Assembly (NCBI RefSeq): GCF_014084105.1
Contig: NZ_CP048289.1
Span: forward strand, 2,303,922 to 2,367,921
Direction: 5' to 3'
DNA from: Streptacidiphilus sp. P02-A3a
Lineage (GTDB): Bacteria; Actinomycetota; Actinomycetes; Streptomycetales; Streptomycetaceae
DNA length: 64,000 nt
Both the position numbers and the translations under genes were made by a program. Below, piece by piece: positions 1 through 64,000 of the stretch; the first letter of the stretch is position 1; each line of letters starts with the position of its first letter. The notes beneath the pieces are model-generated. The model was not told where the DNA came from. It saw only the letters and a list, made by a program, of their open reading frames with translations, and did no database searches.

Positions 1-42
1 CTCCGCCGACCCCGCCGCCGTGTGTGGCCGCCGTCCGCGCGG

Positions 43-3000
43 TCAGGCCTTCCGCAGCCAGAAGGTCAGCCCCAGCGCCTCGTCGGTGAACGGCGCGGCC
101 TCGGCCCAGTCGGCCTCGCCGGAGGCGAAGTCGGTGGCCAGCACCTCGTCGGCGATCAGGGCCGCGTGCACGCCCAGCGCCTCGGCGGTGTCGGCCTCGG
201 CGGCCAGGTAGCGCAGCGCGATCCGGTCCGCGACGTCCAGGCCGCTGTTCTTGCGGGCCTCCTGCACCTGCCGGATGGCGTCCCGGGCGAGCCCGGCGAG
301 CCGCAGCTCCGGGGTGATGTGCAGGTCGAGCGCGACCGTCGCGCCGGACTCGTTGGCGACCGCCCAGCCCTCGCGCGGGGTCTCGGTGATGATCACCTCG
401 TCCGGTCCGAGCTCGACCGGCGCGCCGTCCAGCTCGACCACCGCGCGGCCGTCGGTCCGCAGCGCGGCGGCCAGCGCGGCGGCGTCGGCGGCGGCGACCG
501 CCTTCGCGACCTCCTGCACGCCCTTGCCGAAACGCCTGCCGAGGACCCGGAAGTTGGCCTTGGCGGTGGTGTCCACCAGCGAGCCCCCCACCGCCGACAG
601 CGACTCCAGCGCGGTGACGTTCAGCTCCTCGGCGATCTGCGCCAGCAGTTCGGCGGGCAGTTCCTCGTACCCCTGGGCGGCGATCAGCGCCCGGGACAGC
701 GGCTGCCGGGTCTTCACCCCGGAGTCGGCGCGGGTCGCCCGGCCGAGTTCCACCAGCCGCCGGACCAGCGTCATGTGCCGCGACAGCGCCGGGTCCACCA
801 GTGCCTCGTCGACCACCGGGAAGTCGGACAGGTGCACCGAGACCGGCGCCGCCGGGTCCACCGGGACCACCAGGTCCTGCCACACCCGCTCGGTGATGAA
901 CGGGGTGAGCGGGGCCATCAGCCGGGTCACCGTCTCCAGCGCCTCGTGCAGCGTCCGCAGCGCGGCGGGCTCACCCTGCCAGAACCGCCGCCGGCCGCGC
1001 CGGACGTACCAGTTGGACAGGTCGTCGACGAAGGCCGAGAGCAGCTTGCCGGCGCGCTGGGTGTCGAAGCCGTCCAGCGCCTCGTCCACGTTCCGGACCA
1101 GCAGGTTCAGCTCGGACAGCAGCCACTTGTCCAGCAGCGGCCGGTCCGCCGGGGCCGGGTCCGAGGCGGACGGGGCCCAGTTCGCGGTGCGGGCGTAGAG
1201 GGCCTGGAAGGCGACGGTGTTCCAGTAGGTCAGCAGGGTCTTGCGGACCACCTCCTGGATGGTGTTGTGGCCGACCCGGCGCGCCGACCAGGGCGAGCCG
1301 CCCGCCGCCATGAACCAGCGCACCGCGTCCGCGCCGTGCTGGTCCATCAGCGAGATGGGCTCCAGGATGTTGCCGAGGTGCTTGGACATCTTCCGGCCGT
1401 CCTCGGCCAGGATGTGGCCCAGGCAGACCACGTTCTCGTACGCGGACCTGTCGAAGACCAGCGTGCCGACCGCCATCAGCGTGTAGAACCAGCCGCGGGT
1501 CTGGTCGATCGCCTCGGAGATGAACTGCGCCGGGTAGCGCCGCTCGAACAGGTCGGCGTTCTTCAGCGGGTAGCCGTACTGCGCGAACGGCATCGAGCCC
1601 GAGTCGTACCAGGCGTCGATCACCTCGGGCACCCGGGTCGCCGGGGCCGCGCAGCTGGTGCAGGGGAAGGTGACCTCGTCGATGTACGGGCGGTGCGGGT
1701 CCAGGTCGGACAGGTCGCGGCCGGTCAGCTCGGACAGCTCGGCCAGTGAGCCGACGCAGGTCAGGTGGTCCTGCTCGCAGCGCCAGATCGGCAGCGGGGT
1801 GCCCCAGTAGCGGTTCCGCGACAGCGCCCAGTCGATGTTGTTGTTCAGCCAGTCGCCGAAGCGGCCGTACTTGACGGTCTCCGGGAACCAGTTGGTCCGC
1901 TCGTTCTCCCGCAGCAGCGCGTCCTTGACGACGGTGGTGCGCACGTACCAGGACGGCTGCGCGTAGTACAGCAGCGCGGTGTGGCAGCGCCAGCAGTGCG
2001 GGTAGCTGTGCTCGTAGGGCACGTGCCGGAACAGTCGGCCGCGCGCGGCCAGGTCGGCGACCAGCGCCTCGTCGGCCTTCTTGAAGAACTGCCCGCCGAC
2101 CAGCGGCAGGTCGGGCTCGAAGGTGCCGTCGGCGAGCACCGGGTTGACCATCGGCAGCCCGTAGGCGCGGCAGGTCGCGAGGTCGTCCGCGCCGAAGGCG
2201 GGGGCCTGGTGGACCAGGCCCGAGCCGTCCTCGGTGGTCACGTACTCGGCGTTGACCACGTAGTGCGCGCCGTCCACCGGGACCAGCTCGAACGGGCGGT
2301 CGTAGGTCCAGCGCTCCATCTCGGCGCCGGTGAAGCGCTCGCCGGTGGCCTCCCAGCCCTCGCCCAGCGCCTTGGCCAGCAGCGGTTCGGCGACCACCAG
2401 CCGCTCGGTGCCGTCGGTGGCGACCACGTAGTCCACCTCGGGGTGGGCGGCCACCGCGACGTTGGAGACCAGCGTCCACGGGGTGGTCGTCCACACCAGC
2501 AGCGAGGCGGTGCCCGCCAGCGGTCCGGAGGTGAGCGGGAAGCGGACGAAGACCGACGGGTCCACCACGGTCTCGTAGCCCTGGGCCAGCTCGTGGTCGG
2601 ACAGGCCGGTGCCGCAGCGCGGGCACCACGGCGCCACCCGGAAGTCCTGGACCAGCAGTCCCTTGTCGAAGATCTGCTTGAGCGACCACCACACCGACTG
2701 GATGTAGTCCGGGTCCATGGTGCGGTAGGCGTCGTCCAGGTCGACCCAGTAGCCCATGCGGTTGGTGAGGGTGGCGAAGGCGTCGGTGTGCCGGGTCACC
2801 GACTCCCGGCACTTGGCGTTGAACTCGGCGACGCCGTACGCCTCGATGTCCTGCTTGCCGGAGAAGCCCAGCTCCTTCTCCACCGCCAGCTCGACCGGCA
2901 GCCCGTGGCAGTCCCAGCCGGCCTTGCGGGCCACGTGGTGGCCCTTCATGGTCTTGTAGCGGGGGAAGACGTCCTTGAAGACGCGGGCCTCGATGTGGTG

Positions 3001-3174
3001 CGCGCCGGGCATGCCGTTGGCGGTCGGCGGGCCCTCGTAGAACACCCACTCGGGACGGCCCTCGGACTGCTCCAGGCTGCGCTGGAAGATCTTGCCGTCC
3101 TGCCAGAAGGACAGGATGCCGTGCTCCAGCGCGGGCAGGTCCACCTGGGCGGGTACGGGGCGGTACTGGGTCAT
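43..3174 (-). CDS. ileS: Isoleucine--tRNA ligase
   Basis: Cytoplasmic class I aminoacyl-tRNA synthetase that charges tRNA-Ile and edits mischarged valine. The 1043-residue product carries a HIGH-like motif (GAHHIEA, first His at residue 59) and the KMSKS loop as KMSK at residues 595-598. The GPPTANG-type N-terminal block and the length fit the long, eukaryote-like IleS type common in actinobacteria. I chose the ATG at 3174 because the conserved protein begins MTQYRPV and a GGAGGA ribosome site lies just upstream; longer in-frame starts run into the leader. It is preceded by a T-box leader, so expression should respond to uncharged tRNA-Ile. The gene is complete. Function is very secure. Confidence 0.97.
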   Translation of the reverse strand: MTQYRPVPAQVDLPALEHGILSFWQDGKIFQRSLEQSEGRPEWVFYEGPPTANGMPGAHHIEARVFKDVFPRYKTMKGHHVARKAGWDCHGLPVELAVEKELGFSGKQDIEAYGVAEFNAKCRESVTRHTDAFATLTNRMGYWVDLDDAYRTMDPDYIQSVWWSLKQIFDKGLLVQDFRVAPWCPRCGTGLSDHELAQGYETVVDPSVFVRFPLTSGPLAGTASLLVWTTTPWTLVSNVAVAAHPEVDYVVATDGTERLVVAEPLLAKALGEGWEATGERFTGAEMERWTYDRPFELVPVDGAHYVVNAEYVTTEDGSGLVHQAPAFGADDLATCRAYGLPMVNPVLADGTFEPDLPLVGGQFFKKADEALVADLAARGRLFRHVPYEHSYPHCWRCHTALLYYAQPSWYVRTTVVKDALLRENERTNWFPETVKYGRFGDWLNNNIDWALSRNRYWGTPLPIWRCEQDHLTCVGSLAELSELTGRDLSDLDPHRPYIDEVTFPCTSCAAPATRVPEVIDAWYDSGSMPFAQYGYPLKNADLFERRYPAQFISEAIDQTRGWFYTLMAVGTLVFDRSAYENVVCLGHILAEDGRKMSKHLGNILEPISLMDQHGADAVRWFMAAGGSPWSARRVGHNTIQEVVRKTLLTYWNTVAFQALYARTANWAPSASDPAPADRPLLDKWLLSELNLLVRNVDEALDGFDTQRAGKLLSAFVDDLSNWYVRRGRRRFWQGEPAALRTLHEALETVTRLMAPLTPFITERVWQDLVVPVDPAAPVSVHLSDFPVVDEALVDPALSRHMTLVRRLVELGRATRADSGVKTRQPLSRALIAAQGYEELPAELLAQIAEELNVTALESLSAVGGSLVDTTAKANFRVLGRRFGKGVQEVAKAVAAADAAALAAALRTDGRAVVELDGAPVELGPDEVIITETPREGWAVANESGATVALDLHITPELRLAGLARDAIRQVQEARKNSGLDVADRIALRYLAAEADTAEALGVHAALIADEVLATDFASGEADWAEAAPFTDEALGLTFWLRKA

Positions 3175-3452
3175 ACGGGTCCTCCGGCGGCGCGAGAGTG
3201 CGGCGTTCAGCATTCGGCTTCCGACGGAGGGACGAGGCCACCGGCCCCGCGGTACCACCCTCCTTGGCCGTGCGGACTCGCACGGCCCCCTCATTAGGGG
3301 TCGCTGCCGGCTCTACTCGGCCCCGGCGCGGGGCCTTTCCTCCGGCGGCTCCGGGGTGATCTTCCCGCCGCGCACACCCCCAGGCTTCCACCGTCCCTGG
3401 ATCGCTCTCGGCTGCGTACCGCGGTACTCGTCCCCATCCACGCCTTGCGCGG
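3175..3452 (-). promoter_or_regulatory. T-box riboswitch leader of ileS
   Basis: On the minus strand the leader contains the near-invariant T-box core GGTGGTACCGCGG (complement of 3247-3259). It is preceded by the perfect hairpin GCCGTGCG-AGTC-CGCACGGC and followed by a pyrimidine-rich CCTCGTCCCTCC tract, then the ileS ribosome site. Actinobacterial ileS genes are known to carry translational T-boxes with very short stem I that free the ribosome site when uncharged tRNA-Ile binds. I see no U-run terminator before the start, which fits the translational type. The ATC specifier triplet could be in GCGATCC or AAGATCA; I cannot decide which without folding. Confidence 0.88.
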
Positions 3453-3456
3453 CCAG

Positions 3457-3462
3457 TCTATA
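3457..3462 (-). promoter_or_regulatory. Candidate -10 box of the ileS promoter
   Basis: TATAGA on the minus strand lies just upstream of the T-box leader and would start transcription near 3450. No convincing TTGAC-like -35 is placed 17 bases upstream, so this is a weak or extended -10 inference. The rest of 3463-3674 (about 210 bases, up to the DksA-like gene) holds no ORF that looks coding. Confidence 0.45.
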
Positions 3463-3674
3463 GCGCCCGGCAAGCCGATTTTCGCTCCGCTGCGACACCC
3501 GTGCGCCGGGCGACGCGCCGGTAACGATGACAGAAGGCGATTATCGGGTGACGTTCTGGGCACACATCCGGGGAGTGAGCCATGGGGTGTGCTGCGGTAT
3601 GTCTCATTGTGATGGCGTTTGTCACGCATTATCTTTCCGGCACTGAACCGTTGCGGCGTGAAGGGGTCTGAGGC

Positions 3675-4262
3675 ATGGCGGACAAGGCAAGAAGCGGGGC
3701 GGCTCGCGCGCGCTGGAGCGGTTGCCACCCGGTGACCGCGGCCGAACCGGGGGAGCGGGCGGTGGTCCGGCGCAAGACCGGCGCGGCCACCGCCAAACCG
3801 GCGGCGGGCCACGCCCGGATGGACCCGGTGGCCGTGGCGCCGGTGGCGGCGGTCCCGGACACCGGGCCCGGCGCGCTGCCGGTGCGCCCCGGCGAGGACC
3901 CGTGGACCCAGGACGAGGTCACCGAGCTCCAGGAGCAGCTGCGCGGCGAGGCCGCCACGCTGCGCGCCGAGATCCAGACCTCGGAGGAGACCGTCAGCGG
4001 CCTGATGCGGGACTCCGGCGACGGCGCGGGCGACGACCAGGTGGACGCCGGGACGAAGAACATCTCCCGCGAGCACGAGCTGTCGCTGGCGGCCAACGCC
4101 CGCGAGATGCTGGAGCAGACCGAGCGGGCGCTGCTGCGGCTGGCCGGTACCGGCTTCGGCCTGTGCGAGTCCTGCGGTCAGCCGATCGGCAAGGCCCGGG
4201 TGCAGGCGTTCCCGCGGGCGACGCTGTGCGTGCAGTGCAAGCAGAAGCAGGAACGCAGATAG
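3675..4262 (+). CDS. TraR/DksA-family zinc-finger protein
   Basis: A 195-residue protein. The first ~75 residues are basic, Ala/Pro-rich and poorly structured. A helical region ([13 protein letters not shown] to [13 protein letters not shown]) resembles the DksA coiled coil, followed by a C-terminal C4 zinc finger ([25 protein letters not shown]). DksA-type proteins bind the secondary channel of RNA polymerase and tune initiation together with ppGpp. Streptomyces have several such paralogues of unclear role, so the exact function is an inference. Start ATG is preceded by GAAGGGG. It stands alone in front of lspA, with a hairpin at 4279-4297 between them. Confidence 0.88.
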
Positions 4263-4278
4263 CGCGGTCCGGCACAGC

Positions 4279-4297
4279 CCGCGGCCGTCGGCCGCGG
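4279..4297 (+). terminator. Hairpin downstream of the DksA-like gene
   Basis: Perfect 8-bp stem CCGCGGCC / GGCCGCGG around a GTC loop, 17 bases after the stop codon. It has no T-run, as is usual for actinobacterial terminators. Termination is inferred from position only. Confidence 0.45.
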
Positions 4298-4366
4298 ACG
4301 GCGGGCGCAGGTCGTCGAGAGTCGGTCCGGGTTCCGGCCCCTCCTCCGGGGGGAGGCGTCGTACCG

Positions 4367-4372
4367 TAGGCT
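4367..4372 (+). promoter_or_regulatory. Candidate -10 box upstream of lspA
   Basis: The hexamer at this position reads GTAGGC, one base out of register with TAGGCT. The same TAGGCT box precedes trpE and the sensor kinase gene at the leaderless distance. Here it would start transcription near 4380, about 70 bases before the only standard start codon but close to the conserved in-frame N-terminal codons. Confidence 0.4.
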
Positions 4373-4449
4373 CAAGGACGAAGGTCCACTCGACTCGACT
4401 CGCCGCAGCGGAGCGCATCATCAGTACCCCAGGTTTCCAGAAGGCCCCG

Positions 4450-5040
4450 GTGGGTGGGTCCACCCCGGCCGCCGACGGCGCGGAGCCGGCCGTGGCTCCC
4501 GGGCGCCGCGGGCGCCGTGTCGGCGTCCTGCTGACCGTGGCACTGGCCGCGTACCTGCTCGACCTCGGCAGCAAGCTGCTGGTGGTCGCCCGCCTGGAGT
4601 ACCACAACCCGATCCACATCCTGGGTGACTGGGTGATGCTCCAGGCCACCCGGAACCCGGGCGCGGCCTTCGGTATGGGCGCGGCGATGACGATCGTGTT
4701 CACGATCATCGCGACCACCGTGGTCGTGGTCATCTGCCGGCTCGCCCGCAAGCTCTACAGCCTGCCCTGGGCGATCGCGCTCGGGCTGCTGCTGGGCGGG
4801 GCCTTCGGCAACCTCACCGACCGGATCTTCCGCGCGCCCGCCGTGTTCCGCGGCGCGGTGGTGGACTTCATCTCGGTGAAGCACTTCGCGGTGTTCAACC
4901 TGGCCGACTCGGCGATCGTCTGCGGCGGCATCCTGGTGGTCATCCTCTCCTTCCTGGGCACCAACCCGGACGGCTCGGTGCAGGGCGAGCCGAAGCCGGA
5001 GCAGTCCGAGCCGCGGCCGCGGGGCGACCAGCAGGACTGA
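4450..5040 (+). CDS. lspA: Lipoprotein signal peptidase (signal peptidase II)
   Basis: Inner-membrane aspartyl protease that removes the signal peptide from prolipoproteins after diacylglyceryl transfer. The 196-residue reading has four hydrophobic segments and both catalytic Asp motifs, GNLTDRIFR and VFNLADSAI. The C-terminus is a short charged tail. The given start, GTG at 4450, is the only standard start codon in frame. However, the frame stays open upstream and encodes AAERIISTP, which resembles the N-terminus I recall for Streptomyces LspA, so the true start may lie upstream and be non-standard. rluD follows 42 bases later, a common pairing. Confidence 0.93.
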
Positions 5041-5082
5041 TGCCGGTCGGTCGGGGCCGCCGCGATCCGGCATACTCGGACG

Positions 5083-6021
5083 GTGACCACCGATCCCCAG
5101 CTCCGCAGCCTGCCCGTACCCGACGGCCTCGAAGGCGAGCGTGTCGACGCCGCCATCGCCCGCATGTTCGGGTTCTCCCGTACCAAGGCGGCCGAACTGG
5201 CGGCCGAGGGCAAGGTCACCGTGGACGGTTCGGCCGTCGGCAAGTCCGACCGGGTCATCGCCGGGTCCTGGATGGAGGTCGAGCTCCCGGCCCCGCCCGC
5301 GCCGGTCCAGATCGTCGCCGAGCGCATCGACAACATGTCGATCGTCTATGACGATGAACACATCGTGGTGGTCAACAAGCCGGTGGGGGTGGCCGCCCAT
5401 CCCAGCCCCGGCTGGACCGGGCCGACCGTCATCGGCGGCCTCGCCGGTGCCGGGTACCGGATCTCCACCTCCGGCGCCTCCGAGCGGCAGGGCGTGGTGC
5501 ACCGGCTGGACGTCGGCACCTCCGGGCTGATGGCGGTGGCCAAGTCCGAGGCCGCCTACACCTCGCTCAAGCAGCAGTTCCGTGACCGGGTGGTGGAGAA
5601 GAAGTACAACGCCCTGGTCCAGGGCCACCCCGACCCGATGTCCGGGACGGTGGACGCGCCCATCGACCGCCACCCCAGCAGCGACTGGAAGTGGGCCGTG
5701 GTCGCCAACGGCAAGCCCTCGGTCACCCACTACGACCTGATCGAGGCGTACCGGGCGGCCTCGCTGCTGGACATCAAGCTGGAGACCGGCCGCACCCATC
5801 AGATCCGGGTGCACATGTCGGCGCTGCGCCACCCCTGCGTCGGCGACCTGACCTACGGCGCGGACCCGACCCTGGCCAAGCGGCTCGGCCTGACCCGGCA
5901 GTGGCTGCACGCGGTGGAGCTCGGCTTCGAGCACCCGGCCACCGGGGAGTGGGTGGTGTTCCGCACCGAGTACCCGGAGGACCTGACCCGCGCGCTGGAG
6001 ATCATCAGCTCCGAGAGCTAG
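5083..6021 (+). CDS. rluD: RluA/RluD-family pseudouridine synthase
   Basis: Isomerises uridines to pseudouridine in 23S rRNA. The 312-residue protein has an N-terminal S4 RNA-binding domain (about residues 12-75) and a PseudoU_synth_2 domain with the catalytic motif [14 protein letters not shown], whose Asp is the nucleophile, plus [18 protein letters not shown] box sits 6 bases before the GTG start with no ribosome site, so it is probably leaderless. It follows lspA as in most actinobacteria. The exact target uridines cannot be assigned from sequence. Confidence 0.93.
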
Positions 6022-6105
6022 GACGGGCCCCGGGACCGCCCGCTACCTGGACGGCGGTACAGCGCACCGCACGCCGCGCCGAGCGCTGGCAGGCTGATCC
6101 CGACA

Positions 6106-6124
6106 GGGCTCCGGACCGGAGCCC
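6106..6124. promoter_or_regulatory. Perfect 19-bp dyad before the antiporter gene
   Basis: GGGCTCCGGACCGGAGCCC has nine-base arms around a central A. It ends just before the GAGGGAAGGGG ribosome site of the antiporter gene. It could be an operator, a 5'-leader hairpin, or the terminator of rluD. The absence of a loop favours a protein-binding site, but this is inference. Confidence 0.45.
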
Positions 6125-6148
6125 CGAGGGAAGGGGCGTCCGGCGGCG

Positions 6149-7741
6149 ATGGCGCAGCTGATCCTCCTCTTCGTGGTCCTGCTGTTCGCCATCATCAGCA
6201 CCCCCGTCGCGGAGCGGGTGGGAGTGCCGCAGCCGGTGCTGATGACGCTGATCGGCATCGTGATGGCGGTGCTGTGGTTCGTGCCCAGCATCACCGTCCC
6301 GCCGGAGCTGATCCTGCCGCTGGTGCTGCCGCCGCTGATCTACGCCGCCGCGCAGCGGTCCACCGTCAGCTACTTCCGGTCCAACCTGCGGGTGATCCTG
6401 CTGCTGGCGGTGCTGCTGGTGCTGGTGACCACGGCGGCGGTGGCACTGGCCTGCCACTGGATCATCCCGGCGCTGCCGGTCAGCGCGGCGGTGGCGCTGG
6501 GCGCGCTGGTCTCGCCGCCGGACCCGATCGCGGCGGCGGCGGTGGCCGGCAGCGTCGGGCTGCCGCGGCGGCTGATGGGCATCCTGGAGACCGAGGGCCT
6601 GTTCAACGACGTCACCGCGCTGGTGGTGTACGGGCTGGCGGTGGACGCCGCGGTCAAGGGCGAGTTCTCGACGCTGGGGGCGGCCGAGCGGCTGGTGCTG
6701 TCGGCGGTGCTGGCGGTGGTCATCGGGGTGGGCCTGGGCTGGCTCAGCGGGAAGGTGATGGCGCTGCTGCACGACCCGACGCTACAGGTGGCGCTGAGCC
6801 TGCTGGTGCCCTACGCGGCGTACCTGCTGGCGGACGAGCTGCACGGCTCCGGGGTGCTGGCGGTGCTGGCCTGCTCGCTGTGGATCAACGACCAGGCGGT
6901 GGGCGCCGACGACGTCGGCTACCGGCTGGTCGGCGAGGCCTTCTGGGACGTGGTGGAGCTGCTGATCTCCGGGATGGCCTTCGGTCTGATCGGCCTGGAG
7001 CTGAGCAGTGTGCTCAGCACCGTCGGCAAGCACTGGACCGCGATGCTGGGCGACGCGGTACTGGTGATCGTGGTGGTGGTCGGCGTCCGGTTGGTCTGGC
7101 TGCTGCCCGGGGCGTGGGTCACCGACAGCTGGGACCGGGCGCGCGGTCGGCGCGAGGAGGCGGCGCCGATCGGCTGGCGCGAGTCGACGGTGCTGTGGTG
7201 GTCGGGGATGCGCGGGGTGGCCTCGGTGGCGCTGGCGCTGGCCGTCCCGTTCACGGTCGACGGCGGCGCGCCGTTCCCGCAGCGCCCGGAGATCATCTTC
7301 GTGGCCTTCTCGGTGGTGCTGTTCACGCTGCTGGTCCAGGGGTTGACGCTGCCGCTGGTGGTCCGCGCGCTGGGCCTGAGCCGGGATCAGGACGCGGAGG
7401 ACGCGGCGGAGCGCCAGCTCTGGTACCGGGCCTCCAAGGCCGGGCTGCGACGGCTGAAGGAGCTGGCGGCGGCCGAGGACCTGCCGGACGACCTGGTGGA
7501 CCGGCTCCGCCAGCGGCAGACCGACCTGCTCGCCCGGCACCGTCCCGACCTCTACGACGAGGAGCAGATGCGCGAGCTGCGCGAGCGCCGCCGCCGGGTC
7601 CGCCGGTTCACCGAAGTGGAGCAGCAGATGCTGGCCGCCGGGCGCCAGGAGATGCAGGAGGCCCGGATGGAACCGGGCTCCGATCCGGAGCTGGTCGACC
7701 GGGTGATCCGCAAACTCGACCTCCGCAGCACCCGCCGCTGA
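6149..7741 (+). CDS. CPA1-family Na+/H+ antiporter (NhaP type)
   Basis: Integral membrane cation/proton antiporter of 530 residues. About 12 hydrophobic segments are followed by a cytoplasmic, charged helical tail from about residue 410 (AAERQLWYRASKAGLRRLKEL to the end). Diagnostic CPA1 motifs are LGALVSPPDPIAA, which holds the ion-site Asp, and EGLFNDVTALVVY. The start ATG follows a strong GAGGGAAGGGG ribosome site. It probably exports Na+ or K+ and maintains pH. Ion preference cannot be read from sequence. It is a single gene, with the 19-bp dyad in front of it. Confidence 0.92.
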   Translation: MAQLILLFVVLLFAIISTPVAERVGVPQPVLMTLIGIVMAVLWFVPSITVPPELILPLVLPPLIYAAAQRSTVSYFRSNLRVILLLAVLLVLVTTAAVALACHWIIPALPVSAAVALGALVSPPDPIAAAAVAGSVGLPRRLMGILETEGLFNDVTALVVYGLAVDAAVKGEFSTLGAAERLVLSAVLAVVIGVGLGWLSGKVMALLHDPTLQVALSLLVPYAAYLLADELHGSGVLAVLACSLWINDQAVGADDVGYRLVGEAFWDVVELLISGMAFGLIGLELSSVLSTVGKHWTAMLGDAVLVIVVVVGVRLVWLLPGAWVTDSWDRARGRREEAAPIGWRESTVLWWSGMRGVASVALALAVPFTVDGGAPFPQRPEIIFVAFSVVLFTLLVQGLTLPLVVRALGLSRDQDAEDAAERQLWYRASKAGLRRLKELAAAEDLPDDLVDRLRQRQTDLLARHRPDLYDEEQMRELRERRRRVRRFTEVEQQMLAAGRQEMQEARMEPGSDPELVDRVIRKLDLRSTRR

Positions 7742-8236
7742 GCCGCCTCGCGGCCGGTGCGCTCAGCGGAGGCAGGTGCGCTGCCATTCCGCATGATCCT
7801 GCACGACTCGGAAGGGTCGTGGGCCAGTGTCCGGTACCTGGTCCAGGCACGCAGCTGGTGGGAGGGGCAGGGCAGGCCGGAACTCACGTGCTTCGGGCTC
7901 TCGGTCACAGCTGGGGGTGAGCAGCGGGTGTGGCTGGGTGCGGCTTCTTGTCCGGGTTTGCCAGGGTTGTAAATATTTGTTATATTTATAGCTTATGTCG
8001 ATATAACGTCCACGATGAGGGGTGCTCGCGGTGTGTCGTGGGTCTCACTTCGAAATTCTGGTGACGGTCGGTCAGAAACAGCTGACGAGCCGTCAAGGAT
8101 GAGCGGCGGCAACGCCCCTATGTCTTGATGGTGCGTCAGAAATACTCTGCCAGGCCGCCGTTGTGAGCCCCAGTCCGATGTCGCCGACGCCGCAAGCGAA
8201 GTAGCATCGACCGGGTCGTTGACGAGATGAGGACCC
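7742..8236. other. 495-bp intergenic region upstream of the Pls-type synthetase
   Basis: No convincing gene: the 71-codon frame at 7757-7972 has no ribosome site, no family resemblance and ends in the AT-rich patch. The notable content is an AT-rich patch at about 7968-8008 in DNA that is otherwise above 70% GC. It contains the dyad at 7979-8007. The last ~200 bases are ordinary GC-rich leader, ending in a GATGAGGA ribosome site for the synthetase. Confidence 0.7.
7979..8007. promoter_or_regulatory. AT-rich dyad (candidate operator/promoter) upstream of pls
   Basis: GTTATAT (7979-7985) and ATATAAC (8001-8007) are perfect inverted repeats around a 15-base AT-rich spacer. A dyad of this base composition is exceptional in this genome. 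It lies 230 bases before the synthetase start. It may be a regulator site or the promoter itself. No regulator is encoded next to it. Confidence 0.5.
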
Positions 8237-11200
8237 ATGACCACGGCCGTACGCCACTCCACGGTGGGGCAGGACTCCACGGTGGAGCTCGACGCCGCAC
8301 CCAGCGGGCTCGCCCTGTTCTCCGGAGCCCCGGCTCCGGAGCCGCGCACCCTGCTGGACATCCTCGACGCCACCACCCGGGACCACCCGAACGAGCCCGC
8401 GCTGGACGACGGCAGCACCGTGCTGAGCTACCGCGCCCTCGCCGCCGAGGTCGACACCCTGCGCGCCGCCCTCGCCGCGGCCGGGGTCGGGGTCGGCGAC
8501 CGGGTCGGGATCCGGGTGCCCTCCGGCACCGCCGACCTCTACGTGGCGATCCTCGCCGTCCTCGCCGCGGGTGCCGCCTACGTGCCGGTCGACGCCGAGG
8601 ACCCGGACGAGCGGGCCGCGCTGGTCTTCGGCGAGGCCGCCGTCTGCGCGGTCGTCGGCGCCGAGCGGCTGGTCACCCCGGTCGCCGAGCCGCACGGCCG
8701 CCCCGGCCGCCCCGGCACCGGCGACGACGCCTGGATCATCTTCACCTCCGGCTCCACCGGCAAGCCCAAGGGCGTCGCGGTCACCCACCGCAACGCCGCC
8801 GCCTTCGTCGACGCCGAGGCCGCGCTGTTCCAGCAGGAGGAGCCGCTGGGCCCGGGCGACCGGGTGATGGCCGGGCTGTCGGTCGCCTTCGACGCCTCCT
8901 GCGAGGAGATGTGGCTGGCCTGGCGCTACGGCGCCTGCCTGGTCACCGTCCCCAGGGCGCGGGTCCGCAGCGGCGCCGACCTCGGCCCCTGGCTGGTCGA
9001 GCAGGAGATCACCGCGGTCTCCACGGTGCCCACCCTGGCCGCGCTCTGGCCCGCCGACGCCCTCGGCGACGTCCGGCTGCTGATCTTCGGCGGTGAGGCC
9101 TGCCCGCCGGAGCTGGCCGAACGCCTCGCCACCGAGGGCCGCGAGGTGTGGAACACCTACGGCCCGACCGAGGCCACCGTGGTCGCCTGCGCCGCCCCGC
9201 TCACCGGCCGCGCCCCGGTCCGGATCGGCCTGCCGCTGGACGGCTGGGAGCTCGCCGTCGTCGACGCCGCGGGACAGGTCGTCCCGATGGGCGAGAGCGG
9301 CCAGCTGGTCATCGGCGGCGTCGGCCTCGCCCGCTACCTCGACCCGGTCAAGGACGCGGAGAAGTACGCCCCGCTGGAGTCCACCGGCTGGGAGCGCGCC
9401 TACCGCAGCGGCGACCTGGTACTGGCCCAGCCCGAGGGCCTGGTCTTCCTCGGCCGCGCCGACGAGCAGGTCAAACTCGGCGGACGCCGGATCGAGCTCG
9501 GCGAGGTCGACGCAGTGCTCCAGTCGCTCACCGGCGTCACCGGCGCCGCCGCCGCCGTCCGCACCGCCCGCGGCGGCAACCAGCTGCTGGTCGGCTACCT
9601 GGCCACCACCCCCGACTTCGACCACGAGGCCGCCGTCGCCCGGCTCCGCGCCGAGCTGCCGTCCGCCATGGTCCCGCTGCTCACCCAGGTCGACGAGCTG
9701 CCGGTGCGCACCTCCGGCAAGGTCGACCGGAACGCCCTGCCCTGGCCGCTGCCCGCGCTCGACCAGGTCGGCGCCGCCGAACAGCTCTACGGCACCGAGG
9801 CCTGGCTCGCCGAGCAGTGGAGCGAGGTGCTCGGCGTGCCCGTCGGCAGCGCCCGGGCCGACTTCTTCGCCAGCGGCGGCAGCAGCCTCGGCGCCGCCCA
9901 GCTGGTCACCCTGATCCGGCGGCGCTACCCGCACGCCGCCGTCAGCGACATCTACCAGTACCCGGTGCTGAGCGCCCTCGCCGCCCGGCTCGCGGCCGGC
10001 AGCCAGGACGACGCCGCGGTCCGCGAGGTGGTGCCCACCCCGCGCCGCGCCGGAGCCGTGCAGCTGCTGCTCACCCTCCCGCTGCTGACCGTCGTCGGCC
10101 TGCGCTGGACCGTGGTGCTGGCCGCGCTCTGCGACGTCCTCGGCTGGCAGCCGACCACCTCCTGGTGGGGGATCGCCGCCGCCGCGGCCGTGCTGTGGAC
10201 CCCGCCCGGACGGATCGCCATCGCCGCCGGGGGCGCCCGGCTGCTGCTGCGCGGCGTCCAGCCCGGCGACCACCCGCGCGGCGGCAGCGCGCACCTGCGG
10301 CTGTGGGCCGCCGAACGGCTGGCCGAGCTCAGCGGCGCCACCGCGCTGTCCGGCTCCTGGCTGGTCCGCTACGCCCGGGCGCTCGGCGGCAAGGTCGGCG
10401 ACGACGTGGACCTGCACACCCTGCCGCCGGTCACCGGCTGGCTGCGGCTCGGCAAGGGCTGCGCGGTCGAGGCCGAGACCGACCTCTCCGGCTGGTGGCT
10501 GGACGGCGACGTGCTGCACCTCGGCCCGGTCCGGGTCGGCGCGGGCGCCACCGTCGGCACCCGCAGCATCCTGTTCCCCGGCGCCCGGGTCGGCAAGCGC
10601 GCCGAGATCGTCGCCGGATCCGCGGTCACCGGCCAGGTCCCCACCGGCCAGCGCTGGGCCGGCGCGCCCGCCGCCAAGACCGGCCGGGCCAACCACAACT
10701 GGCCCGAGCAGCGCCCGCCCCGCAAGGCCCGCTGGGCGCTGATGTACGGCGCCGGCGGGATCGGCCTGACCCTGCTGCCGCTGGTCGCCGCCGCCGCCGG
10801 GATCGGCGTGCTGGCCGCGCTGTGGCCCGCCTCGCCGTGGCCCGGCATGCTGCTCGCGGTCCCGCTGGCCACCCTCACCGGCGCGCTCACCTACGCGCTG
10901 CTGATCCTGGTCGCGGTCCGGCTGCTCAGCCTCGGCCTGCGCACCGGCCACCACGCCCTGCACAGCCGCACCGCCTGGCAGGCCTGGACCGTGATCCAGC
11001 TGATGGACCTCGCCCGGGGCAGCCTCTTCCCGCTCTACGCCAGCAGCCTCACCCCGGTCTGGCTGCGGGCGCTCGGGATGAAGGTCGGCCACGGCGTCGA
11101 GGCCTCCACCGTGCTCGCGCTGCCGTCCATGACCACCGTCGGCGACGGTGCCTTCCTCGCCGACGACACCCTGATCGCCCCCTACGAACTCGGCGGCGGC

Positions 11201-12100
11201 TGGCTGCGGATCGACGCCGCCGAGATCGGCGAGCGCGCCTTCCTCGGCAACTCCGGGATGACCGCGCCCGGCCGCAGCGTCCCCGACCGGGGCCTGGTCG
11301 GGGTGCTCTCGGCCACCCCCAAGAAGGCCAAGAAGGGCAGCTCCTACCTCGGCATGCCGCCGATGAAGCTGCCCCGCCGCGCCGACTCCGCCGACCAGGG
11401 CCTGACCTATGCCCCCTCGGTCGGGCTCCGCTGGCAGCGCGGCCTGGTCGAGTCGCTGCGGCTGGTCCCGGTGATGCTGTCGGTCGGGCTCGCCCTCGGC
11501 GTGCTGGCGGTGCTGCGGGAGCTGGCCCGGAGCCAGGGCTACGCCGTGGCCGGGCTGCTCTCCGGCGCGGTGCTGCTCGCCGCCGGGCTGCTCGCCTGCC
11601 TGGTCTCGCTCACCGCCAAGTGGCTGCTGATCGGCCGGTTCACCGCCGTCGAGCACCCGCTGTGGAGCGGCCACGTCTGGCGCGACGAGCTCGCCGACAC
11701 CTTCACCGAGGTGCTGGCCGCGCCCTGGCTGCTGAACGCCGTCCCCGGCACCCCGCTGATGAACCTGTGGCTGCGCGGCCTCGGCGCCCGGATCGGCCGC
11801 GGCGTGTGGTGCGAGAGCTACTGGCTGCCCGAGGCCGACCTGGTCACCCTCGGTGACGGGGTCAGCATCAACCGCGGCTGCGTGGTGCAGACCCACCTGT
11901 TCCACGACCGGATCATGCGGATGGATTCGGTGGTGCTCCAGGAGGGTGCGACGCTCGGCCCGCACGGTATCGTCCTGCCGGGGACCACGATCGGGGCCCG
12001 GACCACCCTCGGCCCGGCATCCCTGGTGATGCGCGGCGAGACCGTGCCCGCGGACAGCCGCTGGCTCGGCAACCCGATCGCCGCCTGGCCACGCACCTGA
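8237..12100 (+). CDS. pls: Pls/PosA-type membrane NRPS (candidate epsilon-poly-L-lysine synthetase)
   Basis: Single-module peptide synthetase of 1287 residues. Order: adenylation domain (about 30-500; A3 IIFTSGSTGKPKG from residue 167, A10 Lys495); carrier domain with phosphopantetheine Ser550 in GGSSL; then a C-terminal half alternating pairs of membrane segments with three hexapeptide-like soluble domains (about 660-830, 950-1060 and 1170-1280). It has no classical condensation or thioesterase domain. This architecture is that of Pls, the S. albulus enzyme that joins L-lysine through alpha-carboxyl/epsilon-amino bonds (about 1319 residues). Pocket residues D219 A220 E223 S262 I283 G285 T307 V315 V316 K495 resemble a lysine code. 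Product identity is an inference; a diamino acid other than lysine is possible. Confidence 0.88.
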   Translation: MTTAVRHSTVGQDSTVELDAAPSGLALFSGAPAPEPRTLLDILDATTRDHPNEPALDDGSTVLSYRALAAEVDTLRAALAAAGVGVGDRVGIRVPSGTADLYVAILAVLAAGAAYVPVDAEDPDERAALVFGEAAVCAVVGAERLVTPVAEPHGRPGRPGTGDDAWIIFTSGSTGKPKGVAVTHRNAAAFVDAEAALFQQEEPLGPGDRVMAGLSVAFDASCEEMWLAWRYGACLVTVPRARVRSGADLGPWLVEQEITAVSTVPTLAALWPADALGDVRLLIFGGEACPPELAERLATEGREVWNTYGPTEATVVACAAPLTGRAPVRIGLPLDGWELAVVDAAGQVVPMGESGQLVIGGVGLARYLDPVKDAEKYAPLESTGWERAYRSGDLVLAQPEGLVFLGRADEQVKLGGRRIELGEVDAVLQSLTGVTGAAAAVRTARGGNQLLVGYLATTPDFDHEAAVARLRAELPSAMVPLLTQVDELPVRTSGKVDRNALPWPLPALDQVGAAEQLYGTEAWLAEQWSEVLGVPVGSARADFFASGGSSLGAAQLVTLIRRRYPHAAVSDIYQYPVLSALAARLAAGSQDDAAVREVVPTPRRAGAVQLLLTLPLLTVVGLRWTVVLAALCDVLGWQPTTSWWGIAAAAAVLWTPPGRIAIAAGGARLLLRGVQPGDHPRGGSAHLRLWAAERLAELSGATALSGSWLVRYARALGGKVGDDVDLHTLPPVTGWLRLGKGCAVEAETDLSGWWLDGDVLHLGPVRVGAGATVGTRSILFPGARVGKRAEIVAGSAVTGQVPTGQRWAGAPAAKTGRANHNWPEQRPPRKARWALMYGAGGIGLTLLPLVAAAAGIGVLAALWPASPWPGMLLAVPLATLTGALTYALLILVAVRLLSLGLRTGHHALHSRTAWQAWTVIQLMDLARGSLFPLYASSLTPVWLRALGMKVGHGVEASTVLALPSMTTVGDGAFLADDTLIAPYELGGGWLRIDAAEIGERAFLGNSGMTAPGRSVPDRGLVGVLSATPKKAKKGSSYLGMPPMKLPRRADSADQGLTYAPSVGLRWQRGLVESLRLVPVMLSVGLALGVLAVLRELARSQGYAVAGLLSGAVLLAAGLLACLVSLTAKWLLIGRFTAVEHPLWSGHVWRDELADTFTEVLAAPWLLNAVPGTPLMNLWLRGLGARIGRGVWCESYWLPEADLVTLGDGVSINRGCVVQTHLFHDRIMRMDSVVLQEGATLGPHGIVLPGTTIGARTTLGPASLVMRGETVPADSRWLGNPIAAWPRT

Positions 12101-12158
12101 CCCGGTGCGGTCAGTCCCCAGTCGCGGCAACCCCGGACCACGTCGGAGCAGATCAGCG

Positions 12159-13664
<1,506 letters not shown>

Positions 13665-13691
13665 GCGCGGCCACCACCGGCCCGGCGCCCG

Positions 13692-14513
13692 CTACTTGCC
13701 GGCCAGCGCGGCGTCCACCACCGCTGTGAACTGGGCCTGGGTGACCGGGGTGCCGCTCGCGGAGAACACGTTGAGCTGCGTGCCGTTGAGCTTGAGCGTG
13801 GGCGTGCCGGTCACCCCGCTGGTGTTGAAGGCGTCGGACACCTTGGTCACCCACGGCCCGTAGGTGTTGTCCTGGACCGCCTTGGTGAAGGCCGGGGTGA
13901 CCAGACCGGGGACCTTCGCGGCCAGTTTCAGCATCTCGGCGGTGCTGTTGAAGCCGTCGCTGGTCTCCGGCGGCTGGTTGGCGTAGAGCTCGTCGTGGAA
14001 GGCCTTGAACGTGGCGGTGCCCTCGTTCAGCGCCGCCGCCGCGGCGTTCAGCGCCACGGCCGAGCCGTTGCCGCCGAGGTTGCCGTCCAGGAACGTGGCC
14101 ATGTGGTACTCGATCTTGTACGTGCCCTTGTCCGCCAGCGCCTGGATCGCCGGGCCCGCCGACTTCTCCAGCTCGTCGCAGATCGGGCAGCGGAAGTCCT
14201 CGTAGACCTGGAGCGTGTTCTTGGCGTTCGGGTTGCCGTAGACGATCACCGTGCCGTCGGCGTTGGCGGGGGCCACGTAGGGCGCGTTGGAGGTGGTCCG
14301 GGAGTCCTGCACGGCGATGCCGATACCGGTCCCGGCGACGATCACGGCGACGGCCGCGGCGCCGACGATCAGGCCCTTGCGGCGGCGGCGCCGCAGCGCC
14401 TCGGCGGCCCGGGCCTCGGCCACCCGGGCGCGGGCGTCGCCCCCGGGCCGGTCGCTCGTGGGCTGCTCGGTCGTGGGCTGCTCGGTCTTGGGCTGGGGGT
14501 GCTTGATGCTCAT
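13692..14513 (-). CDS. Membrane-anchored DsbA-like thioredoxin-fold protein
   Basis: A 273-residue protein with an Arg-rich cytoplasmic stretch (ALRRRRRK), one membrane segment (residues about 47-68) and an extracytoplasmic DsbA-like domain. The domain has the active site C109-P-I-C112 in YEDFRCPIC and the cis-Pro loop VTGTPTLKLNG. It probably oxidises or reduces disulphides in exported proteins. It belongs to the same family as the proteins at 41643-42482 and 40184-41014. The M1 peptidase gene converges on it from the other side with 27 bases between the stops. Thiol direction (oxidant or reductant) is not readable from sequence. Confidence 0.9.
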   Translation of the reverse strand: MSIKHPQPKTEQPTTEQPTSDRPGGDARARVAEARAAEALRRRRRKGLIVGAAAVAVIVAGTGIGIAVQDSRTTSNAPYVAPANADGTVIVYGNPNAKNTLQVYEDFRCPICDELEKSAGPAIQALADKGTYKIEYHMATFLDGNLGGNGSAVALNAAAAALNEGTATFKAFHDELYANQPPETSDGFNSTAEMLKLAAKVPGLVTPAFTKAVQDNTYGPWVTKVSDAFNTSGVTGTPTLKLNGTQLNVFSASGTPVTQAQFTAVVDAALAGK

Positions 14514-14592
14514 GGGGATGTCCTGTCACGTCGCGGTGCCGGAAAAGGGGCGCGAACGCACGGCTGACCACTGCCGGGAGAGGACTACCGGG

Positions 14593-15267
14593 TCAGCAGC
14601 AGACCGTGCGCGGCGCCGACGGCGGCCCGCGACGGGCCAGGGTGTGCCGCAACCGGGGGCGTCCCGGGGCGTCGATCCGCAGCGGTGGGCGGCGGGACGG
14701 AGGCGGTGGCCGCCAGTCGCTCGTCAGCGCCGCCAGCACCAGCCGCAGCGCCCGCCGCAGCGGGGCGGCGAGCAGCAGGGCCCGCGCGCCGGTCGCCCGG
14801 AGCAACCGGAAGGCCGCGGCCTCGCCCCGGCGCAGCCACCAGGCGGCGACCAGTCCCAGCAGCAGGTGCGCGGCCAGGACCAGCCAGGGCGCGAGGCCGC
14901 CGCCGGGAGCGTGCGGCAGCTCGGTCGGGGCGGTGCTGCCGCAGAAGAGGGTGTTGACCGAGTGCCAGGGGCCGAGCAGCGGCCCCTGCCCGGTGATCCG
15001 GTAGCAGTTCGCCTGGCCGTCGGTGAACAGCGTGTCCAGCCCCAGCTCCAACGGGACCAGCAGCGCGGCGATGGCGGCGTACGAGCGCTCGCGCCGCCCG
15101 AGCAGCAGCGCCAGCACGAAGCTGGCCGCCCCGGCGCCGAGGACGGTCGGCCAGGGCAGCGGCACCGTGGTCATCAGCACGTGCGTACCGCTGGACACGG
15201 TCACCGCGAGCACGGTGAACACCAGCGCGCGCAGAACCGCGAGCAGCGGTGTCGCACGGGTGGTCAC
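14593..15267 (-). CDS. Hypothetical multi-pass membrane protein
   Basis: I do not recognise the family. The 224-residue reading has about five hydrophobic segments: residues about 8-32, 36-50, 60-72, 118-135 and 150-165. An external loop contains two Cys (ANCYRITG, VNTLFCGS). The tail is Pro/Arg-rich and basic. The start GTG at 15267 is chosen for its GAGGAG ribosome site; longer readings overlap the SPW gene and are not credible. It lies 79 bases upstream of the DsbA-like gene in the same direction, so the two Cys could be a substrate pair. That is speculation. Confidence 0.7.
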   Translation of the reverse strand: MTTRATPLLAVLRALVFTVLAVTVSSGTHVLMTTVPLPWPTVLGAGAASFVLALLLGRRERSYAAIAALLVPLELGLDTLFTDGQANCYRITGQGPLLGPWHSVNTLFCGSTAPTELPHAPGGGLAPWLVLAAHLLLGLVAAWWLRRGEAAAFRLLRATGARALLLAAPLRRALRLVLAALTSDWRPPPPSRRPPLRIDAPGRPRLRHTLARRGPPSAPRTVCC

Positions 15268-15385
15268 GGAGGGCACTCCTCGGCTGGGGAACCGGACAAT
15301 CCTCGCACGGTATGACGAGCGGGGGGCCGGAAGGTCGCTGAGGAGCGGATGAGGACTTCGTGAGGATCCGGGCCGGGCACGGGCG

Positions 15386-15418
15386 GTCCCCCGCGCGGTC
15401 CGGGGGCGCGCGGGGGAC
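15386..15418 (-). terminator. Terminator hairpin downstream of the SPW-repeat gene
   Basis: Perfect 12-bp stem GTCCCCCGCGCG / CGCGCGGGGGAC with a nine-base loop, 22 bases beyond the SPW-repeat stop codon. Confidence 0.75.
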
Positions 15419-15440
15419 GGGGGTGGGGGAGCGGAGCCCG

Positions 15441-15929
15441 TCAGGTGCTGGTGTGGGCACTGCTCATGGTGTGGGTTCTCTTCGCGGCCCGGCCGGTGGC
15501 CATCCGGATGGCCGAACTGCCCGCGCCGAGGACCAGCGCCACCGCACCGATCGCCACGTTGTTCCAGATCATTCCGTGGGTCGGGCTGTGGCCGATGGTG
15601 ACGACCCAGGGCGAGATGATCATCCAGACGCCCATCGCGGCGCAGGCCCAGCCGAGCCTGGTCATCCGCTCCGGCGCGAGGGTGAGCCCCAGACCGTAGA
15701 CGGCGATCATCAGTCCGACGATCAGGTTGTTCGTCCGCAGGTCCGGGTTGGAGCTGCTGAAGTGCACGACCCAAGGCGAGATCGCCGCGTACACGCCGGT
15801 CAGCAGCACCGCGCTGTCCAGCGCGCTGTCCTCCCTGACGTGCAGCAGGCGCTCGAACCGCTCCTGCATCTCGGGCACGTCCGGGTGGCGACTGATGTCA
15901 TGGGTTGGCCGGTTGGAGATGTCGGACAT
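15441..15929 (-). CDS. SPW-repeat membrane protein
   Basis: A 162-residue integral membrane protein with four hydrophobic segments and two copies of the SPW signature: AISPWVVHF near residue 50 and IISPWVVTIG near residue 110. This is the SPW family, whose biochemical role is unknown. The ATG at 15929 has a GGGAGG ribosome site nine bases upstream. A sigma-B-like promoter (GTGT, 15 bases, GGGTAC) lies upstream, which suggests expression under osmotic or general stress. It stands alone between terminators on both sides. Confidence 0.9.
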   Translation of the reverse strand: MSDISNRPTHDISRHPDVPEMQERFERLLHVREDSALDSAVLLTGVYAAISPWVVHFSSSNPDLRTNNLIVGLMIAVYGLGLTLAPERMTRLGWACAAMGVWMIISPWVVTIGHSPTHGMIWNNVAIGAVALVLGAGSSAIRMATGRAAKRTHTMSSAHTST

Positions 15930-15979
15930 AGTGGTCGCTTCCTCCCTGTAAGGGGACATTCCGTCATCTGACTGAGGCA

Positions 15980-16004
15980 GTACCCCGGCGGAGCCGACTG
16001 ACAC
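15980..16004 (-). promoter_or_regulatory. Sigma-B-type promoter of the SPW-repeat gene
   Basis: On the minus strand GTGT (16004-16001), 15 bases, then GGGTAC (15985-15980). This matches the Streptomyces general-stress consensus GNNT-N14/16-GGGTAY as I know it. Transcription would start near 15972, about 45 bases before the start codon. Confidence 0.6.
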
Positions 16005-16042
16005 CCGAACCGGCCATCGTGTTCGAATTGTGATCAAAACGG

Positions 16043-16087
16043 ACGGCCCGGCTCCGCTCCCGTGGTTCGGGGCGGGAGCCGGGCCGT
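16043..16087 (-). terminator. Terminator hairpin of dnaE
   Basis: Perfect 13-bp stem ACGGCCCGGCTCC / GGAGCCGGGCCGT around a 19-base loop, 18 bases past the dnaE stop. On the minus strand it is followed by CGTTTTG, a short T-run. Confidence 0.8.
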
Positions 16088-16104
16088 GGCCGGGCCGGTC
16101 GGGA

Positions 16105-19100
16105 TCAGGCCGTCGCGGCCCAGACCCCGGGGCCGAGCAGGCCCTTGATGTCACTGGCGAAGCCGCTCTCCGGATCGACCAGGAAGCCCAGTTCGAACAG
16201 CACGTTCCGCTCGTGCCCGGACATCAGCAGCCGCACCGGCACGTCGCCCGGGTGCGCCCGCATGGTGCGCTTGAGCTCGGCCACCAGCTTGGGGTTGATC
16301 TTGCGCTCCGGGATGTTCAGCTGGATCGGAGGCTTGCCGCCGTGCTCGGCCGAGGAGATGTCGACCGGCTGCATCTCCTCACCAAAGATGCTGATCGCGC
16401 CGTCCCGCTCGTTCAGCCGCCCGCGGACCGAGATCACGTTGTCCTCGATCAGCTCGTGCGCCACCAGCTGGTACGCCTTGGGGAAGTACAGCACCTCCAC
16501 CGAGCCGTCGCGGTCGGCGATGGTGATGATCGCCCAGGGGTTCCCGGCCTTGTTGATCCGCCGGTCCACCGAGGTGATCAGCCCGCAGAGCTTGACGAAG
16601 CCCTCGGTCCGGCCGGAGCCGAGCAGTTCCGCGATGGAGGTGTCGCGGTTGCGGGACAGGATGTGCTCGGCGCCGTCCAGCGGGTGGCTGGAGACGTACA
16701 GGCCCAGCATCTCCCGCTCCAGGCTGAGCAGGTGCTTGCGCGGCCACTCGCGGTCGTCGAGGGTGAAGTCCAGGCCGATCGAGGGGGAGTCGTCGGTGCT
16801 GGAGTCCATCGAGCCGAACAGGTCGTCCTGCCCGATGGCCTGCTGCTTCTTCAGGCTGGTGACCGAGTCGATGGCGGTCTCGCAGACCGCCACCAGGCTC
16901 TGCCGGGTGTGCCCGAGCGAGTCGAAGGCCCCGGCCTTGATCAGCGAGTCCACCGTGCGCTTGTTGCAGACCACCAGCTCGACCTTGTCCAGGAAGTCCG
17001 CGAAGGAGGAGTACTTCCCCTTCTCGGCCCGGGACTTGACCAGGGATTCGATCACCGGCACGCCGACGTTGCGGACCGCCTTCAGGCCGAAGCGGACCGA
17101 GTCGCCGACGGCGGTGAAGTCGACCACCGACTCGTTGACGTCCGGGGAGAGGATCTTGATGCCCAGTCGGCGGCACTCGGCGAGGTAGATCGCCATCTTG
17201 TCCTTGTCGTCGGACACCGACGTGAGCAGCCCGGCCATGTACTCGGCCGGGTAGTTGGCCTTGAGGTAGGCGGTCCAGTAGGAGACCAGCCCGTACGCGG
17301 CGGAGTGCGACTTGTTGAAGGCGTACCCGGCGAACGGGACCAGCACGTCCCACACCGCCTGGATCGCCTCGTCCGAGTAGCCGCGCTCCTTGCAGCCCGC
17401 GTGGAAGGGCACGAACTCCTGCTCCAGGACCTCCTTCTTCTTCTTGCCCATGGCCCGGCGGAGCAGGTCGGCCTGTCCCAGGCTGTAGCCGGCCAGCACC
17501 TGCGCCGCGCGCTGCACCTGCTCCTGGTAGACGATCAGGCCGTAGGTGGGGCCGAGGACGTCCTTGAGCGGCTCCTCCAACTCCGGGTGGATCGGGGTGA
17601 TCTCCTGCATGGCGTTCTTGCGGAGCGCGTAGTTGGTGTGCGAGTTCATGCCCATCGGGCCCGGCCGGTACAGCGCCGAGACGGCGGAGATGTCGGCGAA
17701 CTCGGTCGGCTTCATCAGCTTCAGCAGCGCCCGCATGGGCCCGCCGTCCAGCTGGAACACGCCCAGGGTGTCGCCGCGCGCCAGCAGGTCGTAGGTGACC
17801 GGGTCGTCGAGCGGGATCTTCTCGGTGTCGACCGCGACGCCCCGGTTGGCCTTGATGATCTTGATGGCGTGGTCGATGATGCCCAGGTTCCGCAGACCCA
17901 GGAAGTCCATCTTGATCAGGCCCATGTCCTCGCACTGCGGGTACGAGAAGCCGGTGATGATCACCCCGTCCTTGTCCCGCTTGTGCAGCGGGATCAGGTC
18001 GAGCAGCGGGACGGAGGAGAGGATCACCGCGGCGGCGTGCACGCCGGTGCCCCGGGTCAGGCCCTCGATGCCCTTGCCGGTGTCGATGATCTTCTTGACG
18101 TCGGGCTCGTTCTCGTACATCGCCCGGATCTCGCCGCCCTCGGAGTACCGCGGGTGCGACTCGTCGAACAGCGCGTACAGCGGGACGCCCTTGCCCATCA
18201 CGTCCGGCGGCATCGCCTTGGTGATCCGGTCGCCCATGGAGAAGGGGTAACCGAGGATCCGGTTGGCGTCCTTGACCGCGGCCTTGGCCTTGATCGTGCC
18301 GAAGGTGTTGACCTGCGCGGTGTAGGCCTCGCCGTACTTCTCGGTGACGTAGCGGACCATCTGGTCGCGCTGGCGGTCGTCGAAGTCGATGTCGACGTCG
18401 GGCGGGTTGATCCGCTCCGGGTTGAGGAACCGCTCGAACAGCAGATCGTGTTCGAGCGGGTCGAGTTCGGTGATCCGGGTCAGGTACGCCACGATCGAAC
18501 CGGCCGCGGAGCCACGACCGGGGCCGACCGGGATGCCGTTGTCGCGGGCGTACTGGCAGATGTCGGCGACCACGAGGAAGTAGGCGTCGAACCCCATCGG
18601 GGAGATGACGCCCATCTCCAGCTCGATCCGGTCCAGCACCTCCTGGCTCGGGGCGTCGCCGTAGCGCCGGGGGAGCCCCTCGGCGATCTTGTGCCGGAGC
18701 CAGGACGCCTGGGTCTCCCCCTCCGGCACGTCGAACTGCGGCATCCGGTCGACGTAGGTGAACACCTCGTCGTAGGGCTCGATCCGCTCGGCGATCGCCA
18801 GGGTGTTGTCGCAGGCCTCCGGCAGCTCCCGGAACAGCTCGCGCATCTCCTCGGAGGTCTTGATGTAGTAGCCGGAGCCGTTGAACTTGAACCGGTTCGG
18901 GTCGTCCTTGTTCTTGCCCACGCCCACGCACAGCAGGTTGTCGTGGGCGTCGGCCTGGTCCTCGGTGACGTAGTGCGAGTCGTTGGTCGCCAGCAGCGGG
19001 ATGTCCAGCGCCTTCGCCAGCCGCAGCAGGTCCTCGCGGACGCCGCGCTCGATGTCGAGGCCGTGGTCCATCAGCTCCAGGAAGTAGTTCTCCTTGCCGA

Positions 19101-19665
19101 AGATCTGCTGGTAGGCGTCGGCGGCCTTGACCGCCTCGTCGTACTGGCCGAGGCGCAGCCGGGTCTGCACCTCGCCGGAGGGGCAGCCGGTGGTGGCGAT
19201 GATTCCCTTGGCGTTGGCGGCGATCAGCTCGCGGTCCATCCGGGGCTTCATGTAGTAGCCCTCCATCGACGCCAGCGAGGAGAGCTTGAACAGGTTCCGC
19301 AGGCCCTCGGCGTTCTGCGCCCACATGGTCATGTGGGTGTAGCGGCCGCCGCCGGAGACGTCCTTGCCGCCCTCGCCGTCGGCGCTGGCCACCCGCTGCC
19401 CGCCGGGGGCCCAGAACACCTGCTTCTTGTGGAACCGGGACTCGGGCGCCACGTACGCCTCGATGCCGATGATCGGCTTGACCCCGCCGGTCTTCTTGGC
19501 GGTCTGGAAGAACTCGTAGGCGCCGAACATGTTCCCGTGGTCCGACATGGCCACCGCGGGCATGCCCTGGCGCTCGACCTCGGCGATCAGCTTGCCGTTC
19601 TTGGCAGCTCCGTCCAGCATCGAGTACTCGGTGTGTACATGCAGGTGAACGAAGCTGTCGGCCAC
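16105..19665 (-). CDS. dnaE: DNA polymerase III alpha subunit (DnaE1)
   Basis: Catalytic subunit of the replicative polymerase, 1186 residues. It has an N-terminal PHP domain (HLHVHTEYSMLDGAAK, SDHGNMFG), then the C-family polymerase core with PGRGSAAGSIVAYL and the metal-binding PDVDIDFDD. Helix-hairpin-helix and OB-fold regions lie in the last ~250 residues (VCGLI-like region KLCGLITSVDRRINK). The start GTG at 19665 follows CCAGGAG and begins directly at the conserved VADSFVHLHVH. Length fits the family. It is a lone gene with its own terminator. Confidence 0.97.
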   Translation of the reverse strand: MADSFVHLHVHTEYSMLDGAAKNGKLIAEVERQGMPAVAMSDHGNMFGAYEFFQTAKKTGGVKPIIGIEAYVAPESRFHKKQVFWAPGGQRVASADGEGGKDVSGGGRYTHMTMWAQNAEGLRNLFKLSSLASMEGYYMKPRMDRELIAANAKGIIATTGCPSGEVQTRLRLGQYDEAVKAADAYQQIFGKENYFLELMDHGLDIERGVREDLLRLAKALDIPLLATNDSHYVTEDQADAHDNLLCVGVGKNKDDPNRFKFNGSGYYIKTSEEMRELFRELPEACDNTLAIAERIEPYDEVFTYVDRMPQFDVPEGETQASWLRHKIAEGLPRRYGDAPSQEVLDRIELEMGVISPMGFDAYFLVVADICQYARDNGIPVGPGRGSAAGSIVAYLTRITELDPLEHDLLFERFLNPERINPPDVDIDFDDRQRDQMVRYVTEKYGEAYTAQVNTFGTIKAKAAVKDANRILGYPFSMGDRITKAMPPDVMGKGVPLYALFDESHPRYSEGGEIRAMYENEPDVKKIIDTGKGIEGLTRGTGVHAAAVILSSVPLLDLIPLHKRDKDGVIITGFSYPQCEDMGLIKMDFLGLRNLGIIDHAIKIIKANRGVAVDTEKIPLDDPVTYDLLARGDTLGVFQLDGGPMRALLKLMKPTEFADISAVSALYRPGPMGMNSHTNYALRKNAMQEITPIHPELEEPLKDVLGPTYGLIVYQEQVQRAAQVLAGYSLGQADLLRRAMGKKKKEVLEQEFVPFHAGCKERGYSDEAIQAVWDVLVPFAGYAFNKSHSAAYGLVSYWTAYLKANYPAEYMAGLLTSVSDDKDKMAIYLAECRRLGIKILSPDVNESVVDFTAVGDSVRFGLKAVRNVGVPVIESLVKSRAEKGKYSSFADFLDKVELVVCNKRTVDSLIKAGAFDSLGHTRQSLVAVCETAIDSVTSLKKQQAIGQDDLFGSMDSSTDDSPSIGLDFTLDDREWPRKHLLSLEREMLGLYVSSHPLDGAEHILSRNRDTSIAELLGSGRTEGFVKLCGLITSVDRRINKAGNPWAIITIADRDGSVEVLYFPKAYQLVAHELIEDNVISVRGRLNERDGAISIFGEEMQPVDISSAEHGGKPPIQLNIPERKINPKLVAELKRTMRAHPGDVPVRLLMSGHERNVLFELGFLVDPESGFASDIKGLLGPGVWAATA

Positions 19666-19939
19666 GGGGTCTCCTGGTTCGCGGACTGGGGGAGGCACCC
19701 ACTTTAGTCCCGCCCGCCCCACGACTCGCCGGGCGTCGGCGAGCGCGCCCCGATCGGGCGGCGCGGAGGCGGAGTCATCGTTCGGGTGGGAGACGCGGCG
19801 GCGGCGCGGATGGCTACCGAATGTGTCCGAGTGGTGGCCTAGGGTGTCCGTGGTCGGGTGTCCGGCGCCGCGTCGCCGGTGCCCCGGCCTGCCCGTGGCA
19901 CGCGCTCCGCGTGGCGGGCCTCTTCGTCAGGAGGATCCC

Positions 19940-20836
19940 ATGAGGAAGTCGGCAGGGCTGATGGCGGTGGCGGCGCTGGTCGCCGGGGCGACGGTGGCGA
20001 GTTCGGCGGTCGCGACCGCCGCCACCGGCCGACTGCGGAGCGTGTCGGGCGACGGCGGCAACCGGATCGGCATCGTCCAGGGCAACGGCGACGCGAACGT
20101 CAAGGAGGGCGGGCTGAGCGCGCCCTGGGTCCTGGAGTCCGGGAACGTCAAGCAGGTCGTGCTCGCCGGCGACCGGATCGGCGTGCTGGAGGACAACGGC
20201 GTCGCCTGGGTCAAGGAGGGCGGGCTGAGCGCGGGCTGGGTCCGTGAGTCCGCGAACGTCAAGCAGCTGGCGCTGTCCGGCAACCGGATCGGCGTGGTCC
20301 AGGGCAACGGCGTCGCCTGGGTGAAGGAGGGCGGGCTGAGCGCGGGCTGGGTCCAGCAGACCGGGAACGTCACCGACCTGGAGCTCTCCGGCAACCGGAT
20401 CGGCGTGGTCCAGGGCAACGGCGAGGCGTACGTCAAGGAGGGCGGGCTGGGCGCCGGCTGGGTCAACGAGGCGGGCGACGTCAAGCGGATCCGGCTCTCC
20501 GGCAACCGGATCGGCGTGCTCAAGGGCGACGGCGGCGCGTTCGTGAAGGAGGGCGGGCTGAGCGCGGCCTGGGTCGACGAGGCCGCCGGTGTCGTCCAGC
20601 TGGAGCTCTCCGGCAACCGGATCGGGGTGCTCAAGGACCAGGGCCAGGCGTACGTCAAGGAGGGCGGGCTCAGCGCCGGCTGGGTCGACCAGGCCGGGAA
20701 CGTCATCCAGATCGCGCTGTCCGGCAACCGGATCGGCGTGGTGAAGGACGACGGCGTGGCCTGGGTCAAGGAGGGCGGCCTCAGCGCCGGTTGGGTCGAG
20801 GAGGCCTCCAGGGTCACCGAGCTCGCGTTCTCCTGA
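19940..20836 (+). CDS. Secreted seven-repeat (probable beta-propeller) protein
   Basis: A 298-residue protein: a signal peptide (residues 1 to about 28, cleavage near ATA-ATG) and, after a short linker, exactly seven tandem 37-residue repeats (residues 40-298) ending at the last residue. Consensus per repeat: GNRIGVVxxxGxAWVKEGGLSAGWV, then a variable helper segment and LxLS. Seven equal beta-rich units suggest a seven-bladed propeller, as in lectin-like or WD-type folds, but I do not recognise a named family. ATG is preceded by a clear AGGAGG site. A terminator at 20846-20872 closes the gene. Carbohydrate or protein binding outside the cell is only an inference. Confidence 0.82.
   Translation: MRKSAGLMAVAALVAGATVASSAVATAATGRLRSVSGDGGNRIGIVQGNGDANVKEGGLSAPWVLESGNVKQVVLAGDRIGVLEDNGVAWVKEGGLSAGWVRESANVKQLALSGNRIGVVQGNGVAWVKEGGLSAGWVQQTGNVTDLELSGNRIGVVQGNGEAYVKEGGLGAGWVNEAGDVKRIRLSGNRIGVLKGDGGAFVKEGGLSAAWVDEAAGVVQLELSGNRIGVLKDQGQAYVKEGGLSAGWVDQAGNVIQIALSGNRIGVVKDDGVAWVKEGGLSAGWVEEASRVTELAFS
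20057..20833 (+). repeat. Seven tandem 111-bp repeats
   Basis: Seven in-frame units of exactly 111 bases, without spacers, make up the body of the secreted repeat protein. The block coding for VKEGGLSAGWV is the best conserved part, while codons 8-12 and the block before LxLS vary. Confidence 0.9.
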
Positions 20837-20845
20837 GCGCTGCTG

Positions 20846-20872
20846 GGGGCGCGCGGTGACCCCGCGCGCCCC
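20846..20872. terminator. Bidirectional terminator between convergent genes
   Basis: Perfect 11-bp stem GGGGCGCGCGG / CCGCGCGCCCC with a five-base loop, between the repeat-protein stop and the stop of the DUF2567-like gene on the other strand. Confidence 0.8.
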
Positions 20873-20880
20873 GGGCCGGG

Positions 20881-21660
20881 CTACGGCGTGTCGCCGCTGC
20901 CGCCGCTGTCACCGCTGCCGCTGTCGGGCTTGCGCAGCGGGTCGTGGCCGTCGCCGCGGCTCTGGACGCGGGTGACGTCGGGCGCCTCGGCGGGTGCCAC
21001 GGGGGGTACGGCGTCCGGCCCGGCGTCGGGTCCCGCCCCGGGCGTCCCGGCGGGCGTCCCGGCGGGCGCGTCGGCCGTGGGCGGGCCCCAGAGGGTGACC
21101 TCGGTGACCGGCTTCGGGGTGAACAGGCCGGTCAGCGCGACCAGCGCGAGCAGCGCGGCGGCCGGCCAGGCCAGCAGCACCGCCTTGGCGGTCAGCGCCA
21201 GCGGGCCGTGGAAGGTGCGGCCGAGCGGCACCGACTTGGCGGTGGCGAAGATGTTGGAGCTCGGGCCGAGGGCCACGCCCAGCTTCCAGGCGAGGTAGCC
21301 GCCGAGCAGGCCGCCCAGCGCCAGGCCGAGGACCACCCCCAGGCCGCCCTCGCGGGCGCGGCTGCGCCAGTAGGCCAGACCGCCGGTGACCAGGCCGCAG
21401 ACCAGGCCGATGACGCCGAAGTACATGTCGGCGGCGATGGACTGCTCACCCTCGGGATTCAGCAGGTAGATGGCCTGGCTGTCCGCGTACAGCGGCACCG
21501 TGGGAGCCACCCAGTGCCAGATCAGGCCCATCAGCAGCCCCAGCAGGGCGGAGCCCGCCAGCAGCGCGGCGCCGATCAGCAGCTCGGTCCGCAGGGCGTA
21601 CGACCGGGACCGCTGGTGGGCCTCGGGCGCGGTCTCGGGGTGGATGTCGGGTGCGGTCAC
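20881..21660 (-). CDS. DUF2567-like membrane protein
   Basis: A 259-residue protein with four hydrophobic segments (residues about 28-50, 78-98, 108-125 and 158-182). An external loop follows the first segment (PLYADSQAIYLLNPEGEQSIAADMYF). The C-terminal ~75 residues are Pro/Gly/Asp-rich and disordered. The loop and segment order resemble the DUF2567 family found at this locus in streptomycetes; that name is from memory. Start GTG. It lies 21 bases after the ABC-2 permease gene and probably shares its transcript. Function is unknown. Confidence 0.7.
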   Translation of the reverse strand: MTAPDIHPETAPEAHQRSRSYALRTELLIGAALLAGSALLGLLMGLIWHWVAPTVPLYADSQAIYLLNPEGEQSIAADMYFGVIGLVCGLVTGGLAYWRSRAREGGLGVVLGLALGGLLGGYLAWKLGVALGPSSNIFATAKSVPLGRTFHGPLALTAKAVLLAWPAAALLALVALTGLFTPKPVTEVTLWGPPTADAPAGTPAGTPGAGPDAGPDAVPPVAPAEAPDVTRVQSRGDGHDPLRKPDSGSGDSGGSGDTP

Positions 21661-21681
21661 CGCGTCATCGTCCCACGGACC

Positions 21682-22479
21682 TCAGCTCCGGGTCGCCGCA
21701 CGTCGGTAGGCCCAGGTCGACAGTGCCAGTGAGATCACTCCGACGGCCGCGCAGACCCCCAGATCGGCGCCGACCGCGGCCCAGTCCGGGCGCCCGGCGA
21801 AGCTCCGCGCCAGCGCGTCCACGCCGTAGGTGGAGGGCAGCAGGTCGCGGATCCAGCGGACCGCCTCCGGCAGGTGGCCCGGCGGCAGCACGCCCAGCAG
21901 CAGCGCCGCCGACATCCCCAGCTGGCCCAGCAGGGTGGCGATCTCCTGCCGGTTCGCCAGCAGCCCGCAGGCCGCGCCGACCCCCGACAGCGCCGCCCCG
22001 GACAGCGGCACCACCAGCAGCAGCACCCACAGGTGCACCCAGGACAGCTGGAACAGCGCGCAGCCCGCCGCCGCCGTCAGCAGCGTCCCCGGGACGGTGA
22101 ACGAGGCGTACGCCGCCGCCGTGCCGAGCACCACCGAGGCCGCCGGGACCGGCAGCGTCGCGTAGTGGTCGAGCCCGCCGGAGGCGCGCAGCCGACCGAA
22201 GTACTGCGCCAGCAGGTTCAGCGCGACGAAGGCCACCACCAGCACGCTCGACCCGGCGACGACGTCCCGTGCCGCCCCGGTGTCGGCGGGTCCGGTGCCG
22301 ACCACGCCGCGCATCATCACCATGATCCCGAGCGACTGGAAGACCGCCACGAACAGCAGCGGGATCCGGGAGACCCGGGCCCGGGAGAGCTGCGCCCGGT
22401 AGACCGCGTCCAGCGAGGACAGCAGCTCGGCGCGGGGGGCGAGCCCGGCCGGTGCGACGGCGGTGGTGGCCGTAGTCAT
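21682..22479 (-). CDS. ABC-2 type transporter permease
   Basis: Six-segment membrane subunit of 265 residues, hydrophobic segments at about 40-60, 75-100, 115-140, 150-170, 178-200 and 235-258. It is typical of the ABC-2 exporters that move drugs, lipids or polysaccharides. The motif DLLPSTYGVDALARSF near the end matches the family. The ATPase gene lies 70 bases upstream in the same direction and supplies the energy-coupling partner. Substrate unknown. Start ATG at 22479. Confidence 0.88.
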   Translation of the reverse strand: MTTATTAVAPAGLAPRAELLSSLDAVYRAQLSRARVSRIPLLFVAVFQSLGIMVMMRGVVGTGPADTGAARDVVAGSSVLVVAFVALNLLAQYFGRLRASGGLDHYATLPVPAASVVLGTAAAYASFTVPGTLLTAAAGCALFQLSWVHLWVLLLVVPLSGAALSGVGAACGLLANRQEIATLLGQLGMSAALLLGVLPPGHLPEAVRWIRDLLPSTYGVDALARSFAGRPDWAAVGADLGVCAAVGVISLALSTWAYRRAATRS

Positions 22480-22549
22480 GTCGCGTGTCTTCCCGGGGCT
22501 TCGAGGTCTTCGGTGGGGTCGGGGCCTTCGATGGGGTCGGCTTCTTCGG

Positions 22550-23542
22550 TCATTTCGCGAGTCCTTCGTGGCGTCCGCCGAGCAGCAGGTAGACGTCCTC
22601 CAGACTGGGCGTGCTCAGCGAGAAGTCGTCCAGGGCGGCGAAGGCCGGGCCGGAGGTGACCTGCGCGACCAGCTCCCGCGCCTCGTCCGGGTCGGCCCGG
22701 ACCGTCCAGCGCCGTCCCGAGCGTACGGCGCGTCCGGCCAGTGCGGCCACCAGCGGCAGGCCCAGCGGCGGCTCCTCGCGCCACACCAGGTCCAGCCGGA
22801 CGTCGCCGTCGACCAGGGTCTTCAGGCCGCCGGGCGTGTCGCAGGCGATGATCCGGCCCTCGTCCACCACCGCGACCCGGTCCAGCACCGTCTCCGCCTC
22901 GATCACGTTGTGGGTGACCAGGATCACGGTGGTGCCGCTGGCGGCGCGGCGGCGCTCGACGGCCGCCCAGACCGACCGCCGGGCGACCGGGTCCATGCCG
23001 GTGGTGGGCTCGTCCAGGACCAGCAGCGGGCGCTCGCCGACCAGCGCGGTGGCGAAGCAGGCCAGCCGCCGCTGCCCGCCGGAGAGCTTGGCCAGCGGGC
23101 GCGCCGCCAGCGGTTCGAGCCCCAGCTCGGCCAGCACCGCGTCGCGGGCGGCCCGGGCCTGGGCGAGGCCCAGGCCACGCAGCCGGGCGGTGCTCTCCAC
23201 CGCCAGCGACACGGTCAGCTCGTCCAGCGCGGTGGACTCCTGGCCGAGGTACGCCAGCAGCCGCGAGGCCAGCTCCGGGTGGCGCACGATGTCGTGCCCG
23301 AGGACGTCGATGCTGCCGCTGTCGGGCCGCAGCAGCCCGGTCAGCTGGCGCACCAGCGTGGACTTCCCGGCGCCGTTCGGCCCGAGCAGTCCGAACACCT
23401 CGCCGCGCCGCACGTCCAGCGAGATCCCGGCGTTGGCGTGCACGGTCCGCGCCTTGGCGCCGCGCCCGGTGCGGTAGTCCTTGACGAGGTCGCGGACGCG
23501 GCAGCAGTCGTCGTCGGTACCGGCGTTCTCGCTGCGCATCAC
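22550..23542 (-). CDS. ABC transporter ATP-binding protein
   Basis: A 330-residue nucleotide-binding subunit: Walker A GPNGAGKST near residue 54, Q-loop LGQES, signature LSGGQRR, Walker B LLVLDEPTTGMD and switch His in VTHNV. A C-terminal ~90-residue extension (about 235-325) is of the DrrA/CcmA kind. It pairs with the permease downstream. GTG at 23542 is followed at once by an ATG at 23539; either can start. The NYN-domain gene ends 23 bases upstream, so it may be part of one operon. Confidence 0.92.
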   Translation of the reverse strand: MMRSENAGTDDDCCRVRDLVKDYRTGRGAKARTVHANAGISLDVRRGEVFGLLGPNGAGKSTLVRQLTGLLRPDSGSIDVLGHDIVRHPELASRLLAYLGQESTALDELTVSLAVESTARLRGLGLAQARAARDAVLAELGLEPLAARPLAKLSGGQRRLACFATALVGERPLLVLDEPTTGMDPVARRSVWAAVERRRAASGTTVILVTHNVIEAETVLDRVAVVDEGRIIACDTPGGLKTLVDGDVRLDLVWREEPPLGLPLVAALAGRAVRSGRRWTVRADPDEARELVAQVTSGPAFAALDDFSLSTPSLEDVYLLLGGRHEGLAK

Positions 23543-23565
23543 AGGCGACGACGATACAGCGGAGG

Positions 23566-24795
23566 CTAGCCCTCCACTCCCGCGCCCTCACCCCCGGGGA
23601 CGCGGGTGGCGATCTCCCGCCAGAAACCCGCGCGGATGGCGTAACGGTCGTGCTCGTCGATCTGGTCGTCCTTGTGCGCCAGCAGTCCGAACCGGGCGGC
23701 GTAGCGCAGCAGCTCGCCGTCGACCCGGTGCGGCACCCGCGGGTAGTCGCTCCACAGCCCGGACAGCCGGGCCGGGTCGCCGAGGCGCTCGGTCCAGCGC
23801 CGGGCGAAGACCTGGCCGACCTCGGTCGGGTCGCCGCCGACGGTGGTGATGTCCTCCTCCCGGTCCGCCCACTTCTGTTCGGCGGTGGTGAGCTGGGCGA
23901 GCGTCGGCAGCGAGTCGCCGGGGCCGCTGTCGCCGAGCCGGTCGACCCAGCCCCGGTCGGAGGACCAGCGCAGGGTGGACGGGGTGGCCGGGGGCGGCGC
24001 GGGCGCGGGCCGCCCGGCGCCGATCCCGGCGGCGATCTCCTTGGGCGTCGGCACCTTGTGCGGCGCGGGCTTGTCCTCCGGGGCGCGCTCGTGCGGCTCG
24101 GCCAGCTCCGGGCGGCCGGGCCCGGAGAGCTCGGCCAGCTCGGCCGTGGCGTCCGGGGCCGGTTCCACCGGGCGCGGCGCGGACAGGATCTTGGCGATGT
24201 CGGGGCGCGGATCGGCCGGGGCGCAGGTCGCCACCGGCTCCTTGGCCCGGATCGAGCAGGTGATCCACTCCCGGTCCAGCACCCGGCGCTCGTCCGCCTC
24301 GGCGACCAGGTCCTCGGACTGGTTGAAGTCGCCGTCGGCGGCCTGGACCGCCCACAGGTGCACCGCCACGCCGTAGTCCTTGGCGGCGGTCATCCCCGGC
24401 AGCAGGTCGCCGTCGCCGGTGACCAGCACCACGTCGGCGCAGGCCCGGTTGCGGGCCAGCTCCGACAGCTCCGCGTGCATCGCGGCGTCCACGCCCTTCT
24501 GCACCATCCGGCCGTCGGCCCGGGTGAGCGCCCCCAGGCGGACGGTGACCCTGGGCATCACCCGCAGTCGCCGGTGGTCGGGCATCGGTCTTCGGTCGGG
24601 GGCGGCGTCGAACCAGTAGATGCGCAGCAGCGGCAGCCCGGTCTCCGCCTCGGCCCGCTCCCGCAGCAGCCGGATCAGCTCGGCGTGCTCCACCGCGATC
24701 CGTGAACGCGAGCTCTCCCCGGCCAGCAGGCTCGCGGCAGCGCCGAGCAGGTAGCCGGCATCCACCAGGACGACGCAGCGGTCCACGTGCAGCAC
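23566..24795 (-). CDS. NYN-domain (PIN-like) protein, putative RNase
   Basis: A 409-residue protein. The N-terminal NYN/LabA-type domain (residues 1 to about 175) has the acidic residues expected of a metal-dependent nuclease fold: VVLVDAGYL, KGVDAAMHAEL and DVVLVTGDGDLLPG. A Pro/Ala/Glu-rich linker (about 190-285) joins it to a conserved C-terminal helical region (about 300-405). The GTG at 24795 and the GTG at 24786 are both possible; GAGG is better spaced for the second. RNA cleavage is inferred from the fold family. It is first in a leftward run with the ABC exporter. Confidence 0.85.
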   Translation of the reverse strand: MLHVDRCVVLVDAGYLLGAAASLLAGESSRSRIAVEHAELIRLLRERAEAETGLPLLRIYWFDAAPDRRPMPDHRRLRVMPRVTVRLGALTRADGRMVQKGVDAAMHAELSELARNRACADVVLVTGDGDLLPGMTAAKDYGVAVHLWAVQAADGDFNQSEDLVAEADERRVLDREWITCSIRAKEPVATCAPADPRPDIAKILSAPRPVEPAPDATAELAELSGPGRPELAEPHERAPEDKPAPHKVPTPKEIAAGIGAGRPAPAPPPATPSTLRWSSDRGWVDRLGDSGPGDSLPTLAQLTTAEQKWADREEDITTVGGDPTEVGQVFARRWTERLGDPARLSGLWSDYPRVPHRVDGELLRYAARFGLLAHKDDQIDEHDRYAIRAGFWREIATRVPGGEGAGVEG

Positions 24796-24973
24796 CTCGT
24801 TCCGTTCGGCAATCAGTCAGCTGTCGCGACGCGGCCGGGCGGACCGGGTGATCCCTCCGCCGAGCTGTTCCGATGCCCATACCCAGCCCGATGGCCAGGT
24901 ATCCGACCCGTACGGGGGACAATGGCGTCCGTCCGGGGGACCAGCCGGCAGTAGAAACAGGTGCTTGCAGACC

Positions 24974-25738
24974 ATGCGCAGACGTTCAGCCGTGCTGCTG
25001 GTGTCGGGAGTCCTCGCTGTGGGCGGGATCCTGCTGCCGTCGATCCAGCAGCAGGCCTCGCACGGTGACACGAGAATCCTGAGCGTGGTCGTCAACGGCG
25101 GGAAACCGATCGTGCTCGGCGCCTCCGGCAGCGCGGACTTCGGCTTCACGGTCACCGCCGAGGACAAGTCCGGGATCAAGTCGGTCGACAGCATCGGCAT
25201 CTGGAGCGCCAACTACGGCATCCTGGTGCCCTCGAAGGCGAGCTGCCGGGCCACCTCGAAGACCGTCTCGGTGTGCACCGGGACCTCCTCGGTGAGCGTC
25301 CCCAAGCGGCAGATCTACGACGACATGGCCGGGTCCTGGTTCGTCCAGGCCACCGCCAACGCCAACGACGGCGACAAGCGCACCGCGGAGAAGGCCGGGC
25401 GGTTCAAGATCCTCAAGCAGGTGACGGCCACCCTCTACGGAGCGACCACGCCGGTGGCCAAGGGGCAGCCGTTCTCGGTCAGCGGGCAGCTGCTGAAGCC
25501 GGACTGGAAGACCCAGCAGATGGTCGCCAACCCCGGCGCGAAGGCGCTGCTGGAGTTCTGCACGGTGCCGAGCTGCGCCAGGACCAAGGTGGTGGCCACC
25601 ACCAAGGCCAACAGCGCCGGGAACGTGTCGGTGACCGTCCGGGCCGCCCGGACCGGCACCTACCTGTGGGTCTCCCCGGCCACCTTCTGGTCCGCCGCGG
25701 CCGCCTCGCAACAGGTGCAGGTCGAGGTGAACCCCTAG
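24974..25738 (+). CDS. Secreted protein, DUF5707-like N-terminal part
   Basis: A 254-residue exported protein. A signal peptide (MRRRSAVLLVSGVLAVGGILLPS) is followed by an Ig-like beta-rich region (about 35-150; FTVTAEDKSGIKSV, CRATSKTVSVCT) that weakly resembles DUF5707, and then a second beta-rich module (about 155-254, VTATLYGATTPVAKGQPFSVSG) like bacterial Ig-type repeats. Four Cys occur in two pairs, fitting extracellular disulphides. The ribosome site is weak. Function unknown; the family name is tentative. It converges with the LON-domain gene, 11 bases apart. Confidence 0.7.
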   Translation: MRRRSAVLLVSGVLAVGGILLPSIQQQASHGDTRILSVVVNGGKPIVLGASGSADFGFTVTAEDKSGIKSVDSIGIWSANYGILVPSKASCRATSKTVSVCTGTSSVSVPKRQIYDDMAGSWFVQATANANDGDKRTAEKAGRFKILKQVTATLYGATTPVAKGQPFSVSGQLLKPDWKTQQMVANPGAKALLEFCTVPSCARTKVVATTKANSAGNVSVTVRAARTGTYLWVSPATFWSAAAASQQVQVEVNP

Positions 25739-25749
25739 GCCCGGCCCAC

Positions 25750-26460
25750 TCAGTTCGGGTGGAAGGTCTGCCGGGCCAGCTCCACCGCCGGCAGCGAGGG
25801 CAGTTTGGCCAGTACCGCCGTCTCCCGCCGCAGCAGCTCCAGCTCGGCGGTCAGCCGGGTGCTGGCGGTGTCCGCGGCGAGCAGCCGCTGCTTGTCCCGC
25901 AGGGTCAGCACGGACGCGGCGGCCACCAGGTACGACAGCACCATCGGATCGTCCGGCAGCTCCTGCACCCCGGCGACGCTGGCCTCGCGGGCCCCCGCCA
26001 GTCGCCGCTGGTACGCCCGGAAGGTCCGCTCCACGCCCTGCGCCAGCGCCCCGGCCTCCGGCCCGGCCTCCTCCACCACCCGCTCCACCTCGGCGGTCAG
26101 GTAGGGGCCCGAGGTGTCGTACGACAGCGTGCGGAACCGGGTGGTCCCGGTCACCAGCAGGTCGTAGCCGCCGTCCGGGCGGGACTCGGCGGAGGCGACC
26201 TCGGCGGTGCAGCCCACGTCGAACAGCGACCGCGCCGGGTCCGCGCCGAGCCCGGCCAGCGCCGGGTTGCCGCCCTCGACGCCGGTGGGGGCCACCTCCT
26301 GGCCGTCGCGGATCGCCACCACGCCGAAGCGGTACGGCTCGGGGCCCGCGAGCAGGTCCGCGACCAGACGGCGGTAGCGCTCCTCGAAGGCCGACAGGGG
26401 CAGCACCAGGCCCGGGTAGAGCACCGTGCCGAGGGGAAAGAGGGGGAGCCGTTCCGTCAC
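25750..26460 (-). CDS. LON peptidase substrate-binding domain protein
   Basis: A 236-residue stand-alone LON N-terminal domain protein: LPLFPLGTVLYPGLVLPLSAFEERYR at the start is characteristic, and the rest is helical. It has no ATPase or protease domain, so it is not a Lon protease. Such proteins are thought to bind protein substrates, but their function is poorly known. Start GTG at 26460 has no ribosome site. A TACTCT box lies seven bases upstream, so it is probably leaderless. It is divergent from hisD, with about 130 bases between. Confidence 0.88.
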   Translation of the reverse strand: MTERLPLFPLGTVLYPGLVLPLSAFEERYRRLVADLLAGPEPYRFGVVAIRDGQEVAPTGVEGGNPALAGLGADPARSLFDVGCTAEVASAESRPDGGYDLLVTGTTRFRTLSYDTSGPYLTAEVERVVEEAGPEAGALAQGVERTFRAYQRRLAGAREASVAGVQELPDDPMVLSYLVAAASVLTLRDKQRLLAADTASTRLTAELELLRRETAVLAKLPSLPAVELARQTFHPN

Positions 26461-26591
26461 GGGCGTAAGAGTACGGCCAAGAAGGCCTCCGTCCGGCCGC
26501 AGGCCCGAACCGGTCACCGGGGGTGTCCACGCGGTGTCCCAGAGAATGGTCAGCACCAACGTGGCCTGCGGTGGCTCCGTACACTGAAGCT

Positions 26592-27914
26592 GTGATTTCG
26601 CGAATCGACCTCCGAGGCTCCACCGAAGACCTGCGCGGCAAGCTGCCGCGAGCCGAGTTCGACGTCGAGGCCGCCCTGGACAAGGTGCGGCCGATCTGCG
26701 AGGACGTCCGCCATCGCGGCGTCGCGGCGCTGATCGAGATCACCGAGCGCTTCGACGGGGTACGGCTGGACGACATCCGGGTGCCGCGGGCGGCCATCGA
26801 CGACGCCCTCGCCCAGCTCGACCCCAAGGTCAGGGCCGCGCTGGAGGAGTCCATCCGGCGGGCCAGGCTGGTCCACCGCGCGCAGCGCCGGACCGACCAC
26901 ACCACCCAGGTCGTGCCCGGTGGCACGGTCAGCGAGCGCTGGGTCCCGGTCGACCGGGTCGGCCTGTACGTGCCCGGCGGACTCGCCGTCTACCCGTCAT
27001 CCGTTGTGATGAACGTGGTCCCGGCGCAGGAGGCCGGGGTCACCTCGCTGGCGCTGTCCTCGCCGCCGCAGAAGGAGTTCGGCGGCCTGCCGCACCCGAC
27101 CATCCTGGCCGCCTGCGCGCTGCTCGGCGTGGACGAGGTGTATGCGGTCGGCGGCGCCCAGGCGGTGGCGATGTTCGCCTACGGCGCGGGCTCCTGCCAC
27201 CCGGTCAACCTGGTCACCGGCCCCGGCAACATCTGGGTCGCCGCCGCCAAGCGGCTGCTCAAGGGCGTCATCGGGATCGACGCCGAGGCCGGGCCGACCG
27301 AGATCGCGATCCTCGCCGACGCCACCGCCGACCCGGTGCACGTCGCCGCCGACCTGATCAGCCAGGCCGAGCACGACCCGATGGCCGCCTCGGTGCTGGT
27401 CACCGACTCGGTCGAGCTGGCCGACGCGGTCGCCGCCGAACTGCCGGGCCAGGTCGCCGCCACCAAGCACAGCGAGCGGATCACCGAGTCGCTGGGCGGA
27501 CGCCAGTCCGGCATCGTCCTGGTCGACTCGCTGGAGCAGGGCCTGGAGGTGGTCAACGCCTACGCCGCCGAGCACCTGGAGATCCAGACCGCCGACGCCG
27601 CCGCCGTCGCCGCCCGGGTCCGCAACGCGGGCGCGGTCTTCGTCGGCGCCTACGCGCCGGTCTCGCTCGGCGACTACGCGGCCGGGTCCAACCACGTGCT
27701 GCCGACCGGCGGCTGCGCCTGCCACTCCTCCGGCCTGAGCGTGCAGTCCTTCCTGCGCGGGATCCACGTGGTCGAGTACAGCCGCGAGGCCCTGGCCGAG
27801 GTCGCCGGGCACGTGGTCACCCTCGCCGACGCCGAGGACCTGCCCGGGCACGGCGCCGCCGTGCGCGCCCGCTTCGACTGGACAGTCCCTGAGGCATCGG
27901 AGCCGGACGCATGA
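26592..27914 (+). CDS. hisD: Histidinol dehydrogenase
   Basis: Catalyses the last two steps of histidine synthesis, L-histidinol to L-histidine with two NAD+. The 440-residue enzyme has [44 protein letters not shown] and the AEHLEI block with catalytic Glu/His. The start GTG at 26592 (VISRIDLRG) sits six bases after a TACACT box and lacks a ribosome site, so it is probably leaderless and heads the his operon. Its TGA overlaps the hisC ATG in ATGA. Confidence 0.97.
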
Positions 27915-29023
27915 GGATCGACGACCTTCCCATCCGCGACGAGCTCAAGGGCAAGTCGCCGTACGGCGCCCCGCAACTGGACGTCCCGGTCCTGCTGAAC
28001 ACCAACGAGAACCCGTACCCGCTGCCCGAGGCGCTGGTCGCGCGGATCGCCGAGCGGGTCGCCGAGGCCGCCCGCGGCCTCAACCGCTACCCCGACCGGG
28101 ACGCCGTCGAGCTGCGCCAGGGCCTGGCCGACTACCTGACCCGGAGCACCGGGCACCCGGTCCGCCGGGAGCAGGTCTGGGCCGCCAACGGCTCCAACGA
28201 GATCCTGCAGCAGCTGCTGCAGACCTTCGGCGGCCCCGGCCGCAGCGCGCTGGGCTTCTCCCCGACGTACCAGATGCACGACCTGATCTCGCGCGGCACC
28301 GGCACCGGCTGGAGCCAGGGCCCGCGCAACGCCGACTTCACCGTCGACCTGGACGCCGCGCTCGCGGCCATCGCCGAGCGGCGCCCGGACGTGCTCTTCG
28401 TCTGCTCGCCGAACAATCCCACCGGCACCGCCGTCGCCCGGGAGACCGTGCTGGCGCTGTACCAGGCCGCGCAGGCGGTCAAGCCGACGCTGGTGATCGT
28501 CGACGAGGCGTACACCGAGTTCTCGCACCAGCCCTCGCTGCTGCCGCTGATCGAGGGCCGCCCGCTGCTGGTGGTCACCCGCACCATGTCCAAGGCCTTC
28601 GGCGCGGCCGGGCTGCGGCTCGGCTACCTCGCCGCCGACCCGGCGGTGGTGGACGCGGTGCAACTGGTCCGGCTGCCCTACCACCTGTCCTCGGTCACCC
28701 AGGCGACCGCGCTGGCCGCGCTGGAGTTCACCGACACCCTGCTCGGCTACGTGGACCGGCTCAAGCGGGAGCGCGACCGGATCGTCACCGAGCTGCGCGC
28801 GATGGGTCTCGCGGTCACCGACTCGGACGCCAACTTCGTGCAGTTCGGCGAGTTCCAGGACAGCCACGGGGTCTGGCAGGCGATCCTCGACCACGGCGTG
28901 CTGGTCCGCGACAACGGCGTCCCCGGCTGGCTCCGGGTCACCGCGGGGACGCCCGCGGAGAACGACGCCTTCCTCGACGCGGTCCGCGTCGTCACCAAGA
29001 ACTCCGGCGTCACCAAGAACTAG
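27911..29023 (+). CDS. hisC: Histidinol-phosphate aminotransferase
   Basis: PLP-dependent fold-type I aminotransferase of 370 residues that converts imidazole acetol phosphate to histidinol phosphate using glutamate. Visible motifs: [11 protein letters not shown], the Schiff-base Lys in [17 protein letters not shown], and NNPTGT. It overlaps hisD by four bases, indicating translational coupling. Length and motifs are normal. Confidence 0.96.
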
Positions 29024-29057
29024 CGTCACCGAGAATCAGTCTGGAGTCCGAGACCGA

Positions 29058-29651
29058 ATGACCCGCATAGGGCGCGTGGAGCGCACCACCAAGGAGACCT
29101 CCGTCAAGGTCGAGATCGACCTCGACGGGCACGGCCGGACGGACATCAGCACCGGTGTCGGCTTCTACGACCACATGCTGGACCAGCTCGGCCGCCACGG
29201 CCTGTTCGACCTCACCGTCAAGACCGACGGCGACCTGCACATCGACACCCACCACACGATCGAGGACACCGCGCTCGCCCTGGGCGCGGCCTTCAAGCAG
29301 GCCCTCGGCGACAAGGTGGGCATCTACCGCTTCGGCAACTGCACCGTCCCGCTGGACGAGTCGCTCGCCCAGGTGACCGTCGACCTGTCCGGCCGCCCCT
29401 ACCTGGTGCACACCGAGCCCGAGGGCATGGCGCCGATGATCGGCGCCTACGACACCACCATGACCCGGCACATCCTGGAGTCATTCGTAGCCCAGGCGCA
29501 GATCGCCCTGCACGTCCACGTACCGTATGGACGCAATGCCCACCACATTGTCGAGTGCCAGTTCAAGGCGCTCGCCCGGGCGCTGCGGTACGCCAGCGAG
29601 CTGGACCCGCGAGCGGCCGGGATCCTCCCGTCGACCAAGGGCGCCCTGTAA
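29058..29651 (+). CDS. hisB: Imidazoleglycerol-phosphate dehydratase
   Basis: Dehydrates IGP to imidazole acetol phosphate; a Mn-dependent enzyme. The 197-residue monofunctional form (no phosphatase domain) carries all family metal motifs: GFYDHMLDQ, DTHHTIEDTALALG, TTMTRHILESF and NAHHIVECQFKALARALR. ATG at 29058, 34 bases after hisC, with GGAG upstream. Confidence 0.97.
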   Translation: MTRIGRVERTTKETSVKVEIDLDGHGRTDISTGVGFYDHMLDQLGRHGLFDLTVKTDGDLHIDTHHTIEDTALALGAAFKQALGDKVGIYRFGNCTVPLDESLAQVTVDLSGRPYLVHTEPEGMAPMIGAYDTTMTRHILESFVAQAQIALHVHVPYGRNAHHIVECQFKALARALRYASELDPRAAGILPSTKGAL

Positions 29652-29654
29652 GCC

Positions 29655-29819
29655 ATGAGCCACATGAACGGCTTCGTCTACATCCTGATCTTCGCCGGAC
29701 TCTTCCTGATAGGCGGGGCCTACTCGTTCTGGAAGCAGAAGCTCTCCAAGGGCGTGGTCGTGCTGCTCGCGCTGGCCGGGCTGATGTGCTTCGCGACCGG
29801 CGTCATGAAGCTGATGTGA
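29655..29819 (+). CDS. Small membrane protein between hisB and hisH
   Basis: A 54-residue ORF starting three bases after the hisB stop and ending 31 bases before hisH. It encodes two hydrophobic helices (residues about 6-24 and 35-52) separated by a basic hairpin KQKLSKG. The length, tight spacing and normal codon use argue that it is real. The family is not recognised. A small membrane protein inside a biosynthetic operon has no known task here. It is easily missed because it is below usual length cut-offs. Confidence 0.75.
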   Translation: MSHMNGFVYILIFAGLFLIGGAYSFWKQKLSKGVVVLLALAGLMCFATGVMKLM

Positions 29820-29850
29820 CCCCCACCCCCTCCTCACCTAAGGACCTGCC

Positions 29851-30483
29851 ATGACGAAGCACGTGGTCGTCCTCGACTACGGCTCCGGCAACCTCCGCTC
29901 CGCGCAGCGGGCCCTGGAACGGGTCGGCGCCGAGGTCGAGGTGACCTCCGACTTCCAGGCCGCGCTGGACGCCGACGGCCTGCTGGTACCCGGCGTGGGC
30001 GCGTTCGCCGCCTGCATGGAGGGGCTGCGCGCGGTCCGCGGCGACCGGGTCATCGGCCGCCGGCTGGCCGGCGGACGCCCGGTGCTGGGCATCTGCGTCG
30101 GGATGCAGATCCTGTTCGCGCGCGGCGTCGAGCACGGCGTGGAGACCGAGGGCTGCGACGAGTGGCCCGGCACGGTCGAGCCGCTGCGCGCGCCGATCGT
30201 CCCGCACATGGGCTGGAACACGGTCGAGGCCGCCGCCGGGAGCACCCTGTTCGCGGGCCTGCCCGAGGACGCCCGCTACTACTTCGTGCACTCCTACGCC
30301 GTCCGGACCTGGGAGCTGCCCCCGATCGAGCAGCTGCGCGCGCCGCGGGTCACCTGGGCCGAGCACGGCGAGCCGTTCGTCGCCGCCGTGGAGAACGGCC
30401 CGCTGGCGGCGACGCAGTTCCACCCCGAGAAGTCCGGCGACGCCGGTGCGACCCTGCTGAAGAACTGGATCTCCACGCTGTGA
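29851..30483 (+). CDS. hisH: Imidazole glycerol phosphate synthase, glutamine amidotransferase subunit
   Basis: Class I glutaminase of 210 residues that feeds ammonia to HisF. It has the P-loop-like [16 protein letters not shown], the nucleophile Cys in [11 protein letters not shown], and His/Glu in [12 protein letters not shown]. Its TGA overlaps the priA GTG (GTGA). HisF, its partner, is two genes downstream. Confidence 0.97.
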
Positions 30484-31208
30484 GTAACGACCACCTCGTG
30501 CTGCTGCCCGCCGTCGACGTCCGCGACGGCCAGGCGGTCCGCCTGGTCAAGGGCGCCTCCGGCTCCGAGACCTCGTACGGCGAGCCGCTGGCCGCCGCCC
30601 TCGCCTGGCAGGCGGCCGGGGCCGAGTGGATCCACCTGGTCGACCTCGACGCCGCCTTCGGCACCGGCGACAACCGGGCGCTGCTGGCCGAGGTCACCGG
30701 TCGGCTCGACGTCAGGGTCGAGCTGTCCGGCGGCATCCGCGACGACGACTCGCTGCGGGCCGCGCTGGCCACCGGCTGCGCCCGGGTGAACCTCGGCACC
30801 GCCGCGCTGGAGTCCCCCGAGTGGGTGGCCAAGGCCATCGCCGAGTACGGCGACCGGATCGCGGTCGGCCTCGACGTCGTCGGCACCACCCTGCGCGGAC
30901 GCGGCTGGACCAGCGAGGGCGGCGACCTCTACGAGGCGCTGGCCCGGCTCGACGCCGAGGGCTGCGCCCGCTACGTGGTGACCGACGTGGACAAGGACGG
31001 CACCCTCACCGGTCCCAACCTGCAGCTGCTGCGCGACGTCTGCGCCGCCACCGACCGCCCGGTGGTCGCCAGCGGCGGCGTTTCCTCGCTCCAGGACCTG
31101 CGCGACATCGCCGGACTCGTCCGGGACGGTGTCGAAGGTGCCATTGTGGGCAAGGCCCTCTACGCGCAGGCTTTCACGCTCGAAGAGGCGCTCGCAGCCA
31201 CGTCCTGA
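30480..31208 (+). CDS. priA: Bifunctional HisA/TrpF isomerase PriA
   Basis: A (beta/alpha)8 barrel of 242 residues. In actinobacteria this enzyme isomerises both ProFAR (histidine pathway) and phosphoribosyl anthranilate (tryptophan pathway). Catalytic Asp residues are visible in [18 protein letters not shown] and [15 protein letters not shown], and phosphate loops in ELSGGIRDD and VASGGVSS. No separate trpF lies next to trpC or trpB here, which supports the dual role. GTG at 30480 is translationally coupled to hisH. Confidence 0.95.
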
Positions 31209-31235
31209 ACCACGGCCGAAGGAGTTGACCCCGGC

Positions 31236-31643
31236 ATGACCGAGCGTCCGAGTTGGGAGGAGCAGTTCGGCTTCTCCAGGGCCGTCGCCGTCGGCGACTT
31301 CGTGCTGGTGTCCGGCTGCACCGCCTGGGACGACGGGCGGGTCCTGTTCGAGGGCTCCCCGTACGACCAGGCCCGCACGGCCTTCACGGTGGCGCTGGAC
31401 GCCCTCACCGGCTTCGGCCTGGGCGCCGCCGACGTCGTCCGCACCCGGATGTACGTCACCCACGCCCGCGACGTCGACGACGTCGGCCGGGCCCACAAGG
31501 AGCTGTTCGACGCGGTGCGCCCGGCCGCCACCATGGTCGTGGTCAGCGCCCTGCTCGACTCCCGGATGGCCGTGGAGGTCGAGATCGACGCGTACCGCGG
31601 CGGCCGGTCGCCGAACAGCCCCGAAGACCAGAAGAGCCACTGA
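31236..31643 (+). CDS. RidA-family (YjgF/YER057c) protein
   Basis: A 135-residue single-domain protein. Family features are [25 protein letters not shown], the Arg-containing [10 protein letters not shown] that binds carboxylates in RidA enzymes, and AVEVEIDAY. RidA hydrolyses reactive enamines and imines released by PLP enzymes. Its place between priA and hisF suggests housekeeping of histidine-pathway side products or a structural role. AAGGAG precedes the ATG. Confidence 0.9.
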
Positions 31644-31660
31644 CTTGGAGCACCGCTGAG

Positions 31661-32431
31661 ATGACGCTCGCCGTTCGCGTGATCCCCTGCCTGGACGTCG
31701 ACGCCGGGCGCGTCGTCAAGGGCGTCAACTTCGAGAACCTGCGCGACGCCGGGGACCCGGTCGAAATGGCCAGGCTCTACGACGCCGAGGGCGCCGACGA
31801 GTTGACCTTCCTCGACATCACCGCCTCCTCCGGTGACCGGGAGACCACCTACGACGTGGTGCGCCGCACCGCCGAGCAGGTGTTCATCCCGCTCACCGTC
31901 GGCGGCGGGGTGCGCGAGGCGGAGGACGTCAACCGGCTGCTGCGGGCCGGGGCGGACAAGGTCGGCGTCAACACCGCCGCGATCGCCCGCCCCGAGCTGC
32001 TGCGGGAGATCGCCGAGCGGTTCGGGCGGCAGGTGCTGGTGCTCTCCATCGACGCCCGGCGGGTCGGCGAGGGCACGGTGACCGCGTCCGGCTTCGAGGT
32101 CACCACCCACGGCGGCCGCCGCGGTACCGGCATCGACGCGGTGGAGTGGGCCGAGCGCGCGGCCGAACTGGGCGCCGGGGAGATCCTGCTGAACTCCATG
32201 GACGCCGACGGCACCAAGGACGGCTACGACCTGGAGCTGCTGCGCGCGGTCCGGGCCCGGGTCGGGGTGCCGGTGATCGCCAGCGGCGGCGCGGGCCGGC
32301 TCGCCGACTTCGCCCCGGCGGTCGCGGCCGGGGCGGACGCGGTGCTCGCCGCGAGCGTCTTCCACTTCGGCGACCTGCGGATCGGCGAGGTCAAGCAGGC
32401 GCTTCGGGAGGCCGGTCACCCGGTCCGCTGA
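31661..32431 (+). CDS. hisF: Imidazole glycerol phosphate synthase, cyclase subunit
   Basis: A (beta/alpha)8 barrel of 256 residues that cyclises PRFAR with ammonia from HisH, releasing AICAR and IGP. Catalytic Asps lie in [16 protein letters not shown] and [15 protein letters not shown], and phosphate sites in TVGGGVR and ASGGAG. It ends the his operon; a hairpin overlaps its stop codon. Confidence 0.97.
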
Positions 32432-32441
32432 GGCGGACCGG
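32420..32441 (+). terminator. Hairpin overlapping the hisF stop codon
   Basis: CCGGTCCGC / GCGGACCGG, a perfect nine-base stem with loop TGAG that contains the stop codon. It lies at the convergent junction with the leftward gene at 32484. Confidence 0.6.
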
Positions 32442-32483
32442 GGCCGACCGGTCCGGGCCGGTTCCCTCCGGCGCGGACCGCTC

Positions 32484-33116
32484 TCAGACGCCGAGCTGCG
32501 CGGTGCGCACCCGGGCGATGGCGTCCGCTTCGCCCTCCAGCTCCACCTGCGCGTGGGCCTGCCGACCCATGGCGAACAGCAGCAGCTCGGCGGGCTCACC
32601 GGTGACGGTCACCACCGGCGCGCCCTTGCGGGCCACCGCCGTCTGCCCGTCCGGGCGGCGCAGCACCAGGCCGACCGGGGCCTTGCGGCCGGACAGCGTG
32701 GCCATCCGGGCCAGCCGCTTCCACAGCACCTCGGCGAACTCGGCGTCCAGCACCCGGGGCTTCCAGTCCGTCTGGGCCCGGCGCACGTCCTCGCCGTGGA
32801 CGTAGTACTCCACGGTGTTGGCGGCCTCGTCCGCGCCGGGGATCCCGAACAGCGACAGCGGCGGCGGGCCGCCGCGGAACAGCCCCAGCAGCTCCGGGTA
32901 CGGCTTGGCGGTGTACTCCCCCTGGACCTTGGCCAGCCGGGCGGCCAGGGGCTTGATGAACATGCCCCCGGCGGCGTCGGGCCGACGCTCCCGCAGCACC
33001 AGGTGCGCGGCCAGGTCCTGGGTCTTCCAGCCCTCGCAGAGGGTGGGCGCGTCGGGGCCGACGGCCTCCAACAGATCGACGAGCAGCAGGCGTTCGCGTC
33101 GCGCGTAGTTCGACAT
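32484..33116 (-). CDS. TIGR03085-family protein (MDMPI/DinB-like)
   Basis: A 210-residue actinobacterial protein. The N-terminal DinB/maleylpyruvate-isomerase-like helical bundle has [41 protein letters not shown]; His residues in AAHL and YYVHGED are possible metal ligands. The C-terminal part (about 130-210) is beta-rich. Mycothiol-linked thiol transfer is known for relatives, but no function is established for this branch. A TACGCT box lies six bases before the ATG without a ribosome site, so it is probably leaderless; divergent from hisI. Confidence 0.85.
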
Positions 33117-33186
33117 ACCGTCAGCGTACGGCTACCCGGCCCGCGACCGTCCCCGCGCGGCGCGCGGCCTGCGGCACAATGGACGC

Positions 33187-33579
33187 ATGTCCGCAGCCCC
33201 CGCCCTTCCCGCCGTCCCCGGCAGCACCGCGCTCGACCCGGCGGTCGCCGCCCGCCTCAAGCGCGACGCCCAGGGCCTGGTCCCCGCCATCGCGCAGCAG
33301 TACGACACCGGGGAGGTGCTGATGCTGGGCTGGATGGACGACGAGGCCCTGCACCGCACGCTGACCACCGGCCGGTGCACCTACTGGTCCCGCAGCCGCA
33401 GCGAGTACTGGGTCAAGGGCGACACCTCGGGGCACCTCCAGCTGGTGAAGTCGGTGGCCCTGGACTGCGACGCGGACACCGTGCTGGTGAAGGTCGACCA
33501 GGTCGGCGCGGCCTGCCACACCGGCGACCGCACCTGCTTCGACGCGGGCTCCCTGGATCTCGGCCCCGGCGAGCGGTAG
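33187..33579 (+). CDS. hisI: Phosphoribosyl-AMP cyclohydrolase
   Basis: Zinc enzyme of 130 residues opening the purine ring of PR-AMP in histidine synthesis. Family motifs: [42 protein letters not shown] and the Zn ligands in [10 protein letters not shown]. It is monofunctional, without the HisE domain. It is separated from the his operon and lies 21 bases before trpE, so histidine and tryptophan genes may be co-transcribed here. A CACAAT box six bases before ATG suggests a leaderless start. Confidence 0.96.
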
Positions 33580-33600
33580 CTCCGACTAGGCTTCAGCACC

Positions 33601-35148
33601 ATGACCACCGGCACGATCACCCCCGATCTGGAGACCTTCCGCAAGCTCGCCGTGGACCGCCGGGTCATCCCGGTCACCCGGCGGCTGCTGGCGGACGGCG
33701 ACACGCCCGTCGCGCTGTACCGCAAGCTGGCGGGGGAGCGCCCGAACACCTTCCTGCTGGAGTCCGCCGAGCAGGGGCGCTCCTGGTCGCGCTACTCCTT
33801 CGTCGGGGTGCGCAGCGCCGCCGTGCTCACCGTGGACGACGAGGGCGACGCCCGCTGGGTGGGCACGCCCCCCGTCGGCGTGCCGACCGAGGGCGACCCG
33901 CTGGACGTGCTGCGGGCCACCATCGAGGCCCTGCACACCCCGCGCGACCCGCACGACGGCGCCGGGCTGCCGCCGTTCACCGGCGGCATGGTCGGCTACC
34001 TCGGCTACGACGTGGTGCGGCGGCTGGAGCGGCTGCCGGTGATCGCCCCGGACGACCTGGGCCTGCCCGAGCTGACCATGCTGTTCGCCACCGACCTCGC
34101 GGTGCTCGACCACGCCTCGTGCAGCGTCATCCTGATCGCCAACGCGGTCAACCACGACGACCGGCCGACCGGCGTGGACGCCGCCTACGCCGACGCCGTG
34201 GCCCGGCTCGACGCGATGACCGCCGACCTGGCCCGCCCGGTGGACACCGGCGCCGCCGCGCTCACCCCGGTCGCCGCCGTCGACGCCCACTCGCCGTTCG
34301 GCGGGGCGCCGTACCGGGCCGCGGTGGAGCAGGTCAAGGAGCGGATCCGGGCCGGCGAGGCGTTCCAGGTGGTGCCCTCGCAGCGGTTCCAGGTGCCCTG
34401 CCCGGCCAGCCCGCTGGACGTCTACCGGGTGCTGCGGGCGACCAACCCCAGCCCGTACATGTACCTGCTCCGGTTCGAGGACTTCGACGTCGTCGGCTCC
34501 AGCCCGGAGGCCCTGGTCAAGGTCGAGGGCGGCCGGGCGATGGTGCACCCGATCGCCGGGACCAGGCCGCGCGGCGGCACCCCGGAGCAGGACGCCGACC
34601 TGGCCGCCGAGCTGCTGGCCGACCCCAAGGAGCGGGCCGAGCACCTGATGCTGGTCGACCTGGGCCGCAACGACCTGGGCCGGGTCTGCGCCCCCGGCAG
34701 CGTCGAGGTGGTGGAGTTCATGACGGTCGAGCGCTACAGCCACGTGATGCACATCGTCTCCACGGTCACCGGCCGGGTCGCCGACGACCGCACCGCCTTC
34801 GACGTGCTCACCGCCTGCTTCCCGGCGGGGACGCTCTCCGGCGCGCCCAAGCCGCGCGCGATGCAGATCATCGAGGAGCTGGAACCCACCCGCCGGGGCC
34901 TGTACGGCGGCTGTGTCGGCTACCTGGACTTCGCCGGGGACGCCGACACCGCGATCGCCATCCGCACCGCGCTGATCCGCGACGGCGTGGCGTACGTCCA
35001 GGCGGGCGCGGGCGTGGTGGCCGACTCGGTGCCGGAGAGCGAGGACCAGGAATGCCGCAACAAGGCGGCGGCGGTGCTGCGCGCGGTCGCCACGGCGAGC
35101 ACCCTGCGTCCGGCGACGGTGGGGGCACAGGGCAGACTGGACGGGTGA
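33601..35148 (+). CDS. trpE: Anthranilate synthase component I
   Basis: Converts chorismate and ammonia or glutamine to anthranilate. The 515-residue enzyme has the regulatory N-terminal block with the LLES motif ([19 protein letters not shown]), a site where Trp feedback binds in homologues, and the chorismate-binding core: [41 protein letters not shown] and [15 protein letters not shown] box lies eight bases upstream of the ATG with no ribosome site, so a leaderless transcript is likely and no leader-peptide attenuator fits. Its stop overlaps the next start (GTGA). Confidence 0.96.
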
Positions 35149-35831
35149 CCGCACTGCCGCAGCCCAGGACCGAAGCCCCCCTCAGCGAAGCGCCGCAGGC
35201 CGAGCCGGACCGGCCGAAGCCGGACCGGCGCAGCCTGGCGCTGATGCTGCTGTTCGCCGTGCTCGGGGCGAGCCTGGCGCTGCTGGCGGCCGGCCGGACC
35301 TGGTCCCGCGGCCAGGTCGGCTTCCAGCAGGCGGTGCTGCACGTCAGCGCCAGCGGGTCGCAGACCACCGGCCTGCCCAGCGCGCTGGCGCTGGTCGGGC
35401 TGGCCTCGGCGGTGGCGGTGTTCGCGGTCCGGGGCTTCGGCCGACGGCTGCTGGGCGCGCTGCTGGCGCTGGCGGGCGCGGGCGCGGTGGCGGTCTGCCT
35501 GACCGCCGCGACCAGCGGCGCCGCGCTGAACCGGCGGGCCTCGGCGGCGGTGGGCCTCAGCTCGGCCACCGCCGACCACGTGGTGCACACCGCCTGGCCC
35601 TGGGCCGGGGCGGTCGGCGGGGTGCTGCTGCTCCTCGCCGGAGTGCTGGTGATCACCCGGGGGCGTGACTGGCCCGGCATGTCCTCGCGCTACGACGCGC
35701 CCGCGCGCCGTAGGGTCGTCGGGCCGGGAGCCGTCGCGACCGCCGGTCCCGCCGGAAGGCGGCCCGCCCGGGAGCAGACCCCGGCCGACGTCTGGCAGGC
35801 GCTGGACCGGGGCGAGGACCCGACCGAGTAG
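35145..35831 (+). CDS. Trp biosynthesis-associated membrane protein (TIGR02234 type)
   Basis: A 228-residue protein with four hydrophobic segments (about 30-48, 75-93, 100-122 and 148-168) and a Pro/Arg-rich cytoplasmic tail ending [17 protein letters not shown]. Translationally coupled to trpE. This family is found beside trp genes in actinobacteria, hence its name; its function is unknown. A conserved Trp pair ([20 protein letters not shown]) is visible. Confidence 0.88.
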
Positions 35832-35923
35832 CGGACCGCGCGAACCGGCCACCCCGCACGGCAGCGCCGACCGGCGTACGGAACAATGGCACCGAGAGCC
35901 ATCCACAGAACCAAGGAGCAGTA

Positions 35924-36169
35924 ATGTCGGGTAGCGCCCACGGACACACCACCGCCGCCTGGACGGGTGTCGGGGTCTCGTTCATCGGCTTCATCCTGGC
36001 CGCTGTGGCCATGGTCATGCCCAGCCCGGTGCTGGTCGGGGTCGGCCTGGTGATCGCCGCCCTCGGCGCCGTCGTCGGCAAGGTGATGTCGATGGCCGGG
36101 TTCGGCAAGAAGCCCGACGACCACCACGTCGTCGCCACGAAGAAGGCCCCGATCGGCTCGGGCGTCTGA
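35924..36169 (+). CDS. HGxxPAAW-family small membrane protein
   Basis: An 81-residue protein with two membrane helices (about 15-34 and 37-56). The N-terminal motif HGHTTAAW matches the HGxxPAAW signature except that Pro is Thr. The short tail is charged, with two adjacent His (KKPDDHHVV). It has a good AAGGAG site before the ATG. The family is conserved in trp loci of streptomycetes; its role is unknown. Confidence 0.88.
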   Translation: MSGSAHGHTTAAWTGVGVSFIGFILAAVAMVMPSPVLVGVGLVIAALGAVVGKVMSMAGFGKKPDDHHVVATKKAPIGSGV

Positions 36170-36198
36170 TCCCCGCTCCCGCGCCGTCCCGGACCGGG

Positions 36199-36594
36199 GT
36201 GGCGCGCGGACTCGCCGGACCGGCGGCGGCCTTCGCGGCCGTCGCCTCGGCCACGGCGTACGTCGGGCTGGTCGATCCGAACCACCCCGGCCACTACCCG
36301 GTCTGCCCGTTCCTGCGGATCACCGGCTGGTGGTGCCCGGGCTGCGGGGGGCTGCGCTGTGTGCACGCGCTGACCCGGGGGGACCCGCGGACCGCGCTGC
36401 ACGACAACGCGCTGGTGCTCGCCGGGTGCGCGGCGGCGGTGCTGGTCTGGGCGCACTGGACGTACCGCTCGGCGCGCGGGCGGCGGACCCGGCTGCGGGC
36501 GCCGGGCCGGGGCACGACGGCCGCGCTGGTCGCCGCGGTGCTCGCCTTCACGGTGCTGCGGAACACCCCCGCGGGGGCCTTCCTGGCGCCCTGA
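36199..36594 (+). CDS. DUF2752-family membrane protein
   Basis: A 131-residue protein with three hydrophobic segments. The signature YPVCPFLRITGWWCPGCGGLRCVHALTRGD has four closely spaced Cys (PVCPF, WCPGCGG, LRC), typical of DUF2752. The Cys may bind metal or form disulphides. It lies 29 bases after the HGxxPAAW gene. The ribosome site for the GTG is weak, so the start is less certain. Function unknown. Confidence 0.85.
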   Translation: MARGLAGPAAAFAAVASATAYVGLVDPNHPGHYPVCPFLRITGWWCPGCGGLRCVHALTRGDPRTALHDNALVLAGCAAAVLVWAHWTYRSARGRRTRLRAPGRGTTAALVAAVLAFTVLRNTPAGAFLAP

Positions 36595-36613
36595 GCACCG
36601 CCCCGGCCGCCTG

Positions 36614-36627
36614 CGGAAACGTTTCCG
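36614..36627. promoter_or_regulatory. LacI-type palindrome upstream of trpC
   Basis: CGGAAACGTTTCCG is a perfect 14-bp palindrome with a central CG, the pattern recognised by many LacI-family regulators. It lies 131 bases before trpC and just after the DUF2752 stop. No LacI-family gene is in the window. It might instead mark the end of the preceding gene. Confidence 0.45.
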
Positions 36628-36757
36628 GGCGGACCGGGCGCTGTCCGGCAGACGAGACCGGGAACCGCGGGATGTAGGTCGCGGACCCGGCTGCGGATAG
36701 CATCGAAGCTGGCCGTCAACCGTCGGCCGGTCGGTACACCCGAGAAGGGGGCGCCCC

Positions 36758-37567
36758 GTGAGCGTGCTCGACGAGATCATCGCCGGGGTCCGTGAGGACC
36801 TGGCGGAGCGCCAGAGCCGGGTGTCGCTGGACGAGCTCAAGGAACTCGCGCAACGGGCTCCGCAGGCCAAGGACGGGGTCGCCGCGCTGCGCGGCGACGG
36901 GGTCCGGGTGATCTGCGAGGTGAAGCGCTCCAGCCCGTCCAAGGGCGCGCTGGCCGCGATCGCCGACCCGGCCTCACTGGCCGCCGACTACGCGGCGGGC
37001 GGCGCCGCCGCCATCTCGGTGCTGACCGAGCAGCGGCGCTTCGGCGGCTCGCTGGCCGACCTGCGCGCGGTCCGCGCGGCCGTGGACACCCCGGTGCTGC
37101 GCAAGGACTTCATCGTCACCGCCTACCAGCTGTGGGAGGCCCGGGCGTACGGCGCGGACCTGGCGCTGCTGATCGTCGCCGCGCTGGACCAGCCCGCGCT
37201 GGTGTCGCTGATCGAGCGCGCCGAGTCGATCGGGCTGACCCCGCTGGTCGAGGTGCACGACGAGGAGGAGGTCGAGCGCGCGGTGGACGCGGGGGCCCGG
37301 ATCATCGGCGTGAACGCCCGCAACCTGAAGACGCTCAAGGTCGACCGGAACACCTTCGCCGCGGTCGCGCCCGCGATCCCGGCGCACATCGTCAAGGTCG
37401 CCGAGTCCGGTGTGCGCGGCCCGCACGACCTGATCGCCTACGCCAACGAGGGCGCCGACGCGGTGCTGGTCGGCGAGTCCCTGGTGACCGGCCGCGACCC
37501 GCGTGCCGCGGTCGCCGACCTGGTCGCGGCCGGGGCCCACCCGGCGATCCGGCACGGACGGGACTGA
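36758..37567 (+). CDS. trpC: Indole-3-glycerol phosphate synthase
   Basis: Closes the indole ring: CdRP to indoleglycerol phosphate. The 269-residue (beta/alpha)8 barrel shows [10 protein letters not shown] with the catalytic Lys, [44 protein letters not shown] and VLVGESLV. The GTG start follows GAGAAGGGGG. It begins a trpC-M-B-A unit. A TAGCAT box near 36697 may be its promoter. Confidence 0.96.
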
Positions 37568-37575
37568 CCCCGGCG

Positions 37576-37836
37576 ATGGCCCTCTCCCCCCGACTCCAGC
37601 CCGGCTGCAAGCGGCTGCTCCAAGGGTCGGCCCTGGCCGCCGCTTCCCTGCGGGCGGGTGGCGGGCACTCGTTCCTCGCACCCGCCCCCCACCCTCCGGT
37701 GCGCATCGGCTACGTCCTCCAACGGGGCTGCCGCGCGCCCGCGCGCAGAGTTCTCGGGCGTCGGGTCCGGTATGTGATCGGCGCGGAGCCCGGCCAGGTG
37801 CCGGGACGCCGATGGCGGTGCGTCGGCGGCTGCTGA
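37576..37836 (+). CDS. trpM: TrpM-like small protein between trpC and trpB
   Basis: An 86-codon ORF, eight bases after trpC and 48 bases before trpB. The last ~35 residues (RGCRAPARRVLGRRVRYVIG then AEPGQVPGRRWR) match what I recall of Streptomyces TrpM/TrpX, a small basic protein that modulates tryptophan synthesis and was reported to interact with an aconitase-like enzyme. The N-terminal ~45 residues look unconserved and the ribosome site for 37576 is poor, so translation may start at an internal codon. Known TrpM proteins are shorter, about 60 residues. Confidence 0.72.
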   Translation: MALSPRLQPGCKRLLQGSALAAASLRAGGGHSFLAPAPHPPVRIGYVLQRGCRAPARRVLGRRVRYVIGAEPGQVPGRRWRCVGGC

Positions 37837-37884
37837 AGCCGTGGACACTGACCCCATCGGACCACACAACTGAGGGACCATCAC

Positions 37885-39114
37885 ATGTCGTCCAACGACA
37901 TCACCCCAGATCAGATCACTCCTGACCCGCGCGGGTACTTCGGCGCCTACGGCGGCCGGTTCATCCCGGAGGCGCTGGTCGCCGCCGTCGAGCAGGTCGC
38001 CGACGAGTACGAGAAGGCCAAGGCCGACCCGGCCTTCGCGGCCGAGCTCGCGGCCCTGCTGAAGGACTACACCGGGCGGCCGAGCCCGCTCACCGACGTG
38101 CACCGGTTCTCCGAGGAGGCCGGGGGCGCCCGGATCCTGCTGAAGCGCGAGGACCTGAACCACACCGGCTCGCACAAGATCAACAATGTCCTCGGGCAGG
38201 CCCTGCTGACCCGCCGGATGGGCAAGACCCGGCTGATCGCCGAGACCGGCGCCGGGCAGCACGGCGTGGCCACGGCCACCGCCGCCGCGCTGTTCGGCCT
38301 CGACTGCACCATCTACATGGGCGAGGTCGACACCGTCCGGCAGGCGCTCAACGTCGCCCGGATGCGGATGCTCGGGGCCGAGGTCGTCCCGGTGACCTCC
38401 GGCAGCCGCACCCTCAAGGACGCCATCAACGAGGCGTTCCGGGACTGGGTCGCCAACGTCGACTCCACCCACTACCTGTTCGGCACGGTCGCCGGACCGC
38501 ACCCGTTCCCGATGATGGTCCGCGACTTCCACCGGGTCATCGGCATCGAGGCCCGGGCGCAGGTCCAGGAGCGGATCGGGCGGCTGCCGGACGCGGTGGT
38601 GGCCTGCGTCGGCGGCGGTTCCAACGCGATGGGGATCTTCTACGACTTCATCCCCGACGCGGGCGTGCGCCTGGTCGGCATCGAGGCCGCGGGCGAGGGC
38701 GTGGACACCCCGCGCCACGCCGCGACCCTGACCAAGGGCGACCCGGGGGTGCTGCACGGCTCGCGCACCTACGTCCTCCAGGACGAGGACGGTCAGACCA
38801 TCGAGAGCCACTCCATCTCGGCCGGTCTGGACTACCCCGGCGTCGGCCCGGAGCACGCGTACCTGAAGGACACCGGCCGCGCCGAGTACCGCCCCTGCAC
38901 CGACGCCGACGCCATGTCGGCGCTGCGGCTGCTCTCCCGCACCGAGGGCATCATCCCGGCGATCGAGAGCTCGCACGCCCTCGCCGGGGCGCTGGAGCTG
39001 GGCCGCGAGCTCGGCCCCGAGGGCGTCATCCTGGTCAGCCTCTCCGGGCGCGGGGACAAGGACATGCACACGGCCGCCGAGTACTTCGGCCTGCTCGACG
39101 AGGCGGGGAACTGA
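37885..39114 (+). CDS. trpB: Tryptophan synthase beta chain
   Basis: PLP enzyme of 409 residues that condenses indole and serine. The PLP Lys is in [19 protein letters not shown]; other motifs are [12 protein letters not shown] and [15 protein letters not shown] follows GAGGGAC. Its stop overlaps the trpA start by one base (TGATG), as expected for the alpha2-beta2 complex. Confidence 0.97.
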
Positions 39115-39920
39115 TGAACGCGCTGCTGGACGCCACCCTCGCCGCCGCCAAGGCGGAAGACCGGGCCGCGCTGATCGGCTACCTCCCGGCCGGGTTCCCC
39201 ACCATCGCGGGCGCGGAGCACACGGTCCGGGCGCTGATCGACGGCGGCTGCGACATCGTCGAGATCGGGCTGCCGCACAGCGACCCGGTGCTGGACGGCC
39301 CGACCATCCAGACCGCCGACGACATCGCGCTGCGCAACGGCATCCGCACCAGTGACGTGCTGGCCACCGTCCGCGCGGTCACCGCCGCGCACCCGACGGT
39401 GCCGGTGCTGGTGATGACCTACTGGAACCCGGTGGACCGCTACGGCGCGGCGCGGTTCGCGGCCGACCTGGCGGCGGCGGGCGGGGCCGGGTGCATCCTG
39501 CCCGACCTGCCGGTCGAGGAGGCCGGTCCGTGGCTGGCCGCCGCCGAACAGCACGGCCTGGCCACGGTGTTCGTGGTCGCGCCGTCCAGCCGGGACGAGC
39601 GGCTGGCCACCATCACCGCGCACGGCACCGGCTTCGTCTACGCCGCCGCGGTGATGGGCGTGACCGGCACCCGCAGCCAGGTCGGCGAGCTCGCCGAGGA
39701 CCTGGTCAAGCGGACCCGGGCGACCACCGACACCCCGGTCTGCGTCGGCCTCGGCGTCTCCACCGCCGCCCAGGCGGCGGAGGTCGCGGCCTTCGCCGAC
39801 GGTGTGATCGTCGGCTCGGCCTTCGTCCAGCGACTGCTGGACGCGCCCACCGAGGAGGCCGGTTACGCCGCCGTCCGCGAGCTGGCCGCCGAACTGGCCA
39901 AGGGCGTCCGCAGCCGCTGA
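39114..39920 (+). CDS. trpA: Tryptophan synthase alpha chain
   Basis: Cleaves indoleglycerol phosphate to indole, which tunnels to TrpB. The 268-residue barrel has catalytic Glu in DIVEIGLPHSDPVLDGPTIQ (with the catalytic Asp in the same block) and phosphate loops GVTGTRS and GLGVSTAAQ. It is coupled to trpB and ends the unit; a strong palindrome follows at 39951. Confidence 0.97.
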   Translation: MNALLDATLAAAKAEDRAALIGYLPAGFPTIAGAEHTVRALIDGGCDIVEIGLPHSDPVLDGPTIQTADDIALRNGIRTSDVLATVRAVTAAHPTVPVLVMTYWNPVDRYGAARFAADLAAAGGAGCILPDLPVEEAGPWLAAAEQHGLATVFVVAPSSRDERLATITAHGTGFVYAAAVMGVTGTRSQVGELAEDLVKRTRATTDTPVCVGLGVSTAAQAAEVAAFADGVIVGSAFVQRLLDAPTEEAGYAAVRELAAELAKGVRSR

Positions 39921-39950
39921 CCAGCCCTGAACCACGACGCAGTCGCCTGA

Positions 39951-39972
39951 ACCAGCCGCGGCCGCGGCTGGT
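39951..39972 (+). terminator. Terminator-like palindrome after trpA
   Basis: Perfect 22-bp dyad with arms ACCAGCCGCGG / CCGCGGCTGGT, 31 bases after the trpA stop. A second GC-rich hairpin (about 39982-40017) follows. Confidence 0.7.
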
Positions 39973-40033
39973 CCGATTCCAGCGGACCGGGCGCGGCCGC
40001 GGCGTTCCCGCGCCCGGCCGTGCGCAACCGTGT

Positions 40034-40046
40034 TCGAGTAACTCGA
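40034..40046. promoter_or_regulatory. Dyad upstream of the thiol-redox operon
   Basis: TCGAGT-A-ACTCGA, perfect six-base arms around a single A, 138 bases before the DsbA-like gene at 40184. Candidate operator; nothing further can be said. Confidence 0.35.
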
Positions 40047-40183
40047 TCAGGTGAGTCGCCGCGTGGCGCGTGTCCGCCGCGCGTCCCTCCTCGTTGATGA
40101 TCCGGCAGGTGGCGTTCCTGACGCCACTCGTGCGCGCACGCACCCGTCGCCTGCGCACGACCGCGAGCTGAGGAGGTCCTGCT

Positions 40184-41014
40184 GTGGTCGCATTGCACCG
40201 TGCCCAGGTGGTCCGCATCGCCGTCGCTGTCGCCGCCCTCGCCGCCGCCGTCGGCGCGGAGGCCCGGGTCGACCGGGCGCTGGCCGAGGGCGGCGTCCAG
40301 CGCGCCGCGTTCAGCGTGCCCGTCGTCGCCCACCGCCACCCCGTCCGCCCCCTGCTCGCCCGGACCACCGGCCGGGTCACCGCGCACCGCGGCGAGGTGG
40401 TCGACGTGCCGCAGCGGCAGCTGCTGCTCGGGCTGCCCGCCGCGCTCGGGGCCGACGGCAGCGCCGTCGAGGTCGGCTACCCCGACGCCCCCGACGTGCT
40501 GACCCTGTTCGAGGACTTCCGGTGCAGCACCACCCGGGCCTTCGAGGGCGCCCAGGGCCCGGCCCTGGCCGCCATGGCCGCGTCCCACCAGGTGCTGATC
40601 CGCTACGTGCTGGAGTCCTCGCTGGACGAGCGGCTGCCCGGGCCCGGCGCGCTGCTGGCGACCAACGCCGCCCGCGCCGCCCTCGCCCACGGCGGCTTCC
40701 CGCTGTACCACGCGCTGCTGTTCGCCAACCAGCCGCCCGAGGACACCGATGGCTTCACCCAGCAGCGCCTGCTCGAACTCGCCTCCGCCGTACCGGGGTT
40801 GCGCGGTGCGGCGTTCGACGACGAGGTGCGCTCGGTGGCGTACCGGCAGTGGGTCGGGCAGGCGCAGCAGGCCTACAACGACGCGGGCGTGCACTTCGGC
40901 ACCCCCTCGATGCTGCTCAACGGCAACGAGGTGGACCTGGGTACGCACCCCCAGCTGCTCACGGCGCCGTCGGCGCTACAGTCGTTCGTCCGCGATGCCG
41001 CGGAGCGGGGCTGA
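40184..41014 (+). CDS. DsbA-like protein with a degenerate (single-Cys) active site
   Basis: A 276-residue exported or membrane-anchored protein (hydrophobic segment about residues 8-28) with a thioredoxin/DsbA-like domain from about residue 95. The paralogues in this window have CPIC and CPAC; here the site is C114-S-T-T117, so the resolving Cys is lost. The cis-Pro loop VHFGTPSMLLNGNEV is kept. Residues about 35-90 form an unusual N-terminal extension. It starts at a GTG with an excellent AGGAGG site and is followed 28 bases later by a MauE-like gene. Either a monothiol enzyme or a non-catalytic binding protein. Confidence 0.82.
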   Translation: MVALHRAQVVRIAVAVAALAAAVGAEARVDRALAEGGVQRAAFSVPVVAHRHPVRPLLARTTGRVTAHRGEVVDVPQRQLLLGLPAALGADGSAVEVGYPDAPDVLTLFEDFRCSTTRAFEGAQGPALAAMAASHQVLIRYVLESSLDERLPGPGALLATNAARAALAHGGFPLYHALLFANQPPEDTDGFTQQRLLELASAVPGLRGAAFDDEVRSVAYRQWVGQAQQAYNDAGVHFGTPSMLLNGNEVDLGTHPQLLTAPSALQSFVRDAAERG

Positions 41015-41042
41015 TCCCACGTCACAGGGAGGGGATGTTCAG

Positions 41043-41582
41043 ATGATCACCAGTCAGCGGAACGGCCAGGAGGCGGACACCGTGCCCGGCGACGCGGGGG
41101 GCCGCTCGCTCGGTCGGCTGTCACCGGGGGTGTGCGACTGGATCGGGACGGCGGTCAGGCTCGGCCTGGCCGTGGTCTGGGCCTGGGCCGGGCTCGCCAA
41201 GGTCACCGACCCGGAGACCGCCGCCCAGGCGGTCCGCGCCTACCGGATCCTGCCGGAGTCACTGGTGCGGCCGTTCGGCTACGGGCTGCCCTTCCTGGAG
41301 ATCGCGGTGGCGCTGCTGCTGGTGGTGGGCCTCGGCACGCGGATCGCGGCCTTCGTCTCCGGCGTGCTGCTGCTGGTCTACATCGCCAGCATCGCCTCGG
41401 TCTGGGCCCGGGGGATCGCCATCGACTGCGGCTGCTTCGGCGGCGGCGGCGCGGTCTCCGCGTCCAAGACCGAATACCTCCAGGAGATCCTGCGGGACAC
41501 CGGATTCCTCCTGCTCACGGCCTGGCTGCTGTGGCGCCCGGCCAGCAAGTTGTCGCTCGACAGGTGGCTCGCCGCCGACTGA
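41043..41582 (+). CDS. MauE/DoxX-family redox membrane protein
   Basis: A 179-residue protein with four membrane helices (about 32-50, 72-92, 96-115 and 148-164). The motif AIDCGCFGGGG holds a Cys pair (CGC) typical of MauE-like proteins, thought to carry electrons or disulphides across the membrane to partner thioredoxin-fold proteins. GGGAGGGG precedes the ATG at 41043. It is flanked by two DsbA-like genes, which supports a shared thiol-redox task. Confidence 0.9.
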   Translation: MITSQRNGQEADTVPGDAGGRSLGRLSPGVCDWIGTAVRLGLAVVWAWAGLAKVTDPETAAQAVRAYRILPESLVRPFGYGLPFLEIAVALLLVVGLGTRIAAFVSGVLLLVYIASIASVWARGIAIDCGCFGGGGAVSASKTEYLQEILRDTGFLLLTAWLLWRPASKLSLDRWLAAD

Positions 41583-41642
41583 GCGTCGCCGGCGGTCCCG
41601 TCGGCAGACCCCGTCCCCTCGCAGTTGGTAGATATGAGCACA

Positions 41643-42482
41643 ATGAGTCAGAAGAACGGCGAAGGCAAGCGCAGCGCGCGGACCCGAATGCAGGAGGAAC
41701 GGGCGGCCGAGGAGGCCAAGGCCAAGCGGCTGAGAAAGCTCGGGATCTCCGGCGCGGTGCTGGCGGTGCTGGTGGTCGCCGTGGTCGTGGGCATCCTGGT
41801 GATGAACAGCAAGTCGACCTCCTACAACGCCTCGCAGGCCCCGGCCGGGACCATCGGCGCCAACAACCTGGTGGTCCCGGTCGGGGCCACCAACGCCCCG
41901 TCGACGCTCACCATCTACGAGGACCCGCGCTGCCCCGCCTGCGGTGACTTCGAGAAGTCCTTCCACACCACGGTCAACCAGCTGCTGGGGGCCGGGAAGG
42001 TGCAGATCCACTACCACGTGGTGTCCTTCATCGACCGGCACGACCAGGGCAGCGGCTCCAAGAACGCCGCCAACGCCCTCGGTTGCGCGCAGAACGCCGG
42101 CCTGTTCCACCCGTACCACGACGTGCTCTACGCCAACCAGCCGGACGAGACGGTGGACGTCTGGTCCGACAGGTCGGTGCTGATCACGCTGGCGAAGCAG
42201 GTCAAGGGGCTGGACACGCCCACCTTCGAGTCCTGCGTCAACAACAACGGCTTCGGCGCCTGGGTGACCGCGGTGGAGACCGACTTCGACAAGTCCGGCT
42301 ACAACTCCACGCCCACGATCCTGCTGAACGGGACCGTGGCCTACCCCTCCTACAAGGGCACCAGCCTCACCCCGCAGAGCCTGGTGACCCTGGTGGACAC
42401 GGCGAACAAGGGCAAGCCGCTGGGCACGCTGTCGGCGGCCGACGCCTCCGCGCTGGCCACGCCGAGGCCCGGCGCCAGCTGA
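41643..42482 (+). CDS. Membrane-anchored DsbA-like thiol oxidoreductase
   Basis: A 279-residue protein: a basic cytoplasmic start (MSQKNGEGKRSARTRMQEER), one membrane helix (about 38-58), then a DsbA-like domain with C97-P-A-C100 in YEDPRCPACGDFEK and cis-Pro in YNSTPTILLNG. It carries additional Cys (LGCAQ, ESCVN). I choose ATG 41643 because homologues begin MSxKN and a TAGATA box lies eight bases upstream, consistent with a leaderless start; ATG 41634 is the alternative. It follows MauE by 60 bases. Confidence 0.92.
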   Translation: MSQKNGEGKRSARTRMQEERAAEEAKAKRLRKLGISGAVLAVLVVAVVVGILVMNSKSTSYNASQAPAGTIGANNLVVPVGATNAPSTLTIYEDPRCPACGDFEKSFHTTVNQLLGAGKVQIHYHVVSFIDRHDQGSGSKNAANALGCAQNAGLFHPYHDVLYANQPDETVDVWSDRSVLITLAKQVKGLDTPTFESCVNNNGFGAWVTAVETDFDKSGYNSTPTILLNGTVAYPSYKGTSLTPQSLVTLVDTANKGKPLGTLSAADASALATPRPGAS

Positions 42483-42504
42483 CCGCGCGTCGTTCCCGAG
42501 CGCG

Positions 42505-42548
42505 ACCGGGAGGCCGTACCCCCGGCCCGGGGTACGGCCTCCCGGTCC
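42505..42548. terminator. Strong bidirectional terminator
   Basis: Perfect 19-bp stem GACCGGGAGGCCGTACCCC / GGGGTACGGCCTCCCGGTC with a six-base loop, between convergent dsbA-like and response-regulator genes. Confidence 0.85.
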
Positions 42549-42558
42549 GTCGCGCCGA

Positions 42559-43203
42559 CTAGCGGTCGCCCAGCAGTCCGTCGGTCCGGGCGGCGGCGAC
42601 GGCTGCGGTGCGGCTGTCCACGCCCAGCTTGTCGTAGATGTGCACCAGGTGGGTCTTCACCGTGGCCTCGCTGATGAACAGCCGCCGGGAGATCTGCCGG
42701 TTCGCCAGGCCCTCGGCCAGCAGCGGCAGGATCTCGCTCTCGCGCGGCGACAGCGCCGGACGCCCGGCCCTGACCCGGCCCAGCAGCCGGGCCGCGACCG
42801 GCGGCGCCAGCACCGTCTCGCCGCGCGCGGTGGCCCGGACCGCCGCCGCCAGCTCCTCCGGCGGGGCGTCCTTCAGCAGGTAGCCGGTGGCCCCGGCCTC
42901 CACCGCCGCCAGGATGTCGGCGTCGGTGCGGTAGACGGTGAGCACCAGCACCGACGGCGGGTCGGTGCGGGCGGTGATCAGCCGGGTGGCCTCCACCCCG
43001 CCCATCCCCGGCTCCATCCGCAGGTCCATCAGCACCACGTCCGGCCGGGGCTGCCCGGCCTGCTGGAACTGGTCCAGCAGCCGGATCGCGGCGGCGCCGT
43101 CGGCGGCCTCGCCGACCGGCTCCAGCTCGGGCAGTTCCTCCAGCAGCGCGCGCAGCCCCCGGCGCACCACCGGGTGGTCGTCCACCAGCAGCACCCGGAT
43201 CAC
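42559..43203 (-). CDS. NarL/LuxR-family response regulator
   Basis: A 214-residue regulator. The receiver domain (about 1-120) has the acidic pair in LLVDDHP, phospho-acceptor Asp60 in VVLMDLRM and the Lys in YLLKDAP. The LuxR-type HTH is at the C-terminus (about 145-210; [45 protein letters not shown]). GTG at 43203 overlaps the kinase stop (GTGA), so the two are co-translated. Its target is probably the divergent ABC exporter. Confidence 0.95.
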
Positions 43204-44423
43204 CGGCCGCCCCCCGTTCCGGCGGCGGAGGTGAGCGCGGCCAGCGGCAGCGCGGCGGCGACGGCGGTGCCCTCGCCCGGCGCGGACTCGATCGTCAGCG
43301 CCCCGCCCAGCTCGGCGATCCGCTCCCGCATCCCGTGCAGCCCGAAGCGGGCCCGCCCGGCGGTGCTCGCCGCGTCCGGGTCGAAGCCCCGGCCATCGTC
43401 GTAGACGTCCAGGGTCACCTGGTCGTCCAGGTAGCACAGGGTGACCGTGGCCCGCCGGGCCCCGGCGTGCCGCTGGACGTTGGCCAGGGCCTCCTGGGTC
43501 AGCCGGAGCAGCGCCACCTCGGCCTCCACCGGCAGCGGGTACGCCTCGCCGTCCAGCCGGAACTCCGCGCGTGGCACCGGGCCCAGCGCGGCGGCGACCC
43601 GGCGCAGCGCCTCCGGCAGGGTCGCGTCCTCCAGTGGCGGGGGAGTGAGCGCGGCCACGAAGCGGCGGGCCTCGGCCAGGTTGTCGGCGGCGGTCGCGCC
43701 CATCTCCCGGATCCGCTCGCGGGCCGCGCCGGAACCGGTCCCCGGCGGCAGCGCGCTCTCGGCGGAGCGGGCCAGCAGCACGATGCTGGACAGGCCCTGG
43801 GCGAGGGTGTCGTGGATCTCCCGGGCCAGCCGCTGCCGTTCGGCCAGGCGTCCGGCCTCGCGCTGGCTGTCCGCGAGCCGGTCCCTGGTCCGCACCAGGT
43901 CGTCGATCAGCCGCTGCCGGACGGTGCTCTCCCGGTACAGCGCCGCGTAGCCGTAGGCGGTGAGCACCGCGACCACCGCGCCCACGCACGGGCCGACCAC
44001 CTTCGCCGAGGTCAGCCCGCCGGTGGTGGTCGACTGGGCGGCCACCACCACCGCGGTCAGCGCCGCGACCGCGGGCAGCGACCAGTGCGGCGGCAGCAGG
44101 TGCAGGTGGAGCAGGAACAGCGGGAAGGCCACGTAGCCGGCGGCCGGGTTGAGCGCGGCCAGGGCCACCCAGAGCCCGGTCACCAGCGCCAGCCACAGCC
44201 ACAGCCGGGTCCGGGAGGAGCGGACCGCGGCCAGTCCTCCGGCCGCGTAGGCCAGCCCGAGCAGCACCCCGACCACCAGGTCCGCCGGCTGGGCGCCACC
44301 GCTGAGCCCGGCTGCCAGCAGCGCGTAGAACATGGCGTGCAGGGTGAACCGGAGCATCCGCAGCGTCGGCGGATGGTCGGGCGACGGCCCGGGGCCGACG
44401 GCGGTGTAGGCGGTGCTGGTCAC
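43200..44423 (-). CDS. NarL-type sensor histidine kinase
   Basis: A 407-residue kinase. The N-terminal membrane domain has about five or six helices (residues 30-160) with little extracellular loop. A coiled linker ([22 protein letters not shown]) leads to HisKA_3 with phospho-His204 in [15 protein letters not shown] and a HATPase_c domain ([34 protein letters not shown]). Short-loop kinases of this type often sense membrane stress or drugs. GTG at 44423 lies eight bases after a TAGGCT box, so it is probably leaderless. Confidence 0.93.
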
Positions 44424-44576
44424 AACCGCCGAGCCTACGGCGGGGTGTGCCGGAAACACGTGCACTGCGGCATCAACCGTTCGATTGATTCGAGGCAAGC
44501 CCTCTCCCCGATGGCGGCGGGTCCGCGGGCCGACAGGGTGGAGCGCGGCCCCGCCCCCCTGTTCGAGGAGACACCC

Positions 44577-45656
44577 GTGTACGTCGCCCTGCGTGACATC
44601 CGCTTCGCCCGTGGGCGGTTCGCCCTGATGGGCGTCGTGGTCACGCTGATCACCACCCTGGTCGTCTTCCTCTACGGCCTGACCGGGGGGCTGGCCGCGG
44701 ACGCCTCCTCGGCGGTCTCCGGGCTGCCGGTGGACAGCGTCGTCTTCGGCGGACCACCGGGGGCGGCCCCGGAGGTCTCCTTCAGCGACGGCTCCGTCAG
44801 TGCCGCCCAGCTGGCGGCCTGGCGGGCGGCGCCGGGCGTGGGCCCGGTCGACCCGCTGGGCATCGCCGTGTCCCGGCTGACCTCGGCCACCGGGGCGGGC
44901 GCGGTGAGCGTGCTGGGCACCGCCGCCGCGCTGCTGCCGCCCCTGGTCGCCGGTACCGCCCCGGCGGACGGCCAGGTCGCGGTCGGCCGGAGCACCGCCG
45001 CCGCCGACCGGATCACCCCCGGCAGCACGGTCACCGTCGGCGCCCGGACGCTGCTGGTCTCCGGCATCACCGCCGACCGCTCCTACGCGCACGCGGCCAG
45101 CGTCTGGACCACCGAGAGCACCTGGGAGCAGGTCACCGGCGCGCGGCAGCCCAGCGCGCTGGCGGTCGACCCGGGCAGCGCGGCGGTCGCGGCCCTGGAC
45201 CGGGCGGCGGGCACCCGGACCGTGCCGCGCTCCGCCGCCCTCGCCGGGATCGACGGCTACTCGGCGGAGCAGGGCAGCCTGCGGCTGATCCAGGCCTTCC
45301 TGTTCGCGGTCAGCGCCCTGGTCGTCGGTGCCTTCTTCACCGTCTGGACGGTCCAGCGGCGCGGCGACATCGCCGTGCTCAAGGCGCTCGGCGCGTCCAG
45401 CGGCTACCTGGTCAGGGACGCCCTCGGGCAGGCGCTGCTGCTGTTGCTGCTCGGGACGCTGGCCGGGGCCGCGCTCGGGGTCGGCGGCGGGGCGCTGGCC
45501 GGGGACGGCGGCAGCGGGCCGCCGTTCGCGCTCAGCGCCGCCACCGTGGCGGTGCCGGTGCTGGCGATGGTCCTGCTGGGCCTGGCCGGGGCGGCGCTCG
45601 CCGTCCGCCGGATCACCTCCGTCGACCCGCTGACCGCGCTGGGAGCCAACCGATGA
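44577..45656 (+). CDS. FtsX/MacB-like ABC transporter permease
   Basis: A 359-residue membrane subunit. Helix 1 (about 15-38) is followed by a large extracytoplasmic domain (about 40-235) and three C-terminal helices (about 240-262, 280-302 and 322-345) separated by VQRRGDIAVLKALGAS, the FtsX-family signature. GTG is preceded by GAGGAG. The stop overlaps the ATPase ATG (ATGA). Likely a MacB-type exporter or mechanotransmitter controlled by the divergent two-component system. Confidence 0.9.
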   Translation: MYVALRDIRFARGRFALMGVVVTLITTLVVFLYGLTGGLAADASSAVSGLPVDSVVFGGPPGAAPEVSFSDGSVSAAQLAAWRAAPGVGPVDPLGIAVSRLTSATGAGAVSVLGTAAALLPPLVAGTAPADGQVAVGRSTAAADRITPGSTVTVGARTLLVSGITADRSYAHAASVWTTESTWEQVTGARQPSALAVDPGSAAVAALDRAAGTRTVPRSAALAGIDGYSAEQGSLRLIQAFLFAVSALVVGAFFTVWTVQRRGDIAVLKALGASSGYLVRDALGQALLLLLLGTLAGAALGVGGGALAGDGGSGPPFALSAATVAVPVLAMVLLGLAGAALAVRRITSVDPLTALGANR

Positions 45657-46339
45657 ACACCGCCCCCGCCCCCGCCCTGGCCCTGCGCGAGGTGCTGCTG
45701 ACCTTCCCCGACGGCGACCGCAGGCTCACCGTGCTGGACCGGGTCTCGCTGACGGTCGCCCCCGGCGAGTTCGCCGCCGTGCTCGGGCCCTCCGGCTCCG
45801 GCAAGTCCAGCCTGCTGGCGGTGGCGGCGACGCTGCTGCGGCCGGACTCCGGCCAGGTCCTGGTCGGCGGCCAGGACACCGGGGCGCTGTCCGCGAAGCG
45901 GCGCACCGCGCTGCGGCGCGGCCGGATCGGGATCGTCTTCCAGCAGCCCAACCTGCTGGCCTCGCTCACCGCGCTGGAACAGCTGCTGGTGGTCGCCCAC
46001 CTGGCCGGTACCGCCCCGGCGGCGGCGCGGGACCGGGCGGTCGGACTGCTGGACTCGGTCGGGCTGTCCGGCGCCAAGCAGCGGCGGCGTCCGCACCAGC
46101 TCTCCGGTGGCGAGCGGCAGCGCGTCAACATCGCCAGGGCGCTCTACCCCCGGCCGTCGGTCCTGCTGGTGGACGAGCCGACCTCGGCGCTGGACCACGA
46201 GCGCGGGGCGCGGGTGATGGCGCTGCTCGCGGAGGTCACCCGGGAGCACGGCACGGCCACCGTCGCGGTCACCCACGACCGGGGGCTGCTGGACCGGGCC
46301 GACCGGGTGCTGGAGATGGCGGACGGACGGCTCCGCTGA
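45653..46339 (+). CDS. ABC transporter ATP-binding protein (LolD/MacB type)
   Basis: A 228-residue ATPase with Walker A GPSGSGKSS, Q-loop VFQQPNLLASLTALEQL, signature LSGGERQRV, Walker B VLLVDEPTSALD and switch His VTHD. It has the size of the LolD/MacB/FtsE group that works with FtsX-fold permeases such as the one it overlaps by four bases. Confidence 0.94.
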   Translation: MNTAPAPALALREVLLTFPDGDRRLTVLDRVSLTVAPGEFAAVLGPSGSGKSSLLAVAATLLRPDSGQVLVGGQDTGALSAKRRTALRRGRIGIVFQQPNLLASLTALEQLLVVAHLAGTAPAAARDRAVGLLDSVGLSGAKQRRRPHQLSGGERQRVNIARALYPRPSVLLVDEPTSALDHERGARVMALLAEVTREHGTATVAVTHDRGLLDRADRVLEMADGRLR

Positions 46340-46378
46340 TCCTCAGGACCCTCTGCGTCCGCTTTCAGGTAAGGGCCG

Positions 46379-46384
46379 TACTCT
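46379..46384 (+). promoter_or_regulatory. Candidate leaderless promoter -10 of the acyltransferase gene
   Basis: TACTCT lies seven bases before the GTG start and no ribosome site is present, so transcription probably starts at the start codon. Confidence 0.55.
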
Positions 46385-46391
46385 CATCCAG

Positions 46392-47795
46392 GTGAACAAG
46401 GTAAGAGTCGGTCACAGCGCCGTGGCCCCGCCCGGGGCGCCGTCCTCCGCCGCTCCGCGGGCCTCGGCTGAGAGCCCGGGTCAGAGTCCGGGTAAGGCCG
46501 CTGGTAAGGGCCCCGGCCCGGTTCCCGGGGCCGCGCCCGGGGCCGCGGCGCGGTTGGGCTGGCTGGACGCGCTGCGCGGGTTCGCCGCCCTGGCGGTGGT
46601 GTTCCAGCACACCGGCCCGTACCTGCTGCCCGGTGTCTACCGGCCCAGCCACCAGCAGCTGGACGCCGGGATCTTCGGTGTCTTCCTGTTCTTCCTGATC
46701 AGCGGCTACATCGTGCCCGCCTCGCTGGAGCGCCGGGGCGACCTGCGGGCGTTCTGGACCGGCCGGGTGTTCCGGATCTACCCGCTGTACCTGGTGGTCT
46801 TCCTGCTGGCGCTGCTGTCGCTGCCGCGCGCGTACGCGGGGGTCGGCGCCGGGGTGTTCCAGCACCCGTGGCTGTCCGCCGCCGCCGACGGCGTGCTGCT
46901 GCAGGACCTGCTCGGGGTGCAGAACGGGCTCGCCGTCTCCTGGACCCTCTGCTACGAGATGGTCTTCTACTACCTGGTCTCGGCGCTGTTCCTGCTGCGG
47001 CTGCACCGGCGCAGCGTGCCGATCGCGGTCGTCTTCGCGGCGACCGCGCTGCTGCTCGGCGGGGTGCTGCCGACCGCGTACCTGGTGCGCGGTCCGGGCG
47101 AGCAGGCCTGGCTGGTGGGGACGGTGCTGGTGGTCGTGGTCGCGGCCACGGGGGCGATCCTGGGCGGCCGGACGGTGGCGTTGCGGGTCGGGGTGGCGGT
47201 GCTGGGGCTGCTCGGGCTGCTGCTGCTGGTGTTCAACAGCCGCTCGGCGGTGTTCGAGAGCATGATGATCCTGGCCACCATGTTCACCGGGACGGTGATC
47301 CAGCGGGCCGAGAGCGGGCAGATCAACCGCTGGTACGCGGCGGCCTGCTGCGCCTTCGTCTTCCTGGCCGGGCTGGCCAGCGGCCTGCGTTTCGCCGGGC
47401 AGTCACTGAACCGGGTGTGGACCACCTCCGCGGACAGCTGGTGCACCGCCTTCGTGGCGGCCTGGCTGGTCTTCGGACTGGGGATGCTGCTGCTGCGCGG
47501 ACGCCGGGTGCCGCGCGCGCTGTGCCGGCTCGGCACCCTCAGCTACGCCCTGTACCTGCTGCACGTCCCGCTGCTCAGCGTCGCCATCTGGATCCTGAAC
47601 GACACCCACTACAGCCCGGCCCGCCATCCGGTGCAGGAGCTGCTGTGCGAGGCCGCGTTCCTGGCGGTGGCGCTGCTGCTGGCGGAGGCGCTGCACCGGC
47701 TGGTCGAGCTGCCCGGGCAGCGGCTCGGCCGCGGGCTGCTGCGGCGGTCCGAGGCGCGGGCGGCGCGACGCGCGTCCAGGGCGGTCACGGGGTAG
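46392..47795 (+). CDS. Acyltransferase 3-family membrane protein
   Basis: A 467-residue protein. A disordered Ala/Pro/Gly-rich start (about 1-52) precedes ten or so membrane helices. Family motifs: LGWLDALRGFAALAVVFQHTGPY, whose His is the presumed catalytic residue, FLISGYIVPASLERR, FRIYPLYLVV and SYALYLLHVPLL. Such enzymes O-acylate exported sugars, lipids or antibiotics; the acceptor here is unknown. It is not clearly linked to the exporter upstream, because a leaderless promoter intervenes. Confidence 0.9.
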   Translation: MNKVRVGHSAVAPPGAPSSAAPRASAESPGQSPGKAAGKGPGPVPGAAPGAAARLGWLDALRGFAALAVVFQHTGPYLLPGVYRPSHQQLDAGIFGVFLFFLISGYIVPASLERRGDLRAFWTGRVFRIYPLYLVVFLLALLSLPRAYAGVGAGVFQHPWLSAAADGVLLQDLLGVQNGLAVSWTLCYEMVFYYLVSALFLLRLHRRSVPIAVVFAATALLLGGVLPTAYLVRGPGEQAWLVGTVLVVVVAATGAILGGRTVALRVGVAVLGLLGLLLLVFNSRSAVFESMMILATMFTGTVIQRAESGQINRWYAAACCAFVFLAGLASGLRFAGQSLNRVWTTSADSWCTAFVAAWLVFGLGMLLLRGRRVPRALCRLGTLSYALYLLHVPLLSVAIWILNDTHYSPARHPVQELLCEAAFLAVALLLAEALHRLVELPGQRLGRGLLRRSEARAARRASRAVTG

Positions 47796-47805
47796 GAAGG
47801 GAAGC

Positions 47806-47822
47806 CTGACCTTGCAGGTCAG
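47806..47822. promoter_or_regulatory. Inverted repeat after the acyltransferase gene
   Basis: CTGACCT-TGC-AGGTCAG, perfect seven-base arms, 11 bases after the acyltransferase stop and 64 bases before the VIT1-like start. Either a terminator or one of a pair of operators together with the palindrome at 47833. Confidence 0.4.
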
Positions 47823-47832
47823 AGCGCTGGTT

Positions 47833-47846
47833 AGGCAGTACTGCCT
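47833..47846. promoter_or_regulatory. Palindrome at the promoter of the VIT1-like gene
   Basis: AGGCAGTACTGCCT is a perfect 14-bp palindrome 27 to 40 bases upstream of the TAACTT -10 box at 47873. It sits where a repressor would cover the -35 region. Its half AGGCA recurs in the iron box at 57803, but as a full iron box it matches poorly. Confidence 0.5.
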
Positions 47847-47885
47847 TGCTGGCGCGGCCCGAGCGAAGCCGTTAACTTCGGATCT

Positions 47886-48635
47886 GTGACCACGACTACG
47901 CCCGCTCCCGCCCCGACCGCCGACTCGATAGCCGCCACCGCCGAGGCGTACGCGCACACCCACCGCGACGTCAGCGGCGGCTGGCTGCGTCCGGCGGTGT
48001 TCGGCGCGATGGACGGGCTGGTGTCCAACTTCGCCCTGATGGCCGGGGTCGTCGGCGGGAACGCGGGGCACAGCGCGGTGGTGCTGACGGGGCTGGCCGG
48101 GCTGTTCGCCGGGGCCTGCTCGATGGCGGCGGGGGAGTACACCTCGGTCGCCTCGCAGCGCGAGGTGGTGCAGGCCGAGCTGGAGATCGAGCGGCTGGAG
48201 CTGCGGCGCCACCCCAACGAGGAACTGGCCGAGCTGGCGCAGCTGTACGTCGAGCGCGGCGTGGAGCCCAAGCTGGCGTTCGAGGTGGCGCAGCAGCTGA
48301 CCGCCGACCCGGACCGCGCGCTGGAGGTCCACGCCCGCGAGGAACTCGGCATCGACCCGGAGGACCTGCCCTCGCCGCTGGTCGCCGCCGGTGCCTCGTT
48401 CGCGGCCTTCGCCCTGGGCGCGCTGCTGCCGCTGCTGCCGTACCTGCTGGGCGCGACCAGCCTGCTGCCCGCGCTGGGCCTGGCGCTGGTCGGACTGTTC
48501 GGCTGCGGCGCGGTGGTCAGCCGGGTGACGGCGCGCAGCTGGTGGTTCAGCGGGCTGCGGCAGTTGCTGCTGGGCAGCGCGGCGGCCGGAGTGACCTTCC
48601 TGCTGGGACAGCTGATCGGCGCCCACGTCGGCTGA
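47886..48635 (+). CDS. VIT1/CCC1-family transporter (Fe2+/Mn2+)
   Basis: A 249-residue membrane protein with five helices: GAMDGLVSNFALMAGVVGGN and GLAGLFAGACSMAAGEYTSVASQ are the CCC1/VIT1 signatures containing metal-transport Asp/Met/Glu. A cytoplasmic acidic helical hairpin (about 90-160, rich in Glu) replaces the plant metal-binding domain, followed by three more helices. It probably exports iron or manganese from the cytosol. GTG 47886 is seven bases after a TAACTT box and is likely leaderless. The palindromes upstream suggest metal control. Confidence 0.9.
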   Translation: MTTTTPAPAPTADSIAATAEAYAHTHRDVSGGWLRPAVFGAMDGLVSNFALMAGVVGGNAGHSAVVLTGLAGLFAGACSMAAGEYTSVASQREVVQAELEIERLELRRHPNEELAELAQLYVERGVEPKLAFEVAQQLTADPDRALEVHAREELGIDPEDLPSPLVAAGASFAAFALGALLPLLPYLLGATSLLPALGLALVGLFGCGAVVSRVTARSWWFSGLRQLLLGSAAAGVTFLLGQLIGAHVG

Positions 48636-48972
48636 GCCGCGACGCCCCCCGCCCGCCGCCGGTTGCGTTGCGTGGTGTTACTCACACCGTGCGAATGCGT
48701 AAACCCACTGTTTCGGCGGCGGGTCGTTCGGGCACACTTGCGACAACACCACGGGCGCTCGACACACTCGGGTCCCCACGTTTCGAGACTGCCGAGCATG
48801 GCCGTAAACCGGGCCTGACCTGCTGGCTAAGTCCACATGATGGACTCCGGAATCCACTTTGTGGAATGCCGGGCATCATGTAACCTGCACGACACCGCAG
48901 AGGGCCAGCGTCGTCCCGGATGCGCATGTGAATTGTGACCATGCCGAACACGACGACACGACGGGAGAGCCG
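48636..48972 (+). other. 337-bp regulatory region upstream of gltB
   Basis: No coding ORF. From 48836 to 48880 there is an interrupted dyad. A promoter overlaps it: TTGTGG (48859-48864), 16 bases, TAACCT (48881-48886). This predicts a start near 48893 and an 80-base leader before the gltB ATG. The first ~190 bases hold nothing I recognise. Confidence 0.6.
48836..48880. promoter_or_regulatory. Interrupted dyad overlapping the gltB promoter
   Basis: Outer arms CATGATG (48836-48842) and CATCATG (48874-48880), middle CCGG/CCGG and inner TCCAC (48853-48857) and GTGGA (48861-48865) around TTT form nested inverted repeats. The inner repeat covers the -35 box TTGTGG. This is the expected place for a repressor or activator of glutamate synthase. 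Confidence 0.5.
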
Positions 48973-51900
48973 ATGCTGTCTGCGTCCCCGCGCTCTGCTC
49001 ATCAGAACGACAGGGCCCCCCGCCCCTACCAGGCCCTTGCTGACGGGCGTCCCGCGCCGCAGGGCCTGTACGACTCCGGCAACGAACACGACGCCTGCGG
49101 TGTCGGCTTCGTCGCGACGCTCACCGGCAAGGCCGAGCACCGCATCGTCGAGCAGGCACTCACCGTCCTGCGCAACCTGGAGCACCGCGGCGCGACCGGC
49201 GCGGAGCCCGACTCCGGCGACGGCGCGGGCATCCTCACCCAGATCCCGGACGCCTTCCTGCGGACCAAGGTCGACTTCGAGCTGCCCGCCGTGGGCGCCT
49301 ACGCCGTCGGCATCGCCTTCCTCCCGGACGACGACGCGGCCGACGCCGCCGCGGTCGCCGCGATCAGCGCCATCGCCGCCGAGGAGGGCCTCACCGTCCT
49401 CGGCTGGCGCGACGTGCCGGTCGCCCCGGAACTGCTCGGCGACACCGCCCGCTCGGTGATGCCGCGCTTCCGTCAGCTCTTCGTCAGCGACGCCGCCGGG
49501 CAGCGCACCGGCCTGGAGCTGGACCGGATCACCTTCGTGCTGCGCAAGCGCTCCGAGCGCGAGGGCGGCGTGTACTTCCCCTCGCTCTCCGCGCGCACCC
49601 TGGTCTACAAGGGCATGCTCACCACCGGGCAGCTGGAGCCCTTCTTCCCGGACCTGTCCGACCGCAGCTACACCACCGCGATCGGCCTGGTGCACTCCCG
49701 CTTCTCCACCAACACGTTCCCCAGCTGGCCGCTGGCACACCCGTACCGCTTCATCGCGCACAACGGTGAGATCAACACGGTCAAGGGCAACCGCAACTGG
49801 ATGACCGCGCGCGAGTCGCAGCTGGCCACCGACGCGATCCCGGCCAACAGCAAGGGCGAGGGCCTGGACCGGATCTTCCCGATCTGCACCCCGGAGCACT
49901 CCGACACCGCGTCCTTCGACGAGGTGCTCGAACTGCTGCACCTCGGCGGCCGCAGCCTGCCGCACGCGGTGCTGATGATGATCCCGGAGGCGTGGGAGAA
50001 CCACACCACCATGGACCCGGCCCGCCGCGCCTTCTACCAGTTCCACGCGAACCTGATGGAGCCCTGGGACGGCCCGGCCTGCGTCACCTTCTCCGACGGC
50101 ACCCAGATCGGCGCCGTGCTCGACCGCAACGGCCTGCGCCCGGCCCGCTACTGGATCACCCAGGACGGCCTGGTCGTGCTCGCCTCCGAGGTCGGCGTGC
50201 TCGACATCCCGCAGGACCAGGTGCTGCGCAAGGGCCGGCTCCAGCCCGGACGGATGTTCCTGGTGGACACCGCCGAGGGCCGGATCGTCGAGGACGAGGA
50301 GATCAAGTCCGCCCTCGCCGCCGAGCACCCGTACCAGGAGTGGCTGCACGCCGGTTCGATCACCCTGGACGCGCTGCCCGGCCGCGAGCACATCGCGCAC
50401 ACCCACGCCTCGGTGACCCGCCGTCAGCAGACCTTCGGCTACACCGAGGAGGAGCTGCGGCTGATCCTCGCGCCGATGGCCAGGACCGGTGGCGAGCCGC
50501 TGGGCTCGATGGGCACCGACTCGCCCATCGCCGCGCTCTCGGACAAGCCCCGGCTGCTGTTCGACTACTTCACCCAGCTCTTCGCGCAGGTCACCAACCC
50601 CCGCTGGACGCCATCCGCGAGGAGCTGATCACCTCGCTGTCCAGCAACCTCGGCCCCGAGGGCAACCTGCTGCACGCCGAGGCGGCCTCCTGTCGCTCGG
50701 TCACCGTCCCGTTCCCGGTGATAGACAACGACGAGCTGGCCAAGCTGGTCCACATCAACCAGGACGGCGACCTGCCCGGGCTGAAGGCGGTCACCCTCTC
50801 CGGCCTGTACAAGGTCTCCAACGGCGGCGCGGCGCTGGCCGCCCGGCTGACGGAGATCGCCGACGAGGCCGACGCCGCGATCGCCGACGGCGCCCGGATC
50901 ATCGTGCTGTCCGACCGGCACTCCGACGCCGAGCACGCGCCGATCCCCTCGCTGCTGCTCACCGCCGCCGTGCACCACCACCTGATCCGCACCAAGCAGC
51001 GCACCCACGTCGGCCTGATCGTCGAGGCCGGGGACGTCCGCGAGGTGCACCACGTGGCGCTGCTGGTCGGCTTCGGCGCGGGCGCGGTCAACCCGTACCT
51101 GGCCATGGAGTCGGTCGAGGACCTGGTCGCGCAGGACACCTTCATCCAGGGCGTCGAGCCGGAGAAGGCGATCCGCAACCTGATCTACGCGCTCGGCAAG
51201 GGCGTGCTCAAGGTGATGTCCAAGATGGGCATCTCCACCGTCGCCTCCTACCGGGGCGCGCAGGTCTTCGAGGCCATCGGGCTCTCGCAGGAGCTGGTGG
51301 ACAGCTACTTCACCGGCACCGCCACCAAGCTCGGCGGGGTCAGCCTGGACCAGATCGCCCAGGAGACCGCCGCCCGCCACGCCCAGGCCTACCCGGTCTC
51401 CGGGATCTCCCCGGCGCACCGGCGGCTGGAGATCGGCGGCGAGTACCAGTGGCGCCGCGAGGGCGAGCCGCACCTGTTCGACCCGGACACGGTGTTCCGG
51501 CTCCAGCACTCCACCCGGACCCGCCGCTACGACATCTTCAAGCAGTACACTGCGCGGGTGAACGAGCAGTCCGAGCGGCTGATGACGCTGCGCGGGCTGT
51601 TCCAGTTCGCCGAGGGCCGGACCCCGATCCCGATCGACGAGGTCGAGCCGGTCAGCGAGATCGTCAAGCGCTTCTCCACCGGCGCCATGTCCTACGGCTC
51701 CATCTCGATGGAGGCCCACGAGACGCTGGCCATCGCGATGAACCGGCTCGGCGGCAAGTCGAACACCGGTGAGGGCGGCGAGGACCCGGAGCGGCTGCAC
51801 GACCCGGAGCGCCGCTCCGCGATCAAGCAGGTCGCCTCCGGCCGCTTCGGCGTCACCAGCGAGTACCTGGTCAACGCGGACGACATCCAGATCAAGATGG

Positions 51901-53588
51901 CGCAGGGCGCCAAGCCCGGCGAGGGCGGCCAGCTGCCCGGCCACAAGGTGTACCCCTGGGTCGCCCGGACCCGGCACAGCACCCCCGGCGTCGGCCTGAT
52001 CTCGCCGCCGCCGCACCACGACATCTACTCCATCGAGGACCTCGCCCAGCTCATCCACGACCTGAAGAACGCCAACCCGGCCGCCCGCATCCACGTGAAG
52101 CTGGTCTCCGAGGTCGGCGTGGGCACGGTCGCGGCGGGCGTCAGCAAGGCCCACGCCGACGTGGTGCTGGTCTCCGGCCACGACGGCGGCACCGGCGCCT
52201 CGCCGCTGACCAGCCTCAAGCACGCCGGTGGCCCCTGGGAGCTCGGCCTGGCCGAGACCCAGCAGACGCTGCTGCTCAACGGCCTGCGGGACCGGATCGT
52301 GGTGCAGACCGACGGCCAGCTGAAGACCGGCCGGGACGTCGTCATCGCGGCGCTGCTCGGCGCCGAGGAGTTCGGCTTCGCCACCGCGCCGCTGGTGGTC
52401 TCCGGCTGCGTGATGATGCGGGTCTGCCACCTGGACACCTGCCCGGTCGGCGTGGCCACGCAGAACCCGGTGCTGCGCGAACGCTTCAACGGCAAGCCGG
52501 AGTTCGTGGTCAACTTCTTCGAGTTCATCGCCGAGGAGGTCCGCGAGATCCTGGCCGAGCTCGGCTTCCGCACCATCGAGGAGGCCGTCGGCCACGCCGA
52601 GCTGATCGACGCCACCAAGGCGGTGCAGCACTGGAAGGCCGACGGCCTGGACATCTCCCCGCTGCTGTACGTCCCGGAGCTGCCCGAGGGCGCCTCGCTG
52701 CACCGGACGGTCAGCCAGGACCACGGCCTCGACAAGGCCCTGGACAACCAGCTGATCGGGCTCAGCCAGGAGGCCCTGGAGCACGGCGAGGCGGTGCGGA
52801 TCCAGCTGCCGATCCGCAACGTCAACCGGACCGTCGGCACCATGCTGGGCCACGAGGTCACCAAGCGCTACAAGGGAGCGGGTCTGCCCGAGGGCACCAT
52901 CGACGTGACCTTCACCGGCTCCGCCGGGCAGTCCTTCGGTGCCTTCGTGCCGAGCGGTGTCACCCTGCGGCTGGAGGGCGACGCCAACGACTACGTCGGC
53001 AAGGGCCTGTCCGGCGGCGTGCTGGTGGTCCGTCCCTCCCGGGACGCCGCCGCCATCGGCGCCGACGCGCAGAGCCACGTGATCGCCGGCAACACCATCG
53101 GCTACGGCGCCACCTCGGGCCGGATCCACCTGCGGGGCAAGGCCGGTGAACGGTTCGCCGTCCGCAACTCCGGGGCCACCCTGGTCGTCGAGGGCGTGGG
53201 CGACCACGGCCTGGAGTACATGACCGGCGGCCGGGTGGTCATCCTCGGCGCCACCGGACGCAACCTGGCGGCCGGTATGTCGGGCGGTATCGCCTACGTG
53301 CTCGACCTGCGCCCGAACAACGTCAACACCGGCATGGTGGGCATCGAGGCCCCCGACGCGTCGGACCGCGAGTGGCTGCGGGAGACCGTCCAGCAGCACT
53401 ACGAGGAGACCGGCTCCACCGTGGCCGCCGAACTCCTCGCCGACTGGGGCAGCGGGCTCTCCCGCTTCTCCAAGATCATGCCGCGTGACTACAAGGCCGT
53501 GCTCGCCGCCAAGGACGCCGCCGAGCGAGACGGACTCTCCGAGTCCGCCACCACCGCGAAGATGATGGAGGCCGCCAACCATGGCTGA
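48973..53588 (+). pseudogene. gltB: Glutamate synthase large subunit, frameshifted in this sequence
   Basis: Makes two glutamates from glutamine and 2-oxoglutarate with GltD. After a 41-residue propeptide the N-terminal nucleophile is Cys42 in HDACGVGF; then come the glutaminase domain, central domain, FMN domain ([10 protein letters not shown]) with 3Fe-4S Cys in [15 protein letters not shown], and the beta-helix. At the C-run 50598-50602 one C is missing: the frame reads [10 protein letters not shown] and stops at 50628, while the continuation [12 protein letters not shown] is in the next frame. With one more C the product would be about 1538 residues, normal for the family. ATG 48973 follows GGGAGAG. 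A sequencing error or a recent null mutation are the two readings; gltD downstream is intact. Confidence 0.9.
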
Positions 53589-55113
53589 CCCCAAGGGCTT
53601 CCTGACGACGCCCAAGCAGCTCGCCGAGCGCCGACCCGTCGATGTCCGGATCAAGGACTGGAACGAGGTCTACGTCGAACGCAGCCTCCTGCCCATCATC
53701 ACCAAGCAGGCCGGACGCTGCATGGACTGCGGCATCCCGTTCTGCCACAACGGCTGTCCGCTCGGGAACCTCATCCCCGAGTGGAACGACCTCGCCTACC
53801 GGGAGGACTGGAGCGGCGCCATCGAGCGGCTGCACGCGACCAACAACTTCCCGGAGTTCACCGGGCGGCTGTGCCCCGCGCCGTGTGAGTCCGCCTGCGT
53901 CCTGGGCATCAACCAGGACCCGGTGACCATCAAGAACGTCGAGGTCACCGTCATCGACAAGGCCTGGGACAACGGCGGCGTCGCCCCGCAGCCGCCGGAG
54001 CGGCTCTCCGGCAAGACCGTGGCCGTGGTCGGCTCCGGACCGGCCGGCCTGGCCGCCGCCCAGCAGCTCACCCGGGCCGGGCACACGGTGGTGGTGTACG
54101 AGCGCGCCGACCGCATCGGCGGCCTGCTGCGCTACGGCATCCCCGAGTTCAAGATGGAGAAGCGGCACGTCAACCGGCGGGTCGAGCAGATGCGCGCCGA
54201 GGGCACCCGGTTCCGTACCGGGGTCGAGGCGGGCGTCGACATCTCCGGCCGCCAGCTGCGGGACCGCTTCGACGCGGTGGTGATCGCCGCCGGCGCCACC
54301 ACCGCCCGTGACCTGCCGGTGCCCGGGCGCGAGCTCAAGGGCATCCACCAGGCGATGGAGTACCTGCCGCTGTCCAACAAGGTGCAGGAGGGCGACTACG
54401 TCGAGTCGCCGATCAGCGCCGCCGGGAAGCACGTCATCGTCATCGGCGGCGGCGACACCGGCGCGGACTGCCTGGGCACCGCGCTGCGGCAGGGCGCGGC
54501 CTCGGTCACCCAGCTGGAGATCATGCCCCGGCCGAGCGAGGAGCGCCCGGCGCACCAGCCCTGGCCGAGCATGCCGATGACCTACAAGGTCACCTCGGCT
54601 CACGAGGAGGCCACCTACCTCCTGGAGACGAAGAACGGTCGCCAGGTGGCAGAGGGACCCTCCTCGCCGGAGGCGGGCAAGGAGGGACGCGTCTACGCGG
54701 TCAACACCACCCACTTCACCGGCGACGAGGACGGCAACGTCCAGGAACTGCACCTGGTCGAGGTCGAGTTCAAGGACGGACGGTTCGTGCCGCAGCCCGG
54801 CACCGAGCGCGCCATCCCGGCCCAGCTGGTCACCCTGGCCATGGGCTTCACCGGCACCGACACCAGGAACGGCCTGGTCGAGCAGCTGGGCGTGGACCTC
54901 GACGCCCGGGGCAACGTCGCCCGCGACGACCGGTTCACCACCAACGTCGACGGCGTCTTCGTGGCCGGTGACGCCGGCCGCGGCCAGTCGCTGATCGTCT
55001 GGGCCATCGCCGAGGGCCGTTCCGCCGCGAAGGCGGTCGACAGCTACCTCTCCGGTCGCGCGTCGACGCTGCCCGCCCCGATCCGCCCGACGGACCGCCC
55101 GCTCACCGTGTGA
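53581..55113 (+). CDS. gltD: Glutamate synthase small subunit
   Basis: FAD/NADPH-dependent electron donor to GltB, 510 residues. N-terminal Cys clusters ([26 protein letters not shown]) bind 4Fe-4S centres. The first GxGxxG-type motif [17 protein letters not shown] binds FAD and [16 protein letters not shown] binds [22 protein letters not shown] is the C-terminal FAD motif. It overlaps the gltB end by eight bases, so the two are coupled. Confidence 0.96.
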
Positions 55114-55205
55114 CACCAGCTGTGGCACAGTAGAGCCCGTGGCCCGAAGGGCTGCATGAACCGCGTCCCCGCCAGCGCCGCCGGATCGCACGCGGAGAAC
55201 AACAG

Positions 55206-55246
55206 GCACCTGCCTCTCGTCCCCGACCAAGGTGAGAGGCAGGTGC
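55206..55246. terminator. Bidirectional terminator between gltD and efeB
   Basis: Perfect 13-bp stem GCACCTGCCTCTC / GAGAGGCAGGTGC with a 15-base loop, followed by TGCTTCGT on the plus strand. It separates convergent gltD and the Dyp peroxidase gene. Confidence 0.85.
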
Positions 55247-55264
55247 TGCTTCGTCTGCGGCCGT

Positions 55265-56548
55265 TCAGGCCAGCAGCGAGCGGCCCAGCCAGTCCTGCGC
55301 CCCCCGCACACCGGGCAGCACGAAGAAGTAGCCGCCGCCGTACGGCGAGATGTAGTCCACCAGCGGCTCGCCCGCCAACCGCTGCTGCACCGCGATGAAC
55401 TGGCGGTCCAGGTCCTGCTGGAAGGCGCAGAACACCAGGCCCATGTTCAGGTTGCCGTTGCTGTCGGTGCCCAGGTCGTAGTTGTAGCCCCGGCGCAGCA
55501 TCCGCAGCCCGTCCGTGCCCGGGGTACGCGGGTTGGCCAGCCGCATGTGGCTGTCCAGCGGGATCATGTCGCCGGTCGGGTCGGCCGAGTACTTCGGCGG
55601 ATCCAGCTCCGACTGGCCGTCCAGCGGCGCCCCCGAGGCCTTCTGCCGACCGAACATCCGCTCCTGCTCGTTGAGCGACACCCGGTCCCAGAACTCCACC
55701 AGCATCCGGATCACCCGCACCGCCAGGTACGAGCCGTCCACCGCCCAGGCCGGTTCGCCCAGGCCCGGCACCACCCAGACCACCTGGTCCATGGTGCGGG
55801 TGTCGCCGGTGTCCGGGTTGGCCGTGCCGTCCCGGAAGCCCAGCAGGTTGCGCGGGGTGCCGGTCGGGCGCGGCGGCGAGGCGAAGCCGTCGATCCGCCA
55901 GCGCACCTGCATCGCGCCCCGGGTGTGCATCGCCAGGTCCCGCAGCGCGTGCGCGACCGTGTCCGCGTTGTTCGCGCCGATCTGCAGCATCAGGTCGCCC
56001 TGGCACCAGGCCGGGTCCAGGTCGTCGTCCGGGAACGAGGTCATCGTCCGCAGCCGCAGCGGCCTGCGCGCGGCCAGGCCGAAGCGCTCGTCGAACAGCG
56101 AGGAGCCGACCGCCAGCGTCGCGGTCAGGCCGTCGGCCGGGACCACCGGGCCGAGCACCCCCGAGTCGGACGGCGGCGCGCTGATGCCCAGCGGCTCCGG
56201 CACCCCGCCCGCGGTCAGGAACCTGAGCCGGGCGGTGACCGTCCGCAGCAGCTGCGTCAGCCCGGCCCGGTCGGCGGCGGTCACGTCGAAGGCGACGAAG
56301 GCCGCGCAGCGCTGCTTGGGCGTGAGCACCCCCGACTGGTGCGCCCCCTCGAACGGGTAACTGCCCGGGTCGGCGGCGGTGCCGTCGGTCGCCGTGGCCG
56401 GGGCGGCCGAGCCGGCCACGGCGGCCGCGGTCGCGCCGACCGCGCCCGCCGCCAGCGCGCCGCGCAGCACCGACCGCCGGTCCACCCGACCGCCGGTCCG
56501 CTGCTCCGCCCGCTGCTCCGGGCCGCCCGCCCGCTCCACGCCGCTCAC
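55265..56548 (-). CDS. efeB: Dyp-type heme peroxidase / EfeB
   Basis: A 427-residue exported peroxidase. A Tat signal (DRRSVLRGALAAGAVGATAA, twin Arg) precedes the mature Dyp domain: GFRDGTANP carries the catalytic Asp, the heme-ligand His lies in the DSHMRLANPR region, and the end is GGGYFFVLPG. In EfeUOB systems EfeB acts on heme or oxidises Fe2+ for import. GTG at 56548 has GGAGG and overlaps the efeO stop (GTGA), so it is translated with EfeO. Confidence 0.92.
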   Translation of the reverse strand: MSGVERAGGPEQRAEQRTGGRVDRRSVLRGALAAGAVGATAAAVAGSAAPATATDGTAADPGSYPFEGAHQSGVLTPKQRCAAFVAFDVTAADRAGLTQLLRTVTARLRFLTAGGVPEPLGISAPPSDSGVLGPVVPADGLTATLAVGSSLFDERFGLAARRPLRLRTMTSFPDDDLDPAWCQGDLMLQIGANNADTVAHALRDLAMHTRGAMQVRWRIDGFASPPRPTGTPRNLLGFRDGTANPDTGDTRTMDQVVWVVPGLGEPAWAVDGSYLAVRVIRMLVEFWDRVSLNEQERMFGRQKASGAPLDGQSELDPPKYSADPTGDMIPLDSHMRLANPRTPGTDGLRMLRRGYNYDLGTDSNGNLNMGLVFCAFQQDLDRQFIAVQQRLAGEPLVDYISPYGGGYFFVLPGVRGAQDWLGRSLLA

Positions 56549-57762
56549 GAGGTCCTCCGCACGTCGCACACCGCCGCGATCGGCGCCAGGTCGTCCACCA
56601 GTTGGCCGAAGTCCGCGTTCAGCTGCTCCCGCTCGGTGAGCGTCAGCGAGGCCGGCGGCACGTCGCCGAGCTTCGCCAGCTCGGCCTGGGCCGCCGCCAT
56701 GTCCGCGTCGATCTGCGGCAGCGTGGTCATCCGGGTGGCCAGCAGCGGGCGCAGCAGGGTCAGTGCCTCCGCCGTGCCCTGCAGGTTCGCCCGCGCGGTC
56801 GCCAGGTTGGAACCGCTGCCGTAGTCGGTCCGCCCGGTCAGTTCGAACTGGATGGTGTTCTCCACGATCTCGTGCGCCCGCAGACCCAGCAGCAGCGGGT
56901 CCATCTGGGCGGTCTTCCACTGGGTCTGCAGGCTCCGCACGTCCTGGCTGAGGGTGTCCGCGACCGGCTTCAGCCCGGCCGCCGACTGGCCGTGCCACAG
57001 GCCGTACTCCAGCCGGTGGAAGCCGGTGAAGCCGGGGTCGGTCAGGCCGTCGGGCAGGCCCTTGGTGGTGCCGTTGATGCTGTCGTCGAGGTCCCCGAAG
57101 GTCCCGTAGGCCGCGCCCAGGCGCTCGTAGTCCAGGTGCGCGGGCAGCCAGGCGGTGCGGGCCGCGGCCAGGTCGCCCCGGTCGACGGCCGCTTGCAGCG
57201 TCGCCGTGTCCCGTACCAGGCCCGGGAGTTGGGCGGCCACCCACTTCTGGTACAGCAGCGTCGGCGGGATCAGGTCCTGCTGGGTCACCGGCGCCACGGC
57301 CGGGGATCCGGCGCCGCTGCCGGTGACCCGCACCACCGGGCCCTTCACCGCGCTGTCGTCCTGCGGCAGGCACTGGAAGTCGTAGCTCCCGGCCGCCAAC
57401 CGGACCACCATCGGCCGGGTGGTGCCCGGGGCGAGGCTCTCCACCTCGCCGACCACCGCACCGGCCGCCGTCTCCAGGTAGGCGTCGGCGGCCGCCGGAC
57501 CGGTGCCGGTCAGGTCGAACACCTGGAGGCCGGTGTGCGGCGCGGTCCAACCGGCGCCGCAGGCACCGGTGCCGATCCGGACCGTGGTGTGCGGCAGCCC
57601 GGTGTAGTCGTCCAGCGGGGCGGCGGCCGGCTTCGCCGGATGCGCCCCCTGGGCGTACGCCACCGCACCGGCGCTGAGGGCGGCCACCGCCATGGCGGCC
57701 CCGGCGAGCACCCACGGCCGCCGTCCGCGCCGTCGCTCTCCGGGCTCCTCGGTCTCGCTCAC
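56545..57762 (-). CDS. efeO: Iron-uptake protein EfeO
   Basis: A 405-residue periplasmic-type protein anchored by an N-terminal hydrophobic segment (about 18-40). A cupredoxin-like domain (about 45-150) is followed by an M75 imelysin-like domain (about 160-400) with the metal motif HEIVE in LRAHEIVENTIQFEL. It binds ferric/ferrous iron and passes it to a permease. No efeU permease gene lies next to it. An iron box is 41 bases upstream of the GTG. The GTG at 57762 is preceded by GGGGTGGGG. Confidence 0.92.
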   Translation of the reverse strand: MSETEEPGERRRGRRPWVLAGAAMAVAALSAGAVAYAQGAHPAKPAAAPLDDYTGLPHTTVRIGTGACGAGWTAPHTGLQVFDLTGTGPAAADAYLETAAGAVVGEVESLAPGTTRPMVVRLAAGSYDFQCLPQDDSAVKGPVVRVTGSGAGSPAVAPVTQQDLIPPTLLYQKWVAAQLPGLVRDTATLQAAVDRGDLAAARTAWLPAHLDYERLGAAYGTFGDLDDSINGTTKGLPDGLTDPGFTGFHRLEYGLWHGQSAAGLKPVADTLSQDVRSLQTQWKTAQMDPLLLGLRAHEIVENTIQFELTGRTDYGSGSNLATARANLQGTAEALTLLRPLLATRMTTLPQIDADMAAAQAELAKLGDVPPASLTLTEREQLNADFGQLVDDLAPIAAVCDVRRTS

Positions 57763-57802
57763 GCCCCACCCCACTCGCTGTCGGTCCGGTCCGGGACCGA
57801 TG

Positions 57803-57821
57803 TTAGGCAACCCTCACCTGC
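57803..57821 (-). promoter_or_regulatory. IdeR/DmdR1-type iron box upstream of efeO
   Basis: On the minus strand GCAGGTGAGGGTTGCCTAA matches the DtxR-family consensus TTAGGTTAGGCTAACCTAA at 13 of 19 positions, including the whole AGGT and CCTAA ends. It lies directly upstream of efeO, so iron-replete repression of efeOB is likely. Confidence 0.75.
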
Positions 57822-57985
57822 GCAGGAACCCGAGGGCCGGGTCAACTCCCCGTGTTCCAAGGGAGTTCATCTGTTCGCTGCTTGGTGAACGAGCCGCGGA
57901 AGTTCAACAAGCCTTCGCCTCCCGTACATCTGCGGTCCCTGGAGTGCCTCGTCACTACCCACCGGTAAGACCTACGCTCGGAGTC

Positions 57986-59431
<1,446 letters not shown>

Positions 59432-59452
59432 CCACCGCACGGAGCCGCACCA

Positions 59453-59498
59453 CAGCACTGGGCCCGACCGGCAGGCACGCCGGTCGGGCCCAGTGCTG
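59453..59498. terminator. Strong bidirectional terminator after pyk
   Basis: Perfect 20-bp stem (arms 59453-59472 and 59479-59498, CAGCACTGGG... / ...CCCAGTGCTG) with a six-base loop, between convergent pyk and permease genes. Confidence 0.9.
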
Positions 59499-59514
59499 TC
59501 AGCGGCGGTGCGGG

Positions 59515-61173
59515 TCAGTGCGCGGCGGCCTCGTCCACGACCTCGACCTTGGCGATGTTCTCCTCGATCTCGGCGCTGCTCAGGCCGGTGTACACGGCCC
59601 AGTAGTAGATGGCGAGCGAGAACGCCGCGATGATCACGATGTCCCACCAGAGCGGGATGTTGTTGGCGATGGAGCAGCCCGCGTTCTCGCAGAAGCCGCC
59701 CTGCCAGGAGATGACGCCCATGCCGATCAGGTAGACCGGCAGCCACTGGGCGGCCCGCCAGTTCATCGTGGGCGCGTTCGGCTTGCCCTTGGCGTTGGCG
59801 TACCAGGAGTAGGAGCCGAGCAGCAGGTAGCCCAGGATGATCGAGGCGCCGAGCCGCCACACGGTGTCCCAGCCGGCCCAGTAGATGATCAGGCTGGCGA
59901 TGACGAAGGACAGCGGGGCGATGACCTGGCCGCCGGGCAGCCGGTACGGGCGCTCACGGTTGGGCAGTTGCTTGCGCAGCACGCCGTAGGAGAGCGGAGC
60001 GCCGGCGTACATCAGCACGCTGGCGTCGGTGATGAAGCTGACCAGCGACTGCCAGCTGGGGAACGGCAGGAAGCAGATCACGCCGGTGATGAAGGAGATG
60101 ATCAGGCCGAACCACGGCACGCTGCGCTTGTCGGTCCGCTCGAACACCTCGGGGGCGTAGCCGTTGCGGCTCAGGCCGTAGGAGATGCGTGAGGTCGAGG
60201 TGACGTAGATCAGGCCGGTGCCACCGGGGGAGATGACCGCGTCGATGTAGAGGATCGCGGCCAGCCAGCCGAGGCCGACCAGGGTGGCCAGACCCGCGAA
60301 CGGGCCGGAGATGTTGGCGTAGGCGAGCTTCGCCCAGCCGTGGCCGAAGGTCGTGCCCGGCAGCGCGCCGATGAACACGACCTGGAGCGCGATGTAGATG
60401 ACCGCGCCGATGGCGACCGAGCCGAGGACGGCGCGCGGGATGTCGCGCTTCGGGTTGGAGCTCTCACCGGCGATCTGGATGGCCTGCTCGAAGCCGAGCA
60501 GCGCGAAGATGATGCCGCTGGTGCTGATCGCCGCCAGGACGCCCTTGGCACCGAACGGCGCGAAGCCCTGCGAGGTGAAGTTGCCGCCGTGGAAGTGGGT
60601 GATCGCCAGCACGAAGATCGTGAACAGCGGAATGGCGATCTTCCACCAGGTCGCCGCGCTGTTGGTGTGCGCCAGCACGCGTATACCAAGGAAGTTGATC
60701 GCGACGAAGACCGCCATCAGCAGGGTCGCGACGCCGACACCGGCGGCCGTCAGCGTGCCGTTGCTGGGGTGTTCGAGAACATGGGCCCAGCTGTAGTGCT
60801 GGCCGTAGTTGATCATCGCCTCGACTTCGATGGGCGCCACCGAGGCCGCCTGCAGCCAGGAGAACCAGCCGAAGGACATCCCGGCCAGACCGCCGAAGGC
60901 GTAATGCGGGTACCGGGTGGTGCCACCGGCCACCGGGAACATGCCGCCGAGTTCGGCGTGCACCAGAGCCAGCAGGATGATCGCGATCGCGCCGATCACC
61001 CAGGAGATGATCGCCGCCGGACCGGCGGCCATCACCGCGCTCTTCGCGCCCAGGAGCCAGCCGGAGCCGATGATCGAACCTACGGAAGCCCAGGTCAGAC
61101 CGATGATTCCGACCTGGCGTCGAAGAGCGCGGTTGGGCGCGGTTGGTGGGGACAACTGGTCTGCGGTAGCCAT
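59515..61173 (-). CDS. APC-superfamily amino acid permease (copy 1)
   Basis: A 552-residue transporter with 12 or more membrane helices. The APC-type N-terminal helix has GSIIGSGWLLGAKSA (substrate-binding GSG turn), then ISWVIGAIAIILLALVHAELGGMFPVAGGT. The C-terminal tail is acidic (SSAEIEENIAKVEVVDEAAAH) and two Cys lie in a loop (FCENAGCS). It imports an amino acid that cannot be named from sequence. It has a tandem paralogue at 61614-63266 with the same start, tail and leader elements. Confidence 0.92.
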   Translation of the reverse strand: MATADQLSPPTAPNRALRRQVGIIGLTWASVGSIIGSGWLLGAKSAVMAAGPAAIISWVIGAIAIILLALVHAELGGMFPVAGGTTRYPHYAFGGLAGMSFGWFSWLQAASVAPIEVEAMINYGQHYSWAHVLEHPSNGTLTAAGVGVATLLMAVFVAINFLGIRVLAHTNSAATWWKIAIPLFTIFVLAITHFHGGNFTSQGFAPFGAKGVLAAISTSGIIFALLGFEQAIQIAGESSNPKRDIPRAVLGSVAIGAVIYIALQVVFIGALPGTTFGHGWAKLAYANISGPFAGLATLVGLGWLAAILYIDAVISPGGTGLIYVTSTSRISYGLSRNGYAPEVFERTDKRSVPWFGLIISFITGVICFLPFPSWQSLVSFITDASVLMYAGAPLSYGVLRKQLPNRERPYRLPGGQVIAPLSFVIASLIIYWAGWDTVWRLGASIILGYLLLGSYSWYANAKGKPNAPTMNWRAAQWLPVYLIGMGVISWQGGFCENAGCSIANNIPLWWDIVIIAAFSLAIYYWAVYTGLSSAEIEENIAKVEVVDEAAAH

Positions 61174-61184
61174 GGGGAAGTGGA

Positions 61185-61278
61185 CCTCTCGAATGTGGGG
61201 ACAACAGGAGGTTGAGAGTTGCCCCAGGTTAGGGGCAGTTAGTCCTCATGCATAGATGTAGATGCTGAATGGATGCGT
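61185..61278 (-). promoter_or_regulatory. Leader and promoter elements of permease copy 1
   Basis: Three short blocks are shared with copy 2 in the same order: ACGCATCCATTCA (61278-61266), GGCAACTCTCA (61223-61213) and ATTCGAGAGG, which holds the ribosome site (61194-61185). A TAACTG candidate -10 is at 61241-61236. The outer block is placed like an activator or operator site, and the middle block lies in the leader. Confidence 0.5.
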
Positions 61279-61454
61279 ACTCGGCGGGGTTTTTCACTCC
61301 CGTAACACGGCCAAATCCGGGCTCGGCGACCGGAGCTGGGGCCGGGATCATCTCTCCTGCTCCGAGGGCGGTTGACGCACACTACCGGTGTCCTGATCGT
61401 GCCCATTCCGTGACTTGAGGAATTCTTGAGCTTTCGATTCCCAGGGAAAGGCTA

Positions 61455-61527
61455 TTGACGTGCGGACATTCCCGGGGCTAATGCGTGCGGAGCGCCGGGG
61501 CGGGCGTTTTCGGGCATGTCCGCACGT
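61455..61527 (+). other. Inverted-repeat element with orphan plus-strand promoter
   Basis: Arms ACGTGCGGACAT (61458-61469) and ATGTCCGCACGT (61516-61527) are perfect 12-bp inverted repeats. A plus-strand TTGACG-18-TAATGC promoter lies at 61455-61484, but no gene follows on that strand before the permease on the other strand. Could be a small RNA, an antisense promoter or a decayed element. Confidence 0.4.
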
Positions 61528-61553
61528 ACCGGGGTGGCACCACGCGCACAGCA

Positions 61554-61592
61554 CGGAGCCCGGCCCGCGGTCCTGCCGCCGGCCGGGCTCCG
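61554..61592 (-). terminator. Terminator hairpin of permease copy 2
   Basis: Perfect 11-bp stem CGGAGCCCGGC / GCCGGGCTCCG around a 17-base loop, 21 bases past the copy-2 stop codon. Confidence 0.75.
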
Positions 61593-61613
61593 AACCGCTG
61601 GGGTGCGGTGCTG

Positions 61614-63266
61614 TCAGTGGCCGCCCTCGTCGACCACCTCGACGTCGGCGATGTTCCGCTCGATGGCCTCGGTCCGCAGTCCGACGGCCAGCGCCCAGTA
61701 GTAGATGACGAGCGCGAACACCGCGATGACGACGATGTCCCACCACAGCGGCAGGTTGCCCTGGGCGCCGCAGCCCGTCTTGTTGCAGAAGCTGCCCTGC
61801 CAGGAGATGACGCCCATGCCGGTCAGGTAGACCGGCAGCCACTGGGCCGGACGCCAGTCCAGGTCCGGGGCGTTGGACTGGCCCCTGGACCGGGCGTACC
61901 AGGCGTAGGAGCCGAGCAGCAGGTAGCCGATGACGATGGCGGCGCCGAGCCGCCACAGCGTGTCCCAGCCCGCCCAGTAGATGATCAGGCTGGCGATTAC
62001 GAACGACAGCGGGGAGATGATCTGCCCGGCGGGCAGCCGGTACGGGCGCTCCCGGTCCGGCAGCTGCCGCCGCAGCACCCCGTACGCCAGCGGCGCGCCC
62101 GCGTACATGAGCACGCTGGCCGAGGTGATGAAGCTGACCAGCTGCTGCCAGCTGGGGAACGGCAGGAAGCAGACCACCCCGGCGACGAAGGAGATGACCA
62201 GTCCGAACCAGGGCACCCCGCGCCGGTCGGTCCGCTCGAACAGCTGCGGGGTGTACCCGTTGCGGCTCAGGCCGTAGGAGATGCGCGAGGTGGAGGTGGT
62301 GTAGATGAGCGCGGTCCCGGCGGGGGAGACGATGGCGTCCAGGTAGAGGATCCAGGCCAGCCAGCCGAGGCCGATGACGGTGGCCAGCCCGGCGAACGGG
62401 CCGCTGATGCCCGGGTAGTCGAGCGCGCCCCAGCCGTGGGCGAAGGCCGAGCGCGGCAGCGCGGCGATGTAGACCACCTGGAGCGCGGTGTAGATGACCG
62501 CGCCGATGGTCACCGAGCCGAGCACCGCGCGCGGGATGTCGCGCTTGGGGTTGCGGCTCTCGCCGGACAGCTGGATCGCCTGCTCGAAGCCGAGCAGCGC
62601 GAAGATGATGCCGCTGGTGCTGATCGCGGTCAGCACGCCCTTGGCGCCGAACGGGGCGAAGCCCTTCGAGGTGAAGTTGCTGCCGTGGAAGTGGGTGATC
62701 GCCAGCACGAAGATGGTGAACAGCGGGATCGCGATCTTCCACCAGGTGGCCGCGCTGTTGGTGCGCGCCAGCAGCCGGACGCCGAGGAAGTTCACCGCGA
62801 CGAAGACCGCCATCAGCCCCACCGCCACCGCCAGTCCGGAGTGGGTCAGCGTGGAGTCGGCCTTCTGGAAGCCGTCCGCCCAGGACCAGTGCCGGGCGTA
62901 GCCGATCATGGCCTGGACCTCGATCGGCGCCACGGTCACCGCCTGGAGCCAGGAGAACCAGCCGAAGGACATCCCGGCCAGTCCGCCGAAGGTGTAGTGC
63001 GGATAGCGCGCGGTGCCGCCGGCGACCGGGAACATGCCGCCGAGTTCGGCGTGCACCAGGGCCAGCAGCACGACCGCGACCGCGCCGATGGCCCAGGAGA
63101 TGACCGCCGAGGGTCCGGCGACCACCACCGCCTTCTGCGCGCCGAACAGCCAGCCGGATCCGATGATGGATCCGACGGACGCCCACATCAGTCCGATGAG
63201 GCCGATTTCCCGGCGGAGATTGTGGCCGGGCACTGCGGGCGGGGACAACTGGTCAGCGGATGCCAT
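61614..63266 (-). CDS. APC-superfamily amino acid permease (copy 2)
   Basis: A 550-residue paralogue of copy 1: most of the sequence aligns without gaps and both begin MA-ADQLSPP and end in an acidic KVEVVDE / DVEVVDE tail. Helix 1 has GSIIGSGWLFGAQKAVVVAGPSAV. Loop Cys are kept (FCNKTGCG). The main differences are in the first external loop near residue 135-145 and in the tail. Tandem duplication is the likely origin; the substrates may overlap or have diverged. Confidence 0.92.
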   Translation of the reverse strand: MASADQLSPPAVPGHNLRREIGLIGLMWASVGSIIGSGWLFGAQKAVVVAGPSAVISWAIGAVAVVLLALVHAELGGMFPVAGGTARYPHYTFGGLAGMSFGWFSWLQAVTVAPIEVQAMIGYARHWSWADGFQKADSTLTHSGLAVAVGLMAVFVAVNFLGVRLLARTNSAATWWKIAIPLFTIFVLAITHFHGSNFTSKGFAPFGAKGVLTAISTSGIIFALLGFEQAIQLSGESRNPKRDIPRAVLGSVTIGAVIYTALQVVYIAALPRSAFAHGWGALDYPGISGPFAGLATVIGLGWLAWILYLDAIVSPAGTALIYTTSTSRISYGLSRNGYTPQLFERTDRRGVPWFGLVISFVAGVVCFLPFPSWQQLVSFITSASVLMYAGAPLAYGVLRRQLPDRERPYRLPAGQIISPLSFVIASLIIYWAGWDTLWRLGAAIVIGYLLLGSYAWYARSRGQSNAPDLDWRPAQWLPVYLTGMGVISWQGSFCNKTGCGAQGNLPLWWDIVVIAVFALVIYYWALAVGLRTEAIERNIADVEVVDEGGH

Positions 63267-63275
63267 GGGTGAGCG

Positions 63276-63365
63276 CCTCTCGAATCCGGGGCAGGCCTGA
63301 GAGTTGCCTGGGAGATGACTTGCAGATTACCCTCGCGCGTTGATTCTGACGATGAATAGATGCGT
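63276..63365 (-). promoter_or_regulatory. Leader and promoter elements of permease copy 2
   Basis: ACGCATCTATTCA (63365-63353), GGCAACTCTCA (63308-63298) and ATTCGAGAGG (63285-63276) repeat the copy-1 leader in the same order with spacings within eight bases. TAATCT (63329-63324) is a candidate -10 box. Confidence 0.5.
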
Positions 63366-63688
63366 TCGAATGGGTGCGCCGGACACGCGTGCGATCGGGT
63401 ATCACCGCTGGTCCGGGGATGGTGCGGGGCGGGCGGCGGGGAATGCGCGGGCGATCGGGAGAGTCCGGCGGGAGCGCGTGCCGAAAATACTGGATCTACT
63501 CATTTATATTGAATGACAATATGCTCGAACTGGCGCGCGGCAGGGAACTGCTCGGATGTTCGCCGGGGTTCGCCGGGCGGCGCGCCTGCCCGGCGCGGGG
63601 CAGCGCGGTGCCTCGGGCGGGGAGGGAGGGGGGCCGTGCGCGGAGCGCCGCGCTCGGGCGGACGCGCTCACGAGGAGGGCAAGCTGGG
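63366..63688. other. Intergenic region before tRNA-Leu with an AT-rich dyad
   Basis: No supported gene. An AT-rich patch at about 63500-63522 holds ATATTG-AATGA-CAATAT (63506-63522), a perfect six-base inverted repeat. The rest (63540-63680) is extremely GC-rich and repetitive in composition. The 121-codon frame at 63374-63739 overlaps the tRNA gene and is not credible. Confidence 0.6.
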
Positions 63689-63772
63689 TGCCGGGTGCGG
63701 GACTTGAACCCGCACGCCCTTTCAGGCAATCGCTTTTGAGGCGATCATGTCTGCCGATTCCATCAACCCGGC
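63689..63772 (-). tRNA. tRNA-Leu (anticodon CAA)
   Basis: 84-base class II tRNA: acceptor stem GCCGGGT / ACCCGGC with discriminator A; anticodon stem ATCGC / GCGAT enclosing loop CTCAAAA, so the anticodon is CAA (reads TTG); a variable arm (TGCCTGAAAGGGCG region); and the T arm GCGGGTTCAAGTCCCGC. The CCA end is not encoded (CCC follows). TTG codons are rare in this genome. Confidence 0.97.
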
Positions 63773-63820
63773 GGGGTGCCAGGTCAGAGTACCGTGTCGG
63801 GGTCGATTCGTGCAGCTGGG

Positions 63821-63826
63821 TAGGCT
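63821..63826 (+). promoter_or_regulatory. Candidate -10 box upstream of the response regulator gene
   Basis: TAGGCT, the same hexamer seen before trpE and the sensor kinase gene, here 36 bases before a GTG that has a proper GAGGAG site, so a short-leader transcript is predicted. Confidence 0.45.
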
Positions 63827-63862
63827 CATTCAAGCAACCCCCGCGCCCACACGAGGAGCATC

Positions 63863-64000
63863 GTGACCGCCGCCACCGACGAGCAGCCCGAGCAGCCCGA
63901 GCAGCACGTCCCGCCGACGACGACCCGGGTCGTCATCGCCGAGGACGAGGCGCTGATCCGCCTGGACCTCAAGGAGATGCTGGAAGAGGAGGGCTACACC
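63863..64000 (+). CDS. Response regulator (truncated by the window end)
   Basis: The first 46 codons: a polar start (MTAATDEQPEQPEQHVPP) followed by TTRVVIAEDEALIRLDLKEMLEEEGYT, the beginning of a receiver domain with its acidic Glu-Asp pair. The sequence and position near pyk fit the ANTAR-type (AmiR/NasR) RNA-binding regulators of streptomycetes, but the output domain lies outside the window, so that is an inference. GAGGAG is seven bases before the GTG. Confidence 0.9.
   Translation, partial: MTAATDEQPEQPEQHVPPTTTRVVIAEDEALIRLDLKEMLEEEGYT

Follow-up and report, generated by a model that had tools for sequence, protein, structure and literature searches.

The window analysed here, a 64,000-nucleotide stretch of the Streptacidiphilus sp. 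P02-A3a genome, contains a gene encoding a Pls-type synthetase and, directly downstream, a gene encoding an M1 peptidase (Table 1). Judged by its sequence, the first of these is a full Pls/PosA-family synthetase, a known kind of gene. The third-position GC content of the synthetase ORF is 0.98, and its start region was found by alignment to be kept in close orthologues from the same genus. A long antisense ORF (8093-12211, minus strand) overlaps pls and was taken to be a by-product of high GC content, because the DNA is 72% GC. For the peptidase, the TTG codon at 12159, which has a GGAG sequence upstream, is the likelier start, with the GTG at 12105 as an alternative.

Three short palindromes lie upstream of pls. 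Literature searches for pls promoter binding sites, and for TGACG/CGTCA palindromes in Streptomyces, returned no report in either case. An AT-rich stretch at ~7970-8005, which contains short inverted repeats, was considered as a control element and rejected, as it was not kept in the aligned same-genus orthologues. An upstream Na+/H+ antiporter gene (6149-7741) was considered as a partner in acid-dependent epsilon-poly-L-lysine (epsilon-PL) synthesis; it was present in 5 of 32 stretches of related genomes and in none of 80 named loci, and on this sequence comparison is treated as a positional neighbour and not as part of the system.

Table 1. Features of the pls locus, numbered from the first nucleotide of the window.
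Feature	Position	Strand	Basis or remarks
Three 13-bp palindromes, TGACG-N3-CGTCA, candidate operator	8062..8138 (8062, 8083, 8126)	+	Upstream of pls; one perfect, two with one mismatch
pls-type synthetase gene (A - carrier - membrane polymerisation half)	8237..12100	+	ATG to TGA, 1287 aa
Adenylation domain, residues 37-507	8345..9757	+	Alignment to 7WEW
Carrier (PP-binding) domain, residues 523-585, Ser550 codon 9884-9886	9803..9991	+	Pfam
C-terminal polymerisation half, residues 595-1287	10019..12097	+	TIGR02353, AlphaFold, Foldseek
Beta-helix block C1	10382..10690 (approximate)	+	AlphaFold model
Beta-helix block C2	11075..11374 (approximate)	+	AlphaFold model
Beta-helix block C3, with QTHLFHDR motif (residues 1218-1225)	11789..12088	+	AlphaFold model
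M1 peptidase gene, PldII-like	12159..13664	+	Peptidase_M1 domain, intact zinc site; directly downstream of pls

Domain anatomy and substrate pocket of the synthetase

The initial annotation had described a Pls-type synthetase with an adenylation (A) domain, a carrier domain carrying Ser550, no C or TE domain, and a membrane half with three hexapeptide-like soluble domains. A profile search with TIGR02353 gave a score of 765.7 bits (curated cut-off 423.1) over residues 608-1281 and, together with the match to a solved Pls structure described below, bore out the family assignment. The modular part of the description was likewise recovered by Pfam, which placed an AMP-binding domain at residues 45-366 and a PP-binding domain encompassing Ser550, and found no C or TE domain. 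The Pfam Hexapep model matched once, barely above threshold (28 versus 27). In the AlphaFold model, which covers residues 595-1287 at a pLDDT of 91.5, three left-handed beta-helix blocks are seen, and a Foldseek search with this model matched hexapeptide acyltransferases, so that three tandem beta-helix soluble domains are predicted, in agreement with the earlier description. Pfam thus reveals one hexapeptide stretch and the structural model three blocks. Paired long helices lie ahead of each block in the model and would be placed in the membrane; three such pairs, making six membrane-spanning helices, are expected of the family.

The A domain was aligned to that of Streptomyces albulus Pls (PDB 7WEW), with which it shares 65% identity. 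The score of 662 bits (E 1e-197) means that this match is not due to chance. The pocket residues are D219, A220, E223, S262, I283, G285, T307, V315, V316 and K495, giving the code DAESIGTVVK exactly as first read, and all 10 are identical to those of S. albulus Pls. The lysine contacts of 7WEW (D213, E217, S256, T301 and K495) correspond to D219, E223, S262, T307 and K495 here, with the same residue types. The lysine code of the bacitracin synthetase BacB, DAESIGSVAK, with which the pocket had originally been compared, agrees at 8 of 10 positions; the lysine-like character of the pocket is upheld by the closer match to Pls itself.

The Pls family produces several cationic homopolymers, and the authors of the PosA study found the bacitracin lysine A domain to be the nearest code for what was eventually an ornithine enzyme (PMC10522769). 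On this account, the possibility that the enzyme polymerises a different diamino acid (L-ornithine, DAB, DAP or beta-lysine) was weighed. However, the pocket matches those of PosA (DMEHNGTVSK) and of a beta-lysine synthetase (DGESISVVNK) at only 6 of 10 positions each. Position 2, at which alanine has been linked to lysine, methionine to ornithine and phenylalanine to DAP/DAB (PMC10522769), is alanine here, as opposed to the methionine of PosA or the phenylalanine of DAP/DAB polymer synthetases. Moreover, three DAP/DAB-like proteins of related genomes carry the pocket DFEY(M/V)GTVTK and fall on a far-off branch of the tree. The pocket differs from all three of these types, and specificity for another diamino acid appears highly improbable. 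On the strength of its sequence, the synthetase very probably makes epsilon-PL.

The downstream peptidase and a proposed two-gene operon

The peptidase has the zinc site HELAH-X18-E, and the HEXXH-X18-E arrangement was present in all 105 M1 matches. It carries the motif EAQ where GAMEN is usual in M1 aminopeptidases, and no NCBIfam model reached its cut-off with this protein (best 108 bits versus 591). The arrangement of pls followed by a same-strand M1 peptidase gene was kept in 80 of the 80 nearest named relatives. In S. albulus, PldII is encoded next to pls, is reported to be translationally coupled to it, and degrades epsilon-polylysine (PMC9223678). The PldII-like neighbour lends independent support to the lysine-polymer reading. 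The initial annotation did not include the adjoining peptidase, which was rated the best support for an epsilon-polylysine product.

The interpretation in which we have strong confidence is that the locus is a two-gene epsilon-PL operon, with a synthetase that polymerises L-lysine and a peptidase that cleaves the polymer. The synthetase would activate L-lysine as lysyl-AMP and load it onto the carrier arm at Ser550. The membrane half, whose three acyltransferase-like beta-helix domains are carried by long helices that probably span the membrane, would then repeatedly link the alpha-carboxyl group of a lysine to the epsilon-amino group of another and so give epsilon-PL. By analogy with known systems the isopeptide-linked chain would be exported, and its cleavage by the downstream peptidase would probably protect the producer. 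Set against the operon reading are the low full-length identity of the synthetase to S. albulus-type proteins, its placement in another clade and the divergence of the peptidase, which are described below.

Phylogeny, distribution and possible roles

A quick tree (LG+G4, SH-aLRT only) was built from 77 chosen rows, namely the window protein, the solved A domain and 75 of 154 locus proteins, C. variabile Pls not being among them. The window Pls did not group with the S. albulus clade but with a distinct and broad clade of actinomycete proteins that have the same pocket, which ruled out a plain S. albulus Pls orthologue. The tree carried warnings for long branches (L223, L217, L179, L180 and L247), for the joining of two long branches, L244 and L247, and for odd composition in ten rows, and for this reason no order of the three clades is claimed. 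Over the whole length, the window Pls was only 55-57% identical to the proteins of five S. albulus-type loci; the A domains of those five are 85-93% identical to 7WEW. Membership of that clade is not counted as defining for an epsilon-PL synthetase, because the Corynebacterium variabile enzyme, which is 51% identical to S. albulus Pls, gave epsilon-PL when expressed in S. coelicolor (PMC8117764). S. coelicolor M145 is reported to have no pls of its own. The case for a secreted antimicrobial product is weaker than that for a lysine polymer synthetase, because the window Pls lies outside the S. albulus clade.

C. variabile itself has an intact gene and yet yielded no detectable epsilon-PL, and its Pls protein was undetected (PMC8117764). 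With this precedent, and with the palindrome array upstream of pls as a possible operator, it is conceivable, as a tentative suggestion compatible with the epsilon-polylysine operon, that the synthetase is intact but silent or barely expressed, so that the strain would be of little practical use as a producer. The intact and conserved state of both pls and the peptidase gene speaks against this.

Homologues at E <= 1e-200 were found in 183 of 201 genomes, and in 27 of 31 genera sampled, of one actinomycete family, a near-universal presence unlike that of a typical accessory antibiotic, and the operon is flanked by core genes here. One interpretation of these data is that a lysine polymer, or a shorter oligomer, serves the cell's own physiology, with the same enzymology in another role and antimicrobial action secondary. 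Broad spread, however, also fits a widely kept defence polymer; the same threshold gave homologues in only 22 of 396 genomes of a wider phylum sample, the window's own included, and the 80 named loci do not have this core setting. A primarily physiological product is considered rather unlikely.

A second Pls, encoded at C1:8177306-8181187 in the same genome, is 58% identical, has the same pocket and is not accompanied by a peptidase. Two or three Pls-type matches were present in every one of 14 genomes from the genus. A wider proposal, which we consider unlikely, gives a mainly physiological role to the broad pls-peptidase operon, which stands apart from the S. albulus clade and is near-universal across a large family. 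Its product could be, for example, a polycation that serves in the envelope, under acid stress or in binding polyanions, and that the peptidase of the operon turns over; in this genus, on the same proposal, one or two peptidase-less lysine-type synthetases took over the secreted-polymer role.

Epsilon-PL is an antimicrobial lysine chain approved as a food preservative, and the locus, read as a two-gene epsilon-PL operon, is a strong candidate source of it. A literature search for epsilon-PL in Streptacidiphilus found no report. The enzyme type is already known; what goes beyond it is the second, peptidase-less copy and a branch that, from the genomes sampled, seems to be much more widely distributed than the industrial S. 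albulus one. On this comparison, the pairing of lysine-polymer synthesis with a matched peptidase appears to be a common property of actinomycetes and no curiosity of a handful of soil-dwelling streptomycetes. A genus with two or three same-pocket synthetases is also a natural setting in which to ask what determines the length and the purpose of the chain.

Comparison with known systems

The ten pocket residues are those of S. albulus Pls, which is reported to have its domains in the same order and to be encoded beside a peptidase gene; the two enzymes differ in A-domain identity (65%) and in clade. Like the window peptidase, PldII is encoded beside pls (PMC9223678), and the comparison made was with the M1 peptidases encoded next to S. 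albulus-type pls genes, which are 45-49% identical to the window peptidase and have ENQ in place of EAQ. For C. variabile Pls (WP_041630296), likened here by description, the architecture, an identical or highly similar pocket and a peptidase operon have been reported (PMC8117764). Nocardia homologues such as nfa3790 have been predicted to be poly-lysine synthetases (PMC4035055), and an N. farcinica protein, which may or may not be nfa3790, matches the window Pls at 60.8%. PosA, the delta-poly-L-ornithine synthetase of Acinetobacter baumannii, is of the same family and has a published model with a three-beta-helix membrane half, but has an ornithine pocket and is reported as a single-gene operon, in contrast to the pls-peptidase pair described here (PMC10522769).

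Pls architecture and the lysine pocket

The 1287-residue product of window pls was assigned to the Pls/PosA family of synthetases by the NCBIfam model TIGR02353 (765.7 bits; model cut-off, 423.1), and Pfam identified AMP-binding and PP-binding domains and one hexapeptide stretch, with no condensation or thioesterase domain in the protein. The initial annotation had proposed this Pls-type architecture, and that observation on the gene is confirmed. The start and reading frame are supported by a start region that is kept in alignments of close same-genus orthologues and by a third-position GC of 0.98.

The best solved relative was 7WEW, named as epsilon-poly-L-lysine (epsilon-PL) synthase (662 bits), which appears in a review as Pls_A, the adenylation (A) domain of the Streptomyces albulus enzyme, in complex with Lys-AMP; the review names D213, E217, S256, T301 and K495 as contacts (PMC11253843). 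The window protein carries the same residue types at D219, E223, S262, T307 and K495. Alignment upheld the earlier pocket reading, DAESIGTVVK, all ten letters being those of 7WEW, as against six of ten for both the ornithine code DMEHNGTVSK and the beta-lysine code DGESISVVNK given in the paper on PosA, the delta-poly-L-ornithine synthetase of Acinetobacter baumannii. That paper associates Ala at pocket position 2 with lysine, Met with ornithine and Phe with DAP/DAB (PMC10522769). The full code was found in 122/123 aligned rows, including 80/80 named relatives and all 11 rows assigned to the S. albulus type (7WEW and ten loci); the exception, L170, is a partial piece whose chosen reading frame misses the first three pocket positions. 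The lysine-polymer reading of the gene is supported as a prediction.

The C-terminal half and a conserved motif

An AlphaFold model of residues 595-1287 was built from an alignment of the window protein with 54 locus stretches (mean pLDDT 91.5, pTM 0.91). Of 145 usable stretches, 58 had been chosen as non-redundant, and L164, L220, L222 and L223 were then left out. In the model, long helices lead into each of three blocks built of short beta strands, which bears out the three hexapeptide-like domains described initially, Pfam having given one such stretch. Foldseek matched it in the PDB to serine, maltose and galactoside acetyltransferases, LpxD and GlmU, all hexapeptide acyltransferases (best E 8.7e-5; 53 matches at E <= 0.001), and the low whole-model TM-scores are expected because a single domain of several matches. 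The same three-block picture was published for PosA by its authors (PMC10522769), so the model confirms the anatomy and offers no new fold. Membrane placement of this half is putative and follows the literature.

The third block contains the motif QTHLFHDR, present in 146/155 proteins. The nine lacking it are L167 and L180, shortened pieces with the lysine pocket, and seven not counted as lysine-type (L215-L218, L220, L222 and L223, with L217, L220 and L222 partial). The three DAP/DAB-like proteins alignable at the motif (L215, L216 and L218) read QTHLFEDR instead. QTHLFHDR was also present in all 50 loci of a second set (L227-L276), drawn from the phylum sample and the 183/201-genome family described below; 21 of these loci had already been counted in the 155. 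The position is possibly catalytic or substrate-linked and, by analogy with hexapeptide acyltransferases, the loop histidine might serve as a general base.

The pls-peptidase pair and its setting

Directly downstream of window pls lies a PldII-like M1 peptidase gene (Pfam Peptidase_M1, 93.8 bits, above the cut-off; NCBIfam peptidase matches all below theirs), for which the likelier start is the TTG at 12159, with a GGAG just upstream, and the alternative is GTG at 12105. The zinc motif HEXXH-X18-E was present in 105/105 M1 hits (125 sequences examined, the other 20 without an M1 hit). In S. albulus, pldII adjoins pls, is reported to be translationally coupled to it, and its product degrades epsilon-PL (PMC9223678; PMC8117764). 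Inactivation of Pld and PldII is reported to leave production and degree of polymerisation unaltered (PMC8506220), and a chain-length role is therefore not claimed.

What the analysis establishes is the set of parts, and these most likely work as in Pls: lysine would be activated to lysyl-AMP and loaded as a thioester on Ser550, the C-terminal half would build isopeptide bonds iteratively, and surplus polymer would be cut by the peptidase. The simple description of the strain as a producer is weakened by Corynebacterium variabile, whose intact gene gave no detectable epsilon-PL in that species, the polymer being obtained only on expression in S. coelicolor (PMC8117764).

Patterns from the window protein retrieved at least 595 stretches encoding relatives from genome contigs; in all of the best 80, kept as nearest kin, an M1 gene lies downstream on the same strand. 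Within L227-L276 the pocket is identical in 50/50; the peptidase follows pls in 44/50, its match overlaps that of pls by 15-30 bases in 3/50, and none was found in 3/50 within flanks of ~1.5 kb. The window pair is embedded among core genes (see table), and the upstream neighbours and dnaE recur in only a few same-genus stretches and in 0/80 named loci. Judged from gene order, the conserved unit is therefore the two-gene pair and not the wider setting.

Palindromes upstream of pls have similar spacing in aligned same-genus orthologues. Counted over 350 upstream bases with one mismatch allowed, such sites occur at 5/80 named loci, 7/16 other peptidase-bearing loci (window included), 0/10 S. albulus-type loci and 2/21 peptidase-less loci. 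The perfect form occurs 166 times in the window's genome, versus 6 for a reversed-letter control, and 68-296 times per genome in 13 other genomes of the genus; it looks like a putative operator of a global regulator. An AT-rich stretch at 7970-8005 (72% GC genome) is not kept in aligned orthologues and was set aside.

Positions of the pls-peptidase pair, associated features and the second Pls gene
Feature	Position	Strand	Remark
Class I aminoacyl-tRNA synthetase, probably ileS	43-3294	-	upstream of pls
lspA	4450-5040		upstream of pls
rluD-like gene	5083-6021		upstream of pls
Na+/H+ antiporter gene	6149-7741		upstream of pls
TGACG-N3-CGTCA palindromes (three)	8062-8074, 8083-8095, 8126-8138		upstream of pls; one perfect, two with one mismatch
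Window pls	8237-12100	+	Pls-type synthetase
QTHLFHDR motif	11888-11911	+	residues 1218-1225; third beta-helix block
M1 peptidase gene	12159-13664	+	downstream of pls
DsbA-like gene	13692-14513	-	past the pair
dnaE	16105-19722	-	past DsbA-like gene
Second Pls	C1:8177306-8181187 of G000 (window's genome) = L010 = L015:9298-13413	- (in L015)	Pls-type, lysine pocket

Distribution, clades and the paralogue

Proteins closely resembling the S. albulus A domain (E <= 1e-170, all clades together) were found in 207/394 genomes of the window's family. At E <= 1e-200, homologues were present in 22/396 genomes sampled across the phylum, a count that includes the window's genome, and in 183/201 genomes and 27/31 genera of one actinomycete family, with 59-66% identity among the matches listed. 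The latter family includes Rhodococcus opacus B4, recognised by its plasmid coordinates, and on that ground we take it to be GTDB's Mycobacteriaceae; pocket and neighbour readings there cover the fetched loci, a subset of the 183.

In a tree of 77 rows, five of them from Nocardiaceae or the 183/201-genome family, the lysine-pocket proteins fell into three well supported groups. Clade I (11 rows) is the S. albulus type and has the peptidase at 9/10 loci, its remaining row being the solved domain, for which there is no gene context; clade II lacks it in 21/21, in stretches reaching ~3-9 kb past the gene; and clade III, the window type, has it in 40/40, with hosts from Streptomycetaceae to Pseudonocardiaceae, Micromonosporaceae, Nocardiaceae and others. 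Mapped onto the tree, peptidase presence and absence require two changes.

Two or three matches to the S. albulus A domain (E <= 1e-100) were found in each of 14 genomes from the window's genus; a few of these matches are truncated at contig ends or frame-broken. The window's own genome encodes two full-length Pls-type proteins, the second 58% identical to the first and sharing its pocket. Its gene neighbours a PdtaS-type histidine kinase gene and a WhiB-like gene, with no M1 peptidase among the neighbours; three distant M1 peptidases elsewhere in the genome match at 29-31% identity. The genome is also NRPS-rich, with 111 AMP-binding matches and NRPS frames of up to 7406 aa.

Window pls belongs to an already known kind of gene. 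A Nocardia study had predicted poly-lysine from such genes (PMC4035055), and Kitasatospora setae is listed with an epsilon-PL cluster in an antiSMASH survey (PMC11117518). Any added interest may lie in the distribution and paralogue pattern, not in the identity of the gene. No description of the three clades or of peptidase-less paralogues was found in the portions of the open-licence PMC literature consulted; the PosA paper does describe two distinct groups that share the Pls code (PMC10522769), which may correspond in part to the clades described here.
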